From the NCBI GenBank assembly GCA_018262975.1, contig JADFDG010000009.1:62001-126000 (forward strand): DNA of 64,000 bases, in the 5' to 3' direction. Under the pieces are notes generated by a model. It did no database searches and was not told the origin of the DNA. It was given only the letters and a program-made list of their open reading frames with translations. Shown here one piece after another: positions 1-64,000 of this stretch; within the stretch, counting starts at the first letter, position 1; every line of letters starts with the position of its first letter. The stretch comes from Gammaproteobacteria bacterium. GTDB taxonomy: Bacteria > Pseudomonadota > Gammaproteobacteria > Pseudomonadales > JADFDG01. The position numbers and the translations under genes were made by a program.

Positions 1-557
1 CGATCAACGACATCAAGAAAGACGCCGACGTCCGCATGAAGAAGTGCCTCGAGGCGCTCGACGTCGCGTTCAAGAAGATCCGCACCGGCCGCGCCAACCC
101 GTCCATCCTGGATTCGGTGCGCGTGAACTACTACGGCCAGGAGACCCCGCTCAGCGGCGTCGCCCAGATCACCGTGGAAGACTCGCGCACGCTGTCGATC
201 TCGCCGTGGGAAAAGACCATGGTCACCGAGATCGAGAAGGCCATCCTCAAGAGCGACCTGGGCCTCAACCCGAACACCGCCGGCACCGTGATCCGCCTGA
301 TCATGCCGGCGCTGACCGAGGAGACCCGCAAGGACATGATCAAGGTTGCCCGTGGCGAGGCCGAGCACGCCCGCGTGGCGGTGCGCAACGTGCGTCGCGA
401 CGCCAACAACCACCTCAAGGCCCTGCTCAAGGACAAGAAGGTGAGCGAGGACGAGGAGCGTGCCGCCCAGGACGACGTGCAGAAGCTCACCGACAAGTTC
501 ATCGCCGAGATCGACGGCAACCTGAAGAAGAAGGAACAGGACCTGCTGGCCGTCTGA
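1..557 (+). CDS. frr: Ribosome recycling factor, 5' end cut by window edge
   Basis: Ribosome recycling factor splits post-termination ribosomes together with EF-G in the cytoplasm. The frame is open from base 3, and the first visible residues ([15 protein letters not shown]) align with residue 2 onward of E. coli Frr, so probably only the initiator Met lies outside the window. The family hallmarks are present: [13 protein letters not shown] near the start, [18 protein letters not shown], and [18 protein letters not shown]. About 184 residues are visible, the usual length. An internal ATG at 36 is not the real start because upstream codons are conserved. It precedes uppS by 39 bp, the order usual in proteobacteria (rpsB-tsf-pyrH-frr-uppS). 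Confidence 0.97.
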
Positions 558-596
558 CGGCCGGCAGTTCCCTTCTTCGCGTCACGGGATGACCGC

Positions 597-1373
597 GTGA
601 GCAATCCAGCCAATCCGCACTCGGCGGCCCCCGACATCGACAGCTGGCGGCGCGACGGCGTGCCGCGCCATGTTGCGGTGATCATGGACGGCAACAACCG
701 CTGGGCGCGCCGCCGCGGCCTGCCCGGCCGTGCCGGCCACGAGGCCGGCGAGCGTGCGCTGCGCGACCTGGTCGAGCACGCCGGCCGCCGCGGCGTGGAA
801 GCACTCACGGTGTTCGCGTTTTCCAGCGAGAACTGGCGGCGTCCGCCCGAGGAAGTGAACGCGCTGATGCAGCTGTTCGTGGGCGCGCTGGCCAAACGTG
901 TCCCGGAACTGCATGCCAACGGCATCCGCCTGCGCTTCATCGGCGAACTGGCGGCGTTTTCCGACGAGATCCGTGCCGGCATCGCCGACGCCGAGCGCGT
1001 CACCGCCGGCAACACCACCCTGCACCTGTCGGTGGCGGTGAACTACGGCGGCCAGTGGGACATCGCCCAGGCCGCGCGCGCGCTGGCGCGCGAAGTGGCC
1101 GCCGGCACGCTGAAGGCCGATGAGATCGACGAAGCCCGCCTGGGCGCGCGCGTCATGCTCGCCGACCTGCCGCCGCCTGACCTGCTGATCCGTACCGGCG
1201 GTGAGCTGCGCATCTCCAATTTCATGCTGTGGCAGACCGCCTACAGCGAATTCCATTTCAGCGACGAGCTGTGGCCGGACTTCGGCGCCGAGGCGTTCGA
1301 CGCCGCGCTGGCCGACTATGCGCGTCGCCAGCGCCGCTTCGGTCGCTCCGGCGCCGAACTCGGACAGGACTGA
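597..1373 (+). CDS. uppS: Undecaprenyl diphosphate synthase (cis-prenyltransferase)
   Basis: Condenses eight isopentenyl diphosphates onto farnesyl diphosphate to make the C55 carrier for peptidoglycan and O-antigen. At 258 aa it is of usual length. The diphosphate-binding signature HVAVIMDGNNRWAR is at residues 25-38 with the catalytic Asp at 31. TVFAFSSENWRRP and the C-terminal DLLIRTGGELRISNFMLWQ block are also present. The start is GTG, preceded by GGGA at about 7 bp; an ATG at 588 is out of frame and stops at once. It is followed by cdsA after 10 bp, so the two are probably co-transcribed. Confidence 0.96.
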   Translation: MSNPANPHSAAPDIDSWRRDGVPRHVAVIMDGNNRWARRRGLPGRAGHEAGERALRDLVEHAGRRGVEALTVFAFSSENWRRPPEEVNALMQLFVGALAKRVPELHANGIRLRFIGELAAFSDEIRAGIADAERVTAGNTTLHLSVAVNYGGQWDIAQAARALAREVAAGTLKADEIDEARLGARVMLADLPPPDLLIRTGGELRISNFMLWQTAYSEFHFSDELWPDFGAEAFDAALADYARRQRRFGRSGAELGQD

Positions 1374-1383
1374 GGACATCCCC

Positions 1384-2220
1384 ATGCTCTGGCAACGCGT
1401 GGTCACGGCGCTGCTGCTGTTGCCGCTCATCCTCGGCGCGATTTTCTTCCTGCCCAACGACTGGTTCGCGCTGGCCATGGTGGTGCCGGTGCTGATCGCC
1501 GGCCGCGAGTGGGCCGCCATGGCGAAAGTGTGCAAGTACACCTTCCCCGCGCTGTTGCTCGTCGCGCTGGCACTCATGCACGTGGCCGCCGGCGCAGTGG
1601 CCACGGCCGTACCGGCAGCCACCACGGCCTTGTCGCCGCTGGCCACCGGCGTGCTCACCGTTACCGCGTTTTTCTGGCTGGTTGCCCTGTATCTCGTGGT
1701 CCGCTACCCGGCCGTCACCGCCTGGGCGAAGAACCGCGCGCTGATGTACGCGGTCGGCCTGCTGTTGCTGGTACCCGCCTGGTACGCGGTGGTGCACCTG
1801 CAGGGCATGGGCGGCTGGGTGCTGCTGGGCGCCTTCGTGATCGTCTGGGGTGCCGACGTGGGGGCCTATTTCGCCGGTCGTGCCTTCGGCAAGCGCAAGC
1901 TGGCGCCGGCGGTGAGCCCGGGCAAGTCGGTGGAGGGCGCCGTCGGCGGCGCGCTGCTGACACTGGCGATTGCCTTCGGCGTCGCGCAGTACCTGGGCCT
2001 GTCCATGGCCGGCACCGTGCAACTGCTGGTGCTGGTGTTCGTCGCCACGCTGGCGTCCATCCTCGGTGACCTGTTCGAGAGCATGGTCAAGCGCGAGGCG
2101 GGGGTGAAGGACAGCGGCACGCTGCTGCCCGGCCACGGCGGCATGCTCGACCGCATCGACAGCGTGACCTGCGCCATGCCGGTGTTCGTGCTGGGCCTGT
2201 CGCTCGTGACGCTGGCCTGA
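1384..2220 (+). CDS. cdsA: Phosphatidate cytidylyltransferase
   Basis: Integral inner-membrane enzyme making CDP-diacylglycerol from phosphatidate and CTP, the branch point of phospholipid synthesis. The 278-aa protein is almost all hydrophobic helices. It carries the family signature near the C-terminus, [18 protein letters not shown] followed by MLDRIDS. The ATG at 1384 starts the typical [15 protein letters not shown] membrane entry; the frame stays open further upstream inside uppS, but that part is non-homologous. It is two bases from dxr. Confidence 0.95.
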
Positions 2221-2222
2221 GC

Positions 2223-3422
2223 ATGCCCATGACGTCGCCGCAGTCGCTGGTCATCCTCGGCTCCACCGGTTCCATCGGCCAGAGCACCCTGGACGTGGCC
2301 CTGCGCCACCCGCAGCGCTTCCGCGTGCTGGCGCTGGCTGCCGGCAGCCGGGTGGACGTGCTGTACGACCAGGTGCTGGCCTGCCGTCCGCGCTACGCGG
2401 TGCTGGCCGGCGAGGCGGCCGCCGACACCCTGCGGAACCGCCTGCGTGCCGCCGGGTCAGACTGCGAGGTGCTCGCTGGCGCCGAGGCCCTGTGCCAGGT
2501 CGCCGCGTTGCCGGAAGCCGATGCCGTGATGGCCGCCATCGTCGGTGCGGCCGGCCTGCCGTCGGCACTGGCCGCGGTGCGTGCCGGCAAGCGCGTGCTG
2601 CTGGCCAACAAGGAAGCGCTGGTGATGTCCGGCGACCTGTTCATGGCCGAGGCGCGCAACGCAAAGGCAACGGTCTTGCCGATCGACAGCGAGCACAATG
2701 CGGTTTTCCAGTGCCTGCCGGCGGGCATGGCGAGCCTGGACGAGGCGGGGGTCCGCCGCATCCTGCTCACCGCCTCCGGTGGCCCGTTCCGCACTGCCAG
2801 TGCGGCGGACATTGCCCGTGCCACGCCGGCGCAGGCGGTGGCTCACCCCAACTGGTCGATGGGACGCAAGATTTCGGTGGATTCGGCGACGATGATGAAC
2901 AAGGGCCTCGAGGTGATCGAGGCGCACTACCTGTTCGGGGCCAGCCCGTCGCGAATCGACGTGCTGGTGCACCCGCAGAGCGTGGTGCATTCGCTGGTGG
3001 AATACGTCGATGGCTCGGTGCTGGCCCAGCTGGGCAGCCCGGACATGCGCACGCCCATCGCGCACGCGCTGGCGTACCCGGAACGCGTCGACGCCGGCGT
3101 GAGTTTCCTCGACCTGGTCGCGCGCGCGCGGCTCGATTTCGAAGCCCCCGACGACCAGCGCTTCCCTTGCCTGCGGCTGGCGCGCGAGGCGCTGGTGGCC
3201 GGCGGCAGCGCCCCGGCGGTGCTCAATGCCGCCAACGAGATCGCCGTGGCGGCTTTCCTCGACGAGCGGCTGTCGTTCCCCGGCATTGCCGCGGTGATCG
3301 CCGACACGCTGGCGGCCCTGCCGGTGCGCGCGGTGGCCAGCCTCGAATCGTTGCTGGCCATCGATGCCGAGGCGCGCGCGCTGGCCGCGCAGGCCGTGGC
3401 GCGGCGCGGAGCACTGGCATGA
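2223..3422 (+). CDS. dxr: 1-deoxy-D-xylulose 5-phosphate reductoisomerase
   Basis: Second step of the MEP isoprenoid pathway: rearranges and reduces DXP to MEP with NADPH and a divalent metal. The 399-aa protein has an N-terminal Rossmann motif ([16 protein letters not shown]), the [11 protein letters not shown] block, the metal-binding [11 protein letters not shown] segment, the flexible loop around [21 protein letters not shown], and [12 protein letters not shown]. An in-frame ATG at 2229 is an alternative start. The stop overlaps the rseP start (ATGA), implying translational coupling. ispD and ispF of the same pathway are at 33855-35041. Confidence 0.97.
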
Positions 3423-4840
3423 ACGGTTTCCTCGGCCAGCTGGGTTCCGGCATGTGGGCGCTGGCTGCCTTCATCGTCCTGCTGGGCGTGATCATCACCG
3501 TGCACGAGTGGGGCCACTTCTTCGTGGCGCGCCGCTGCGGCGTGCACGTCATCCGTTTCTCCATCGGCTTCGGCAAGCCGCTGTGGATGCGCAAGGGCCG
3601 GGACGGCACCGAGTACGTGGTGGCTGCCATCCCGCTGGGCGGCTTCGTGCGCATGCTCGACGAACGCGAGGGCGAGGTGCCGCCGGAGCGACTGCACGAG
3701 GCGTTCAACCGCAAGCCGGTGGCGCAGCGCTTTGCCATCGTCGCCGCCGGTCCGCTGGTGAACCTGCTGTTCGCGGTGCTGGTGTACTGGATCGTGTTCG
3801 TGGCCGGCAGCCAGCAGATGGCACCGGTGATCGGCCGCGTCGATGCCGGCACCCCGGCTGCCGCCGCGGGCCTCGCACCCGGTGACGAGGTGATTGCCAT
3901 CGATGGCGTGGACGTACGGACCTGGGACGACGTGCCGCTGCGCCTGGTGGCGCGCGTGGGTGAAAGCGGCGAGATCCGTTTCCGCGTGCGGCGTGCGACG
4001 GTGGCATCCGAATACGACATCGCCGTGCCGATAGACGCATTCATGCATGGTGCCGAGGACCAGAACCCGTCGGCCATGCTCGGTATCGCGCCGTGGCTGC
4101 CGAAGGTGGCGCCGGTGGCCGGCGCAGTGCTGGCCGAGGTGGAAACCGCCGGCGGCAAGGTGCCGGGCCCGGCCGCGCAGGCCGGCATGCGCAAGGGTGA
4201 TCGCATCGTCGCCGTCGACGGCGAGCCGGTGGCTGACTGGAGTACCTGGGTCGATCTCGTGCGCGCATCCCCCGGTCGTACGCTGGCGGTCACCGTCGAG
4301 CGTGACGGCGCGCCGCTCACGCTGTCGCTCACGCCGGTGCGTTCGGAGCCGGGCGAGGGCGGCATCGGCATGGTCGGCATCGGCATGCAGCCGCTGGTGT
4401 GGCCGGACGCCTGGCCGGCCGAGTACGTGCGCGACATCCGCTACGGGCCGGTCGAGGCACTGGGCCGCGCGCTGGCCGAGACCTGGGACCGCTCGGTGCT
4501 CACCGTGCAATCGATTGCCAAGATGGTGAGCGGGGCGATGTCGGTGGAGAGCGTCGGCGGCCCGATCAGCATCGCCAAGGGCGCCGGTGCCACCGCCTCG
4601 GTGGGTTTCGACGTGTTCCTGAAGTTCATGGCGTTCCTCAGTATCAGCATCGGCATCCTCAACCTGCTGCCGGTGCCCGTGCTCGATGGCGGCCACCTGG
4701 TGTTCTACGCATACGAGGCAATCCGTGGCCGCCCGGTCCCGGAAGCCGTGCAGGCCTTCCTGCTGCAGGTGGGCGTGGTGCTGCTCATGGGCCTGATGGT
4801 GCTGGCCTTCTACAACGATTTCGCGCGTCTCGGGGAGTAA
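3419..4840 (+). CDS. rseP: Site-2 intramembrane zinc protease RseP
   Basis: Inner-membrane metalloprotease that in E. coli cuts RseA (sigma-E release) and clears remnant signal peptides. The 473-aa product has HEWGH at residues 29-33 in the first transmembrane segment, two PDZ domains between the membrane halves (around [16 protein letters not shown] and [17 protein letters not shown]), and the C-terminal [13 protein letters not shown] motif supplying the third zinc ligand. The start is the ATG overlapping the dxr stop. The reading frame extends upstream through dxr but is not coding there. bamA follows after 3 bp. Confidence 0.96.
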
Positions 4841-4843
4841 CCG

Positions 4844-7171
4844 TTGAACCTGTTCCCGCGCCTCGTCGCCGCCGTCCTGCTGCTCGCGCTGTCCGTCGTC
4901 GCGCTGGCAGAGACCTTCACGGCTTCCGACATCCGCATCCGTGGCCTGCAGCGCATCCCGGTGGAGCGTATCTACGCGCTGTTGCCGGTGAAGGCCGGCG
5001 CCGTCATCGACGAGAAGGCCGTCGCCCACATCGTGCGCACCCTCTACCGCACCGAGGATTTCCAGGACGTGCAGGTCGGTCGTGACGGCGACGTACTGGT
5101 CATCCAGTTGTCCGAGCGCCCTGCGGTCAGCAGCATCGACATCGATGGCAACAAGTCCATCGACAAGGACCAGCTGCTGAAGGGCCTCAAGGAGGCCGGG
5201 CTCGCCGAGGGCGAGGTGTTCCGCCGCTCGACGCTGGAAAACATGCGCGTGGAACTGCAGCGCCAGTACATCGCCCAGGGCCGCTACGGCGCCCGCGTCG
5301 ACACCGAGGTGGTGGCGCAGCCGCGCAACCGCGTGGCGGTCAAGGTGAAGATCCACGAGGGCAAGGCGGCCAGCATCGGCAGCATCCGCTTCGTGGGCAA
5401 CAAGGTGTTCGACGACGAGCAGCTGCACAAGATCATCAAGCTGCGCGAGTACGAGTTCTGGTCGTTCTTCAATTCCGACGACAAGTACGCGCGCGAGAAG
5501 CTGTCCGGCGACCTTGAAACGCTGCGCTCGTACTACATGGATCGCGGCTACATCAACTTCCAGGTGCGCTCCACCCAGGTGTCGGTCACCCCCGACCGCC
5601 AGAGCGTGTTCATCACCGTAAGCATCGACGAGGGCGAGAAGTTCACGGTGAGCGAGGTGCAGCTGGCCGGTTCGCTGGTGGTTGACGAGGCGCAGCTGCG
5701 TCCTTTGCTGCTGGTGCGCCCGCAGCAGACCTTCTCCCAGCAACTGGTGACCATGTCGACCGAGGTGATGCGTCGCCGGCTGGGCATCGACGGCTACATC
5801 TTTGCCGACGTGCGCGCGGTCCCGGAGGTGGACGAGGCGGCCCGCACGGTGAAGATGACCTTCTTCGTCGATCCCGGCGACCGCGTCTACGTCAACCGCA
5901 TCACCTTCAGCGGCAACACCAAGACCCGCGACGAAGTGCTGCGTCGCGAGATGCGCCAGTTCGAAGGCGCGCCGGCCTCGCAGGCGGCGATCGACCAGTC
6001 CAAGCGCCGCCTGGAGCAACTGGGCTTCTTCGGCAGCGTGAAGAGTGACACGCCGCGCGTTCCCGGCAGCAACGACCAGGTGGACCTGAACTTCACCGTC
6101 GAGGAGCAGCCGTCGGGCAGCATCGGCGCCAACATCGGTTACTCGCAGGGCTACGGCCTGGTGTTCGGCGCCAACGTGTCGCAGAACAACTTCTTTGGTA
6201 CCGGCAACAAGGTGTCCTTCGCGGTCAACCGCAGCACCACGCGCGATAGCATCAACCTGTCGTACAACAACCCGTACTACACCGAGGACGGCGTCAGCCG
6301 GGGCTGGAACGCCTACTTCACCGAGACCGATTATTCGAACACCACCATTTCCAGCTACGCGCTGGACCGCAAGGGCCTGGCGGTCAGTTTCGGCTATCCG
6401 CTCAGCGAGGTGTCGCGCCTGTCGTTCGGCTTCGGTTACGACAGCACCCAGACCACGGTGAGCACGCTGGTGTCCGAGGACATCTGGCGCTACGTCGAGG
6501 ACAACGGCAACCAGTACGATTCGCTGGTCGGCAACCTGGCCTGGTCGCGCAGCACCCTGAACCGCGGCATGCTCGCCGATCGCGGCGCCTACAACCGCGT
6601 GGCGCTGGAGATGGCGCTGCCAGGCAGCGACGCACCGTACTACAAGGTCAGCTATACCGGGCAGCGCTACTTCCCGGTCACCCGCCGCCTGACGCTGAAG
6701 GCGCGCGGCGACCTCGGCTTCGGCGACGGTTACGGCGAAGACACGCGGCTGCCGTTCTACCAGCGCTACACCGCCGGCGGTTTCGGCTCGGTGCGTGGCT
6801 TCGAGGATCGCAGCCTCGGTGCGCGCGTCCCGGCGCATGCCTTTCTCACCTCCAGTACCGTCGATCCGGATCCGGAGGCGGTCGGTGGTGACCTGAGCAT
6901 CGAAGGCGGCCTGGAGCTGATCTTCCCGCCGCCGTTCGTGGAAGATTCCCGCACCCTGCGCACCTCGTTCTTCTTCGATGCCGGCAACGTGTTCCTGACC
7001 GACAACGAGACCTATCCGCCGGAGTTCGCGGAAATCCGCACGTCGGTAGGCGTCGCGCTCAGTTGGTATACACTCATTGGCCCGTTGAGCTTCAGCCTGG
7101 CCAAGACCCTGAATGACCAGCCGGGCGACGAGCGCCAGGCGTTCCAGTTCTCGCTGGGACAACCCTTCTGA
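4844..7171 (+). CDS. bamA: Outer membrane protein assembly factor BamA
   Basis: Central Omp85 insertase of the BAM complex. The 775-aa precursor has a signal peptide of about 22 residues (LLLALSVVALA), five POTRA repeats through roughly residue 425, and a 16-strand barrel ending in the expected terminal Phe (FSLGQPF). The VRGFEDRSLG segment in the barrel is the conserved lid-loop VRGF motif. The start is TTG with GGGAG about 7 bp upstream, overlapping the end of rseP. It is followed by skp after 35 bp. Confidence 0.97.
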   Translation: MNLFPRLVAAVLLLALSVVALAETFTASDIRIRGLQRIPVERIYALLPVKAGAVIDEKAVAHIVRTLYRTEDFQDVQVGRDGDVLVIQLSERPAVSSIDIDGNKSIDKDQLLKGLKEAGLAEGEVFRRSTLENMRVELQRQYIAQGRYGARVDTEVVAQPRNRVAVKVKIHEGKAASIGSIRFVGNKVFDDEQLHKIIKLREYEFWSFFNSDDKYAREKLSGDLETLRSYYMDRGYINFQVRSTQVSVTPDRQSVFITVSIDEGEKFTVSEVQLAGSLVVDEAQLRPLLLVRPQQTFSQQLVTMSTEVMRRRLGIDGYIFADVRAVPEVDEAARTVKMTFFVDPGDRVYVNRITFSGNTKTRDEVLRREMRQFEGAPASQAAIDQSKRRLEQLGFFGSVKSDTPRVPGSNDQVDLNFTVEEQPSGSIGANIGYSQGYGLVFGANVSQNNFFGTGNKVSFAVNRSTTRDSINLSYNNPYYTEDGVSRGWNAYFTETDYSNTTISSYALDRKGLAVSFGYPLSEVSRLSFGFGYDSTQTTVSTLVSEDIWRYVEDNGNQYDSLVGNLAWSRSTLNRGMLADRGAYNRVALEMALPGSDAPYYKVSYTGQRYFPVTRRLTLKARGDLGFGDGYGEDTRLPFYQRYTAGGFGSVRGFEDRSLGARVPAHAFLTSSTVDPDPEAVGGDLSIEGGLELIFPPPFVEDSRTLRTSFFFDAGNVFLTDNETYPPEFAEIRTSVGVALSWYTLIGPLSFSLAKTLNDQPGDERQAFQFSLGQPF

Positions 7172-7206
7172 CACACACGACAACAACAGCTAAAGAGGAT
7201 TCCACC

Positions 7207-7707
7207 GTGCGCAATGCCCTCATCGCCCTGTGCGTGCTCGGCCTGGCTTCCGCGGCGCAGGCCGCGGAAATGAAAATCGGCGTCATTGATCCGCTGGCGG
7301 CCATCGCGGCAACCGAGCAGTACAAGAAGGTAGCTGCCGAACTCGACAAGGAACTGGCCAACGACAAGGCGCGCGTCAACAAGCTGCAGGCCGATCTCAA
7401 TGCTTGCCGGCAGAGGATGCAGAAGGATGGCGCCACCATGTCTGCTACCGAGCAGGCCAAGCTCAAGACCGATTGCGAGTCCAAGTTCGGCGAGTACCAG
7501 GCACTCGGCCAGCGACTGAGCAAGATCGTCAGCGAGCGCGAGCAGGCCGTACTCAAGGACATGGGTCCGAAGGTGCAGAAGGCGGTTGATGCGCTGGCCA
7601 GGGAAGGCGGCTACGACATGGTCATGCAGCGCGAAGCGGTGCTGTTCGTCAAGCCGGAAGCTGACCTGACGGCCAAGCTCACGGCGCGCCTGAACGCGAC
7701 CAAGTAA
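7207..7707 (+). CDS. skp: Periplasmic chaperone, OmpH/Skp family
   Basis: Periplasmic holdase that carries unfolded outer-membrane proteins to BAM. The 166-aa precursor has a signal peptide ending ASAAQA-AE (about 19 residues), then the short beta strand [19 protein letters not shown] and a long helical arm region rich in charged residues, with two cysteines (in NACRQ and DCESK) that could form a disulfide. The start is GTG, with AGAGGAT at about 7 bp. It lies between bamA and lpxD, the classical order. Confidence 0.92.
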
Positions 7708-7718
7708 GGCCCGCGGCG

Positions 7719-8765
7719 ATGGCAAGGAAACTCGGTGAACTCGCGCGCTACCTCGGCGCGCGGCTGGTCGGCGATGCCGACGCGGAAGTGTCGGCACTGG
7801 CGACCATCCAGGGCGCCGGTCCCGGCACGCTGAGTTTCGTCGCCAACCCGAAATACCAGGCGCACCTCGATGGCACCCGTGCCACGGCGGTGATCATCAC
7901 CGAGGCGCTGTTGCCGCGCTGCCCGTGCAACGCGCTGGTGGTCGACAATCCCTATCTCGCGTACGCGAAGGTTTCGCACCTGTTCGACCGCGCGCCGAAG
8001 CCGGCGCCGGGCGTGCATCCGTCGGCGGTGGTCGATCCGGGCGCGCGTCTGGGTACGGGCGTGCACGTCGGCCCGCTGGCGGTGATCGAGGCGGGCGCGG
8101 AAATCGGTGACGGCGCGGTGATCGGCGCCCAGTGCTTCGTCGGTGCGGACACGCGCATCGGTGCCGGCGCCGTGTTGTGGCCCAATGTTACAATTTACCA
8201 CGGGGTAACCGTGGGCCAGCGCACTATCATCCACGCCGGCGTCGTGGTCGGCGCCGACGGTTTCGGTTTTGCGCCGAGCCGTGGCAAGTGGGAAAAGATC
8301 GCGCAGGTCGGCGGCGTGGTCATCGGCGACGACGTCGAAATCGGCGCGCTCACCACCATCGATCGCGGCGCGATCGGCGACACGGTGATCGGCAACGGCG
8401 TCATCCTCGACGACCAGGTGCACATCGCCCACAACGTCAGCGTCGGTGATTACACGGCGATGGCGGGCAAGGCGGGCATATCCGGCAGCACGACCGTGGG
8501 CAAGCACTGCCTCATTTCGGGCATGGCGGGCCTGGTCGGGCACATCGACATCTGCGACAACGTGCAGATTTCGGGCATGACCGTGGTGTCGCGCTCGATC
8601 ACCGAGCCGGGTGTGTACACCTCCGGCACGGGCATGGAACCCCACGCCAGCTGGACGAAAAACGCCGCGCGTTTCCGCCAGCTCGATGCCATGGCGCGTC
8701 GCCTTGCCGATCTTGAAAAACGGTTGAACCAGCTGGAGCGTCCCGCGGAGGACGCCGGCGAGTAG
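7719..8765 (+). CDS. lpxD: UDP-3-O-(3-hydroxyacyl)glucosamine N-acyltransferase
   Basis: Third committed step of lipid A synthesis: transfers 3-hydroxyacyl from ACP to UDP-3-O-acyl-glucosamine. The 348-aa protein has an N-terminal uridine-binding domain, then a left-handed beta-helix of hexapeptide repeats ([30 protein letters not shown] and others). The catalytic-His region [14 protein letters not shown] and a C-terminal helix ([13 protein letters not shown]) follow. The next gene fabZ begins 15 bp downstream after a strong AGGAGG. Confidence 0.96.
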
Positions 8766-8780
8766 GAGGAGAGTGTCGGG

Positions 8781-9236
8781 ATGATCATGGACAGCAACCA
8801 GATCAAGGAATACCTGCCGCACCGGTACCCGTTCCTGTTCATCGATCGCGTCACCGAGCTCGTCCCCAACGAGTACATCGTCTGCTACAAGAACGTCTCC
8901 TACAACGAGCCGTTCTTCCAGGGTCACTTCCCCATCAAGCCGATCATGCCGGGCGTGCTGATCATCGAGGCCATGGCCCAGGCGGCCGGCATCCTCGGCC
9001 TGCGCTCGCGCGAGGTCAACGAGGGCGGCGAGCGCAATCCGCGCGTCACCTACCTGCTGGCCGGCGTCGATGATGCCCGCTTCAAGCGCCAGGTGGTGCC
9101 GGGTGACCGCCTCGAGTTCCGCGCCACCCTGGGCGGCAACAAGCGTGGCATCTACAAGTTCACCTGCGAGGCGTCCGTGGACGGCCAGCAGGTGGCGTCG
9201 GTCGAGCTGCTGGTGGCCGAACGCGAAGTCGTCTGA
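8781..9236 (+). CDS. fabZ: 3-hydroxyacyl-ACP dehydratase FabZ
   Basis: Hot-dog-fold dehydratase of fatty acid elongation that competes with LpxA for hydroxyacyl-ACP. At 151 aa it is of normal length. The active-site His lies in [15 protein letters not shown] and the catalytic Glu in [22 protein letters not shown] is the family's N-terminal hallmark. The start ATG at 8781 has AGGAGG 11 bp upstream; a second ATG two codons later is possible. Confidence 0.96.
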
Positions 9237-9295
9237 CCGAGTGCCTGCCCGGGGCGCTTCCCGTGGCCGGCCATGTCCGTGCCCACTGGCGGTGC

Positions 9296-9322
9296 GCCCC
9301 GAGGTTCCTTAACCTTCGGGGC
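9296..9322 (+). promoter_or_regulatory. Hairpin between fabZ and lpxA
   Basis: Inverted repeat GCCCCGAGGTT / AACCTTCGGGGC with a 4-base loop (CCTT) and one bulged A, ending 26 bp before the proposed lpxA start. There is no U-run after it, so a rho-independent terminator is unlikely. It may act as a processing site or leader structure. Function not shown. Confidence 0.45.
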
Positions 9323-9348
9323 AGGCTGAAGTGCTGCCGGAGGCACCC

Positions 9349-10119
9349 TTGATACACCCCACCGCGATCGTAGACCCCAAGGCCGAACTCGCCTCCGGCG
9401 TGGAGGTCGGCCCGTATTCCGTGATCGGCCCCGGCGTGCGCATCGACAGCGGCACCCGCATCGGGCCGCACGTGGTCCTGCGCGGGCCCACCACCATCGG
9501 CAAGGACAACCGCATCTTCCAGTTCGCGTCCATCGGCGAGGACTGCCAGGACAAGAAGTACAAGGGCGAGCCCACCGAACTGGTGATCGGCGACCGCAAC
9601 CAGATCCGCGAGGGCGTGACCATGCACCGCGGCACGGTGCAGGACCAGGGCATCACCCGCGTCGGCAGCGACAACCTGTTCATGGCCTACGTGCACGTCG
9701 CGCACGATTGCGTGGTGGGCAGCAACACCATCTTCGCCAACAACGCCACCATCGCCGGTCACGTGCACGTGGGCGACGGCGTGATCCTCGGCGGCTTCAC
9801 CGCGGTGCACCAGTTCGTGCGCATCGGCAGCTACGCCATGACCGGCTTCTGCTCGGCGGTGAACCAGGACGTGCCGGCTTTCATCATGGTGCGCGGCAAC
9901 ATGGCCGAGGCGCACGGCATGAACTTCGAGGGCATGAAGCGCCGCGGCTATTCGCCGGAACTTATCGCGAAACTGCGCAACGCCTACAAGACGGTGTACA
10001 TGCGCGGCCTGAAGATCGAGGACGCGCTGGCGCAACTGGAAGCCGACGCCGCCGAAGCGCCGGAAGTGAAACTGTTCGTCGATTCCATCCGCGCTTCCAC
10101 CCGCGGCATCGTCCGCTGA
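9349..10119 (+). CDS. lpxA: Acyl-ACP--UDP-N-acetylglucosamine O-acyltransferase
   Basis: First step of lipid A synthesis. Left-handed beta-helix of hexapeptide repeats with the catalytic-His region [13 protein letters not shown] and the C-terminal helical domain ([25 protein letters not shown]). I place the start at the TTG at 9349 (product begins [14 protein letters not shown], 256 aa). GGAGG sits 5 bp upstream and the residues match the family start. A GTG at 9331 would add six residues but has a weak ribosome site. lpxB follows 13 bp downstream. Confidence 0.93.
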
Positions 10120-10132
10120 CCGATTCCCGCGC

Positions 10133-11296
10133 ATGACGCGTCCGCTCACCATCGCCATCGTTGCCGGGGAACTGTCCGGCGACCTGCTCGGGCGCGCGCT
10201 GATGGACGCCGTGCGCCGCCAGGTGCCCGATGCACGCTTCGTCGGCATCGGGGGCCCGCAGATGATCGCCGCCGGCTTCGAAAGCTGGTACCCGATGGAG
10301 CGGCTGGCGGTGATGGGCCTGGTTGAAGTGCTCGGCCGGCTGTTCGAGCTGCTGCGCATCCGCGGCGAACTGGCCACGCGGCTGTCGGGCGACAAGCCGG
10401 ACGTGTTCGTGGGCATCGACGCCCCCGACTTCAATCTCGGCCTCGAACTGCGCCTGCGCGCGGCGGGCGTGAAAACGGTGCATTTCGTCAGCCCGTCGGT
10501 CTGGGCGTGGCGGCAGGGCAGGGTGCACAAGATCCGCCGCGCGGTCGATCGCATGCTCACCCTGCTGCCGTTCGAAGCGGCGTTCTATGAAAAGCACGAC
10601 GTGCCGGTGACCTTCGTGGGTCACCCGCTGGCGGACATGGTGCCGCTGGAGGATGGCCGCGACGCGGCGCGCGCGCGCTTCGGCCTGGCCGCCGATGATG
10701 TCGTGCTGGCCATGCTGCCCGGCAGCCGCGGCGGCGAGGTGGCGCAGTTGCTGCCGCCGTTCCTCGCCGCGCTGGCCCTGCTGCGTCAGCGTCGTCCGCA
10801 ACTGAAATGCCTGTTGCCGGCGGCCACCCCGGAACGCCGTGCGCAGATCGAGCAGATCATCGCCGCCACGCCGGGTGCGCCGGCGCTCACCGTGGTCGAC
10901 GGCGACGCGCGCGCGGTGATGGCCGCCAGCGACGTGGTGCTGATGGCCTCCGGTACCGCCACCCTCGAGGGGCTGTTCGCCAAGCGCCCGATGGTGGCGG
11001 CCTACAAGGTGAACGCGGTGACCTGGGCGATCATGTCGCGGCTGGTGAAGTCGCCGTACGTGACGCTGCCCAACCTGCTGGCCAACGCGCCGCTGGTGCC
11101 GGAAATCCTCCAGCACGCCGCCACCCCCGAGCGGCTGGCTACCGAGGTGGCGCGCTTCCTCGACGAGGCGGCGCTCACCGCGCAGGTGCGCGAGCGCTTT
11201 GGCGCCATGCACGCCGAGTTGCGCCGCGATGCGGCCGCGCGTGCCGCCGACGCGGTGCTCGAGGTGGCGCGCAACCCGGTCCGGGGCGCACCGTGA
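10133..11296 (+). CDS. lpxB: Lipid-A-disaccharide synthase
   Basis: GT-B glycosyltransferase joining UDP-2,3-diacylglucosamine and lipid X in lipid A synthesis, peripheral at the inner membrane. At 387 aa it is of usual length. The N-terminal [18 protein letters not shown], the central [31 protein letters not shown] and the nucleotide-sugar-binding [18 protein letters not shown] are present. It shares a GTGA overlap with rnhB. Confidence 0.97.
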
Positions 11297-11937
11297 GCAA
11301 GTCCCGCCCGTTTGCCGAGTACACGCTGGCCGATCCCTGGGTGCCACGCGTCATCCTTTACCGCGCCGGCCTGCTCATCGCCGGCGTGGATGAAGTGGGC
11401 CGCGGCCCGCTGGCCGGCCCGGTGGTGACCGCCGCGGTGATCCTCGACCCGAAGAAGCCCATCAAGGGCCTCGACGACTCCAAGAAGCTCAGCGAAAAGA
11501 AGCGCGACGCACTGGAGCCGGTCATCCGCGAATGCGCGCTGGCGTTTGCTTACGGCCGCGCCGAGGTCGCCGAGATCGACGGAATCAACATCCTGCAAGC
11601 GACCCTGCTGGCCATGCGCCGCGCCGTGGCGGCACTGCAGTTGCCGCCCGACGCGGTGGTTGTCGATGGCAACCGCGTCACCGATTTCGGCGTACCCGCA
11701 GAGGCCGTGGTGGGCGGCGACGCCCGCGTGCCGGCTATCAGCGCCGCCTCCATCCTCGCCAAGGTCGCCCGCGACCGCGAGATGGTCGCCCTCGACGCCG
11801 CCTTCCCCGGCTACGGGTTCGCCCAGCACAAAGGCTACGGTACCGCCATGCACCTCGAAGCCCTCGCGCGCCTCGGCCCCACCCCCCACCACCGCCAGTC
11901 ATTCGCCCCGGTGGCAGCCCAGCGCGACCTGTTCTGA
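11293..11937 (+). CDS. rnhB: Ribonuclease HII
   Basis: Cleaves RNA in RNA-DNA hybrids and misincorporated ribonucleotides. The 214-aa product has [16 protein letters not shown] with the first catalytic Asp-Glu pair, [33 protein letters not shown] and the C-terminal HKGYGT block. The start is GTG overlapping the lpxB stop. About 20 residues precede the conserved core, slightly longer than E. coli RnhB. Confidence 0.95.
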
Positions 11938-11988
11938 CCCTCGAACCCGGCAGGGCGACGCGCCCACCCGCCCCCGGCGCCCCTCCGC

Positions 11989-11994
11989 TAGAAT
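11989..11994 (+). promoter_or_regulatory. Possible -10 element for dnaE
   Basis: TAGAAT (5 of 6 to TATAAT) lies 36 bp before the dnaE start in the 93-bp rnhB-dnaE gap. No convincing -35 hexamer is seen 16-18 bp upstream, so this is tentative. Confidence 0.3.
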
Positions 11995-12030
11995 CACCTC
12001 ATCGAACAACACCCGGCTGCCCCCACTCGC

Positions 12031-15000
12031 ATGAGCGCATCGTTCGTCCACCTCCGCCTGCACAGCGAGTACTCGCTGGTGGACGGCCTCATCCGCGTCG
12101 AGGACCTGCCCAAGCGCTGCGCGAAGCTGGGCATGCCGGCGGTCGCCGTCACCGACCTGTCGAACCTGTTCGCCCTCATCAAGTTCTACCGCGCCGCCAC
12201 CGGTGCCGGCATCAAGCCGATCGCCGGTGCCGACCTGTGGATTGCCGCCCGCGACGCCTCGCAGCCGCCCACCCTCATGGCGCTGCTGGTGATGGACGCC
12301 ACCGGTTACAAGAACCTCACCACGCTGATCTCGCGCGCGCACCTGGAAAACCAGGCGCTGGGCCGGGCGGTGGTGAAGCGCGAGTGGGTGCACGAACTGA
12401 ACGCCGGGCTGATCGCGCTGTCCGCGGGTCGCGACGGCGAGATCGGCCAGGCGCTGGTGTCCGGCCACCCGGAGATCGCCGAAAACCTGCTGGGCGAATG
12501 GAAGCAGTCGTTCGGCGACCGCTTCTACCTGGAGATCGCCCGCACCGGCCGCGAGAACGAGGAAGACTGCCTGCACGCCACGGTGGAACTCGCCGCGCGT
12601 ACCGACACGCCGGTGGTGGCCACCAACGACGCGCGCTTCGACACCCGCGAGGACTTCGAGGCGCACGAGGTGCGCGTGTGCATCTCCGACGGCCGCACGC
12701 TCGATGACCCGCGCCGGCCGCGCCGCTACACGCCGCAGCAATACCTGCGCACGCCCGAGGAAATGGCCGAGCTGTTCAGCGACATTCCCGAGGCGCTGGC
12801 CAACACGGTGGAAATCGCCCGGCGCTGCAACATCGAGCTGCGCCTGGGCAAGAGCTTCCTGCCGGACTACCCGGTGCCGGAGGGCATGACGCTCGACGAG
12901 TTCTTCATCGCCGAGTCGAAGGCCGGGCTGGAGGAGCGCCTGGCGGTGCTGCTGCCGGACCGCAATGCACCGGATTACGCCGGCAAGCGCAAGGTGTACG
13001 AGGACCGGCTCGATTTCGAGCTGAACACCATCATCCAGATGAAGTTCCCCGGCTACTTCCTCATCGTGTCGGACTTCATCCGCTGGGCGAAGGCCAACGG
13101 CATCCCGGTGGGACCGGGCCGTGGTTCGGGTGCCGGCTCGCTGGTGGCGTACGCGCTGAAGATCACCGACCTGGACCCGCTGGCCTACGACCTGCTGTTC
13201 GAGCGCTTCCTGAACCCCGAACGTATCTCGATGCCCGACTTCGACGTGGACTTCTGCATGGAAGGCCGTGACCGGGTGATCGAGTACGTGCGCGACAAGT
13301 ACGGCCACCTGGCGGTGTCGCAGATCGTGACGTTCGGCACCATGGCGGCGCGCGCGGTGGTGCGCGACGTGGCGCGGGCGCAGGGCAAGTCGCTGGGCCT
13401 GGCCGACCGCGTGGCCAAGATGATCCCGTTCCACCCGGAACAGACGCTGCGCTACGCGCTGGGCGAGTTCAAGAACGACAAGGAGCGCGACAGCTACGGC
13501 GCGCTGGCGTCGCCGGAGTTGCTGGAGCGCTTCCGCAACGACGAGGAAATCCGCGAGCTGCTGGAAATGGCGCTGGCGCTGGAAGGCGTGGTGCGCGGCG
13601 TGGGCAAGCACGCCGGCGGCGTGGTGATCGCCCCCGGCCAGCTCACCGACTTCTCGCCGCTGTACTGCGACGAACAGGGCAACAACCTGGTCACCCAGTT
13701 CGACAAGGACGACGTTGAAAAGGCCGGCCTGGTGAAGTTCGACTTCCTCGGCCTGCGCACCCTCACCATCATCGACTGGGCGGTGAAGACCATCAACGCC
13801 CGCCGCGCCAAGCAGAACCTCGAGCCCATCGACATCGTGCACATCCCGCTCGATGACAAGCCGAGCTTCGACCTGCTCAAGCGCGCCGACACGCAGGCGG
13901 TGTTCCAGCTCGAATCCTCCGGCATGCGCGAGCTGATCAAGAAGCTCAAGCCGGACGTGTTCGAGGACATCGTGGCGCTGGTGGCGCTGTTCCGCCCGGG
14001 TCCGCTGCAGTCGGGCATGGCCGACGACTTCGTGCTGCGCAAGCACGGCGTGCAGAAGGTCACCTACCCGCACCCGAAGCTCGAGCCGATCCTCTCCAAT
14101 ACCTACGGCACCATCCTGTACCAGGAACAGGTGATGCAGATCGCCCAGGTGCTGGCCGGCTACTCGCTGGGCGGCGCCGACATGCTGCGCCGCGCCATGG
14201 GCAAGAAGGACAAGGCGGCCATGGAGAAGGAACGCGCCAAGTTCACCGAGGGTGCGCAGGCTGCCGGCGTCGATCCGCAGGTGGCTGGTTCCATCTTCGA
14301 CACCATGGAGAAGTTCGCCGAGTACGGCTTCAACAAGTCGCACTCGGCCGCCTACGCGCTGGTGTCGTACCAGACGGCGTGGCTCAAGTGCCATTACCCC
14401 GCCGAGTTCATGGCGGCGGAAATGAGCGCGGTGCTGCAGAACACCGACCGCATCGTGACGCGCATCGACGAGTGCAAGACGATGGGGCTCACCGTCCGCC
14501 CGCCGGACGTGAACAACTCGTCGTATGCGTTCACCGTGGACGACACCGGCGCCATCGTCTATGGCCTGGGCGCCATCAAGGGCGTGGGCGAGGGCCCGAT
14601 CGCGGAGATCGTCGGTGCGCGCGAATCCGGCGGCAAGTTTGCTGACCTGTTCGATTTCTGCCGGCGCGTGCGCGGCGTCAACCGCCGCATGCTCGAAGCG
14701 CTGATCCGCGCCGGCGCGCTGGACGGCCTCGGCCCCAACCGCTCGTTCGAGGACCGCGCCACGCTGGTGGCCAGCCTGGACGACGCCACCAAGGCGTCCG
14801 ACCAGCTGGCGCGCAACGCCGATGCCGGCATTGGCGACCTGTTCGGGGAAGTGGCGGCACCCGAAAGGGACGAGGGCAGTGCCTTCGTGCGCGTGGCACC
14901 GTGGAAGGACGACGAGCGCCTCGACGGCGAGAAGGCCACGCTGGGCCTGTTCCTCACCGGTCACCCCATCGACCAGTACGAGAAGGAGCTGGCCAATTTC

Positions 15001-15621
15001 GTCAGCAAGCGCATCGGCGACCTCGATGCGTCGAGCATGACCATGCCGGCGATGGGCGAGCAGCGCCGCGGCCGCCCGCAGCGCCCCACCGCCACGGTGG
15101 CGGGTCTGGTGTCCGACCTGCGCGTGAAGCGCAGCAAGGACGGCAAGAAGATGGGCTTCATCATCCTCGACGACCGTTCCGGCCGCCTGGAAGTGAGCGT
15201 GTTCCCGCGGGTTTTCGAACAGTACGGCCAGTTGCTGCTGAAGGACGCGCTGCTGGTGATCGAAGGCGAAGTGGAATACGACGACTACACCGACCGCACG
15301 CAGCTTGTGGCCACCAAGGTGATGTCCATCCAGCAGGCGCGCGACAACTACGCGAAGCAGGTGCAGCTGTTCATCGACGAGGCGATTGTCGAGCGTGGCT
15401 TTGCCAAGCGGCTGGCCAGGGTGCTGGAGCCGTTCCGCAACGGCAAGTGCAGCGTGCAGGTGACTTACCGCCGCCAGGATGCCGAGGCGGTGCTGCAGCT
15501 GGGCGACGCCTGGCAGGTGTCGCCGGCCGAGGAAATGCTGCAGGCCTTGCGCACGCAGTTCGGCAAGAGCGCGGTGAACGTGGTGTACGGGGCGGTGAGT
15601 TCGTCACCGCGCCCGCACTGA
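12031..15621 (+). CDS. dnaE: DNA polymerase III subunit alpha
   Basis: Replicative polymerase catalytic subunit. The 1196-aa protein has an N-terminal PHP domain (FVHLRLHSEYSLVDGLI), the palm with the catalytic aspartates in MPDFDVDFCMEGRDRV (about residues 401-414) and FDFLGLRTLTIID, the thumb/fingers, tandem helix-hairpin-helix region, and an OB-fold near residue 1030 onward (ATVAGLVSDLRVKRSKDGKK). It is about 35 residues longer than E. coli DnaE. It lies after lpxB-rnhB, as in E. coli, and converges on the M48 gene with 7 bp between stops. Confidence 0.97.
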   Translation: MSASFVHLRLHSEYSLVDGLIRVEDLPKRCAKLGMPAVAVTDLSNLFALIKFYRAATGAGIKPIAGADLWIAARDASQPPTLMALLVMDATGYKNLTTLISRAHLENQALGRAVVKREWVHELNAGLIALSAGRDGEIGQALVSGHPEIAENLLGEWKQSFGDRFYLEIARTGRENEEDCLHATVELAARTDTPVVATNDARFDTREDFEAHEVRVCISDGRTLDDPRRPRRYTPQQYLRTPEEMAELFSDIPEALANTVEIARRCNIELRLGKSFLPDYPVPEGMTLDEFFIAESKAGLEERLAVLLPDRNAPDYAGKRKVYEDRLDFELNTIIQMKFPGYFLIVSDFIRWAKANGIPVGPGRGSGAGSLVAYALKITDLDPLAYDLLFERFLNPERISMPDFDVDFCMEGRDRVIEYVRDKYGHLAVSQIVTFGTMAARAVVRDVARAQGKSLGLADRVAKMIPFHPEQTLRYALGEFKNDKERDSYGALASPELLERFRNDEEIRELLEMALALEGVVRGVGKHAGGVVIAPGQLTDFSPLYCDEQGNNLVTQFDKDDVEKAGLVKFDFLGLRTLTIIDWAVKTINARRAKQNLEPIDIVHIPLDDKPSFDLLKRADTQAVFQLESSGMRELIKKLKPDVFEDIVALVALFRPGPLQSGMADDFVLRKHGVQKVTYPHPKLEPILSNTYGTILYQEQVMQIAQVLAGYSLGGADMLRRAMGKKDKAAMEKERAKFTEGAQAAGVDPQVAGSIFDTMEKFAEYGFNKSHSAAYALVSYQTAWLKCHYPAEFMAAEMSAVLQNTDRIVTRIDECKTMGLTVRPPDVNNSSYAFTVDDTGAIVYGLGAIKGVGEGPIAEIVGARESGGKFADLFDFCRRVRGVNRRMLEALIRAGALDGLGPNRSFEDRATLVASLDDATKASDQLARNADAGIGDLFGEVAAPERDEGSAFVRVAPWKDDERLDGEKATLGLFLTGHPIDQYEKELANFVSKRIGDLDASSMTMPAMGEQRRGRPQRPTATVAGLVSDLRVKRSKDGKKMGFIILDDRSGRLEVSVFPRVFEQYGQLLLKDALLVIEGEVEYDDYTDRTQLVATKVMSIQQARDNYAKQVQLFIDEAIVERGFAKRLARVLEPFRNGKCSVQVTYRRQDAEAVLQLGDAWQVSPAEEMLQALRTQFGKSAVNVVYGAVSSSPRPH

Positions 15622-15628
15622 CGCCGGC

Positions 15629-16576
15629 TTACTTCGCCGGCGTGGTCGTGGTGGTTGCCGTGCTGCCGGTGGCCGTGGCGGCTGCCGGCGTCGCCACGGG
15701 CTTCGGCGCCGGCGGCAACTTCGCCAGTCGCGCCGGCAAGGTCAGGCCCGGTTTCACCGCGTCGTAGCGGTCGCCCAGCGCCTTGTCGATCGCCGTGAGA
15801 CGGTCGGCCGGCAGCGGATGCGTCTTGTACAGCAGCGTCAGCTTGTCGGTCTCGCCCTCGGCATCCAGGCGATCGAGCACGGCAGCCAGGCCGTAGGTGT
15901 CGTAGCCGGCGCGGGTGGCGTAGTACACGCCCAGGCGGTCGGCGTCGTATTCCGAGGCCTTGTCCAGCGTGCGCGCGTAGATTTCCGCGCCGTTGCCCAC
16001 CAGCGCCTGCACGGTTTCGCCGCCACCGGCTTTCTTCAGCAGCAGGTCCTTGCCGGCGCTCACCGCGCGCTGCTTCTGCATGAGTTTCACGTGGTGGCGG
16101 GCGTTCACGTGGCCGATTTCATGGGCCAGCACGCCGGCCAGTTCGGCTTCGTTCTTCAGCAGGGCGTACAGGCCGCGGGTGACGAACACGTAGCCGCCCG
16201 GCGCCGCGAAGGCGTTGACGGTGTCGGTCTCGATCACGCCGAAGGTCCAGTTGAGGTCGGCGCGTGAGCTCTGCGCGGCCACGTAGCGGCCCACCTTGTT
16301 CACGTAGGCCTGCAGCTTGGCGTCGTTGACCAGCGGCGCGGCACCGAGCAGGCGGCCGGCGATTTCGCGGCCGAGCTTTTCCTCGTCGGCGTCCGGCGGG
16401 TTGCCGGTGAGCGGGATGAGTACGTCGGAGCTGTTGGTGGTGTCGGTTTTCACGCCGAGTTTGTCGCGCGCGACCTGGTCGATCATCTTCTTGTCGACGA
16501 GGCCGCCGAGGTCCAGGGCGTGGCAACCGCTGCTGGCCACCAGGGCCGCGACGAGGAGGGTGATGCGGGTTTTCAT
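15629..16576 (-). CDS. M48-family zinc metallopeptidase, probable lipoprotein
   Basis: Periplasmic peptidase of the M48 (BepA/LoiP/HtpX-like) type. The 315-aa precursor has a short hydrophobic leader ending SSGC (Cys 18), a plausible if imperfect lipobox. HEIGH is at residues 152-156 with the third ligand region SEYDADRLG downstream. The C-terminus is a low-complexity Pro/Ala/Thr tail. The start ATG has GGAG about 7 bp upstream. It is last in a three-gene operon after an SH3b protein and a CHASE2 sensor, suggesting envelope quality control or cell-wall stress; the substrate is unknown. Confidence 0.88.
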   Translation of the reverse strand: MKTRITLLVAALVASSGCHALDLGGLVDKKMIDQVARDKLGVKTDTTNSSDVLIPLTGNPPDADEEKLGREIAGRLLGAAPLVNDAKLQAYVNKVGRYVAAQSSRADLNWTFGVIETDTVNAFAAPGGYVFVTRGLYALLKNEAELAGVLAHEIGHVNARHHVKLMQKQRAVSAGKDLLLKKAGGGETVQALVGNGAEIYARTLDKASEYDADRLGVYYATRAGYDTYGLAAVLDRLDAEGETDKLTLLYKTHPLPADRLTAIDKALGDRYDAVKPGLTLPARLAKLPPAPKPVATPAAATATGSTATTTTTPAK

Positions 16577-16587
16577 GTCAGGTCTCC

Positions 16588-17091
16588 TCAGGGTGCCGGC
16601 AGCGCTTTGACGTCACGGACGGTGAGCTTGCCGGCCTTGGCGAATGCCTCGGCGTCCTTGCGGCTCACGCGGTTCTTTTCGGCCTTGGCGATCTGTTCCT
16701 CGCTGAACGTGGCGGTGGCCAGCTCGGCGCTGTCCAGGCCGCGCACGCCGGTGGTGCTCACCACCTTGCCGGTGCCGGTACGACCGGACGCCACGCCGGC
16801 GATGCCGGCCGCGGTGGTAGTCGCGGCGGCGCTGCGACGCACGCTGAGCATGCGCACCCAGCCGGTCTTCGTGCCGGCCTTCACCTGGTACCAGCCGCCT
16901 TCGCGCACCAGCACTTCCACCTTGGCACCGGCCGCGGCGGGGGCGAGCACCTTGGCATCGGCGAACGGCTTTTCGCGCAGAGATTCGGCGCGCGTGAGGG
17001 TGCCATTGCCCAGGCCGGCTGCCAGCAGCTGGCCGCTGGCCAGCAGGGCGCCCAGGCCGATGGCGGCCGCGAGGCGGGTTACGGGTGTCAT
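16588..17091 (-). CDS. Secreted SH3b-domain protein
   Basis: 167-aa protein with a signal peptide (about 25 residues, ending ASGQLLAAG). One bacterial SH3 domain follows (residues about 30-85: LTRAESLREKPFADAKVLAPAAAGAKVEVLVREGGWYQVK, then GWVRM). After it comes an Ala/Thr-rich linker and a charged C-terminal region (FSEEQIAKAEKNRVSRKDAEAFAK). SH3b domains often bind peptidoglycan peptides. Its start overlaps the CHASE2 stop (ATGA), and the M48 peptidase follows after 11 bp. Specific role unknown. Confidence 0.8.
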   Translation of the reverse strand: MTPVTRLAAAIGLGALLASGQLLAAGLGNGTLTRAESLREKPFADAKVLAPAAAGAKVEVLVREGGWYQVKAGTKTGWVRMLSVRRSAAATTTAAGIAGVASGRTGTGKVVSTTGVRGLDSAELATATFSEEQIAKAEKNRVSRKDAEAFAKAGKLTVRDVKALPAP

Positions 17092-18794
17092 GCGTTGTCT
17101 CCCTTGGGGTTGTTCGAGGCGTCTTCCAGCAGGGCGGCCGCCAGCAGCAGTCGCCAGTCACCGGGTTGCTGGCCGCGGATGCGGCCTTCCGTGCGTCGTA
17201 TGACCGCGCGTTCGGCCGGCAGTGCCAGCGCCACGCCGGCTTCGCGGGTGAGGTTGCCGAGGTTGGCCAGCAGGTTGTCGGCCTCGGCGCGGATGGAGGT
17301 CCAGGTGGTCTCGTCGTCGGCGGCGTGCGCCCAGCACACCACCAGCGTGTTCTCGAACAGGCGCCACAGGCCCTTCTGCCGGCCCTGCACCCATTCCAGG
17401 CTCATCTCGTGCTTCAACTGCTTGCCGATGCGCGCGGCGAGTTTTTCCAGCGCCGCTTCCTCGCGGGTATCCACCGGGAAATTGATCGCCACCAGCAGGC
17501 CGCGCAGCGGGGCGTCGCTGGCTTCCATGCGTGCCACCAGCGAGGTGTCCAGCGCGCGGGCGGTGGCGAAGGCGTACAGGCGGGCGATGGAGAAATACAG
17601 CGCGCCGATGAACACCGGGCCGCTGAGGTTGATGTACCAGTTGCCGAAGTTGACCGTGGCGTAGGAAAAGCCCAGCAGGATGATCGCGGACATCCCGTAG
17701 AACTTGTCGACCTTCGCGCCGGCGCCGCTGCGGTAGAAGGCAAACGCCGTGCTCCAGATCACCGCCAGCGCCATCAGCAGGTAGAACCAGCGCGCTTCCG
17801 GCGCGCGGATCCAGTCGCCGGCACGCACGTTGTCGATGGCGGTGGCGAGGATTTCCACGCCGGGGAACTGGCGGTCCAGCGGCGTGCCCTTCACGTCGTG
17901 CAGGCCGGCGGCGGTGGAGCCGATGATGAGGATCTTGCCGGCGAACTCGTTGGCCGGGCGCGCGGGGTTTTCCTTCAGCAGGTCGAAGTAGACGTCGCTG
18001 AAACTGGCGTATTGATAGGTGAACGGCTTGCCGCGCCAGTTGATGAGGATGCGGTCGGGCGCATCGGCGCCCTTGCCCTCGCGGGAGGCGACGGTGAGCG
18101 GCATGGCCGGCAGCGTCCAGCCGTCCTGCGTGAGGCGCACCGGGTACTGGCGCACCACCCCGTCGCTGTCCGGGTAGACGTTGTGCGTGCCGAGGCGGCC
18201 GGGCTGCTGCACGCCGGCGAACGGCGGCACCACCAAGGCCACTTTCGCCTCGTCGCGCGCCAGTGCCGGGTCGGATTTCAGCGCGCCGGGCACCTGCGCG
18301 TACGTCAGTTCGCTCTGCGCGTCGTAGGAGGGGTCCAGGCGCAGGACGGGGAACAGGGTGTTGGCGTTGGCGCCCATTACCTCGTCGAAATAGGCGTCGC
18401 TGTCGGGGTTCTGGATGTCCGGGTCGGAGAACAGGATGTCGAACACGATGGCGTTCGGCTGCTGCGCCTCGATGAGCTCGACGAACTCGGCGAGTACCTG
18501 GCGCGGCCAGGGCCAGCGGCCGTACTCCGGCGCCATGGCGGCCAGCGTCTTCTCGTCGATGTCGATGATGACGATGTCGCTGGCCGGGGCCGGCACGTTG
18601 AAGCGCAGGCGCATCATGGTGTCGTAGGACGACTGGCGCATGCCGCCGATGTAATTGACGGTGGCGGCGTCCACCAGCACCACCAGGGTGAACACGGCGG
18701 CCAGGTACAGGAAGAAGTTGGCCTGCAGGCGGCGGCCGAGGTCGAAGGCGAAGCGGGTGAACCAGGTCTTCAGGCGTTGCAGCAGCGCGGACAC
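17088..18794 (-). CDS. CHASE2-domain membrane sensor protein
   Basis: 568-aa membrane protein. An N-terminal transmembrane helix (about residues 28-48) is followed by a periplasmic CHASE2 domain (ASDIVIIDIDEKTL, GRWPWPRQVLAEFVELI, ANEFAGKILIIGSTAAGLHD). Three further helices (about 330-410) lead to a cytoplasmic C-terminal region of about 150 residues. That last part shows no kinase, cyclase or GGDEF motif that I recognise. CHASE2 domains are extracytoplasmic sensors. The start is GTG. It heads the operon with SH3b and M48 genes, so it may sense cell-wall state. Confidence 0.83.
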   Translation of the reverse strand: MSALLQRLKTWFTRFAFDLGRRLQANFFLYLAAVFTLVVLVDAATVNYIGGMRQSSYDTMMRLRFNVPAPASDIVIIDIDEKTLAAMAPEYGRWPWPRQVLAEFVELIEAQQPNAIVFDILFSDPDIQNPDSDAYFDEVMGANANTLFPVLRLDPSYDAQSELTYAQVPGALKSDPALARDEAKVALVVPPFAGVQQPGRLGTHNVYPDSDGVVRQYPVRLTQDGWTLPAMPLTVASREGKGADAPDRILINWRGKPFTYQYASFSDVYFDLLKENPARPANEFAGKILIIGSTAAGLHDVKGTPLDRQFPGVEILATAIDNVRAGDWIRAPEARWFYLLMALAVIWSTAFAFYRSGAGAKVDKFYGMSAIILLGFSYATVNFGNWYINLSGPVFIGALYFSIARLYAFATARALDTSLVARMEASDAPLRGLLVAINFPVDTREEAALEKLAARIGKQLKHEMSLEWVQGRQKGLWRLFENTLVVCWAHAADDETTWTSIRAEADNLLANLGNLTREAGVALALPAERAVIRRTEGRIRGQQPGDWRLLLAAALLEDASNNPKGDNA

Positions 18795-18835
18795 GGGCGA
18801 TCCCTTGCTCGGAGGTCAGGTCCGGAAGTCTACCC

Positions 18836-18908
18836 TGTAGAAAGGGGCCATGCCCCCGATTGGTTCCGGGGGGCGGAGGAGCGTCGGGGGCATGGCCCCC
18901 TCTCTACA
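18836..18908. repeat. GTAG-type REP pair (nested palindrome), copy 1
   Basis: Two inverted arms of 24-25 bp (18836-18859 and 18884-18908) separated by 24 bp. Each arm carries GTAG (or CTAC) at its outer end, then a small hairpin GGGGC-CAT-GCCCC. The arms are nearly perfect reverse complements. The same element recurs at 32095-32184. The head tetranucleotide plus palindrome matches the GTAG class of REP elements known from Stenotrophomonas and pseudomonads. It lies between the divergent CHASE2 operon and accA. Confidence 0.8.
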
Positions 18909-19039
18909 CCGGGGGGAGGAGAGGCCGGGTTTACAAATTGCTACCAACGGGTTGGCCGCGGGTCGCCCCGGGCGTGGCCCGCCCGGACCTGCCCGGCTAG
19001 ACTTGCCGGTCAGTCCTGTCCCACGGAACCACGCACCGG

Positions 19040-19996
19040 ATGAATCCGAACTACCTGGATTTCGAACAGCCCCTCGCGGACCTGGAAGCCAAGATCGAGG
19101 AGCTGCGGCTGGTCGGCAACGACGCCGACATCAACATCGGCGACGAGATTTCGCGCCTGCAGCAGAAGAGCATCACGCTCACCGAGAAGATCTTCTCCGG
19201 GCTGTCGGCCTGGCAGGTGGCGCAACTGGCGCGCCACCCCAAGCGACCCTACACCCTCGACTACATCGAGCACATCTTCACCGACTTCGACGAGCTGCAC
19301 GGCGACCGTAACTTCGGCGACGACGCGGCCATCGTCGGCGGCACCGCCCGCCTGAACGGCGAGCCGGTGATGGTGATCGGCCACCAGAAGGGCCGCGACG
19401 TGAAGGAGAAGGTGCGCCGCAACTTCGGCATGCCCAACCCGGAAGGCTACCGCAAGGCGCTACGCCTGATGGAGCTGGCCGAGCGCTTCAAGCTTCCCAT
19501 CCTCACCTTCATCGACACCCCGGGTGCGTTCCCGGGCATCGATGCCGAGGAGCGCGGCCAGTCGGAAGCCATCGCCCGCAACCTCGCGGTGATGTCGCGC
19601 CTGAAGACGCCCATCATCGCCACGGTGATCGGCGAGGGCGGGTCCGGCGGCGCGCTGGCCATCGGCGTGTGCGACCACCTGCAGATGCTGCAATACAGCA
19701 CCTACTCGGTGATCTCGCCGGAAGGCTGCGCGTCCATCCTGTGGAAGAGCGCCACGCATGCGCCGCTGGCGGCCGACGCCATGGGCATGACCGCCGAGCG
19801 CCTGCACAAGCTGGGCATCGTCGACGAGGTGATCCCCGAGCCGCTCGGCGGCGCGCACCGCGACGTGGAAATGACGGCCAAGGCCATCCGTGCCGGGCTG
19901 GTGCGCAACCTCGACACCCTGCGTGCCTACGGCCACGGCGACTCGCTGCTCAACCGCCGTTACGCACGTCTGATGAAGTATGGCCAGGTGAAGTAA
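19040..19996 (+). CDS. accA: Acetyl-CoA carboxylase carboxyltransferase subunit alpha
   Basis: With AccD transfers carboxyl from biotin to acetyl-CoA in the cytoplasm. At 318 aa it is of usual length: N-terminal [19 protein letters not shown], the carboxyltransferase core [44 protein letters not shown], and [15 protein letters not shown]. dnaE-accA is the usual order; here a three-gene minus-strand operon and a REP element lie between. It ends at a strong bidirectional terminator. Confidence 0.97.
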
Positions 19997-20016
19997 CCAC
20001 CGTTCGCCCCGCAATG

Positions 20017-20045
20017 AAAAAGGCCGCGCAGTGCGCGGCCTTTTT
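20017..20045. terminator. Bidirectional rho-independent terminator
   Basis: A perfect 13-bp stem (AAAAAGGCCGCGC / GCGCGGCCTTTTT) with a 3-base loop, 20 bp after the accA stop and 16 bp from the end of the converging minus-strand gene. The A-run on one side and T-run on the other serve both strands. Confidence 0.92.
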
Positions 20046-20061
20046 CGTTTCTGCCCGTGCC

Positions 20062-20484
20062 TCAGCGGGCGACGATGCGCACCGCGTTGTTGCCCTTCAC
20101 GGCATCCGCCGACACGCAGGTGATGGCGTTCGGGTTCAGCGACACGGCCTGGACCGCTTCGGCGTCGGTGAGGATCACCTTCGGCGGTTCGACCTGACCG
20201 CTGAACACGCGCGTCGCCCAGTTGCGCTCGACGTCGCTGGGGCTCTTGCCGATGAACTTCTGCGTGCATTCGCCCCACTGTGCCCAGCGGGTGGAACGCA
20301 GCATCGGTACGGCGATGCCGTCGGCCGGGAACTGGTTGAGGCGGCCGAGCATGATGCGCTTGATGTCCTCGGTATTGGCGTTGGTGGGATTGCTGGCGTT
20401 CACGATCAGCACGACTTCCGCTTGCGCGGTGCCGGCGACGGCGCTGGCCAGCAGGAAGGTGGCAACGATTTTCTTCATGTTCAT
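20062..20484 (-). CDS. Small periplasmic phosphate-binding-protein-like protein
   Basis: 140-aa precursor with a signal peptide (KKIVATFLLASAVAGTAQA) and a domain resembling one lobe of PstS-type substrate-binding proteins (IVNASNPTNANTEDIKRIMLG, then LNPNAITCV). It is far shorter than PstS (about 320 aa), so it is unlikely to be a full ABC binding protein. The start ATG at 20484 has GGAGG 8 bp upstream; the frame extends further upstream but without a ribosome site. It follows the porin gene by 14 bp, so the two probably form one operon. Ligand unknown. Confidence 0.7.
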   Translation of the reverse strand: MNMKKIVATFLLASAVAGTAQAEVVLIVNASNPTNANTEDIKRIMLGRLNQFPADGIAVPMLRSTRWAQWGECTQKFIGKSPSDVERNWATRVFSGQVEPPKVILTDAEAVQAVSLNPNAITCVSADAVKGNNAVRIVAR

Positions 20485-20498
20485 GTCGTCATCCTCCT

Positions 20499-21827
20499 TC
20501 AGAACACCATGTCCAGTGATGCGCGGTATACCCAGAACTCGTCGGGTGCCGCACCGGCGCCGTCGGGTATCCATTGGCCGCTGCCGCCGTCGGCGAAATC
20601 GCCGACCAGGCTGGCTTCCGCCTTCAGGGCGATGCCCGGGCGATAGTCATAGCGGACGCCGGCAGTCCAGCTTTGCTGGTCAAGCGCGAAGGCGCTGGCG
20701 ATGAATGCACCGCCGGGATTGTCCATGGGCATGGCGGGTGCCGGGCCCGGCGGGTCGTACAGCCAGGCAACCGAAGCGAACTCGCGCTCTTCCGGGTCAT
20801 CGACCCGCACATGCGAATAGGTCAGGTGTGGCATCCACTTGCCGAAGCGGTAGCCTGCTGTGCCATAACAACTCGTGGTGTCGGAGAAGAACCCGTCAAT
20901 CTTCGCGCCGGCGTACTCGGTCAGCAGCATGACCTTGCCGTCGTCATAGCGCAGGCCAACGCTCAGGAAGCGGGTCGAGGTCCGGTCCACTGACAGGTCC
21001 GGCTCAGGTGACGACAGCAGGCCAGCGCCGAGCGCCGCTCGTACTCCCGTGTTGATGTCATAGGCGACGTCTGCCAGCGGGAAGTCCGGGATGCTCAGCT
21101 TCGATGCGAAGTAGCCAATGCGGGCGGTGACGTCGCCACGATTCGCCGTGAGGTCGAAGCCGATCATGTCGTCGCCGCGGCTTTCGCTGTCCACGCCTTC
21201 CCAGCTGTCGAGCCGCGCGTAGCCCATGTACGGTTGCAGCGACCAGTCGGCGCCGGCGGCTTCAAAGCGGTAACGCAGGTCGATCCCCTCGTACGACGAG
21301 AAGGCCAGTAGTCCATAAAGCTCGGTCGGTGGCGTCACCCAGGGCTGCGTGTAGCCCACGTCCAGCGTTTCGCTGAACAGGAATACCGGCAGGCGCAGGC
21401 GGCCGGCGCGCACGGTTGTGTCGGCGTTGATGTTGTGGGCGAGAAAGGCCCACTCCGCATGCGTCTGCCAGCCCTGGTCGCCGCGCGACAACAATTGCGT
21501 GACGAAGCGCGTGTCATCGCTGATCTTGAATTCCAGTTGCAGCGCCCCTCGCGACAGGGCTTCGAGGTTGGGGTCGCCGGTGGACACGTCGTTGTAGGTG
21601 CCGCCATTCTCGTCGGTGACGCTGCCGGCAAACGTGAAGTAGCCGTTTACCGAAAAACGCGGTGCGTTCGATTGCAGTTGCTGCTGGAGCGTCGAGAATT
21701 TCGCGTCCAGTTCCTCGTCGGTGTAGGCGTGGGACAGCGGGGTGACCGCGAGGCCGGCGAGCAGGATCGCCGTGGCCAGCGGCCCCCGGCGGGGGCGTCC
21801 GGGCCCCCGGGACTGTGGGTGGGACAT
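20499..21827 (-). CDS. Outer-membrane porin-like beta-barrel protein
   Basis: 442-aa precursor: signal peptide (ATAILLAGLAVTPLSHA), a short coiled-coil start (DEELDAKFSTLQQQLQ), then a barrel of alternating strands ending in the aromatic terminal motif SLDMVF. The amphipathic pattern and final Phe mark an outer-membrane porin; the substrate cannot be told. The start ATG has GGAG about 9 bp upstream; 37 upstream in-frame codons are non-homologous. It is followed by the small binding-protein-like gene and divergent from the AGPS-like/glpD operon. Confidence 0.8.
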   Translation of the reverse strand: MSHPQSRGPGRPRRGPLATAILLAGLAVTPLSHAYTDEELDAKFSTLQQQLQSNAPRFSVNGYFTFAGSVTDENGGTYNDVSTGDPNLEALSRGALQLEFKISDDTRFVTQLLSRGDQGWQTHAEWAFLAHNINADTTVRAGRLRLPVFLFSETLDVGYTQPWVTPPTELYGLLAFSSYEGIDLRYRFEAAGADWSLQPYMGYARLDSWEGVDSESRGDDMIGFDLTANRGDVTARIGYFASKLSIPDFPLADVAYDINTGVRAALGAGLLSSPEPDLSVDRTSTRFLSVGLRYDDGKVMLLTEYAGAKIDGFFSDTTSCYGTAGYRFGKWMPHLTYSHVRVDDPEEREFASVAWLYDPPGPAPAMPMDNPGGAFIASAFALDQQSWTAGVRYDYRPGIALKAEASLVGDFADGGSGQWIPDGAGAAPDEFWVYRASLDMVF

Positions 21828-21923
21828 GGGGCAGTCTCCGTTGTTGTTCTTATTGGGCGATGGTCTTGATAAACCCATCAGCCCTGTGGATTCAGCCAAA
21901 AGTACTAAGCGCTGGATAGTGTT

Positions 21924-21939
21924 TGTGATGCGGATCACG
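21924..21939. promoter_or_regulatory. CRP/Clp-like operator
   Basis: TGTGATGCGGATCACG matches the CRP consensus TGTGA-N6-TCACA at 9 of 10 fixed positions. It sits between the divergent porin and AGPS-like/glpD operons, 97 bp before the porin start and 148 bp before the flavoprotein start. Carbon-source control by a CRP-family regulator is plausible for both. No clear -35/-10 pairs were found in this 259-bp gap. Confidence 0.55.
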
Positions 21940-22086
21940 GCCAGCGTCGACCAGCGGTCGGTGTTTGGCCCCCAGTGGCCATCGTCCTGCCGTGACCCGA
22001 AATGTCCACCGGCTGTCCCCGTACGACCGTGCGCTGAAATCCGGACGCGCTAGGATGCAGGCGTGAAACTGGAAGCAGGAGTGCAC

Positions 22087-23697
22087 ATGCGACGCTGGAA
22101 CGGCTGGGGTGACGAGAGCAACGACTTCCCGTTGAAACCCGAGGGGCTGGCCTTCGTGCGCGCCCGCCTGGGCGAGGCGCGGGCCCTGCCGGATGCGTCG
22201 TTGCCCGCGGTGCTGGCGCAGGTGCCGCCATCGCGCCTGCCGGCGCATCCGCTCATCGATACCGGTGCCGAAACGCGCGTACGCCACGCACGCGGCCAGA
22301 GCCTGCCGGACTGGCTGGCCATGCGCTCCGGGGAATTCGGCATTTTCCCGGACGGCGTCGCCTGCCCGCGCAACACCGCGGAAGTACGCACGCTGCTGGA
22401 CTTCTGCCTGGCGCAGGACATCGAGGTGCTGCCCTGGGGTGGCGGCACCAGCGTGGTCGGCCACGTGACGCCGGTGGCTTCCGCGCGACCGGTGCTGACG
22501 CTGTCGCTGGAGAAGATGGATCGCCTGCTGGCGCTCGACCGCGACAGCCAGATCGCCACCTTCGGCGCCGGCACGCCGGGTCCGGCGCTTGAGGAACAGT
22601 TGAAGGCGGAGGGCTATACGCTCGGTCATTTCCCGCAGTCGTTCGAGCTGTCCACCGTGGGTGGCTGGGTGGCCAGCCGTTCCAGTGGCCAGCAGTCGCT
22701 GCGTTACGGGCGCATCGAGCAGTTGTTCGCCGGCGGCATTGTTGAAACGCCGCGCGGCACGCTGGAGATCCCGACGTTTCCCGCCTCCAGCGCCGGCCCC
22801 GACCTGCGCGAAATGATCATGGGTTCGGAAGGTCGCATGGGCGTGCTCACCGAGGTGAAGGTGCGTGTCACGCCGCTGCCGGAGGTGGAAAAGTTCTACG
22901 TGGGCTTCCTGCCCGACTGGGCCAGCGCGGTGCGCTGCGTGCGCGCGCTGGCGCAGGGCAAGGTGCAGCTGTCGATGCTGCGCGTGTCCAATGCGGTGGA
23001 GACGCAGACGCACCTGGTGCTCGCCGGCCATCCCAACCTGGTCGGCTGGCTGGAGCGCTACCTGCGCATCCGCGGCGTCGGTGACGGCAAGTGCATGGTG
23101 ACCTTCGGCACCACCGGTACGAAGGCGCAGTGCCGCGCCGCGCTGGCGCAGGCCAACGCGCTGATCGCCGCGCACGGCGGCGTCAACGCCGGCACGCCGC
23201 TGGGCCGCAAGTGGGAATCCACGCGCTTCCGCTCGCCCTACCTGCGCCACGGCCTGTGGGAACACGGCTACGCGGTGGACACCCTCGAAACCAGCGCCGA
23301 CTGGAAGAACGTGCCCGCGCTGGTGGACGCCATCGAGCAGTCGCTGCGCGAGGCCGCCGGCGGCTTCGGCGAGAAGATCCATGTCTTCACGCACCTGTCA
23401 CACATGTACCCGCAGGGCTCGAGTATCTACACCACCTACGTGTTCCGCTGCGCGGCCTCGTACGCCGAAACGCGCGCGCGCTGGGCGGCCATGAAGCAGG
23501 CGGCCAGCGAGACCATCGTGAAATTCCGCAGCACCATCAGTCACCAGCACGGCGTCGGCCGCGACCACGCGCCCTACCTGGCCGCCGAGAAGGGGCCGCT
23601 GGGCATCGCCGCCATCCGCGCGCTGGCCGACCACTTCGACCCGCAGGGCATCATGGCCCCGGGCGTGTTGCTGCCACAGCAGGAGGACAACGCGTGA
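22087..23697 (+). CDS. FAD-binding oxidoreductase, alkylglycerone-phosphate synthase-like
   Basis: 536-aa flavoprotein of the VAO/PCMH family: FAD_binding_4 domain (CPRNTAEVRTLLDFC, PWGGGTSVVGHV) and FAD-oxidase C-terminal domain ending in STISHQHGVGRDHAPYLAAE and FDPQGIMAPGVLLP. It is closest in layout to alkyldihydroxyacetone-phosphate synthase (ether lipids), but the active-site HHH of AGPS reads HQH here. The start ATG at 22087 has AGGAG 5 bp upstream; a GTG at 22063 is less likely. It overlaps glpD by 4 bp. It may act on a glycerol-phosphate-type substrate; the reaction is unproven. Confidence 0.82.
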   Translation: MRRWNGWGDESNDFPLKPEGLAFVRARLGEARALPDASLPAVLAQVPPSRLPAHPLIDTGAETRVRHARGQSLPDWLAMRSGEFGIFPDGVACPRNTAEVRTLLDFCLAQDIEVLPWGGGTSVVGHVTPVASARPVLTLSLEKMDRLLALDRDSQIATFGAGTPGPALEEQLKAEGYTLGHFPQSFELSTVGGWVASRSSGQQSLRYGRIEQLFAGGIVETPRGTLEIPTFPASSAGPDLREMIMGSEGRMGVLTEVKVRVTPLPEVEKFYVGFLPDWASAVRCVRALAQGKVQLSMLRVSNAVETQTHLVLAGHPNLVGWLERYLRIRGVGDGKCMVTFGTTGTKAQCRAALAQANALIAAHGGVNAGTPLGRKWESTRFRSPYLRHGLWEHGYAVDTLETSADWKNVPALVDAIEQSLREAAGGFGEKIHVFTHLSHMYPQGSSIYTTYVFRCAASYAETRARWAAMKQAASETIVKFRSTISHQHGVGRDHAPYLAAEKGPLGIAAIRALADHFDPQGIMAPGVLLPQQEDNA

Positions 23698-25280
23698 GCC
23701 TGGGTCAACGCAAACAAGCCATCGGCAAGCTGGGCGATGGCACGCGCTGGGACGTGATCGTGGTGGGTGGCGGCATCACCGGCGCCGGCGTGGCCCGCGA
23801 GGCCGCCCGTCGCGGCCTGAAGACGCTGCTGCTGGAGCAGCGTGATTTTTCCTGGGGCACGTCCAGCCGTTCCTCGAAGATGGTGCACGGCGGCCTGCGC
23901 TACATCGCCCAGGGCGACTTCAAGCTGACCCGCGACGCGCTGCTGGAGCGCGAGCGGCTACTGGCGGAGGCGCCCGGGCTGGTCGAGCGCATGGGCTATA
24001 TCTTCCCGGTGCGCGGCCTGCAGTTCCCCGGCCGCTACAGCTTCTCCATGTTGCTGGAACTGTACGACCGCTTCGCGCGCATCCGCGACCACCGCTGGAT
24101 GCAGGCGAAGGAATTCCTCGCGCGCATGCCCGGCCTGTCGCCCGCCAGCCTGCGCGGCGGCTGCTACTACACGGACGCCGTCACCGATGACTCGCGGCTG
24201 GTGCTGCGCGTGCTGCAGGAGGCGGTGGATGACGGCGCCACGGTGGCCAACTACGTGAAGGTGGTGTCGTTGCTCAAGGCCGGCGGTCGCGTGCGTGGCG
24301 TGGTGGCCGAGGACGTGCAGACCGGGCAGCAGTACGAGGTCGCCGCCGACGTGGTGGTGAGTGCCACCGGCGCCTGGGCCGATCGCCTGCGCGGTGAAAT
24401 GGTGCAGGAAAAGCGCGTGCGCCCGCTGCGTGGCAGTCACATCGTCCTGAAGCACGAGCGCCTGCCGGTGCAGAACGCCCTGATCCTGCTGCACCCGCAG
24501 GATCGCCGCCCGGTGTTCGTGTTCCCCTGGGAAGGCATGACCGTGGTCGGCACTACCGACCTCGACCACCGCGAGGACCTCGACGTCGAAGCCACCATCA
24601 CCCGCGAGGAACTCGAGTACATCTACGACGCGGTGGCCAGCCAGTTCGGTGGCGCGCGCCTGACTGACGCCGAGGTGGTGTCGACCTGGTCGGGCGTGCG
24701 CCCGGTGATCGGCAGCGAGAAGAGCAAGGACCCGTCGAAGGAGCGCCGCGACCACGCGGTGTGGGCCGACGGCGGCCTGGTGACGGTCAGCGGCGGCAAG
24801 TTGACCATCTTCCGACTGATCGCCCTCGACGTGCTGAAGGCGGCGCAGCCGTTCCTGGCGCGCGGGCCGGTGAACCTCGATGCCGGTGCCGACGGCGGCG
24901 CGGTATTCACCCACGGGGCCGATGCGGCAACCGTGGGGCTGTTCGCGCCGGGGCGCCGCCGCGTGCTGGCCGGCCGCTACGGCAGCGCGCTGGCACGCTA
25001 CGCGAAACTCGAGGGTGCGCGCGGTGCGCCGCTGGCGGGCACCACCTTCAGCGTTGCCGACGTGGCCTGGGCGCTGCGCGAGGAGCAGTGCGAGCACCTC
25101 GACGACCTGATGTTGCGCCGCACGCGCCTGGGCAACGTGCTGCCGCAGGGCGGCCTGGACGTGCTGCAGACGCTGCGCCCGCTGGTGCAGCGCGAAACCG
25201 GCTGGGACGACGCGCGCTGGGAATCCGAACTGGCGCGCTACCGCGGCATCTGGCAACAACACTACGCGCTGCCGTCATGA
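23694..25280 (+). CDS. glpD: FAD-dependent glycerol-3-phosphate dehydrogenase
   Basis: Membrane-associated oxidation of glycerol 3-phosphate to DHAP with electrons to quinone. The 528-aa product has the FAD Rossmann motif VIVVGGGITGAGVAREAA and the family blocks GTSSRSSKMVHGGLRYI, RPLRGSHIVL and VFPWEGMTVVGTTDLDH. The start is GTG, with GGAGG 7 bp upstream, overlapping the AGPS-like stop. Its stop overlaps the FGGY kinase start. It is somewhat longer than E. coli GlpD (501 aa). A paralogous G3P oxidase role within this operon is possible. Confidence 0.9.
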   Translation: MSLGQRKQAIGKLGDGTRWDVIVVGGGITGAGVAREAARRGLKTLLLEQRDFSWGTSSRSSKMVHGGLRYIAQGDFKLTRDALLERERLLAEAPGLVERMGYIFPVRGLQFPGRYSFSMLLELYDRFARIRDHRWMQAKEFLARMPGLSPASLRGGCYYTDAVTDDSRLVLRVLQEAVDDGATVANYVKVVSLLKAGGRVRGVVAEDVQTGQQYEVAADVVVSATGAWADRLRGEMVQEKRVRPLRGSHIVLKHERLPVQNALILLHPQDRRPVFVFPWEGMTVVGTTDLDHREDLDVEATITREELEYIYDAVASQFGGARLTDAEVVSTWSGVRPVIGSEKSKDPSKERRDHAVWADGGLVTVSGGKLTIFRLIALDVLKAAQPFLARGPVNLDAGADGGAVFTHGADAATVGLFAPGRRRVLAGRYGSALARYAKLEGARGAPLAGTTFSVADVAWALREEQCEHLDDLMLRRTRLGNVLPQGGLDVLQTLRPLVQRETGWDDARWESELARYRGIWQQHYALPS

Positions 25281-26845
25281 CCGCGCCGCTGCTGCTCGCC
25301 ATCGACCAGGGCACCCAGAGCGCGCGCGCCCTGTTGTTCGACCTCGACGGTAACCTGGTGGCCAAGAGCAAGGTGGCGATCGAGCCATACTTCTCCGCGC
25401 AGCCCGGCTGGGCCGAGCAGCACGCGGAGGTGTTCTGGAACGCCATCTGCCAGGCCTGCCAGGACCTGTGGCGCACGTCGGGCGTGGAGCGGTCGCGCGT
25501 CAAGGGCGTGGCGATCACCACCCAGCGCACCACCATGGTCAACGTGGATGCCAACGGCGAGGTGCTGCGGCCGGCCATCATCTGGCTGGACCAGCGCCAG
25601 GCCACGCAGCTGCCGCCGCTGCCCTTGTGGGTGGACGCGATGTTCACCGCGCTCGGCGAGCGCGACACCCTGCACTATTTCCGCACGCAGGCCGAGTGCA
25701 ACTGGCTGGCCCAGCACCAGCCCGACACCTGGCGACGCACCGAAAAGTTCCTGCTGCTGTCCGGCTGGCTCACCGCGCAGTTGTGTGGCCGTTACGTGGA
25801 CTCGGTGGCTTCGCAGGTGGGCTACCTGCCGTTCGATTTCCGGCGGCGTGACTGGGCGCGCGACGCCGATCCGGTCAACAGCTGGAAGTGGCAGGCGCTG
25901 TGCGTCGAGCGCCGCCAGTTGCCGGAACTGGTCGCACCGGGAGGCCTGCTCGGTTACATCACCGGCGCGGCCGCGGAAGCCACCGGCATTCCTGCCGGGC
26001 TGCCGTTGATTTCCGCCGGTGCCGACAAGGCCTGCGAGGTACTGGGTTCCGGCGCGCTCGCGCCCGATACCGGTGCCATCAGCTACGGCACCACCGCCAC
26101 CTTCAACACCTGCAACACGAAGTACGTCGAGGCCATCCGCTTCATCCCGCCATACCCGGCGGCGGTGCCGGGCCAATACAACACCGAGCAGATGGTGCAG
26201 CGCGGCTACTGGATGGTGCAGTGGTTCAAGCAGGAATTCGCGCAGAAGGAAATGCTCGCCGCCGAGGAGCTGGGTATCGAGGCCGAGCAGTTGCTCGAGC
26301 AGTTCCTGCGCGACACCCCGGCCGGCGCGATGGGCCTGATGCTGCAGCCCTACTGGTCGCCGGGCGTGCGTATCCCCGGGCCGGAGGCCAAGGGCGCGAT
26401 GATCGGTTTCGGCGACGTGCACACACGCGCGCACATCTACCGCGCCATCATCGAGGGGATTGCCTACGCGCTGCGCGAGGCGCGCGAGCGCGTGGAGAAA
26501 CGCAACGGCGTGAAGGTGCGCCGGCTGCGCGTGGCCGGCGGCGGTTCGCAGTCGGACGCCGCCATGCAGATCACCGCGGACATCTTCAACCTGCCCGCCG
26601 AGCGGCCACACGTCTACGAGGCCAGCGGCCTGGGCGCGGCGATCAACGTGGCGGTGGGGCTCGGGCTGCATGGCGACCACGCCACCGCCGTGCGCCGCAT
26701 GACGCGCGTGGGGCAGGTGTTCACGCCGCGGGCACCGGACGCGCGGCTCTACGATCGCCTGTACCGGCGCGTCTACGCACCGATGTACGAGCGGCTGGCG
26801 CCGCTGTACCGTGACATCCGTCGCATCACCGGGTATCCCGCATGA
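25277..26845 (+). CDS. FGGY-family carbohydrate kinase
   Basis: 522-aa kinase of the glycerol/xylulose kinase fold: N-terminal phosphate loop LLAIDQGTQSARALLFD, GVAITTQRTTMV, IIWLDQRQ, the ADP-binding ISYGTTATFNT, and the C-terminal RRLRVAGGGSQSDAAMQITADI. It lies after glpD like a glycerol kinase, but parts of the substrate region (FNTCNTKYVEAIRFIPPYP) differ from canonical GlpK, so the true substrate is uncertain. The start overlaps the glpD stop (ATGA) and the end overlaps the next gene (ATGA). Confidence 0.85.
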   Translation: MTAPLLLAIDQGTQSARALLFDLDGNLVAKSKVAIEPYFSAQPGWAEQHAEVFWNAICQACQDLWRTSGVERSRVKGVAITTQRTTMVNVDANGEVLRPAIIWLDQRQATQLPPLPLWVDAMFTALGERDTLHYFRTQAECNWLAQHQPDTWRRTEKFLLLSGWLTAQLCGRYVDSVASQVGYLPFDFRRRDWARDADPVNSWKWQALCVERRQLPELVAPGGLLGYITGAAAEATGIPAGLPLISAGADKACEVLGSGALAPDTGAISYGTTATFNTCNTKYVEAIRFIPPYPAAVPGQYNTEQMVQRGYWMVQWFKQEFAQKEMLAAEELGIEAEQLLEQFLRDTPAGAMGLMLQPYWSPGVRIPGPEAKGAMIGFGDVHTRAHIYRAIIEGIAYALREARERVEKRNGVKVRRLRVAGGGSQSDAAMQITADIFNLPAERPHVYEASGLGAAINVAVGLGLHGDHATAVRRMTRVGQVFTPRAPDARLYDRLYRRVYAPMYERLAPLYRDIRRITGYPA

Positions 26846-27690
26846 GCCTGCGCATCCACCACCTGAACTGCGGCACGATGTGCCCGCACGGTGCCCGCCT
26901 GATCGGTTCCCCCGGCGGCTGGCTCGACCCCGGCCACCTGGTCTGCCATTGCCTGCTGGTGGAAACGCGCGCCGGCCTGGTGCTGGTGGACACCGGTATC
27001 GGCAGCCACGACGTCGACAATCCCGCGCAACTCGGTCGCGGCTTCGTGGCCGTCACCCGGCCGCGCCTCGATCACCAGGAGACCGCCATCGCGCAGGTGC
27101 GCGCGCTCGGCTATTCGCCCGATGACGTACGCCACATCGTGGTCACGCACCTCGATCTCGACCACGCCGGCGGCCTGCCGGATTTCCCGAATGCGAAGAT
27201 CCACGTGCATGCCGGCGAGCACGCCGCCGCCATGCACCCGGCGCTGCGCGAACGCGCGCGTTACCGGCCGGCGCATTTCGCGCACCAGCCCGACTGGGTT
27301 CTGCACCGCGAGGACGGCGAGCGCTGGTTCGGCTTCGATGCCATCCGCGCCTTGCCCGGTTGTGACGACGAGGTGTTGCTGGTGCCGCTGCACGGCCACA
27401 CGCGCGGCCATTGCGGCATCGCCGTGAGGGCGGGGGAGGGCTGGTTGCTGCACTGTGGCGATGCCTATTTCCACCACCGGGAAATGCAGCAGCCGCACGA
27501 TTGCCCGCCGGGCCTCGTGCTGTTCCAGAACCTCGTGCAGGTGAACCGCGCGGCGCGGCTGGCGAACCAGCAGCGCCTGCGTGAACTGGCGCAGGGCCAG
27601 GCCGGTGTCGTGCGGCTGTTCAGCGCGCACGACCCGGTGGAACTCGAGCGCCTGGCGGCGCCCGCGTCAGGCCGTCAGCCGACGAAGTAG
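26842..27690 (+). CDS. Metallo-beta-lactamase-fold hydrolase
   Basis: 282-aa enzyme with the binuclear-metal motif THLDLDHAGG (HxDxDH), a third His in LHGHTRGHCG, and the bridging Asp in HCGDAYFHH. The fold includes quorum-quenching lactonases and many esterases; the early NCGTMCPHG segment resembles lactonase-like members. It is last of a four-gene coupled operon with G3P oxidase and kinase genes. The C-terminus overlaps the convergent ppnP by 16 bp. Substrate unknown. Confidence 0.82.
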   Translation: MSLRIHHLNCGTMCPHGARLIGSPGGWLDPGHLVCHCLLVETRAGLVLVDTGIGSHDVDNPAQLGRGFVAVTRPRLDHQETAIAQVRALGYSPDDVRHIVVTHLDLDHAGGLPDFPNAKIHVHAGEHAAAMHPALRERARYRPAHFAHQPDWVLHREDGERWFGFDAIRALPGCDDEVLLVPLHGHTRGHCGIAVRAGEGWLLHCGDAYFHHREMQQPHDCPPGLVLFQNLVQVNRAARLANQQRLRELAQGQAGVVRLFSAHDPVELERLAAPASGRQPTK

Positions 27691-27959
27691 CACAGGTAGG
27701 TGGTGTCGGCGGCCAGCTTGATGCGGAAGCTGGAGTTGCCCGGCACGTCGAAGCTGCCGCCGGCGCCGTAGCGCGTCCAGTTGGATTCGCCCTTCAGCTG
27801 CACCTCGGCCACGCCGCTGGTGATCACCATGACTTCCGGCTTGCCGGTGTTGAACTCGTACTCACCGGCGGCCATCACGCCGCTGGTGGCGTCGCCGCGC
27901 GCGCTCTTGAAACCGATCGACTTGACCTTGCCGTCGAAGTACTCGTTGACCTTGAACAT
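27675..27959 (-). CDS. ppnP: Pyrimidine/purine nucleoside phosphorylase
   Basis: 94-aa cupin-fold enzyme (former YaiE) that phosphorolyses nucleosides to base and ribose 1-phosphate. The family pattern is complete: FKVNEYFDGKVKSIGF, GVMAAGEYEFNTGKPEVM, FDVPGNSSFRIK, YLCYFVG. The start ATG at 27959 has AGGAG 7 bp upstream; longer in-frame starts reach into tilS leader sequence and are not conserved. Single gene between the convergent MBL gene and divergent tilS. Confidence 0.93.
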   Translation of the reverse strand: MFKVNEYFDGKVKSIGFKSARGDATSGVMAAGEYEFNTGKPEVMVITSGVAEVQLKGESNWTRYGAGGSFDVPGNSSFRIKLAADTTYLCYFVG

Positions 27960-28066
27960 GGGTGGCTCCTGCAAAGGGGGCGGTATGGTTGCGGGGCGGG
28001 GCGGGTGCGTATGATCGTTTCCCGATACCGCGGGAAACCCGCGGCCTGCCACCGGGGCGCGCCATT

Positions 28067-29428
28067 TTGCCAGAACTGACCGACTCCCTCACTGCCGGGC
28101 TCGACGCCCTGCTGGCCGGCCTGCCGCCGCGTCGCCGGCTGGTGGTGGGCGTGAGCGGCGGGCTGGACTCGATGGTGCTGCTGGCGCTGCTGCGCGAGTG
28201 CACCGCCTTGCCGCTGCTGGCGGTGCACGTGCACCACGGGCTGAGTCCGCGCGCCGATGCCTGGGCGGAGCACGTAACGCAGTGGTGCGCGGCGGCCGGG
28301 GTGCCCAGCCGGGTGCTGCGGGTGACGGTGGACCGCGCTCGCCCCAGCCTGGAGGCGGCGGCCCGTGACGCCCGCCACGCCGCGCTGGCCGGCGAACTGC
28401 AGCCCGGCGATGCGCTGCTGCTGGCCCACCACGCCGACGACCAGGCCGAAACCCTGTTGTTGCGCCTGCTGCGCGGCAGCGGGCTTGCAGGATTGGGTGC
28501 CATGCGCCCGCTGCGCGCGTTGTCCTCGCCACCCGATGCATACCTGTTGCGCCCCTTGCTGGGGGTGACGCGCGCGCGCCTGGAAGCGGAAGCCACGCGC
28601 CGCGGCCTGGCCTGGGTGGAGGACGAGTCGAACGCCGACCGCGCCTTCGACCGCAACTTCCTGCGCCACGCGATCCTGCCGTCCCTGCACGAGCGCTGGC
28701 CGGCCGCCACCGCCACCCTGGCCGACACCGCGCGCCGGCTGGCCGATGCGGACGCCTTGCTCAACGACTACCTCGATGCCGACCTCGCGCCGCTGCTGGT
28801 GCCGGTCGACGCCGCGTACCCGGCACTGGCGGTGGCCGGCCTGCTGGCGCACCCGGCACCGCGCCGCACGGCCCTGCTGCGCCGCTGGCTGGCGCGCCTG
28901 GATGCGCCGCTGTTCCACGAGGCCTGGCTGGCGCAACTGCTGGCGCTGGCGGCCGCCCGCGAGGACAGCGAGGGCGAACTGCGCGTGGCCGGCTGGGAGA
29001 TGCACCGTTACCGCGATTGCCTGCACGCCTTCCCGGTCTTGCCGCCGCCGGCCGGCGAAGCCATCGACTGGACCCTCGACGGCAGCCTCGACCTCGGCCC
29101 GGCGGCCGGCCGCTTGCAGGTGCTGCCGGCCACCGCGGATACCGGCCTGCCGCTGGCCGGCCTCGTCCCCGGCATGGCGGTTACCGTGCGCTTCCGCGCC
29201 GGTGGCGAACGCCTCGCACCGGCCGGCGGCGTCGGCCACCGGCCGTTGAAGAAGATCCTGCAGGACCTGCACCTGCCGCCGTGGCTGCGCGCGCGCGTGC
29301 CCTTGCTGTACATGGACGGCCAGTGCGTCGCGGTGGGCGACCGGCTGGCTGCCGCCGGCTTCGCGCCCGCTCCCGACCGCCCGCCGGCCCTGCGGCTGGC
29401 CTGGTGTCCGCCGGGCCGGGCCGGTTGA
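28067..29428 (+). CDS. tilS: tRNA(Ile)-lysidine synthetase
   Basis: ATP-dependent lysinylation of C34 in tRNA-Ile(CAU), essential for AUA decoding. PP-loop VVGVSGGLDSMVLLALL, VHVHHGLSPRADAW, LLAHHADDQAETLLLRLLRGSGLAGL and NFLRHAILP are all present, followed by the TilS substrate-binding and C-terminal domains (HRPLKKILQDLHLPPWLR). I place the start at TTG 28067 (MPELTDSLTAG, 453 aa), without a strong ribosome site. The frame is open upstream to 27962, so a longer form is possible. Confidence 0.92.
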   Translation: MPELTDSLTAGLDALLAGLPPRRRLVVGVSGGLDSMVLLALLRECTALPLLAVHVHHGLSPRADAWAEHVTQWCAAAGVPSRVLRVTVDRARPSLEAAARDARHAALAGELQPGDALLLAHHADDQAETLLLRLLRGSGLAGLGAMRPLRALSSPPDAYLLRPLLGVTRARLEAEATRRGLAWVEDESNADRAFDRNFLRHAILPSLHERWPAATATLADTARRLADADALLNDYLDADLAPLLVPVDAAYPALAVAGLLAHPAPRRTALLRRWLARLDAPLFHEAWLAQLLALAAAREDSEGELRVAGWEMHRYRDCLHAFPVLPPPAGEAIDWTLDGSLDLGPAAGRLQVLPATADTGLPLAGLVPGMAVTVRFRAGGERLAPAGGVGHRPLKKILQDLHLPPWLRARVPLLYMDGQCVAVGDRLAAAGFAPAPDRPPALRLAWCPPGRAG

Positions 29429-29485
29429 TCGTCGCCACGGTGCAAGTGCCGGCTTGACAACGGATTTTTCCGTCATCGCCGCTGA

Positions 29486-32082
<2,597 letters not shown>

Positions 32083-32094
32083 TCTTCTTTTGGC

Positions 32095-33510
<1,416 letters not shown>

Positions 33511-33516
33511 TCGCAG

Positions 33517-33858
33517 ATGGACAACGCCCGCCTGCTGCGCATCCTCACCGCGATTGCACTGGTCATCACGCTGGTGCTGCAGGTGACGCTGTGGTTCGGC
33601 GAAGGCAGCCTCATGCATATCTGGCAGCTGCGCAAGCAGATCACGGTCCAGCAGGAAGAACTTGCGCGCCTCGAGGCGCGCAACGAGATCCTCGAGGCAC
33701 AGGTGCGCAGCCTCAAGGGTGACCTGGATACCGTCGAGGGCATGGCCCGTTCCGACCTCGGCATGATCCGCAAGGGCGAGACGTTCTTCCTGGTCACCGA
33801 GCCGGAGGACCAGGGCATCGAGGGCGACGCGCCGGCGGCAGGGGCGGACAAGCGATGA
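33517..33858 (+). CDS. ftsB: Cell division protein FtsB
   Basis: Small bitopic divisome protein that forms a complex with FtsL and FtsQ. The 113-aa product has a short cytoplasmic start, one transmembrane helix (about residues 7-26, LRILTAIALVITLVLQV), and a periplasmic coiled coil (RKQITVQQEELARLEARNE). The conserved MARSDLGMIRKGETFFLV follows, then an acidic tail. It is placed eno-ftsB-ispD as in most gammaproteobacteria; its stop overlaps the ispD start. Confidence 0.94.
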   Translation: MDNARLLRILTAIALVITLVLQVTLWFGEGSLMHIWQLRKQITVQQEELARLEARNEILEAQVRSLKGDLDTVEGMARSDLGMIRKGETFFLVTEPEDQGIEGDAPAAGADKR

Positions 33859-34559
33859 AGTTGTGGGCCGTTGTTCCCGCTGCCGGCAAGGGCGCGCGCA
33901 TGGGTGCGCCGCTCCCCAAGCAATACCTCACCATCGACGGCCGCACCGTTGCCGAGCACACCCTGTCGCGCCTGCTGGCGTTCGCCCGCTTTTCCGGTGT
34001 GGTGGTGGCGGTGGCCGGTGACGACGAGTGGTTCCCGCAACTGCCGCAGGCCGAGGACCCGCGCCTGCACATAGCCCCCGGTGGCGCCGAGCGTTGCGAC
34101 TCGGTGGCCAGCGCGCTGCAGGCGCTGGCCGGCCGTGCTGCCGACCACGACTTCGTGCTGGTGCACGACATCGCGCGTCCCTGCGTGCGCCTGTCGGATA
34201 TCGCGAAACTGGTGGATGCCTGCGCCGCGGACGCGGTCGGCGGCATCCTCGCGCACCGCGCCACCGACACCATCAAGCAGGCGGATGCCGGCGAGCGCGT
34301 GGCCACCACGGTCGATCGACGCGCCGTGTGGATGGCCGCCACCCCGCAGATGATCCGCTACGGCCTGCTGCGCGACGCGCTGGCGCAGGCCGCGCGCGAC
34401 GGCGTGGCGGTCACCGACGAGGCGCAGGCCATCGAGCGTCTCGGCCACGCGCCGCGGCTGGTCGAGTGCGCGCGCGACAACATCAAGATCACCCGTGCCG
34501 AGGACCTCGCGCTGGCCGCGTTCTGGCTGCGCCGGCAACAGGAGGAGGCCAACGCATGA
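33855..34559 (+). CDS. ispD: 2-C-methyl-D-erythritol 4-phosphate cytidylyltransferase
   Basis: MEP-pathway enzyme making CDP-ME. The 234-aa product has the nucleotide-binding start [48 protein letters not shown] and [15 protein letters not shown], plus the C-terminal [13 protein letters not shown]. It overlaps ftsB and ispF by ATGA junctions, so ftsB-ispD-ispF-truD are likely translated in a coupled manner. Confidence 0.96.
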
Positions 34560-35041
34560 CGGATATCCGCATCGGCCAGGGCTACGACGTGCACCGCTTC
34601 GGCGACGGCGATTTCGTCACCCTGTGCGGCGTGCAGGTGCCGCACGTGCGCGGCATCGTCGCGCATTCCGACGGCGACATCCCGCTGCATGCGCTCTGCG
34701 ATGCGCTGCTCGGTGCGCTGGCGTTGGGCGACATCGGCCGCCACTTTCCCGACACCGACCCGCGCTACAAGGGCATCGACAGCCGCGAGCTGCTGCGCCA
34801 CGTGGTGGCGCTGGTGCACGAGCGCGGCTGGCGGGTGGGCAATGTCGACGTCACCATCGTCGCGCAGGCGCCCAAGGTGTCGCCGCACGTGGATCGCATG
34901 TGCGCCAACGTTGCCGCTGACCTCGGCGTCGATGTCGACCGCGTGAACGTCAAGGCCACCACCTCCGAGAAGCTCGGTTTCACCGGCCGCGAGGAAGGCA
35001 TCGCCGCGCACGCGGTGGCGCTGGTCGTGCGCGCCGGATGA
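34556..35041 (+). CDS. ispF: 2-C-methyl-D-erythritol 2,4-cyclodiphosphate synthase
   Basis: Cyclises CDP-ME 2-phosphate to MEcPP. At 161 aa it is of usual length. [15 protein letters not shown] carries the metal-binding Asp and His, [19 protein letters not shown] the third ligand region, and [19 protein letters not shown] and [16 protein letters not shown] complete the family pattern. It overlaps ispD upstream and truD downstream by 4 bp each. Confidence 0.97.
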
Positions 35042-36126
35042 GTGACACTGTTGCCGCGCTGGCCCGCGCCTGGGGAGCACCGCTCGGTACCGCCGACTAC
35101 CGCGTGCAACCCGAGGACTTCTTCGTTGACGAGGAATTGCCGTTCACCCCCGATGGCAGCGGCGAGCACCTGCTGGTGCACGTGGAGAAGCGCGGCCACA
35201 ACACCGGCTGGGTGGCACAGCGGCTGACGCAGTTCGCCGGCATCCACCCGCGCCTGGTGAGTTTCTCCGGGCGCAAGGACCGCCACGCGGTCACCCGCCA
35301 GTGGTTCTCCCTGCAGTTGCCCGGCAAGGCCGACCCGGATTTCTCGCAACTGGATGAGCCGGGCGTGCGCGTGCTGGCCACGCACCGCCATGGCCGCAAG
35401 CTGCGCACCGGCACCCACCGCATCAACCGCTTCGTGCTGGTCCTGCGCAACATCAGCGCCGACCCGGCAGCCGTCGAGGCACGCCTGGCGGACATCCGTG
35501 CCGGCGGCGTGCCCAACTATTTCGGCGACCAGCGTTTCGGCACCGACGCCGGCACCCTGGCACTGGCCCGCGAGGCGGTCGTCGCCGGCCGCCTTCCGCA
35601 ACGCCCGGAGAAGCGCGGCCTGGTGATCTCGGCACTGCGCAGCGCGATGTTCAACACCGTGCTGGACGCACGCGTGCAGGACGGCAGCTGGAACCGGGTA
35701 CTGCCCGGCGAGCTGGTCATGCTCGACGGCGCCAACGGCCGCTGGTTCGCCGAGGACGGCGACCCGACGCTGCCCGCCCGCTGCGCCGCCCTCGACGTGC
35801 ACCCCGGCGGCCCGTTGCCCGGCAGTGGCGGCACGCAGCCGGCCGGCGCGGTGGCCGAACTGGAGGCGCGTATGCTGGCCGGCTATGATGACTGGCTTGC
35901 CGCGCTGGTCCGCTGGCGGGTGGATGCCGACCGCCGCGCGCTGCGCAGCCGCTTGCTGGACCTCGAGCATGGCTGGCTGGAGCCGGGCGTGCTGAGGCTG
36001 TCGTTCGGCCTGTGGCGCGGCAGTTATGCCACCACCGTGCTGCGCGAAGTGTTCGATGCCAGTGACGCCGCCGCCCGGGACCGGAACAAGAACGATAACG
36101 CCACCAGCGATGCCCACGATGACTGA
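35038..36126 (+). CDS. truD: tRNA pseudouridine(13) synthase
   Basis: Forms pseudouridine 13 in tRNA-Glu. The 362-aa product has [17 protein letters not shown], then [16 protein letters not shown] with the catalytic Asp in the G-x-K-D motif. [14 protein letters not shown] and [13 protein letters not shown] (start of the TRUD insertion) follow. The order ispF-truD-surE-pcm-nlpD is conserved in gammaproteobacteria. Its end overlaps the surE start region. Confidence 0.95.
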
Positions 36127-36886
36127 TGCCGCGCACGCCCCCCGTCCCGTCTACCTGATCAGCAACGACGACGGCGTCTACGCGCCCGGACTGCAGGTGC
36201 TGGTCGAGTGCGCGCAGGCGCTGGGCGAAGTGGTGGTGGTGGCGCCGGATTCCAACCGTTCGGGTTTCAGCAACGCACTCACCCTGGACAAGCCGCTGCG
36301 CGTGTCGCGCACCCAGCTGGGCTATTACGCGGTGAACGGCACGCCGGTGGACTGCGTGCACCTGGCATTGAACGGCCTGCTCGAGGAAGACCCGTACCGC
36401 GTCATCACCGGCATCAATGCCGGCGCCAACCTCGGCGACGACGCGCTGTATTCCGGCACCATCGCCGGTGCCACCGAGGGGCGTTTCATCGGGCGCACCT
36501 GCATCGCCTTCTCCATTACCGCGCACGTGCCGCAGCACCTCGAGACCGCGCGTGCGGTGGCCGCCGACCTGCTGCGCCGCGTCGAGACGCTGCAGTTGCC
36601 GCCGCGCACCATTCTCAACGTGAACATCCCGGACGTGCCGCGCGAGTCGCTGCGTGGTTACCGCATCACCCGCCTGGGCCACCGCCGCCGTGCCGGCGAC
36701 GTCATTCCCGGTACCGACCCGCGTGGCCACCAGGTGTACTGGATCGGCGTGGCCGGCGAGGGCGAGGATGCCGGTCCCGGCACGGATTTCCACGCCATCG
36801 ACAACGGTTTCGTTTCCATCACGCCGCTGCATGCCGACATGACGCGCCACGACGTCATGGGTCATCTCGGCGACTGGCTGGGCTGA
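36119..36886 (+). CDS. surE: 5'-/3'-nucleotidase SurE
   Basis: Metal-dependent nucleoside monophosphatase tied to stationary-phase survival. YLISNDDGVYAPGLQVL supplies the metal-binding Asp-Asp, and APDSNRSGFSNALTL, VNGTPVDCVHLAL, GINAGANLGDDALYSGT and DFHAIDNGFVSITPL are family blocks. The start is taken as ATG 36119 (255 aa, 8-bp overlap with truD); ATG 36110 is equally possible, and neither has a clear ribosome site. pcm follows by 12 bp. Confidence 0.94.
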   Translation: MTDAAHAPRPVYLISNDDGVYAPGLQVLVECAQALGEVVVVAPDSNRSGFSNALTLDKPLRVSRTQLGYYAVNGTPVDCVHLALNGLLEEDPYRVITGINAGANLGDDALYSGTIAGATEGRFIGRTCIAFSITAHVPQHLETARAVAADLLRRVETLQLPPRTILNVNIPDVPRESLRGYRITRLGHRRRAGDVIPGTDPRGHQVYWIGVAGEGEDAGPGTDFHAIDNGFVSITPLHADMTRHDVMGHLGDWLG

Positions 36887-36898
36887 GGACTGCACACC

Positions 36899-37564
36899 GT
36901 GAGACCGGACATCAACGGCATCGGCATGACCTCGCAGCGCGCGCGCGACCGCCTGGTGCGCCGCCTCGAGGAGCAGGGCATCGCCGATCGCCGTGTGCTG
37001 GAGATCATCCGCTCCACGCCGCGCCACCTGTTCATCGACGAGGCGCTCTCCCACCGCGCCTACGAGGACACCGCGCTGCCCATCGGCCACAACCAGACCA
37101 TCTCGCAGCCGTACATCGTCGCGTTGATGACGCAGGCGGTGCTGGCCGGCGGCAAGCCGAAGAAGGTGCTGGAGATCGGCACCGGTTCCGGCTACCAGAC
37201 GGCCATCCTCGCGCAGATGTGCGAGGAGGTTTACTCGGTCGAGCGTATCCGGCCCTTGCAGGATCTTGCCAAGCAGCGCCTGCGCGTGCTGAAGCTCAAC
37301 AACGTGCAGTTCAAGCACAGCGACGGCGGTTTCGGCTGGCCGGAGAAGGGGCCGTTCGATGCCATCCTGTGTGCGGCGGCACCGGCCATCATCCCGCAGG
37401 AGCTGCTCGAGCAGATGGCGGTCGGCGCCCGCATGGTGATCCCCGTCGCGGTGCGCGACGACGTGCAGGACCTGGTGCTGGTGTTGCGCACCGAGTCCGG
37501 CTGGCAGCAGCAGGTGCTGGAAAAGGTGCGCTTCGTGCCTTTCCTGCGCGGCTCGGTGTCGTAG
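36899..37564 (+). CDS. pcm: Protein-L-isoaspartate O-methyltransferase
   Basis: SAM-dependent repair of isoaspartyl residues in aged proteins. The 221-aa product has [49 protein letters not shown], the SAM-binding [15 protein letters not shown] and the C-terminal FVPFLRGSV. The start is GTG. It pairs with surE (shared stationary-phase theme) and is followed by nlpD after 5 bp. Confidence 0.96.
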
Positions 37565-37569
37565 GCCAC

Positions 37570-38400
37570 ATGCGCGCGCTGCTGCTGGTTCCCGTCATTG
37601 CGCTGCTGGCCGCCTGCGCTGCGCGCCAGGTGCCGGTGGAGGAATCGGCGGTGGTGACACGTCCGGCGAAAGTGTCGGACGGCAAGCCCGTCGCACCGGC
37701 AGCGGCAGCTACCGCGTTGCCGAAATACCACGTGGTGCGTCGTGGCGAAACGCTCTACTCGATCGCCTTCCGCTACGGGCTGGATTTCCGCGTGCTCGCG
37801 CAGCGCAACCAGATCCGCGAGCCGTTCACCATCTTTCCCGGCCAGCAGTTGGCGCTGCGCGAGGGCAAGGCGGTGGCCGCCGCGCCCGTCACGCAGCCGC
37901 CTGCGGCGCCCGCCACCCGTCCGCCCGCCGAGCCGCGCAAGCCGGTAGCGGTCGCTCCCGCGGTGACCACCCCCGCGGCGCCGGTTGCCGCACCGCCGGT
38001 GAAGGCCCCGGACGCGGTCCGTACGCCGGCCGGCGGTTGGCGCTGGCCGGTGCAGGGCAAGCTGCTCAGCCCGTTCAATCCTGCCGGCGTCGGCCCCAAG
38101 GGCATCGCCATCAACGGCAATCCTGGTGACCCGGTGCATGCCGCCCGTGATGGCCGCGTGGTCTACACGGGCAACAGCCTGGTGGGCTATGGCCAGCTGG
38201 TGATCATCAAGCATGATGACGTCTACCTCAGCGCCTACGCGCACAACCGCAAGCTGCTGGTGCGCGAGGGTGACAGCGTGCGCGCCGGCGATACCATTGC
38301 CGAAATGGGCTCCTCGGGCACCGATCGCACCAAGCTGCATTTCGAAGTGCGCCGCAATGGCGACCCTATCGACCCGTTGACGGTGTTGCCACGCCCCTGA
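37570..38400 (+). CDS. nlpD: NlpD-type lipoprotein, LysM plus degenerate M23 (LytM) domain
   Basis: 276-aa outer-membrane lipoprotein with lipobox LLAAC (Cys 16), a LysM domain (about 51-95, YHVVRRGETLYSIAFRYG), a Pro/Ala-rich linker, and a C-terminal LytM domain. The LytM zinc ligands are missing: KGIAI replaces the usual H-x-G-x-D segment and KLHFE replaces HLHFE. It should therefore be an amidase activator rather than an enzyme, as known for NlpD/EnvC. In many relatives rpoS comes next with its promoter inside nlpD; here a non-coding region follows. Confidence 0.93.
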   Translation: MRALLLVPVIALLAACAARQVPVEESAVVTRPAKVSDGKPVAPAAAATALPKYHVVRRGETLYSIAFRYGLDFRVLAQRNQIREPFTIFPGQQLALREGKAVAAAPVTQPPAAPATRPPAEPRKPVAVAPAVTTPAAPVAAPPVKAPDAVRTPAGGWRWPVQGKLLSPFNPAGVGPKGIAINGNPGDPVHAARDGRVVYTGNSLVGYGQLVIIKHDDVYLSAYAHNRKLLVREGDSVRAGDTIAEMGSSGTDRTKLHFEVRRNGDPIDPLTVLPRP

Positions 38401-38437
38401 CACCGGGGCGCTCGTGTAGGAAAAGCACCAGTAGTTG

Positions 38438-38455
38438 TGTGAGATATCTCTTACA
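38438..38455. promoter_or_regulatory. GacA/UvrY/LetA box (upstream activating site)
   Basis: TGTGAGATATCTCTTACA matches the GacA box TGTAAG-N6-CTTACA at 11 of 12 fixed positions and is an imperfect palindrome. It lies about 190 bp before the proposed start of the GGA-rich RNA. Distant placement of this site is typical of rsmZ/csrB-class promoters. Between it and the RNA, 38456-38620 holds no gene, only an AT-rich patch at about 38529-38550 in otherwise GC-rich DNA. Confidence 0.75.
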
Positions 38456-38621
38456 GGGCTGTGCGAGGTTGCTGCTTTCTGCTGCCCTTGATCGCCGCAG
38501 TCTTTCCGGCGTATCCATGTAACGCCCTGTTTTTGATGGAATTATTTTTCCTGCAGGGTGCCGGCCCGGCGCCGCCCATCCGAACGACCTACGTAGAACC
38601 CGAAATACTGCCGTGGCGGTT

Positions 38622-38630
38622 TGCTAAGGT
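38622..38630 (+). promoter_or_regulatory. Extended -10 element of the CsrB/RsmZ-like RNA
   Basis: TGCTAAGGT reads as an extended -10 (TGn plus TAnnnT), predicting transcription start near 38637. The -35 region 17 bp upstream (GAAATA) is poor, as expected for an activator-dependent promoter. Confidence 0.45.
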
Positions 38631-38635
38631 TCGCC

Positions 38636-38962
38636 TCGTGCCACAGGGATGACGTCGGCACAGGGAAGCCGGACAGGATCGCCGGGTCAGGGAAGAGGGA
38701 TCGCAAAAGGGTAGGGAGTACTCGATTGCGGCCGGGGGCGGGCAACCGCCCCCGCACTTCTTGCGAGGCAGTGCGCCCCCGGGTGCACACGGAATGCCAG
38801 GGACAGGGAAGCGACCACGGAAGGCTCAGGGACGAGGCTATTCACGGCGGGGGCGGAGTCCTCCGCGCAAGGAGCACCAGGGACACGACAGGGACGCGCG
38901 GCAGGATGCCGACAGTGCCAGGACAGCAACAAAAAAGCCGGCTTTCGCCGGCTTTCTTGTTT
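38636..38962 (+). ncRNA. CsrB/RsmZ-family CsrA-sequestering small RNA (candidate)
   Basis: About 325 nt of non-coding sequence with 18 GGA triplets on this strand (about five expected by my rough estimate), 11 of them as CAGGA or CAGGGA. Some sit in hairpin loops: CGGC-AGGAT-GCCG at 38899-38911 and CCGG-ACAGGATCG-CCGG at 38669-38685. An 8-bp GC stem with a GCAA tetraloop is at 38734-38753. The tract ends in a rho-independent terminator and has a GacA box upstream. CsrB/RsmZ RNAs bind CsrA/RsmA dimers through such motifs and so free target mRNAs. The position between nlpD and fdxA matches rsmZ (rpoS-rsmZ-fdxA) in Pseudomonas. Exact 5' end unproven. Confidence 0.8.
38931..38962. terminator. Bidirectional rho-independent terminator
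   Basis: Perfect 9-bp stem AAAGCCGGC / GCCGGCTTT with TTTC loop (38934-38955). On the minus strand it is followed by six T and ends fdxA, 24 bp after its stop. On the plus strand it is followed by CTTGTTTCT and would end the GGA-rich RNA. Confidence 0.9.
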
Positions 38963-38985
38963 CTGCGATGCGCGCCGTGCGCGTA

Positions 38986-39318
38986 TCACCAGTCCTTGAG
39001 CAGCGCGCGCTTGCCCGGCTTGCCGTCCCATTCCTCGGCGTCGGCCGGGGCGTCCTTCATCTCGGTGATGTTGTGGCCGCTCCACTTGTCCGCGTAGTCC
39101 TTGTTGATCTTCAGGAACTCCTTCTGGTCCTCGGGCAGTTCGTCCTCGGAGAAGATGGCGTTCACCGGGCACTCCGGCTCGCACAGGGCGCAGTCGATGC
39201 ACTCGTCCGGGTGGATCACCAGGAAGTTCGGGCCTTCATAGAAACAGTCGACCGGGCACACCTCGACGCAGTCGGTGTGTTTGCAGTTGATGCAGTTCTC
39301 GCCTACTACGAACGTCAT
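38986..39318 (-). CDS. fdxA: Seven-iron ferredoxin FdxA
   Basis: 110-aa soluble electron carrier with 3Fe-4S and 4Fe-4S clusters. The N-terminal [17 protein letters not shown] and central [13 protein letters not shown] cysteine sets are both present, followed by the long C-terminal extension typical of Azotobacter-type FdxA ([21 protein letters not shown]). The start ATG has GAGGAG 6 bp upstream. The fdxA-mutS neighbourhood is conserved in Pseudomonas. Its terminator is shared with the convergent small RNA. Confidence 0.95.
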
Positions 39319-39407
39319 CGGGATCTCCTCGCAGCGTCAGGCCCGGTGGCCGGGACAGGGGCGGGCCGCGGTGCGGCCCGGGGAAACACGGTGTTTAAGC
39401 GGTCGCT

Positions 39408-39436
39408 AGTCTAGCGGCTCACCCCGGGGGCGGCAA
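39408..39436 (-). promoter_or_regulatory. Candidate sigma-70 promoter for fdxA
   Basis: On the minus strand TTGCCG (39436-39431) and TAGACT (39413-39408) are spaced by exactly 17 bp, 4 of 6 each, about 90 bp before the fdxA start. The rest of the 197-bp fdxA-mutS gap shows nothing else clear. Confidence 0.4.
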
Positions 39437-39515
39437 CGAAGCGCGGCGTGCAGTGCTGCGCGGAATTTCCGTGATCGGAACGCGGGAAACGCGATCAATC
39501 ACGGTCACTTGCGAA

Positions 39516-42137
39516 TCACTCGCGTTTGGCCGCCAGGCTCAACTCGTACAGCAGATCGAGCGCCTGGCGGGGCGACAAGGCGTCGGCGTCCAGTTCGCGC
39601 AGCCGCTGCAGGGTCGGGCTCACCGCCGCGAACAGGTCCGGCGTACCGACGGGCGCGTTAGCGAGCGGGCCACGCCCTCGACTCTTGTTGCCGCTGTCCT
39701 TGCCGGCGGTAGTGCCGGCCTCGCCACCTTCCAGATCCTCCAGCTTGCGCTGCGCCTCGCGGATTACCTCGCGCGGCACGCCGGCCAGCCGCGCCACGGC
39801 GATGCCGTAACTCTTGCTCGCCGGGCCCTCCAGCACACGGTGCAGGAACAGGATGTCGTCGCCGTGCTCGGTGGCCGACAGGTGGACGTTCACCACCCCG
39901 GGCACTTCGCCCGCCAATGCGGTGATCTCGAAATAGTGGGTGGCGAACAGCGTGAAGGCACGCGATTTCTGCGCGAGGAAACGCGCGCAGGCCCAGGCCA
40001 GCGACAGGCCGTCGAAGGTGCTGGTGCCGCGGCCGATCTCGTCCATCAGCACCAGCGAACGCGCGGTGGCGTTGTGCAGGATGTTGGCGGTCTCGGTCAT
40101 CTCCACCATGAAGGTGGAGCGGCCGCCGGCGAGGTCGTCGCTGGAGCCGATGCGCGTGAAGATGCGATCGAGCGGACCGACCAGCGCGCGCTCGGCCGGC
40201 ACGAACGAACCCACGTGCGCGAGCAGGGCGATCAGCGCGGTCTGGCGCATGTAGGTGGATTTACCGCCCATGTTCGGACCGGTGATCACCACCAGCCGGC
40301 GGGCGTCGCTGAACAGCACGTCGTTGGGGACGAAAGCTTCCTTCAGCACCTGCTCGACCACCGGGTGGCGGCCACCACTGATTTCCAGGCCGGGCCTGTC
40401 GGTGAGCTCCGGGCGACGGTAATCGAGCTGGTAGGCACGGGCGGCGAAGTTGGCCAGCACGTCCATCTCGGCGAGCGCGGCGGCGGTGGCCTGCAGCACG
40501 GCCAGCTCGGCGCCGGTGGCGTCGAGCAGCGCGTCGTACAGTTCCTTCTCGCGCGCCAGCGAGCGGGATTTGGCGCTGAGCGCCTTGTCCTCGAAGGCCT
40601 TCAGTTCCGGGGTAATGAAGCGCTCGTAGCCCTTCAGGGTCTGCCGGCGCTGGTAATCGATGGGCGCGTTGTCGGCTTCGCCGCGCGACAGCTCGATGTA
40701 GTAGCCGTGCACGCGGTTGTAACCGACCTTCAGGGTCTTGAAGCCGGTGCGTTCCTTCTCGCGCGCCTCCAGGTCCACCAGGTACTGGCCGGCGTTCTCG
40801 CTGAGCAGGCGCAGCTCGTCGAGGTCGGCGTCGTGGCCGGGGGCGATCACGCCGCCGTCGCGGATGATCATCGGTGGGTTGTCCACCAGCGCCTTGCTCA
40901 GCAGCGCGTGCAGCGCCGGTTGCGGCTGCAGCGCGTCGCGCAGCGCGGCGAGGCGGGCGGCCTGGTAGCCGGCGGCGCGTTGCTGCAGTTCGGGCAGCAG
41001 CCCCAGCGCATCGCGCAGGCGCGTCAGGTCGCGCGGGCGCGCGGAGCGCAGTGCCACGCGGGTGAGGATGCGCTCGATGTCGCCGATGCGGCCGAGCAGT
41101 TCGGCCAGCGCCTCGAAGCGGAAATCGTGGATCAGTTCGGCCACCGCATCGAGGCGGGCGTTCACCACTTCCTGGCGGCGCACCGGCCGGTGCAGCCAGC
41201 GGCGCAGCAGCCGCGAGCCCATCGGCGTGCCGCAGCGGTCCAGCACCCACGCCAGCGTGTGCTCGTGGCCACCGTTGAGGTTGTCGGTGAGCTCGAGGTT
41301 ACGGCGGGTGGCGGCGTCGAGCAGGATGGTGTCCTCCTCGCGTTCCACCGTCATGCCGGTCAGGTGCGGCAGCGACGAGCGCTGGGTGTCCTTCACGTAC
41401 TGCAGCAGGCAACCGGCGGCACCGACCGCCAGGCGCAGTTCCGCGCAGCCGAAGCTGGTGAGGTCGCGCACGCCGAACTGCGCGACCAGGCTGCGCTCGG
41501 CGGACTCGTCGTCGAATTCCCAGGGCGGGCGGCGGCGCACGCCGTTGCGGCCGTCGAGCAGTGCGTTCAGCGAGCCGGCGTCCTCGCCGACCAGGATTTC
41601 CGCCGGGTCGAGGCGGCCGAGCACCGCGCGCAGCGCGTCGAGGCCGTCCACTTCCAGCACCGCGAAGCGCGCGCCGGCGAGGTCCACGAAGGCGATGCCG
41701 AAGGCCGGCTGCCCGCCGCGCTGGCCCTGGGCGATGGCCATCAGCAGGTTGTCGCGGCGGTCGTCGAGCAGGGCCTCGTCGGTGACGGTGCCGGGCGTGA
41801 CGATGCGCGCCACCTTGCGTTCCATCGGCCCCTTGGTGGTGCCGGGGTCGCCGACCTGCTCGCAGATCACCACGGATTCGCCGCATTTCACCAGCCGCGC
41901 CAGGTAACCCTCGGCGGCGTGGTAGGGCACGCCGGCCATCGGGATCGGCGCGCCGGCGGAGGCGCCGCGCGCGGTGAGCGTGATGTCCAGCAGGCGCGCG
42001 GCCTTCTCGGCGTCCGAGTAGAACAGCTCGTAGAAGTCGCCCATGCGGTAGAACACCAGCTCGTGCGGGTGCTGGGCCTTGATGCGCAGGTACTGCTGCA
42101 TCATGGGGGTGTGCTGGGCGTCGGCGGTGTCGCTCAC
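39516..42137 (-). CDS. mutS: DNA mismatch repair protein MutS
   Basis: Mismatch recognition ATPase. The 873-aa product starts with [20 protein letters not shown] and [15 protein letters not shown], whose Phe-x-Glu motif contacts the mismatch. The C-terminal ATPase has Walker [32 protein letters not shown] and FATHYFE. The start is GTG at 42137, matching family length; the next in-frame ATG would cut conserved residues. No mutL or other repair gene adjoins it, but cinA-recA-recX are 10 kb away, consistent with an insertion between mutS and cinA. Confidence 0.97.
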
Positions 42138-42308
42138 GGCGGGGCGTCCGGGTCCTTGGGCGGGAGAGGGGGAATGCTACCCGATCGGGCCGGGGTGGCC
42201 CATTGCCGCTGTCCGCCCGCGCCGGCTGCCGTCAGACTGTGCGCCTGCCGGCCTGCGCCGGCCCTGTCCACCGGCCGGCCCCGGCCGCCCCTGCCTCCCG
42301 GAGTAACC

Positions 42309-43037
42309 GTGACCGAAGTTTCCTGGCACCCCTACATCGTCGAGGACGACGAGTACAAGGTGCTGCAGTTCGCCGATGCGGACATCCAGAGCAAGATGCG
42401 CAAGTCGGCGCCGGACGAACTGGTCCTGAGTTACACGCAGGCGATGATGGCGTTCCTGCTGTTCATCGAAGCGCCGCGGCACGTCGTGGTGGGCGGGCTG
42501 GGCGGCGGTTCGCTGTCGAAGTTCTGCTACCGCATGCTGCCGGACACCCGCGTCACCACGGTGGAGATCAGCCGCGAGGTGATCGACCTGCGCAACGAGT
42601 TCTGCATCCCGCGTGACGATGAACGCTTCCAGGTAGTGCACGCGGACCTGGCGGCATGGATCCGCGACCAGCCAGCCATCGCCGACGTCATCCTCCTCGA
42701 TGGCTACGACCAGCACGGCGTGTGCCCGTCGCTGGACGGGGCCGACTTCTACGCGCGCTGTGCCGCGGCGCTGGTTCCCGGCGGCATGCTGGTTGTGAAC
42801 GTCAACCTTGGCGCCACCGCGGATTCGTCCGTCGTGCGGCGCCGGGTGGCGGCGCTGACCGATGACGTGGTGGTGATCCGCTCGGCGGCGGGGCACAACG
42901 ACATCGTGCTGGGGTTTGCCGGCACCGCGGTGCCGCCGGTGGCGGACCTGAAAGTGCGGGCGCGCAAGTTGCGTGCGCATACCGGCATCGATTTCCCCTT
43001 ACTGCTCGACAAGGTGCGCAGCGCCGCGGGGCGTTGA
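42309..43037 (+). CDS. Spermidine-synthase-fold methyltransferase-like protein
   Basis: 242-aa Rossmann protein. The SAM-type loop VVVGGLGGGSLSKF, the acidic TVEISREVIDLRNEF and the DVILLDGYDQHG segment resemble spermidine synthase relatives. The catalytic GGGDG and the substrate-binding pattern of true spermidine synthases are not conserved, so aminopropyl transfer is doubtful. The start is GTG with GGAG 5 bp upstream, divergent from mutS and 109 bp before the radical SAM gene. Function unknown. Confidence 0.8.
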   Translation: MTEVSWHPYIVEDDEYKVLQFADADIQSKMRKSAPDELVLSYTQAMMAFLLFIEAPRHVVVGGLGGGSLSKFCYRMLPDTRVTTVEISREVIDLRNEFCIPRDDERFQVVHADLAAWIRDQPAIADVILLDGYDQHGVCPSLDGADFYARCAAALVPGGMLVVNVNLGATADSSVVRRRVAALTDDVVVIRSAAGHNDIVLGFAGTAVPPVADLKVRARKLRAHTGIDFPLLLDKVRSAAGR

Positions 43038-43146
43038 ATGCGGGGGAGTTCTGCCGCAACAATCCGCCCTTGTTTCCCTGGTCCCGGGTTCTTCCAGCGT
43101 GCCCATCGTCCATTCCTGCTCCGTTCCTGCAACAGGCGGCCCTTCC

Positions 43147-44166
43147 ATGGTGACCAAGAACCCGTTCGGGCGAGGGCCCGATACGGTGGCGCAGCAGCCC
43201 GGGCCCTATGACCTCGTGGTGGTTATCGAGGCCACGACCCGCTGCAACCTCGCCTGCGGGTTTTGCGCGCACGACCGGCGACTGCCGACCGAGCGGCGGG
43301 TCCTCGGCGAAGATGTGCTTCGGCGCCTGCTCGCGCTCCTGGGGGAGCATGCGCGCTTGAGTGGCGAGCGCGTGCTGGTGAGCTGGCTGGGCGGGGAACC
43401 GTTGCTCTACAGGGCGCTACGGCTTCTCACGGTGGAGGCGCGGCGGCGTACCGGCCTGCACTTCAGTGCAACGACCAACGGCACTGCGTTGCCGCAGGCG
43501 CGCGTTCTGGACCATATCGCCACGCATTACGCTGAACTGACGGTCAGCATCGACGGCGCGGCGGCGCGCCATGACGCGCTGCGTGGCCGCATCGGCGTGC
43601 ATGCCGCGGTGTGCGCTGGCGTGGAAGGCTTGCTGGCACGAGCCCCCGGTTTTGCGGTGCGTGCCAACGTGGTGTTGATGCGTGACAACTTCGACGAGTT
43701 TCCGGCGCTGTGCTGGGAACTGGCGGGGTGGGGCATCCGCGAGATCACCTTCAACCCGCTGGGCGGCCGCGATCGTCCTGAATTCCACGCCAGCAACCGG
43801 CTGACCGTCGAGCAGGCCATGCGTCTGCCCGTCATGGTGAACGACATTGCGGGCGCGCTTCACGGACGCGGCGTCCGCCTGGCCAGTTCGGATGGATATT
43901 TCCGTCGAATCCTGGCGTCTGCCCGTGACGAACCCTTGCCGGTACGGGATTGCTCACCGGGGCAGCGATACCTGTTCGTCAGCGCGCGCGGGCGCATCGC
44001 CCCCTGTTCCTTCACGGTGGGTGAATACGGACGTGTTCTATCGGATTTCAACCGCGTGGAAGATTTTGCGGACTTGCGTTGCCGCTTCCGTGCCGCCCAG
44101 GCTGCGGGACCGGCGCCCGCCTGTGCCGATTGTCCCTGCACCAATGTCCACGGGAAGTTCCTTTGA
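43147..44166 (+). CDS. Radical SAM protein with SPASM-like C-terminal cysteines
   Basis: 339-aa protein with the radical SAM cluster motif CNLACGFC (Cys 33, 37, 40), the glycine motif SWLGGEPLLY, and a C-terminal set of cysteines (RDCSPGQ, APCSF, ACADCPC) as in SPASM/twitch domains that hold auxiliary Fe-S clusters. Such enzymes often modify peptides or act as maturases, but no precursor peptide gene was found beside it. A GTG one codon later could also be the start. Its stop overlaps the pnuC start (TTGA), so the two are coupled. Confidence 0.85.
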   Translation: MVTKNPFGRGPDTVAQQPGPYDLVVVIEATTRCNLACGFCAHDRRLPTERRVLGEDVLRRLLALLGEHARLSGERVLVSWLGGEPLLYRALRLLTVEARRRTGLHFSATTNGTALPQARVLDHIATHYAELTVSIDGAAARHDALRGRIGVHAAVCAGVEGLLARAPGFAVRANVVLMRDNFDEFPALCWELAGWGIREITFNPLGGRDRPEFHASNRLTVEQAMRLPVMVNDIAGALHGRGVRLASSDGYFRRILASARDEPLPVRDCSPGQRYLFVSARGRIAPCSFTVGEYGRVLSDFNRVEDFADLRCRFRAAQAAGPAPACADCPCTNVHGKFL

Positions 44167-44801
44167 ACAGTATCCTCCAGATTGCCGGCGCGGTGGCCGG
44201 CGTATTGAACCTGCCGGCGTTGCACGTGTGGGGGGCGCCGTTGACGTGGGCGGAGGTGCTCGGCTTCAGTACCGGCCTGTGGTGCGTCTGGCTGGTCGCG
44301 CAACGGCGGATACTGAACTTCCCGGTCGGCATCGCCAATTGCCTGCTGCTGCTGTTCCTGTTCTTCCAGGCGCGCCTGTACGCCGATGCCGGCCTGCAAC
44401 TCATGTTCATTGCGCTGGGCCTGCGCGGGTGGTGGCTGTGGTCTCGCGGCAGTCCGGGCGAGACGTTGGTAATCAGCCGGCTCGGCCCGCGCTCCCTGGC
44501 CGGGGCAGTCGCCGCCGGTCTGGCGTTCGCAGCACTGCTCTACGTGCTGCTCACCTGGGCCAAGGGCAGCGTACCGGCAGTCGATGCGCTGGTCACGTCG
44601 CTCAGCCTGGTCGCGCAGGGGCTGCTCAACCAGCGCAAGCTGGAGCACTGGTATTTCTGGATCGTGGTCGACCTGGTGTCGATTCCGCTGTATGCGTACA
44701 AGGAACTTTACCTGGTCGCATTGCTTTACACGGTCTTCCTGGGCGTCTGCCTGCTGGGCCTGCGCGCATGGCGTCGCGAATGGGCGGGCGAGTTGCGCTG
44801 A
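44163..44801 (+). CDS. pnuC: Nicotinamide riboside transporter PnuC
   Basis: 212-aa inner-membrane protein with about seven transmembrane helices. The family core is clear: GLWCVWLVAQRRILNFPVGI, FFQARLYADAGLQLMF, LRGWWLWSRG, and the second half NQRKLEHWYFWIVVDLVSIPLYAYK. PnuC lets nicotinamide riboside enter by facilitated diffusion, trapped by phosphorylation. The start is TTG overlapping the radical SAM stop. It converges on the NadR-like gene with 10 bp between stops, and NadR-type kinase is the known trapping partner. Confidence 0.92.
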   Translation: MNSILQIAGAVAGVLNLPALHVWGAPLTWAEVLGFSTGLWCVWLVAQRRILNFPVGIANCLLLLFLFFQARLYADAGLQLMFIALGLRGWWLWSRGSPGETLVISRLGPRSLAGAVAAGLAFAALLYVLLTWAKGSVPAVDALVTSLSLVAQGLLNQRKLEHWYFWIVVDLVSIPLYAYKELYLVALLYTVFLGVCLLGLRAWRREWAGELR

Positions 44802-44811
44802 GCGGCAGGCC

Positions 44812-45897
44812 TCACGCGTCTTCGGCAGCCCGACGGGTATCCCGGACTGCGGTGTCGTCCATGCCAAGCGCGGCCAGTGCCGTCGCCAGTCGCGCGGCCG
44901 GCGATCCGGTGAGCAGGGTGTAGGCGGTCCCGCGACGTTGCAGCTCGTGCAGGTACTCGCGGTGCTGGTGGTCACGGAACGCCGCTCCAGCGCGCGTGCC
45001 GTCCTGCACGAACGGAAAATCCGGCGCACACAGAAACGTGTGGGCGTAGGTCCGGTCTGCCAGTGCTCCCAGCGCGGGATCGATGCGCTGGAACAGGTGC
45101 CTGCTGTACAGCCAGGTCGTCAGCGGCGAGGTGTCGCAGACCACATGTCCTCCTGAAGATTGCGTGGCAGTATCTTCCAGTGCCACCTGGGTGCGGGCAA
45201 TGTGCAACATGTCCTCATAAGCCAGTTGACCGTTGCGTTCATGCCAGCAGGCGCGTCCGTATTCCTCCACGCAGGGCGAGCCCAGCGCTGCGGCCAGCGT
45301 CCGGGCGAGGGTGGTCTTGCCGGTCGATTCGCCGCCGAGCAGGCACACCCGCTGCACGAAATCGGCATGTACGTCGGCGGAGAGGAAGTGCCGCAGGCCG
45401 TGCGGATCCGCACGCAGCGCGGTTCCGGATATCGGTACGCGGCGGCGGGCGCGATCCACTTCCACGTGTGTCACCGGTCCGGCACCGTGGACTCCGAATT
45501 CGCGCGTCAGTACGCGGGCAAACCCGTTGCCATACGCTTCGCTGGTGAACACGGCATCCACGGTGGTTCCCAGCACTTCAAGACAGAGCTGCGCAACGAA
45601 CAGCCTGTGCCAGTCGTCCGGGGCGTCGTTGGCGGGCATGGACATCACCGCCTTTCCCTCACGCTGCCAGGCGTGCACGCGCTCCGGGGTGGCCACCAGG
45701 GTGCGGCAGGCGGGGAATCGCGTGTCCAGCCATCGCTCGCGGCGATGCGGCGGACAGCCGTCCGGCTCTGGCAGCGAATAGCTGATGATGAGGACTTCGT
45801 GGCATTCCGCCATCGCGGTATGCACGAGGTACTCGTGGCCAAGGTGCAACGGTGCGAATTTGCCGACCACCAGGCCGCGGTTGAAGCGCGGGATCAA
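44812..45897 (-). CDS. nadR: NadR-like NMN adenylyltransferase / ribosylnicotinamide kinase
   Basis: 361-aa two-domain enzyme. An N-terminal nucleotidyltransferase carries GKFAPLHLGHEYLV (HxGH at 18-21) and ISGTALR (156-162). A C-terminal P-loop kinase carries LLGGESTGKTTLART (188-202) and VEEYGRACW. It would turn nicotinamide riboside into NMN and NAD+. It lacks the helix-turn-helix repressor domain of E. coli NadR. The start is TTG, overlapping the ligase stop by 4 bp; the longer open frame upstream is not homologous. Last gene of the six-gene MoxR/vWA operon. Confidence 0.88.
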   Translation of the reverse strand: MIPRFNRGLVVGKFAPLHLGHEYLVHTAMAECHEVLIISYSLPEPDGCPPHRRERWLDTRFPACRTLVATPERVHAWQREGKAVMSMPANDAPDDWHRLFVAQLCLEVLGTTVDAVFTSEAYGNGFARVLTREFGVHGAGPVTHVEVDRARRRVPISGTALRADPHGLRHFLSADVHADFVQRVCLLGGESTGKTTLARTLAAALGSPCVEEYGRACWHERNGQLAYEDMLHIARTQVALEDTATQSSGGHVVCDTSPLTTWLYSRHLFQRIDPALGALADRTYAHTFLCAPDFPFVQDGTRAGAAFRDHQHREYLHELQRRGTAYTLLTGSPAARLATALAALGMDDTAVRDTRRAAEDA

Positions 45898-47246
45898 GGG
45901 CGCTGCGCCACGACGAGATCGGAGGTGTACTGGACGACCTTCACCGGCGGCAACGGGTGGTGCTCGACCCGGATGGCCTGGCTGCTGCCAAAGAGCGACA
46001 GCAATGCCGCCCTGGCCCGTGCCGCGCCCAGCGACGGGCCGTAGATGCGCAGTACCAGCGTGGCGTCGCCTGATTGGTGCAGCGCGTACTGGACCAGTGC
46101 GCATGATTTGAGCGCGTGGGTGACTTCGAGATTGTTGAGCCAGCGTCCGTCGGGGGCGAGGAAACGCACCGGTGGGCGTCCTTGCAGGCCCTTCAGCAAT
46201 GGCCAGCCATCGTTGCCGATTACCCTTGCCGCATAATCCCCGGTGCGATAGCGCAGCAGTGGGAGGCAGAAATTGAATCCGCCGGTGAGCGTGACCTCGC
46301 CGGTCTGCCCGTCGGACACGGGGTTGCCTGCCGCATCAAGGATCTCCACGTGCATCCAGGGTTGCAGCAAGCGGTATGCGTCGCGTTCCACGTCAAAGAC
46401 TGCTATCGGGCCTGCCTCGTTCATCGAGTAGATGTCGAGCAGCGGGCAGCCGAAATGCCCTTCGAAATACTCGCGTTGCCCGGGCAGCAACGCCATTGAC
46501 GTGCTGATCAGCGCGCGCGGCCGGTGCTGCATGTCGATGCGCGCCAGTTCTGCCAGCGAGATGGGATCACCGCTGATGATCTCGGGGGCCATCGCGTCCA
46601 GGTACGGGCCACGGTCGGCCGGGCTCTTCCAGTCGGTCGGAAACAGGTTGATCTTGGCGAGGCCCGATTCACCGCGCGTGGGATTCACCGACACGTAGGT
46701 GAAGCAACGCTGCTGGTAGCCGGCGAGCACGATGCCGACGTGCCCCGGCCCGGAGGCCGGCGTGATACCGATACCCGCCAGCGCGGCAAGGTAGAACGCC
46801 TGGTAGCGCGCCGCGACCAGCGGGTGCGACGGCACCACCAGTGGGTGCCCGGTGGTGCCGCTGGTGGAGAACAGGATCAGACGGTCTGCGGCCACGTCGT
46901 CGGGAACGAAGCGTGCCACGTCGGCGGCGAGGTCGGCGCGCGACCAGGTCTGCAACCGGGCAAATTCCTGCCCTGCATACGGCTTGAAGGCGGGCACCGT
47001 CCGGCAAGCGCGTGCCACGAACCCGGCGAGCCACGCCGGCCGCGCTGCCGGCCGGTGTGCCAGCACGTCCTGTTCGAAGGCTGCTGCCAGGGCCTGTTCG
47101 TGGCGCGACAACTTGTGGCCGCTGCGATTGCGGAACACCGGCGCGCACGGATGCGATTGCATCCGCTGCATGAGCGCCAGCCCGGCCGCGCTCAGGCCGG
47201 GCTGGCGGATCGCATCATGCCTGGCGGTTGCTATTCGCGTGCCCAC
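45894..47246 (-). CDS. PaaK/CapK-like adenylate-forming enzyme
   Basis: 450-aa member of the acyl-adenylate (ANL) superfamily nearest phenylacetate-CoA ligases. It has the nucleotide loop LFSTSGTTGHPLVV (127-135 core), the YSMNEAGPIAVFD adenine-motif region and the RYRTGDYA hinge motif. The loop ends HP rather than the usual PK, and the C-terminal lid is present but divergent. The substrate (carboxylate to be adenylated) is unknown. It overlaps the upstream helical-protein gene by 16 bp and nadR by 4 bp, so it belongs to the MoxR/vWA operon. Confidence 0.75.
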   Translation of the reverse strand: MGTRIATARHDAIRQPGLSAAGLALMQRMQSHPCAPVFRNRSGHKLSRHEQALAAAFEQDVLAHRPAARPAWLAGFVARACRTVPAFKPYAGQEFARLQTWSRADLAADVARFVPDDVAADRLILFSTSGTTGHPLVVPSHPLVAARYQAFYLAALAGIGITPASGPGHVGIVLAGYQQRCFTYVSVNPTRGESGLAKINLFPTDWKSPADRGPYLDAMAPEIISGDPISLAELARIDMQHRPRALISTSMALLPGQREYFEGHFGCPLLDIYSMNEAGPIAVFDVERDAYRLLQPWMHVEILDAAGNPVSDGQTGEVTLTGGFNFCLPLLRYRTGDYAARVIGNDGWPLLKGLQGRPPVRFLAPDGRWLNNLEVTHALKSCALVQYALHQSGDATLVLRIYGPSLGAARARAALLSLFGSSQAIRVEHHPLPPVKVVQYTSDLVVAQRP

Positions 47247-47788
47247 TTGTCGGCTCCTTCCTGCGCCGCCTTGCGCTGCAGTGCTTCGCGGATTTCACGG
47301 GTGCGCGCTTCCGCTGCACGTGCGGCTTCCAGGACGCGCTCGCGCTCCAGCGAGCTGATGCTGGTCAGGCGATCCTGCGCCTGGGCCACGGTCTCGCCGG
47401 CGGGGCGCAAGTCGAGGTCCGTGAGTGCCAGGCGGATGAGCTCCTCGCGGCGGTCCGGATCGGTCAGGAAGTGGCGCACCCGTGCCTGCCGGGCCAACTG
47501 CGGCGCTGTCTGCGTGAACAGCGCCCACAGGCGCGTCGGCGCCAGGCGGTGGTGCTGGAATTCCGGCCCCGACAGCAACCAGCACAGCAGTGGCAATACG
47601 GCCTGGTTGTCCGTTGCGGCGTGCGCCCGCCATGCGGCCAGTTGTGTCGCCGTCGGGCTCGCGCCCAGCAGGCGCAGCGTGTCATGCAGCAGGGCGGCGG
47701 TGGCCTCGACCTCGAGCCATTCGCCGGGTATCTCCGTGAGCCGGTGCTGCAAGGATTCCAGCGTCGGACCTTCCTGGCTAAACGGCAT
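47231..47788 (-). CDS. Uncharacterised helical protein of the MoxR/vWA operon
   Basis: 185-aa cytoplasmic protein with no signal peptide or membrane segment. It appears almost fully alpha-helical, with a long charged C-terminal helix (LERERVLEAARAAEARTREI). I recognise no family. The ATG at 47788 overlaps the vWA gene end by 11 bp; an open frame continues upstream but inside the vWA gene. Its place between the vWA gene and the PaaK-like ligase suggests an adaptor of the system. Confidence 0.7.
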   Translation of the reverse strand: MPFSQEGPTLESLQHRLTEIPGEWLEVEATAALLHDTLRLLGASPTATQLAAWRAHAATDNQAVLPLLCWLLSGPEFQHHRLAPTRLWALFTQTAPQLARQARVRHFLTDPDRREELIRLALTDLDLRPAGETVAQAQDRLTSISSLERERVLEAARAAEARTREIREALQRKAAQEGADKWARE

Positions 47789-49568
47789 CGGCGACTCCTG
47801 CTGGCGAATAGTGGGCGCGACTGAACCGCCGGGCGAAATCGACCATGCCTTGCCAGTCACTCACATGGTAGATGGTCCATCCCTGCGCGGCGGCGCGGGT
47901 GACGGCATCGTGGCCGTCGCGCCAGTAACCCGGCAAGTTCCCCGCGGCGCCTTGCTGGTCCGCCTTCCACGGCAGGTTCAGTACCAGTGTTCCCCCACCA
48001 CCGGCATTCTGCAACGCACGGGCGGCGACGTCGTAGCCATCGTTGCCCAGTTCATCGCGGTCGTACAGCGTGGAGATACCGTCGTCCGAAAGCACGACGA
48101 GGTGTGCTGGTCGTGGGCGCGGCTGTTTGTAGGTTTCGCGCAGGAGGTGGACAGGAAATGCCGTGCCGCCGCCGAAGTACCCGGTCAGCACCGCCAGGGC
48201 AGCCTGCTCGTCGCGCACGAAGCCAGGCGTGGACGTGAACTCCCGTTTGCCGCTCCAGAGCGTGACCTGCACGCGGGCGCCGGCGCGCAGTGCCGACAGG
48301 CAAAGGATCGCGCCGGCCAGCGTGGTGTAGGACGTCTGGTACTGCGGATTGGGCATGGACCCGGAACAATCGACGTAGAGATCGAGGTCCACGGCGTGCC
48401 GCGTTGGCGGGATGTGCGACTCGGTGCCCCACAGGCGGCGCACGGTGGTTTGTCCCGGAATGAGCGTGGGGCTTTGCAGCAAGCTGTGCAGCCAGTCGAT
48501 CTGGTCGAGTGCGTCGCCGGGTTGCCAGACTTCCAGGCCTTCGGGGACAGGATCGGTTTGCTGCTCCTGCGGACGGGCGGGGAAGCGCACCAGGTTTGGC
48601 AGCGCGCGTTCGCGGTAATAGCGGATGGCGATGTCGTGGTCGCTGAGGTTGATGCCGCAGGCGCGCAGGATTTCCCCGTACTCGAACGGTTCGCGGCACT
48701 GGCCGGCACCAGCTGGCGCTGCGCCCTGCGCAGGTTCCGCATCGACGGGCAGTCCGTCTTCGACGGTGTCCTCGCCGGTGATGCGCGGATCACGTGCCGG
48801 GTGGATGATGGGCGCGCGCTCGCCGGCATCGACTTGCACCAGTCCGCCGGGCCAACCCTCTCCGGCGGCAGCCGCGGTGTCGTGCAGCGCGCGCAACGGG
48901 GGTGTGGTGGCCTCGTCATCTATCAGGTAGGGCAGGCAGAGCGCGGCGAAACTTCCGGCTCCCTCCAGCCAGTCGCGTGCGTAGCTGCGCACGAGCCTGG
49001 CACCCAGCCAGGCGTCGCCCTCGGTGGCGTCGTCCACCGCGACGGCGTTCAGGGTGCCCTTGGGCAATTGCCACAGGAATTCATAGATTCGCTGGTAGAG
49101 CAGCCACAGTCGCGCGGGCTGCGGCTCGCGCGGCAGGCGCAGGAAGATGTCGGCCATCCGCAGCTGCGCGCTGCGTTGCAGCCGGTCGTTGATCAACAGG
49201 TCGGTGTAGAGGTTGGCCACCAGCGCGGTATCGCGCTCGCGGGTTGGCAGTGCCGGTCGCATGCGTGCGATCAGGCGAGCCTGGTCGGTGAGCGTGGCGG
49301 GCGCGAGGATATGGTGACCGATCTCATGGGCGAGGATTTCAGGTGCGTAGTCCTGCAGTCCGAGTTTTTCGACCTGTTCGAGATCGATGACCACGCGCTG
49401 GTCGTCCAGGCGGATCATGGCGAAGCTGCCGCTCAATCCCTCTGCGGCGGCCGCTGCCGTAGTCCCGCATAGCAGCGGTGGGCGCAGCCGGGTGTAGCGG
49501 CTCCAGCTGGCCAGTGCCCCGGCCCAGGCGGACTGCCAGCGTGCCTGCAATTCCGCGCGCGCGCTCAT
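47778..49568 (-). CDS. Metallopeptidase-like plus von Willebrand factor A domain protein
   Basis: 596-aa cytoplasmic protein. The N-terminal part has ILAHEIGHHIL (HEIGHH at 81-86), a zinc-peptidase motif as in the putative metallopeptidase domains paired with VWA-like domains next to MoxR ATPases. The C-terminal vWA domain has a complete MIDAS: YVDCSGSM (Asp 400, Ser 402, Ser 404), the Thr in FGGGTAFP and the Asp in LVVLSDDGIST. The start overlaps the preceding stop (ATGA). It is expected to work with the MoxR ATPase encoded two genes upstream. Confidence 0.85.
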   Translation of the reverse strand: MSARAELQARWQSAWAGALASWSRYTRLRPPLLCGTTAAAAAEGLSGSFAMIRLDDQRVVIDLEQVEKLGLQDYAPEILAHEIGHHILAPATLTDQARLIARMRPALPTRERDTALVANLYTDLLINDRLQRSAQLRMADIFLRLPREPQPARLWLLYQRIYEFLWQLPKGTLNAVAVDDATEGDAWLGARLVRSYARDWLEGAGSFAALCLPYLIDDEATTPPLRALHDTAAAAGEGWPGGLVQVDAGERAPIIHPARDPRITGEDTVEDGLPVDAEPAQGAAPAGAGQCREPFEYGEILRACGINLSDHDIAIRYYRERALPNLVRFPARPQEQQTDPVPEGLEVWQPGDALDQIDWLHSLLQSPTLIPGQTTVRRLWGTESHIPPTRHAVDLDLYVDCSGSMPNPQYQTSYTTLAGAILCLSALRAGARVQVTLWSGKREFTSTPGFVRDEQAALAVLTGYFGGGTAFPVHLLRETYKQPRPRPAHLVVLSDDGISTLYDRDELGNDGYDVAARALQNAGGGGTLVLNLPWKADQQGAAGNLPGYWRDGHDAVTRAAAQGWTIYHVSDWQGMVDFARRFSRAHYSPAGVADAV

Positions 49569-50566
49569 GGCGGTGTACCCGCCAGTGCCACGACGACTAC
49601 CTCGAATGAATCCGGCGAGCAGACCAGCAACGTGTGGGCGTTCGCCGCGTGGCTGCTGATGCTGCCGAGGTCTTCCAGTGCAAGCGTATGGCCTCGCCAG
49701 CTGACCCGGTTGCCGCGCACGTCCGGCAAGGCCGGCTTGCGGGAACGCACCGCCTGATGTTCTTCCGGGGTGGCGCGGTGCAGTGTGCTGCCATGCCTGT
49801 CGGCGACCAGCAGCCAGCAATCGTCTCCGCTGCTGATGAACAGCTTGTCATCGACGGCATCGACGCGTGGTAATTGCCGGAACGGTCCGCCGAAGCCGCT
49901 GAACCCGCCGATCCTGCGCACTTCCTCCATCGGCGCTCGCTGGCCAGGCTGCCACCAGGGGTCGCGCAGGAGCCTGTCTTTCAGTGCCGGCCACTGTTCG
50001 TGCGGCACGCCGAGCGCCACGGTGAGCAAGGGTGAAGGCAGGGCATCTGCCACCGTCAGGGCGGTGTCACGGTAGTGGCTCAACCCGCTGCGCCAGGCGA
50101 GCACCTGGCCGAGCCGCAGCCAGGTATCTCCGTCGGCACAGTGCGACACGCCCGCGCGCATCGCGGTCAGCCAGTCCAGCGGGCGTGCGCCCGGGGTGGA
50201 GGCCAGCTGGTGCGTCGCGTTGCCGGTGGCCGCCAGCAGGCGTGCCGGTTCGCGGGCGAGCAGCGGCAAGGCGGACGGCAGCACCTCGTGCCACAACGTG
50301 TTCATCGCCGGAAATCGCGAGTCAGCGCCGACCAGTCGTTGGCCACACAGTTCCAGCGCGGTGTCCCAGGCCGCGTACAGCAGCGCCGGGGTGGCCGCGG
50401 GAAAGCGTTCGTCCATGGCCACGACCAGCGGATCGACGGCGCTCTCGAGGAACGACCGGAAGCGAACGGCATCGAGGTCCGGGTAGCGGTGGCGCGCCGC
50501 GTTGAAGCGTGCGTTCAGCTGATCGCGGCCGTCCCTCAGCAGGACGGCGAAGGCCTTGCTGACCAT
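49565..50566 (-). CDS. Uncharacterised protein, possible bpX-type third component
   Basis: 333-aa cytoplasmic protein. The N-terminal two-thirds look helical (RFRSFLESAVDPLVVAMDERF, ALLYAAWDTALELCGQ). The C-terminal third is strand-rich (KLFISSGDDCWLLVADRHG, NRVSWRGHTLALEDLGSIS). In MoxR-vWA-beta-propeller ternary systems a third protein (bpX families) sits beside MoxR and vWA genes, and this one fits by position. The family match is my inference. The start ATG overlaps the MoxR stop by one base (TGATG). Confidence 0.65.
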   Translation of the reverse strand: MVSKAFAVLLRDGRDQLNARFNAARHRYPDLDAVRFRSFLESAVDPLVVAMDERFPAATPALLYAAWDTALELCGQRLVGADSRFPAMNTLWHEVLPSALPLLAREPARLLAATGNATHQLASTPGARPLDWLTAMRAGVSHCADGDTWLRLGQVLAWRSGLSHYRDTALTVADALPSPLLTVALGVPHEQWPALKDRLLRDPWWQPGQRAPMEEVRRIGGFSGFGGPFRQLPRVDAVDDKLFISSGDDCWLLVADRHGSTLHRATPEEHQAVRSRKPALPDVRGNRVSWRGHTLALEDLGSISSHAANAHTLLVCSPDSFEVVVVALAGTPP

Positions 50567-52146
50567 CAGCGCGAACCCAGCCAGCGCAGGTAGTTGGTGT
50601 AACGCTGGTGCAGGTACTTGAGCTTGAGCAGGTCGTCGTACAGGTGGCCGTACAATTTGTGGCCACCACCCCATTCGGTGACCAGCCGCTCGATCTTCTG
50701 CAGCCTGGCGCGTACCTCGCCCGCGCCCAAGCCCTCCAGGCCGGCACTGAATTCGGCGGACAGCTGGCCGACCGGGTCGTCCTGGTCGAGGTTCAGGCGA
50801 TTGAATTCGTCGCAGGAAAGGTCGAACAGGCGGCGCAGCCAGCCCAGGCGATCGCTGCGGTAGATGCCATGGCCGGGTTGTTCGAAGAAGGGTGCGTCGA
50901 GGTCCGGCGCCAGACGGTCGTGCAACACGAACGGCAGCACCTGCCGGACGTCTTCGAGGCCCACGGCGACCTCGCCGCGGAAGTAGGCCAGCGCCTTGGC
51001 GTACAGCAACAGCGACATCAGGGCGCGCACCGACAGGCCGTTGGTGGTCTGGCAACCGAGATCCTTCAGCCGGTCGCGACCGTTGTCGGCGCCGGTGACC
51101 GTGCTCCACTCGATGCCAGCCAGGCGCACGGTGTCCTTGGTCTTGTATTCGAACTGTGCACCACCGAATTCGCAGAACTCGAACTGGCTGGCGAAGAACT
51201 CGATGCGCCGGCGTACGCCCTCGGGCACCTCCACTGCGCGGATGTCCGAATGCAGGCGATCGGTTTCCGCCGGGGTGAAGATGATCTGCGGCGGCACCAT
51301 GGTTTCCGGGCGCACGTTTTCCTCGATGCGCGTCAGCAGGTCACCGAGGAAGCGCGGATTGAACGCCAGTGCCTGCACGACGACGTCGATGCGGTCGCGC
51401 AGTGCCTCGATGACCTGGTAGGTGCCGCCGCCCCGGTCGTCGTTGGCCGTCAGGTACCATGCGGCATCGGGACACTCGAACAGGTGGTTGAGCATCTCCG
51501 CGTAGTTGTCGCCCATCACCGTGAGCAGGGCGCTCTGGGTACGGGTGGGGATACGGTTGTATTCATCGACGATCTTCACGCGCATGCCCAGCCAGTCGCG
51601 CCACGCGATGCGGATGTCGTTCATTGACTGCGCCTGGACCAGGTCGGCGGGCAGCGGGTTGCCCAGCAGGTCTGCCACGGTCATTTGCGGGTGCCCGTGC
51701 TGCATGGCTCGGCGCACTTCCTTGACGGAATAACCGCCGAGGATGCCCATCAGGATGGCGCTGGCGGTCTTGCCTCGACCGGGGCCGCCGATGAGCAGGC
51801 ACTTGCCGCGCGTGGCGAAGGTCAGCAGCGGCAGCAGTATGAAGCTGGAGTAGCTCTGCGCCGAGGGTAGCGTCAGTACGCTGCGACTGTCGCCGAGCGT
51901 GAAGGATTGCGGTGGCGCATCGTTGTATTCGATGTCGTAATGCGGGCTGATCACCGCGGAGTTGACGATCCAGAAATAGGCTTGCCGGAGTTTTTCGTCG
52001 AGCGCGACGCCGGTGTCGGGTGTCGCGTTGCCGGCTTCACCGAGGGGACCCCGGTACAGGTCGGCGACGTCGAACTGTCGTTCCGCCTTGCCTTTGCCGG
52101 GATTGGTGGGTGCCCTGGAAAGGTGCTGGAATATGTTGAATGCCAT
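50566..52146 (-). CDS. MoxR-type AAA+ ATPase
   Basis: 526-aa ATPase. Walker A is GGPGRGKT (residues 120-127) and Walker B is VKIVDEYNRIP (Asp 194, Glu 195), followed by a sensor-1-like WYLTANDD and an arginine-rich RDRIDVVVQALAFNPRFL region typical of MoxR/RavA proteins. The C-terminal about 200 residues are helical. MoxR ATPases act with vWA partners as chaperones for metal insertion or complex remodelling. First gene of the six-gene minus-strand operon; the 214-bp gap to cinA must hold its promoter, but no convincing one was seen. Confidence 0.9.
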   Translation of the reverse strand: MAFNIFQHLSRAPTNPGKGKAERQFDVADLYRGPLGEAGNATPDTGVALDEKLRQAYFWIVNSAVISPHYDIEYNDAPPQSFTLGDSRSVLTLPSAQSYSSFILLPLLTFATRGKCLLIGGPGRGKTASAILMGILGGYSVKEVRRAMQHGHPQMTVADLLGNPLPADLVQAQSMNDIRIAWRDWLGMRVKIVDEYNRIPTRTQSALLTVMGDNYAEMLNHLFECPDAAWYLTANDDRGGGTYQVIEALRDRIDVVVQALAFNPRFLGDLLTRIEENVRPETMVPPQIIFTPAETDRLHSDIRAVEVPEGVRRRIEFFASQFEFCEFGGAQFEYKTKDTVRLAGIEWSTVTGADNGRDRLKDLGCQTTNGLSVRALMSLLLYAKALAYFRGEVAVGLEDVRQVLPFVLHDRLAPDLDAPFFEQPGHGIYRSDRLGWLRRLFDLSCDEFNRLNLDQDDPVGQLSAEFSAGLEGLGAGEVRARLQKIERLVTEWGGGHKLYGHLYDDLLKLKYLHQRYTNYLRWLGSR

Positions 52147-52360
52147 GCGATGGACAGTCCTTGTTCTGCGATGCGCCGGGCGTTGCCCACTCCGGGTTGC
52201 GAGGCCGGCCGGCGGACGTACAAGATACCCAAATTCCGCTCTGTTACGCGCGTGGTGATACCCGTGCCACCGAAATTTGCAGGGGGCGTGGTTCGGCCGG
52301 CGCGGGTTGTCCCCGGATCAGCCATAATCAGCCGGCGTCCCCTGCAGGAACCGGACCCTC

Positions 52361-52861
52361 GTGACCGACCCGACACTGCTCCGTGACATCGACCGCCTCG
52401 CCGTCGAGGTGGGCGCCCTGCTGAAAAAGACCGGCGTGAAACTCGCGCTGGCCGAGTCCTGTACCGGTGGCTGGGTGGCGCAGGCGATCACCGCGGTGCC
52501 CGGCAGTTCGGCCTGGTTCGACCGAGGCTTCGTGACCTACTCCAACGAGTCGAAGATCGAGATGCTGGGTGTTGCCACGGCCACGCTGGCGCACCATGGC
52601 GCGGTGAGCGAGGCGGTGGTGCGCGAGATGGCGCAGGGCGCCATCCGGCACAGCCGCGCCCACGTGTCGGTGGCGATCAGCGGCGTGGCCGGGCCGGATG
52701 GCGGCACGCCGGACAAGCCGGTGGGCACCGTGTGGTTCGCCTGGGGCCAGAAACTGGGCTATACGGAGGCGGTGCGCCACCAGCTTACCGGCGACCGGGG
52801 CACTGTCCGCGCCCGCGCCGTGCTGATTGCCCTCGACGGCCTGCGACAGCGCCTGTCGTGA
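52361..52861 (+). CDS. pncC: CinA C-terminal domain protein / NMN amidohydrolase
   Basis: 166-aa single-domain CinA-family protein. It converts nicotinamide mononucleotide to nicotinate mononucleotide, recycling NMN made by bacterial DNA ligase. LALAESCTGGWVAQAIT holds the catalytic Ser (33), and SGVAGPDGGTPDKPVGTVWFA is the other family block. The N-terminal molybdopterin-like domain of full CinA is absent, as in E. coli YgaD/PncC. The start is GTG. The cinA-recA-recX order is conserved; here it also adjoins NAD-related genes. Confidence 0.94.
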   Translation: MTDPTLLRDIDRLAVEVGALLKKTGVKLALAESCTGGWVAQAITAVPGSSAWFDRGFVTYSNESKIEMLGVATATLAHHGAVSEAVVREMAQGAIRHSRAHVSVAISGVAGPDGGTPDKPVGTVWFAWGQKLGYTEAVRHQLTGDRGTVRARAVLIALDGLRQRLS

Positions 52862-52925
52862 CCCGGCGGCATTCTCTGCTCCACGGTGAACGCGGCCTGC
52901 CGCATGCTCTCCGGACCGCGACATA

Positions 52926-52941
52926 CTGTCCCTATTGACAG
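52926..52941. promoter_or_regulatory. LexA operator 1 (SOS box)
   Basis: CTGTCCCTATTGACAG fits the E. coli-type SOS box CTGT-N8-ACAG exactly. The symmetry extends outwards: ATACTGTC and GACAGTAT are perfect reverse complements. It lies about 105 bp before the recA start. Confidence 0.85.
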
Positions 52942-52964
52942 TATCCGTGAACCCGGTGAGGATA

Positions 52965-52980
52965 CTGTCCATAGGGGCAG
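52965..52980. promoter_or_regulatory. LexA operator 2 (degenerate SOS box)
   Basis: CTGT-N8-GCAG, one mismatch to the consensus, with flanking ATA before CTGT as in operator 1. It begins 39 bp downstream of operator 1, so cooperative LexA binding is possible. Confidence 0.6.
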
Positions 52981-53044
52981 TACAGCGGCCAGCTGCCGCG
53001 CACCGGCCACCCCCAGACAGCAGCCGTAGCAGAGGATGACCACG

Positions 53045-54082
53045 ATGGATGCCAACAAGCAGAAAGCCCTGAGCGCCGCCCTTGCCCAGATCGAACGCCA
53101 GTTCGGCAAGGGTTCGATCATGCGCATGGGCGACCAGGAAAAGCAGCAGATCCCGGTCATCTCCACCGGCTCGCTGGGCCTCGACCTCGCCCTGGGCGTG
53201 GGTGGCCTGCCGCGCGGCCGCATCGTCGAGATCTACGGCCCGGAATCCTCGGGCAAGACCACCCTGACCCTGCAGGTCATCGCCGAGGCCCAGAAGAAAG
53301 GCTGCGTGTGCGCCTTCGTGGACGCCGAGCACGCCCTGGACCCGGACTACGCCCGCAAACTGGGCGTGAACGTCGACGATCTGCTCGTTTCGCAGCCGGA
53401 TACCGGCGAGCAGGCGCTGGAAATCGTCGACATGCTGGTGCGCTCCAATGCCGTCGACGTGGTGATCGTCGACTCGGTGGCCGCGCTGGTGCCGAAGGCC
53501 GAGATCGAGGGCGAGATGGGCGACTCCCACGTCGGCCTGCAGGCCCGCCTGATGTCGCAGGCGCTGCGCAAGGTCACCGGCAACATCAAGAACGCCAACT
53601 GCCTGGTGGTGTTCATCAACCAGTTGCGCATGAAGATCGGCGTGATGTTCGGCAACCCGGAGACCACCACCGGCGGCAACGCGCTGAAGTTCTACGCCTC
53701 GGTGCGCCTGGACATCCGCCGCATCGGCTCGGTGAAGAACGGCGAGGAAGTGGTCGGTTCCGAGACCCGTGTGAAGGTGGTCAAGAACAAGGTGGCGCCG
53801 CCGTTCCGCCAGGCCGAGTTCCAGATCCTCTACGGCGAGGGCTCCAACAAGCGCGGCGAGATCATCGACCTCGGCGCCAAGCTGGGCCTGGTCGAGAAGT
53901 CCGGCGCCTGGTACGCCTACAAGGGCGACAAGATCGGCCAGGGCAAGGCCAACGCCTGCGAGTTCCTCAAGGAGCACCCGGAAGTGGCCTTCGAGATCGA
54001 ACAGCAGATCCGTACCAAGTTGATGGACACCGGCATGCCGGTCGCCAGCGAATCCGAAGCTGACGAAGAACTGGATGCCTGA
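53045..54082 (+). CDS. recA: Recombinase RecA
   Basis: Strand-exchange ATPase and LexA co-protease. The 345-aa product has Walker A GPESSGKT at residues 65-72, the [26 protein letters not shown]-region L1 loop, [36 protein letters not shown] (L2 region, split here as a pattern) and an acidic C-terminus. The start is ATG 53045, since AGAGG lies 9 bp upstream; the ATG at 53036 would have no spacing. Two LexA boxes precede it. recX overlaps its end by 8 bp. Confidence 0.98.
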
Positions 54083-54590
54083 GTCCACCACGGGCGGCCC
54101 GTTCATTGACGGGGACGTGCCGCCTGGCAAGAACTCCCTGGTGCCGTCTGCTACCGGCATCCGTCGGGCTGCCATGGACTGGCTGGCCCGCAGGGAGTAC
54201 GCGCGATGCGAGCTCGAACAGAAATTGCATCGACGCTTTCCTGACGCTACCGCGGCGATAGGCCCAGTGCTCGACCAGCTCGAGCATGAGGGCCTGCTGA
54301 GCGACCAGCGCTTCCTCGAATCCTTCACCCGCAGCCGCGTGAACCGCGGTTACGGTCCGCTGCGCATTGCCGGTGAACTGCGCAACCGTGGCCTGCCGCC
54401 GCCATCGCGTGATGCCACCGCCGAGGTTGACTGGCTCAGCGAGGCGCGCGGGGTGCGTGCGCGCCGCTTCGGCGAGGCCTTGCCGGCCGGCCCGGTCGAG
54501 CGCAACCGCCAGATGGCCTTCCTGCAGCGCCGAGGCTACCCGGCCGATGTCTGCCGCAAGGCCTGCCTGCCGCCGCGCGACGACGCCTGA
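54075..54590 (+). CDS. recX: Regulatory protein RecX
   Basis: 171-aa modulator that caps RecA filaments. Three-helix repeats are seen: [63 protein letters not shown], and [20 protein letters not shown]. About 25 non-conserved residues precede the core. The gene overlaps recA by 8 bp, so it is SOS-controlled with it. alaS and csrA, often next, are absent; a CorA-family gene follows. Confidence 0.92.
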
Positions 54591-54596
54591 GGCTGG

Positions 54597-54602
54597 CATA
54601 AT
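54597..54602 (+). promoter_or_regulatory. Possible -10 element for the CorA-family gene
   Basis: CATAAT, 5 of 6 to TATAAT, 27 bp before the start codon in the 39-bp gap after recX. No -35 match at 16-18 bp, so tentative. Confidence 0.3.
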
Positions 54603-54629
54603 CCGGCCACGCCAGGCACGGATCACGCC

Positions 54630-55616
54630 ATGAACGACGTATCGCCCCCGCTGGGCATCTTTTCCGCCATCCACCTGCTCGCCGATGGCAGTCACCGCCA
54701 CCTCGCCCGCGAGGAGGTGCTCGACTTCAATCCCGGTGACGGTGTGCTGTGGGTGCACATGGATCGCCGCAGCGAGGTGGTGCAGGCCTGGCTCAACGAG
54801 CACAGTGGCATCGATGCCATCGACGTGGAGGCGCTGCTGTCGGACGAAACCCGGCCGCGTGCTTACCGTCCGCGCCACCAGGCCAGCCTGCTGGTGATCC
54901 TGCGCGGCGTGAACAACCAGCCCGGCGCCGATCCGGACGACATGGTGTCCATCCGCATCTGGGTGGAGAAGCACCGCGTGCTCAGTTTCTCCTCGCGGCC
55001 GCTGGCCCCGGTGAGCGACGTGCTGGACATGCTCGGCACCGAGTATTCACCGTGCAACGCCGCTGAGCTGCTCGCCTCGCTGGCCACGACCATGGTGGCG
55101 CGCATGGAGCCCGCCATTGATTCCCTGCGTGATGAACTGGATGCCCTGGAGGAGATCCAGGAGGACGGCAAGCCGGTAAGCGTGGAGGCGTTGCTGCGCA
55201 TCCGTCGCCGGTCAGCAGGGCTGCGCCGCTACCTGGGCCCGCAGAAGGACGTGTTCCTGACCGTGAACAACCTGCACCTGCCGTGGATCGACATTGCCAG
55301 CGAGGAGGAGTGGCGCGAAGCCACCAACACGACCTTCCGCTACATCGAGGAACTCGACGGGGTGCGCGAACGGGTGGAGTTGCTGCATGCGGCGGTCAAT
55401 GCGCGCATCGTCGAGCGCACCAACCGCGCCTTCCACGCGGTCACGGTGGTGGCGGCGTTCTTCGTGCCATTCACCTTCGTCACCGGCCTGATGGGCATGA
55501 ACGTGGCCGGCATTCCCTTCGCGAAGAACGAGTACGGCTTCTGGCAGGTGATCGGCGTGCTGGCGATGTGGTCGCTGGTGCAGCTGCTGATCTTCCGCCG
55601 CATGAAGTGGCTGTAG
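54630..55616 (+). CDS. CorA/ZntB-family divalent cation transporter
   Basis: 328-aa pentameric channel-type transporter: a large cytoplasmic N-terminal domain with a long helix (RYIEELDGVRERVELLHAAVNARI) and two C-terminal transmembrane helices (about 268-325). The pore motif is GMN (GLMGMNVAGIPF); the following AGIPF is more like ZntB proteins than Mg2+-type CorA. The cytoplasmic WVHMDR and RGVNNQPGADPDDMVSIRIW segments also fit the ZntB subgroup. The ion (Mg2+, Zn2+ or other) is not decided. It converges on the DUF599 gene with 4 bp between. Confidence 0.88.
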   Translation: MNDVSPPLGIFSAIHLLADGSHRHLAREEVLDFNPGDGVLWVHMDRRSEVVQAWLNEHSGIDAIDVEALLSDETRPRAYRPRHQASLLVILRGVNNQPGADPDDMVSIRIWVEKHRVLSFSSRPLAPVSDVLDMLGTEYSPCNAAELLASLATTMVARMEPAIDSLRDELDALEEIQEDGKPVSVEALLRIRRRSAGLRRYLGPQKDVFLTVNNLHLPWIDIASEEEWREATNTTFRYIEELDGVRERVELLHAAVNARIVERTNRAFHAVTVVAAFFVPFTFVTGLMGMNVAGIPFAKNEYGFWQVIGVLAMWSLVQLLIFRRMKWL

Positions 55617-55620
55617 CGGC

Positions 55621-56325
55621 CTACAGGCCCTCGCGCAGCGCCCGTGCCGCCGGCGAGTGGAACTCGCGACGATACAGCACCCAGATCACCAGCGAGGTCG
55701 CCACCATGAACACCATGGGGTTGACCAGCCAGCCCAGCACCGCCAGCGCGAAGTAGAACGCGCGCAGGCCCTGGTTGAAGGCGAAGGCGGCCAGCGTGGC
55801 GACGTCCACCGCATGTGCCACGAAGCGCTCGCGGGTGGCGGCGTCCAGCGCCGGTCCGCCCTTGGGTGCCTGCGGGGCGCCGCCGACCATGATCGACAGG
55901 AAGCTGTACTGGCGCATCGACCAGGTGAACTGGAAGAACGCGTAGATGAACACCACCGCCAGCAGCAGCACCTTCACTTCCCACAACTCGCGCGAGGCCG
56001 GCGTGGTGAAGGGAATGGTGGCCAGCACGTTGATGGCCTGTTCGGTGCTCGCCAGCGTGGTCAGCAGGGCAGCGACGATCAGCAGCGCCGAGGACGCCAG
56101 GAAGCTGACGTTGCGCTCGAGGTTGGCGATCGCCGATGTGTCGGTGATGCGGTTGTCGCGGGCCAGCAGTTCGATCATCCACTGGCGGCGCCAGGCGATC
56201 ATGGTGCTGGTGAGGCAGGAACGTCGCTTCGCCGCCGCCTGCACGTAGCGGGTGTAGACCATCCAGCTGGCAAAGAACCAGCACACCGCCACCGCGTCGT
56301 GCCAACTGCCGAAGAAATCCGCCAT
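55621..56325 (-). CDS. DUF599-family membrane protein
   Basis: 234-aa inner-membrane protein with about four to five helices (VCWFFASWMVYTRYVQ, SFLASSALLIVAALLTTL, VFIYAFFQFTWSMRQYSF, AFYFALAVLGWLVNPMVFM). The pattern RDNRITDTSAIANLERNVSF and the FNQGLRAFYF block match DUF599, whose function is unknown. The start ATG 56325 has GAGGA about 10 bp upstream; the longer open frame lies partly in tamB's 3' gap. It is the last gene downstream of tamA-tamB, 35 bp away. Confidence 0.85.
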   Translation of the reverse strand: MADFFGSWHDAVAVCWFFASWMVYTRYVQAAAKRRSCLTSTMIAWRRQWMIELLARDNRITDTSAIANLERNVSFLASSALLIVAALLTTLASTEQAINVLATIPFTTPASRELWEVKVLLLAVVFIYAFFQFTWSMRQYSFLSIMVGGAPQAPKGGPALDAATRERFVAHAVDVATLAAFAFNQGLRAFYFALAVLGWLVNPMVFMVATSLVIWVLYRREFHSPAARALREGL

Positions 56326-56360
56326 GTCGTGCAAGTCCTCCGCGGGGCAAGCCGCGTGGG

Positions 56361-59300
56361 TCAGAATTCGAAGGTATAGAAGACGTCCACCGCGCTCTCC
56401 AGGCCGGACAGGGCCTCGAGCATCAGCCGGCGCGTCATCTGCAGGCGCACCATCACGCTCTCGTCGCCGGTGAACACGCGGCGATTGTAGCCGACGAAGA
56501 TGCGCTCGTTGAGGTTGGTGCCTACCTGCACTTCGGCTTCGTCGCCCTGGCCGGAAGTCGCCAGCTGCACGTCCTGCAGGCCGATTTCCCGTCCGGCCGC
56601 GCTCAGCAGGGCGCTGCCCTGGGCCACGCCCAGCGACATCGCGGCATTGGCCGCTTCGCCGCGCAGGTTGATCGGCCCATCGGCCGGTGCGCGCCCGGTG
56701 GTGAGCCACACCAGCGCCTGCTCGTCGGGCAGTTCCGGGCTGGAGTACAACGTGGTCTGTGGAGCGCGCAGCGAGCCGGTGAGGCGCAGGCCCACTTCGC
56801 GCACGGAGGCGTCATCGATCTCGCGCACGGCCAGCGCGTCCACCAGCGGCTGGTCGGCCGGGCCATTGAAGATGATGTCGGTGTTCTTGAGCTTCAGTTG
56901 CTGGCCCAGCGCCACGTACTTGCCGTCCTTCACGTGCAGTTCGCCATCTACCTGAAGTGGCAGTTGCGGGCGGCTGCGTACGCGCAGGTCGCCGCCGAGC
57001 AAGCCTTCGCCGCCGAATGCGCGGAAGGAGATTTCCTCGCCGAGCAGGAAGTCGATGTCGACGTCCTGGTTGAAGGCGACGCCGCCGTCCCCGGTGGTCG
57101 CCACCGGTTGTTCGTGCTGCACGATGACGACGTCGCGCGAGCGGCTCACCGACTGCGTCGGCAGCGACTTGATGTCGATCCGCCCGGCCGGAACCTGGAC
57201 GTTGCCGCGCAGGGCGATGCGCGCGGGCGTTGCGTCCAGTTGCAGGGCCGGCACCACGGTGAACTGGAATTCGGGCGGCGAGGCAACGACCAGCGGTTCG
57301 CCGTCCAGCGTGCCGGTCCCGTGCCAGCTGCCGCCGGCGAGCGTCGCGCTCCCGGCGATGCGCGCCTTGCCCTTCGATTCGGGGGTGCGGAAGGTACCGT
57401 CAATGTCGATGCGGTTGCCGTCGAAGCGGCTGCCGATGTTGATGTCCACCAGTGACACCGGCAGTCGCGTGAAGCCGAGCTTGCCGTCGCGCAGTGCCAC
57501 GTTGCCGGCGATGCGCGGGACGCCGACGGTACCGTCCAGGCGGAGCGTACCGTCCAGGCTGCCGCCGATGTCACGCAGCTGGTAGGTGAAGGCCTCGGCC
57601 AGGTCCATGCGCAGGCCCTCGAGGTGGACCGTGCCATCCAGTCCGGAGTCCATGCCCGCCATTGGCGAGAGCGTGACCAGCGCACCGACGCTGCCAGTGT
57701 CCGTGCCCTGCAGCACGGCGCTGGCCGCCAGCCGGCGACGATCGCCGTCGACGTGCACGAGCAGCGTATCGACCCTGCCGATGTCGCGCGCCTGTTCGAC
57801 CTCGTCACCACCGACCGTCAGGCGCAGCGGGCCGCCGTTCTGCACGGTGGCGGTGAGCGACGCCAGTTGGCCGGCCTGCCAGCGGGCATCGACGAAGCCA
57901 CCGATGTTGCCGGTGACGTCGGTGTCCAGTGGCAACAGGTCGCCGAGCAGGCGATCAACCGGCAGGTGGAAGAACTCGCCGGCCAGCTCGCCGTTGCTGC
58001 CGAGGGTGGAGGTGCGTGTCAGGCAGGCGCGCGCACTGCCATCGATCCAGCAGTGGGGCGCGACGCTGAGCGACTCGCCGTCCACCGTCAATGCCGGCGT
58101 GCCGCTGCTCTGCCAGCGCCAGCCGTCCACGTCCACCTCGCCGGCGGCGAGGGCACCCTGCCAATGCGTGAGCGAATCGCCCTCAAGGCCGCCCTGCAGG
58201 GCGAGCGTCGCCGCCAGCGGTGCGCCGCGGATGGCCGCCTCGATGCGGTGTTGCCCGCGCGTACCTGCGACGGCAAGGCGGGCACCGTCCAGTGCGTCGC
58301 TGCCGTAATGCAGCTTGTCGCTCGCCAGTGCCAGTGACGACGGACTCCTGCCGCCGTCGGCCAGGCTGGCACGCAGTGTGGCCTGCGTGATCGACAGGTC
58401 GCGCCACGCCAGCGCAAGGACGTCCGCGCTGGCATCGATGTCCGGTGCGCCCGGCGTGCCGCCCGCGGTTGCCGATGCGCGGATGCTGCCGGACAGTTCG
58501 CGGAAGCTGCGCGACAGGTCGGGGGCGTCGATGTCCAGTGACAGCGCGACGCGCGCAGCATCGAAGCCGCCGCGCGCCGCCAGGCGGTTATCGCCGTGCG
58601 CCAGTTGCAGGCGTTCGACTTCGGTGCGGCGGCTGTCACGGGCGAGTGCGGCATCGATGGCCAGCGGCAGTCCGTCCAGTTGCCCGTCCAGGCGCGTGTC
58701 GATGCTGATGGATTCGAGCGATTCCGCCAGCACGCCGCGGGTGGCGAGCGGGCCGCTCACGCGCCCGCCGAGTTCCGGCAGGAGGTCGTGCAGGCCCAGG
58801 TCGGTGAAGACGGTGTCGAGGTCCCAGCGCAAGGCGTCCTTCCACGCAACGGTGCCGCTCGCCTGCGCGCCGAACGGGGCGCTGCCTCCGGCCGGCGCGA
58901 CGGTGTGCGCATCGACCAGGTCGACGTCGTCCAGGGTGGCGATGCCCTCGATGTGCCACGCGTTCGCCGGCAGCCTGACCTGGCGCGCTGGTCCGCCGGG
59001 CAGCGGCAGCGTGATCGTTGGCAGCAGCATGTCGCGACCGTCCAGCGCGAAGGTGAAGCGCGGCACGGTGGGTTCGCCGTCGATGTGCGCGGTGCCGGTG
59101 GCCGTGCCGGCGAAGGCCGGCAGCAGGTCGGTCAGGTCTCCCAGCGCGAGCGTGGCGTCGGCGTCCCAGCTGTTCCCCAGCGTGCCGCGCACGCGCACGG
59201 TGTTGTCGCCGATGAGCAGGGCGAGGTCGTCGAAGTGCCACCGGGCATCCTGCCAGCGCAGCGGGCCGCGTACGGACAGCGGCCATTGCCGGAAGGAACC

Positions 59301-60467
59301 CGACAGCGCGTCGACGTCGATGCGCACCAGGGTGCCTTGGGCGTCGATGTCGCCCTGCACGCGCAGCGCGCCGTGCAACGCCGACGTGGTCTTCGGGTTC
59401 ACCAGCGCCAGGTCGAGGTGACGCAGGTCGACGCGCGCCGCGAAATGCTGTCCGCCGAGCCAGCGGTAGTCGGAAGCTACGGTGGCTTGCAGGCGCGGAT
59501 CATTGATATCCAGGCTGAGCGCGTCCATTCCGCGCCACGTGCCCTGGCTGGCCAGGGTGGCGGCAAACGACGGCGTCCACGGCGTGTCGATGCGGGCGCC
59601 ACCGGCAAGCTCGATGCGGCCAAGCAACTCGCCGCGACCCTCCAGCCGGATGTCCTGCACCTGCACGCTCTTTTCCGGGGCGCCCGACGGTGGCACCAGG
59701 AAGCGCTCCGCCTGCAGCGTGGCGTTGAAGGGCAGCCCGCTGGTCAGCGTGGCGACCCTGCCATCGATGCGCGCGGCGATCAGCCCGCTGCTGTCGAGCA
59801 CCAGGCGGGTGTCCGCCAGTGAGCCGCCGGCCGCGCCGGACAGCGCAAAACGCGGCTGGCCCTCGCGTGGCATCGCGAAGGTCAGTCGTGCATCCAGGGG
59901 CCAGTCGTCGCGCGTGGCCAGCGTACCGCTTGCCGTGGCCTGCCAGCCCGGCATGCCGACCACCAGTCGCTCCACCTGCAACGCGGTACCACGCCAGTAG
60001 GCGGCGAGCGCGAGGCCGGTATAACGCGTGCGTTGTTCGCCGCGGGCGATCTCCAGTTCGCCGATGGTCAGCTGGTCGAGGTCGATCGCCAGCGGCAACG
60101 CCAGCGCCGGCAGGCTGCGGCGCGTGCCGGGTGCGGCGGCAGTCTTGGGCGGCGGGAATGCCAGTTGCAGTTTCTGCAGGCGCAGTTCGCGTATGCACGC
60201 TTCGCCGATCAGCAGGCAGGGCGGCGACCAGTCGATGACGGCGTCGTTGGCTTCCAGTCGGAACTTGCCCGTCTTCACTACCAGCGTCTTGAGGTGCAGC
60301 GGCCCGGCCAGCGTGCCGTCGGCGTGCGTGGCCTTGAAGTTGGGTACCAGGCCGCTGACCCAGGCGATGCCGACCCGCGCACCGGACTCGGTGAAACCCA
60401 GCCAGGCCAGCGTGCCGATCGCCAGCGCGAAAACGAACAGCACGACGCGCAGGCCCAGGCGCCACAT
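56361..60467 (-). CDS. tamB: Translocation and assembly module protein TamB
   Basis: Very long (1368 aa) inner-membrane-anchored AsmA/VPS13-like protein bridging the periplasm; it helps outer-membrane protein assembly with TamA and carries phospholipids outward. It has an N-terminal signal anchor (GLRVVLFVFALAIGTLAWLGF), a long beta-rich groove with repeating strands, and the conserved C-terminal DUF490 region (LQLKNTDIIFNGPADQP, LPDEQALVWLTTGRAP, VDVFYTFEF). The ATG overlaps the tamA stop by one base (TGATG); a GTG one codon earlier is also possible. Confidence 0.95.
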   Translation of the reverse strand: MWRLGLRVVLFVFALAIGTLAWLGFTESGARVGIAWVSGLVPNFKATHADGTLAGPLHLKTLVVKTGKFRLEANDAVIDWSPPCLLIGEACIRELRLQKLQLAFPPPKTAAAPGTRRSLPALALPLAIDLDQLTIGELEIARGEQRTRYTGLALAAYWRGTALQVERLVVGMPGWQATASGTLATRDDWPLDARLTFAMPREGQPRFALSGAAGGSLADTRLVLDSSGLIAARIDGRVATLTSGLPFNATLQAERFLVPPSGAPEKSVQVQDIRLEGRGELLGRIELAGGARIDTPWTPSFAATLASQGTWRGMDALSLDINDPRLQATVASDYRWLGGQHFAARVDLRHLDLALVNPKTTSALHGALRVQGDIDAQGTLVRIDVDALSGSFRQWPLSVRGPLRWQDARWHFDDLALLIGDNTVRVRGTLGNSWDADATLALGDLTDLLPAFAGTATGTAHIDGEPTVPRFTFALDGRDMLLPTITLPLPGGPARQVRLPANAWHIEGIATLDDVDLVDAHTVAPAGGSAPFGAQASGTVAWKDALRWDLDTVFTDLGLHDLLPELGGRVSGPLATRGVLAESLESISIDTRLDGQLDGLPLAIDAALARDSRRTEVERLQLAHGDNRLAARGGFDAARVALSLDIDAPDLSRSFRELSGSIRASATAGGTPGAPDIDASADVLALAWRDLSITQATLRASLADGGRSPSSLALASDKLHYGSDALDGARLAVAGTRGQHRIEAAIRGAPLAATLALQGGLEGDSLTHWQGALAAGEVDVDGWRWQSSGTPALTVDGESLSVAPHCWIDGSARACLTRTSTLGSNGELAGEFFHLPVDRLLGDLLPLDTDVTGNIGGFVDARWQAGQLASLTATVQNGGPLRLTVGGDEVEQARDIGRVDTLLVHVDGDRRRLAASAVLQGTDTGSVGALVTLSPMAGMDSGLDGTVHLEGLRMDLAEAFTYQLRDIGGSLDGTLRLDGTVGVPRIAGNVALRDGKLGFTRLPVSLVDINIGSRFDGNRIDIDGTFRTPESKGKARIAGSATLAGGSWHGTGTLDGEPLVVASPPEFQFTVVPALQLDATPARIALRGNVQVPAGRIDIKSLPTQSVSRSRDVVIVQHEQPVATTGDGGVAFNQDVDIDFLLGEEISFRAFGGEGLLGGDLRVRSRPQLPLQVDGELHVKDGKYVALGQQLKLKNTDIIFNGPADQPLVDALAVREIDDASVREVGLRLTGSLRAPQTTLYSSPELPDEQALVWLTTGRAPADGPINLRGEAANAAMSLGVAQGSALLSAAGREIGLQDVQLATSGQGDEAEVQVGTNLNERIFVGYNRRVFTGDESVMVRLQMTRRLMLEALSGLESAVDVFYTFEF

Positions 60468-62191
60468 CACAGCTCGGGCCCCATGTAGAAGTGCACGTTG
60501 AACGCGGGATCATCCAGCGAGATGCCCCAGGCGAAGTCCAGGCGCAGCGGCCCGATCGGACTCAGCCAGCGCACGCCGGCGCCCGCGCCGGTGAACACGT
60601 CTGCAGGCGCAGCGTCGTCGAATACGGACCCCTGGTCGACGAAGGCCGCCACCATCCAGCGATCGGTGAAACGGTAGTCGAGTTCAAGGCTGGCGGTGGC
60701 GACGTAGCGGCCGCCGATGCGTTCGCCGGCCGCATTGAGCGGGCTGATCGACTCGTAGTCATAGCCGCGCACGCTCTGGTCCCCGCCGGCGAAGAAGCGC
60801 TGCGACACGGGGATATCCAGCAAGTCCGGCGTCCACAGCGCGCCGCCGCCGGCCCGCATGATCGTGCGGGTGCGCTCGCCGAGGCTGTAGATGGCCTTGC
60901 CGTCGGCGGTGGCGCGCACCAGATCGGCATCCGACCCCAGTGCGTCGGCGGCAAACTTGATCTCGCTGGTCACCCGCCAGCCGCGGGTGATCAGCGGTGC
61001 GCCGTCGGCGTCGGTGCGGGTGAACGTGACGCCCGGCATCAGCAGCGTGGTGCGTGTCTCGAAGGTGATGAAATCGTCGGTTTCCTGCTCCAGTTCCAGC
61101 GCGCGGATCACCCGCCACTCGCTGGGCAGTCGCTTGCGGTGCTCGATGCCGGCCGTCGTGAGCCAGTAGGAGTAGTCGTTGAGATCCTCGTACTGCAGGC
61201 CGTAGGTCCAGGCCAGTTGCGAGGTGACCGGATCGGTCAGCGGCACCAGGTAGCTGGCCTCCACCTGGCTGCGCACGCCGGACACCTCGGCATAGCTGCT
61301 CAGCGAGTGGCCGCGCGAATTCAGCCAGGGCTTTTCCCATTGCAGTTGCAGGCGCGGGCCCACGTCGGTGCTGGCGCCGGCGCCGATACCGATGCGGTTT
61401 CGCTTGCGCATGGTGTAGTCGACGCTGACCGGTACCGCGAGGTCCACGGCCTCTTCCGGTTCGGCACGGATGCGCACCGATTCGAACCAGCTGGTGCGCA
61501 CCAGGTCGCGGTGCAGTTCGGCGATCTTCGTGGCGTCGTAGCCGTCGCCGCTGCGGAAGCGCGGGAAACGTGCGACCAGGCCGTGGTCGATGCCCTCGCC
61601 GTTGATGGTGACTTCACCGACCCGGTAGCGCGGTCCGCTGGCGAGCGCGAGGTGGATGTCGGCGGTGAGCGCGTCGATGTCGACCCGCACCTCCTGCACC
61701 TGCCAGGCGGCCTTGAAATAGCCGCGCATCAGCGCCTGCTGCATCAGTCCGGTCTTGAAGGCTTCGTACTGGCCATGGTGGAACACGGCGCCGCGTTGCG
61801 GTCTGTTCTCGTCGATCCACGCCTGCAGCACCGGGCGCTCGGCCTGGTCGGTCAGTTGCACGTCCACGCCGGCGATGCGCACCGGCGGGCCGGGGTCGAC
61901 CGTCACCAGGCAGGTGCCGCCACTGTCGCCCCTGGCATCCGTGCGGCTGATGCTGATGACCGGGCGGTAGTACCCCAGCACCTGCAGTGCGGCGATGGCC
62001 TGCTCCTGGACGTGGCGCGACAGCGCACGCCAGGACATGCGGTCGGTTTCCTCGCGCGGGCCGATGTAGGCCTCGATGTTGGCGCGCAAGTCGTCGTCCA
62101 CGCCCACCACCTTCACCGGGTAGGCCGCGTGTGCCGGTGACAGTGCCACCAGCAGCACGAGCAACGGGAGAAGGAGGCGGGCGAGCAGCAC
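60467..62191 (-). CDS. tamA: Translocation and assembly module protein TamA
   Basis: Omp85-family outer-membrane protein partner of TamB. The 574-aa precursor has a signal peptide (LLLPLLVLLVALSPAHA), three POTRA domains (to about residue 255) and a 16-strand barrel with RFFAGGDQSVRGYDYESISP (the lid-loop VRGY motif) and C-terminal FNVHFYMGPEL. The start is GTG. It is 8 bp after ppnN and coupled to tamB. Confidence 0.95.
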   Translation of the reverse strand: MLLARLLLPLLVLLVALSPAHAAYPVKVVGVDDDLRANIEAYIGPREETDRMSWRALSRHVQEQAIAALQVLGYYRPVISISRTDARGDSGGTCLVTVDPGPPVRIAGVDVQLTDQAERPVLQAWIDENRPQRGAVFHHGQYEAFKTGLMQQALMRGYFKAAWQVQEVRVDIDALTADIHLALASGPRYRVGEVTINGEGIDHGLVARFPRFRSGDGYDATKIAELHRDLVRTSWFESVRIRAEPEEAVDLAVPVSVDYTMRKRNRIGIGAGASTDVGPRLQLQWEKPWLNSRGHSLSSYAEVSGVRSQVEASYLVPLTDPVTSQLAWTYGLQYEDLNDYSYWLTTAGIEHRKRLPSEWRVIRALELEQETDDFITFETRTTLLMPGVTFTRTDADGAPLITRGWRVTSEIKFAADALGSDADLVRATADGKAIYSLGERTRTIMRAGGGALWTPDLLDIPVSQRFFAGGDQSVRGYDYESISPLNAAGERIGGRYVATASLELDYRFTDRWMVAAFVDQGSVFDDAAPADVFTGAGAGVRWLSPIGPLRLDFAWGISLDDPAFNVHFYMGPEL

Positions 62192-62199
62192 GACCTTCC

Positions 62200-63567
62200 T
62201 CAGTGCACCAGGCGGTAGCAGGGCCGGTACTCGCCGTTGAGCTTCATGCGCCGCTGGCGCACGAACGCGGCGAGCAGGTCGTCGAGGCGCGCCATGATTG
62301 CCGGTTCGCCGCGCAACTCGAAGGGGCCGTGGGCGGCGATCGCGCGCAGGCCGGCCTCCTTGACGTTGCCGGCGACGATGCCGGAAAAGGCACGCCGCAG
62401 CTGCGCGGCAAGGCGATGCGGCGGTTGCTCGCGCGTCAGGTCGAGCGTGGCCATGGCCGCGTGGGTGGGCGGGAAGGGTTGCTGGAATTCCGGGTCGATG
62501 TGCAGCAGCCAGTTGAAACCGTAGGATTCCTGCTCGCGGCGCCGGAAGCGCTGCACCGCTGCCACGCCGTCGCGCACGCGCCGCGCCGTTTCCGCGGGAT
62601 CACCCACCACGATCTGGTAGCGCGAGCGCACCGACTCGCCCAGCACCTCGACCAGGAATGCGTCGATCTGCGTGAAGTAGTCGGCACTGCTTTCCGGCGC
62701 CGCGAACACCACCGGGAACGGCATGTCGGCGTTGGCCGGGTGCAGCAGGATGCCCAGCAGGTAGAGGATTTCCTCGGCGGTGCCCACGCCGCCCGGGAAT
62801 ACCACGATGGCGTGCGCCAGCCGCACGAACGCCTCCAGGCGCTTCTCGATGTCCGGCAGGATCACCAGTTCGTTGACGATCGGGTTGGGCGCCTCGCTGG
62901 CGATGATGCCCGGCTCCGAGATGCCGATGTAGCGGCCGTCGCGGATCTGCTGCTTGGCGTGCGCGATGGCGGCGCCCTTCATCGGGCCCTTCATTGCGCC
63001 GATGCCGCAGCCGGTGGCGATGTGGTAGCCGCGCAGTCCCAGCTGGTGGCCCACTTCCTTGGTGAACTCGTACTCGTCGCGCGGGATGGAATGGCCGCCC
63101 CAGCACACCACCAGGTTCGGTGCCACGTTCGGCCGCACAACGTTGGCGTTGCGCAGGATGCGGAACACGGCGTCGGTGATGCCGGCGCTGCTGTCGAGGT
63201 CGAAGCGACCGGCCTCGCGGAACTTGTGCTGCGTGTAGACGATGTCGCGCAGCGCCGCGAACAGGTGTTCCTGGATGCCGCGGATCATCACCCCGTCGAC
63301 GAAGGCCGAGGCCGGGGCGTTGTCCAGCTCGATCTTCAGGCCGCGCGGCTGCTGGACCACGCGTATGGCGAAGTCCGGGTAGGCGGCCAGGATCTCCTGG
63401 GGGTCGTCCAGTTCGCCACCGGTATTGAGTACCGCCAGCGCGCACTGCCGGAACAGCCCGTGCACCTCCTGGTTGGCCGAGTCGAGCAGGCCGCGGATCT
63501 CGCGGCTGGACAGCAGGTTCAGGCTGCTCTGGGGACGGATGCTGGCGCGGGCGATGCGGGTGGCCAT
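62200..63567 (-). CDS. ppnN: Pyrimidine/purine nucleotide 5'-monophosphate nucleosidase
   Basis: LOG-family nucleosidase (former YgdH) that cleaves NMPs to base and ribose 5-phosphate and is stimulated by (p)ppGpp in E. coli. At 455 aa it is nearly the E. coli length. CWGGHSIPRDEYEF, the LOG Rossmann segment GYHIATGCGIGAMKGPMKGA and the catalytic PGGVGTAEEILYLLG motif are present, with flanking N- and C-terminal domains. The start is ATG 63567 (MATRIARASIRPQ); the frame extends 23 codons upstream without conservation. It heads the ppnN-tamA-tamB operon. Confidence 0.94.
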   Translation of the reverse strand: MATRIARASIRPQSSLNLLSSREIRGLLDSANQEVHGLFRQCALAVLNTGGELDDPQEILAAYPDFAIRVVQQPRGLKIELDNAPASAFVDGVMIRGIQEHLFAALRDIVYTQHKFREAGRFDLDSSAGITDAVFRILRNANVVRPNVAPNLVVCWGGHSIPRDEYEFTKEVGHQLGLRGYHIATGCGIGAMKGPMKGAAIAHAKQQIRDGRYIGISEPGIIASEAPNPIVNELVILPDIEKRLEAFVRLAHAIVVFPGGVGTAEEILYLLGILLHPANADMPFPVVFAAPESSADYFTQIDAFLVEVLGESVRSRYQIVVGDPAETARRVRDGVAAVQRFRRREQESYGFNWLLHIDPEFQQPFPPTHAAMATLDLTREQPPHRLAAQLRRAFSGIVAGNVKEAGLRAIAAHGPFELRGEPAIMARLDDLLAAFVRQRRMKLNGEYRPCYRLVH

Positions 63568-63624
63568 GCGGCGGGTCCGGGGTGGGCCGGGCTTGGGGCC
63601 CAAGTCTCTGATCTGATTGCCGGA

Positions 63625-63630
63625 ATCATA
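63625..63630 (-). promoter_or_regulatory. Possible -10 element for ppnN
   Basis: On the minus strand TATGAT (5 of 6) lies 58 bp before the ppnN start in the 130-bp gap to terC. No good -35 match, so tentative. Confidence 0.3.
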
Positions 63631-63697
63631 CCCCACGGCGGAGTTCCCGGGGCTGTGGTTAAATGCGCGCCGGCCAACCCTTCTGGAGCAACAAGCC

Positions 63698-64000
63698 GTG
63701 TTCGAGTGGATCTATTCCCCTGAGGCCTGGGCGGCGCTGGTGACCCTCACCGCCCTCGAGATCGTCCTCGGGATCGACAACATCATCTTCATCGCCATCC
63801 TCGTCGACCGGCTGCCGCCCGAGCAGCGCAAGAAAGCGCGCCTGTTCGGCCTGGCCCTGGCCATGCTCAGCCGCATCGCGCTGCTGTTCTCGCTGGCCTG
63901 GCTGGCCTCGCTGACCACGCCCTGGATCACCCTGTTCGGCCACGAGTTCTCCGGGCGCGACGCCGTGCTCATCGGCGGCGGCCTGTTCCTGCTGTTCAAG
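63698..64000 (+). CDS. TerC-family membrane protein, 3' end cut by window edge
   Basis: The first 101 codons of an integral membrane protein run off the window. The TerC hallmark ALEIVLGIDNIIFIAIL is at about residues 19-35, followed by a short basic loop (RLPPEQRKKARLFG) and more hydrophobic helices. TerC proteins are linked to tellurite resistance and to manganese export that supports secreted metalloproteins. The start is GTG, with GGAG 9 bp upstream. Divergent from ppnN. Confidence 0.9.
   Translation, partial: MFEWIYSPEAWAALVTLTALEIVLGIDNIIFIAILVDRLPPEQRKKARLFGLALAMLSRIALLFSLAWLASLTTPWITLFGHEFSGRDAVLIGGGLFLLFK

Follow-up and report, generated by a model that had tools for sequence, protein, structure and literature searches.

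A probable RsmZ-type CsrA sponge RNA, enlarged in its 3′ half, convergent to fdxA in a gammaproteobacterial genome

Small RNAs with repeated GGA motifs that titrate CsrA/RsmA are known in several lineages. CsrB of E. coli is similar in size and in number of GGA motifs to the RNA described here, and its mode of action is the one we propose below; CsrB differs, however, in genomic place. In Pseudomonas, rsmZ has been described together with its neighbours fdxA, mutS, nlpD and rpoS and with a UAS (PMC4353343). In Alcanivorax dieselolei, CsrR2 adjoins an Hpt gene and was detected by dRNA-seq as an independently transcribed RNA with its own promoter (PMC9788540). RsmU, which also acts by sequestering RsmA, is cut from a 3′ UTR and is limited to Xanthomonas (PMC7694677).

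We analysed a 64-kb stretch of a 3.3-Mb gammaproteobacterial genome (hereafter the window), in which a sequence-only reading had proposed a Csr antagonist RNA. The candidate, an RsmZ-type sponge RNA of ~325 nt delimited by motif counts and a covariance model, occupies 38637–38962 of the plus strand, downstream of nlpD (LysM and peptidase M23 domains; 37570–38400, plus strand) and convergent to the gene for the ferredoxin FdxA (38986–39318, minus strand). As in RsmZ of Pseudomonas (RF00166), repeated GGA motifs lie beside fdxA, downstream of a GacA box and ahead of a terminator. RsmZ is, however, only 118–136 nt long with 6–9 GGA, so that the window RNA is ~2.5 times longer, and rpoS is missing near it, unlike at the Pseudomonas rsmZ locus. 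The earlier reading had noted that rpoS is missing; in the whole genome (99.95% complete) no gene scores over the RpoS cut-off (best 291.9 versus 378.7 bits).

The plus strand of 38636–38962 contains 18 GGA motifs (38647 to 38921) within ~290 nt; the minus strand contains only 2. Eleven of the 18 are part of CAGGA (3) or CAGGGA (8), so that the counts given in the sequence-only reading, 18 GGA in less than 300 nt with 11 CAGGA/CAGGGA, were exact. Chance levels were taken from 5000 dinucleotide-preserving shuffles of the stretch: 18 GGA (shuffle mean 11.2) were reached by 9 shuffles, whereas none reached the 14 A(G)GGA (mean 3.6) or the 11 CAGG(G)A (mean 1.4). Elsewhere in the window CAGG(G)A does not exceed 4 per 300 nt. 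Other sites of the genome with triple CAGGRA were considered as sponge loci and rejected; they sit in long open frames. ORFs of 63–217 amino acids traverse the RNA region as well, and could be taken for a short protein-coding gene. However, none of the overlapping ORFs was matched by Pfam, not even at E 1, in agreement with the earlier claim that no conserved ORF is present, and indels among relatives are not multiples of three, which leaves a coding gene a negligible probability. By motif counts, Pfam and the relatives' indels, the region thus carries many A(N)GGA motifs in non-coding sequence.

The stretch ends in an intrinsic terminator (38934–38955, plus strand; 9-bp stem and U-tract), and 38926–38962 folds with a z of −5.0, bearing out the rho-independent terminator proposed before. 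Both strands are T-rich on the flanks of this terminator, which may also end the convergent fdxA transcript. Further upstream on the same strand, a 5′ hairpin (GUGCC...GGCAC, 38638–38660), also present in relatives, has AGGGA in its loop. The best conserved element is the hairpin UCGCAA..GGGUA-GGGAG-UACUC..UUGCGG (38701–38731, fold z −3.95), with GGGA in the loop; GGGU(A/C)AGGANNACUC is found in most relatives. It is followed by a GNRA-capped GC stem, GGGGGCGG-GCAA-CCGCCCCC (38733–38754, plus strand), found by folding where the earlier reading had placed it. Two further hairpins of that reading, with AGGA in the loop (38669–38685 and 38899–38911), form in isolation but are not stable in every fold of the whole RNA.

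Folding left 12–13 of the 18 GGA more unpaired than paired. Some hairpins fold well, but mean GGA accessibility (0.62) is no higher than in shuffles (0.58, sd 0.07), as compared to 0.88 for Pseudomonas controls. The calculation treats a GC-rich RNA in the absence of CsrA and may mislead, yet its result counts against the sponge reading.

A GacA/UvrY box, TGTGAGATATCTCTTACA, with one mismatch to TGTAAGN6CTTACA, is found at 38438–38455 (plus strand), 199 bp upstream of the predicted RNA 5′ end. With up to one mismatch this palindrome occurs at 2 sites in the genome and at 0 in the control; the second genomic site (C6:100279) lies inside a coding frame and was discarded. No sigma-70 consensus promoter was found, which also counts against the reading. 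A probable extended −10 element, TTGCTAAGGT (38621–38630, plus strand), aligns with TTGCTATAGT of relatives, and predicts a 5′ end near 38636–38637; the alignment with relatives covers both the box and the TTGCTA(A/T).. −10 region. The promoter region with its GacA box, together with the terminator, supports a predicted plus-strand transcript.

To see what occupies this locus elsewhere, we compared relatives from the same order, none of which belongs to the family of the window genome; a MutS scan of genome contigs for close relatives returned none (best 65% identity). Blastn of the RNA against relatives retrieved only terminator-like pieces. Rfam-recognised rsmZ was found at fdxA in 3 of 3 tested genomes of one family (f21; 96–116 bits), which is a Pseudomonas-type family and serves as a positive control for the locus. 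In a second family (f44), all 11 sampled genomes carry an RNA stretch of 120–128 nt (~125) that lies downstream of fdxA in convergent orientation and has 6–7 GGA and a terminator whose loop contains AGGA; in all 11 a GacA box with 0–1 mismatch lies 175–189 bp upstream. At the f44 locus examined (L194) the RNA adjoins an Hpt gene and not nlpD; since the same neighbour is described for CsrR2, f44 is probably the Alcanivorax family.

Ten f44 RNAs, with the window excluded, were used to build a covariance model (R1), which matches 38637–38763 over its full length with 42.1 bits (E 7.2e-11 in 3 kb), and this is its sole match genome-wide (E 7.9e-8). In a pairwise alignment with one f44 RNA, none of 2000 shuffles scored as well, likewise when GGA motifs were kept intact; among the aligned parts are the 5′ hairpin and a second one, GGGU-loop-ACUC, whose loop contains GGA. 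The window RNA therefore belongs with the f44 RNAs both by covariance-model match and by its place convergent to fdxA. It shares with CsrR2 and the f44 RNAs the box, the −10 region, the 5′ hairpin and R1 homology over the first 127 nt. The f44 RNAs differ in that, as delimited here, they are 120–128 nt long with 6–7 GGA, and terminate at the position of the window's GC stem, which lacks a U-tract.

The comparison in relatives that the earlier reading had called for showed conservation of GGA motifs at the fdxA locus more widely. Within 700 nt downstream of fdxA at 99 loci, which are not independent (11 are from f44), A(G)GGA is richer on the fdxA-convergent strand (Wilcoxon p 2.7e-10), and GGA clusters with p<0.01 were found at 16 of the 99 loci on that strand and at 1 of the 99 on the other. 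Many families of the order have no GGA cluster beside fdxA in the genomes sampled.

Some of the loci have unusual architectures. In Cobetia amphilecti (L041) a GGA-rich stretch of ~760 nt downstream of fdxA, accompanied by a perfect GacA box, is probably an unusually long CsrA sponge. L170 and L031 have a tandem pair of RsmZ-like GGA-rich units with separate terminators, and palindromes resembling the GacA box are seen upstream of them. In Larsenimonas suaedae (L056) about four units are arranged in tandem, and ATGACACGTT and GGA motifs recur in them. Rfam searches of these four tandem or long forms gave nothing over threshold.

Nothing in the window reaches an Rfam gathering score either. PrrB_RsmZ (RF00166, threshold 44 bits) gave no match even at E 10 and CsrB (RF00018) was not listed at E 10, whereas RsmY (RF00195) gave a sub-threshold match at 38856–38956 (28.5 bits versus a gathering score of 57). 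Because unrelated control genomes likewise yield RsmY matches below threshold, we did not use this match as evidence of membership. The second-best genomic RsmY match (C23:230468) is a terminator just past a gene end, without GGA repeats, and Threonine-leader and other sub-threshold Rfam matches correspond to the terminator hairpin; all were set aside. Because none of these models is matched over threshold, the window RNA should not be filed under PrrB_RsmZ, RsmY or CsrB. The silence of Rfam, like the unremarkable GGA accessibility, is what would be expected if the region were a GGA-rich, GC-rich spacer that arose by chance and encodes no RNA. We consider this very improbable, because no shuffle reached the CAGG(G)A count and because relatives share homology, box and terminator at the fdxA locus.

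The RNA that we favour instead, a sponge of the RsmZ type, appears to consist of two halves, both on the plus strand. The first (38637–38763) is homologous to the ~125-nt f44 RNA, and the second (38764–38933) is an extra GGA-rich half, with a second, weak R1 match at 38846–38965 (24.4 bits). The GC stem at 38733–38754, aligned to the terminator stem of R1, occupies the position of the relatives' terminators; it is followed by GCACUUCUUG in place of a proper U-tract, with only CUUCUU nearby, and we infer that it may be a decayed terminator. Joint alignment of this inner stem with the relatives' terminators was uninformative. The enlarged 3′ half may have come from a tandem duplication that lost the inner terminator. 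This is suggestive only, since similarity between the halves (p 0.0075 with plain shuffles) falls to p 0.08 when motifs are kept intact.

The genome also carries genes of the Gac/Csr circuit. It has two csrA genes, where absence of a CsrA/RsmA gene would have spoken against the earlier proposal. One lies beside lysC and tRNAs, and the order lysC-csrA-tRNA has been reported for Alcanivorax (PMC9788540). The second (L200 3507–3725, G000:C3) is a divergent paralogue near a response regulator and a histidine kinase. UvrY/GacA is found over the curated cut-off (327.9 versus 280 bits), its gene followed by uvrC and then a pgsA-like gene, so that box and gacA orthologue are both present in the genome. 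Two proteins carry an sCache_4 domain, which in a set of 14 control genomes was matched only in E. coli; they are candidates for a BarA-like kinase.

The above results argue strongly that the window encodes a CsrA-sequestering non-coding RNA activated by GacA, the counterpart of RsmZ and CsrR2 enlarged in its 3′ half. The reading as a Csr antagonist RNA is upheld by motif density, csrA presence, homologues at the locus, box and terminator, and 'CsrB/RsmZ-like' was right as to kind, the RNA being an RsmZ counterpart by position, promoter and covariance model. What the DNA directly displays is the motif density, the box, the terminator, the first-half homology and the csrA and gacA genes; from these we infer transcription, activation by GacA, binding of CsrA and the duplication. 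Phosphorylated UvrY/GacA would bind the box at 38438–38455 and switch on the promoter, with transcription starting near 38637 and ending at about 38955–38962. The resulting ~325-nt RNA would offer up to 18 GGA sites, so that several CsrA dimers could be bound by a single molecule, freeing their mRNA targets. The RNA might alternatively owe its origin to the upstream nlpD, by the precedent of RsmU (PMC7694677), given that nlpD is the immediate upstream neighbour, in the same orientation, and that no clear terminator was seen between the two. This is unlikely, however, as both the GacA box and the −10 region have aligned counterparts in relatives with a gene other than nlpD upstream (Hpt at L194).

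A more speculative possibility, which we hold only tentatively, is that the sponge locus beside fdxA evolves fast and acts as a titration dial, ranging across the order from ~125-nt single units through tandem pairs (L170, L031) and several units (L056) to the ~760-nt RNA (L041). In the window two units would have fused via decay of the inner terminator, and partial read-through would yield a short and a long sponge differing in CsrA capacity.

The switch that separates growth from stationary-phase or biofilm programmes is set by CsrA sponges, and here the sponge is present at its locus in a genome that has no recognisable rpoS. Rfam at curated thresholds misses both this sponge and those at fdxA in several related families; the Gac/Csr circuit is therefore under-annotated. 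The range of lengths and GGA counts seen at a single conserved locus means that the evolution of sponge-capacity tuning can now be asked about.
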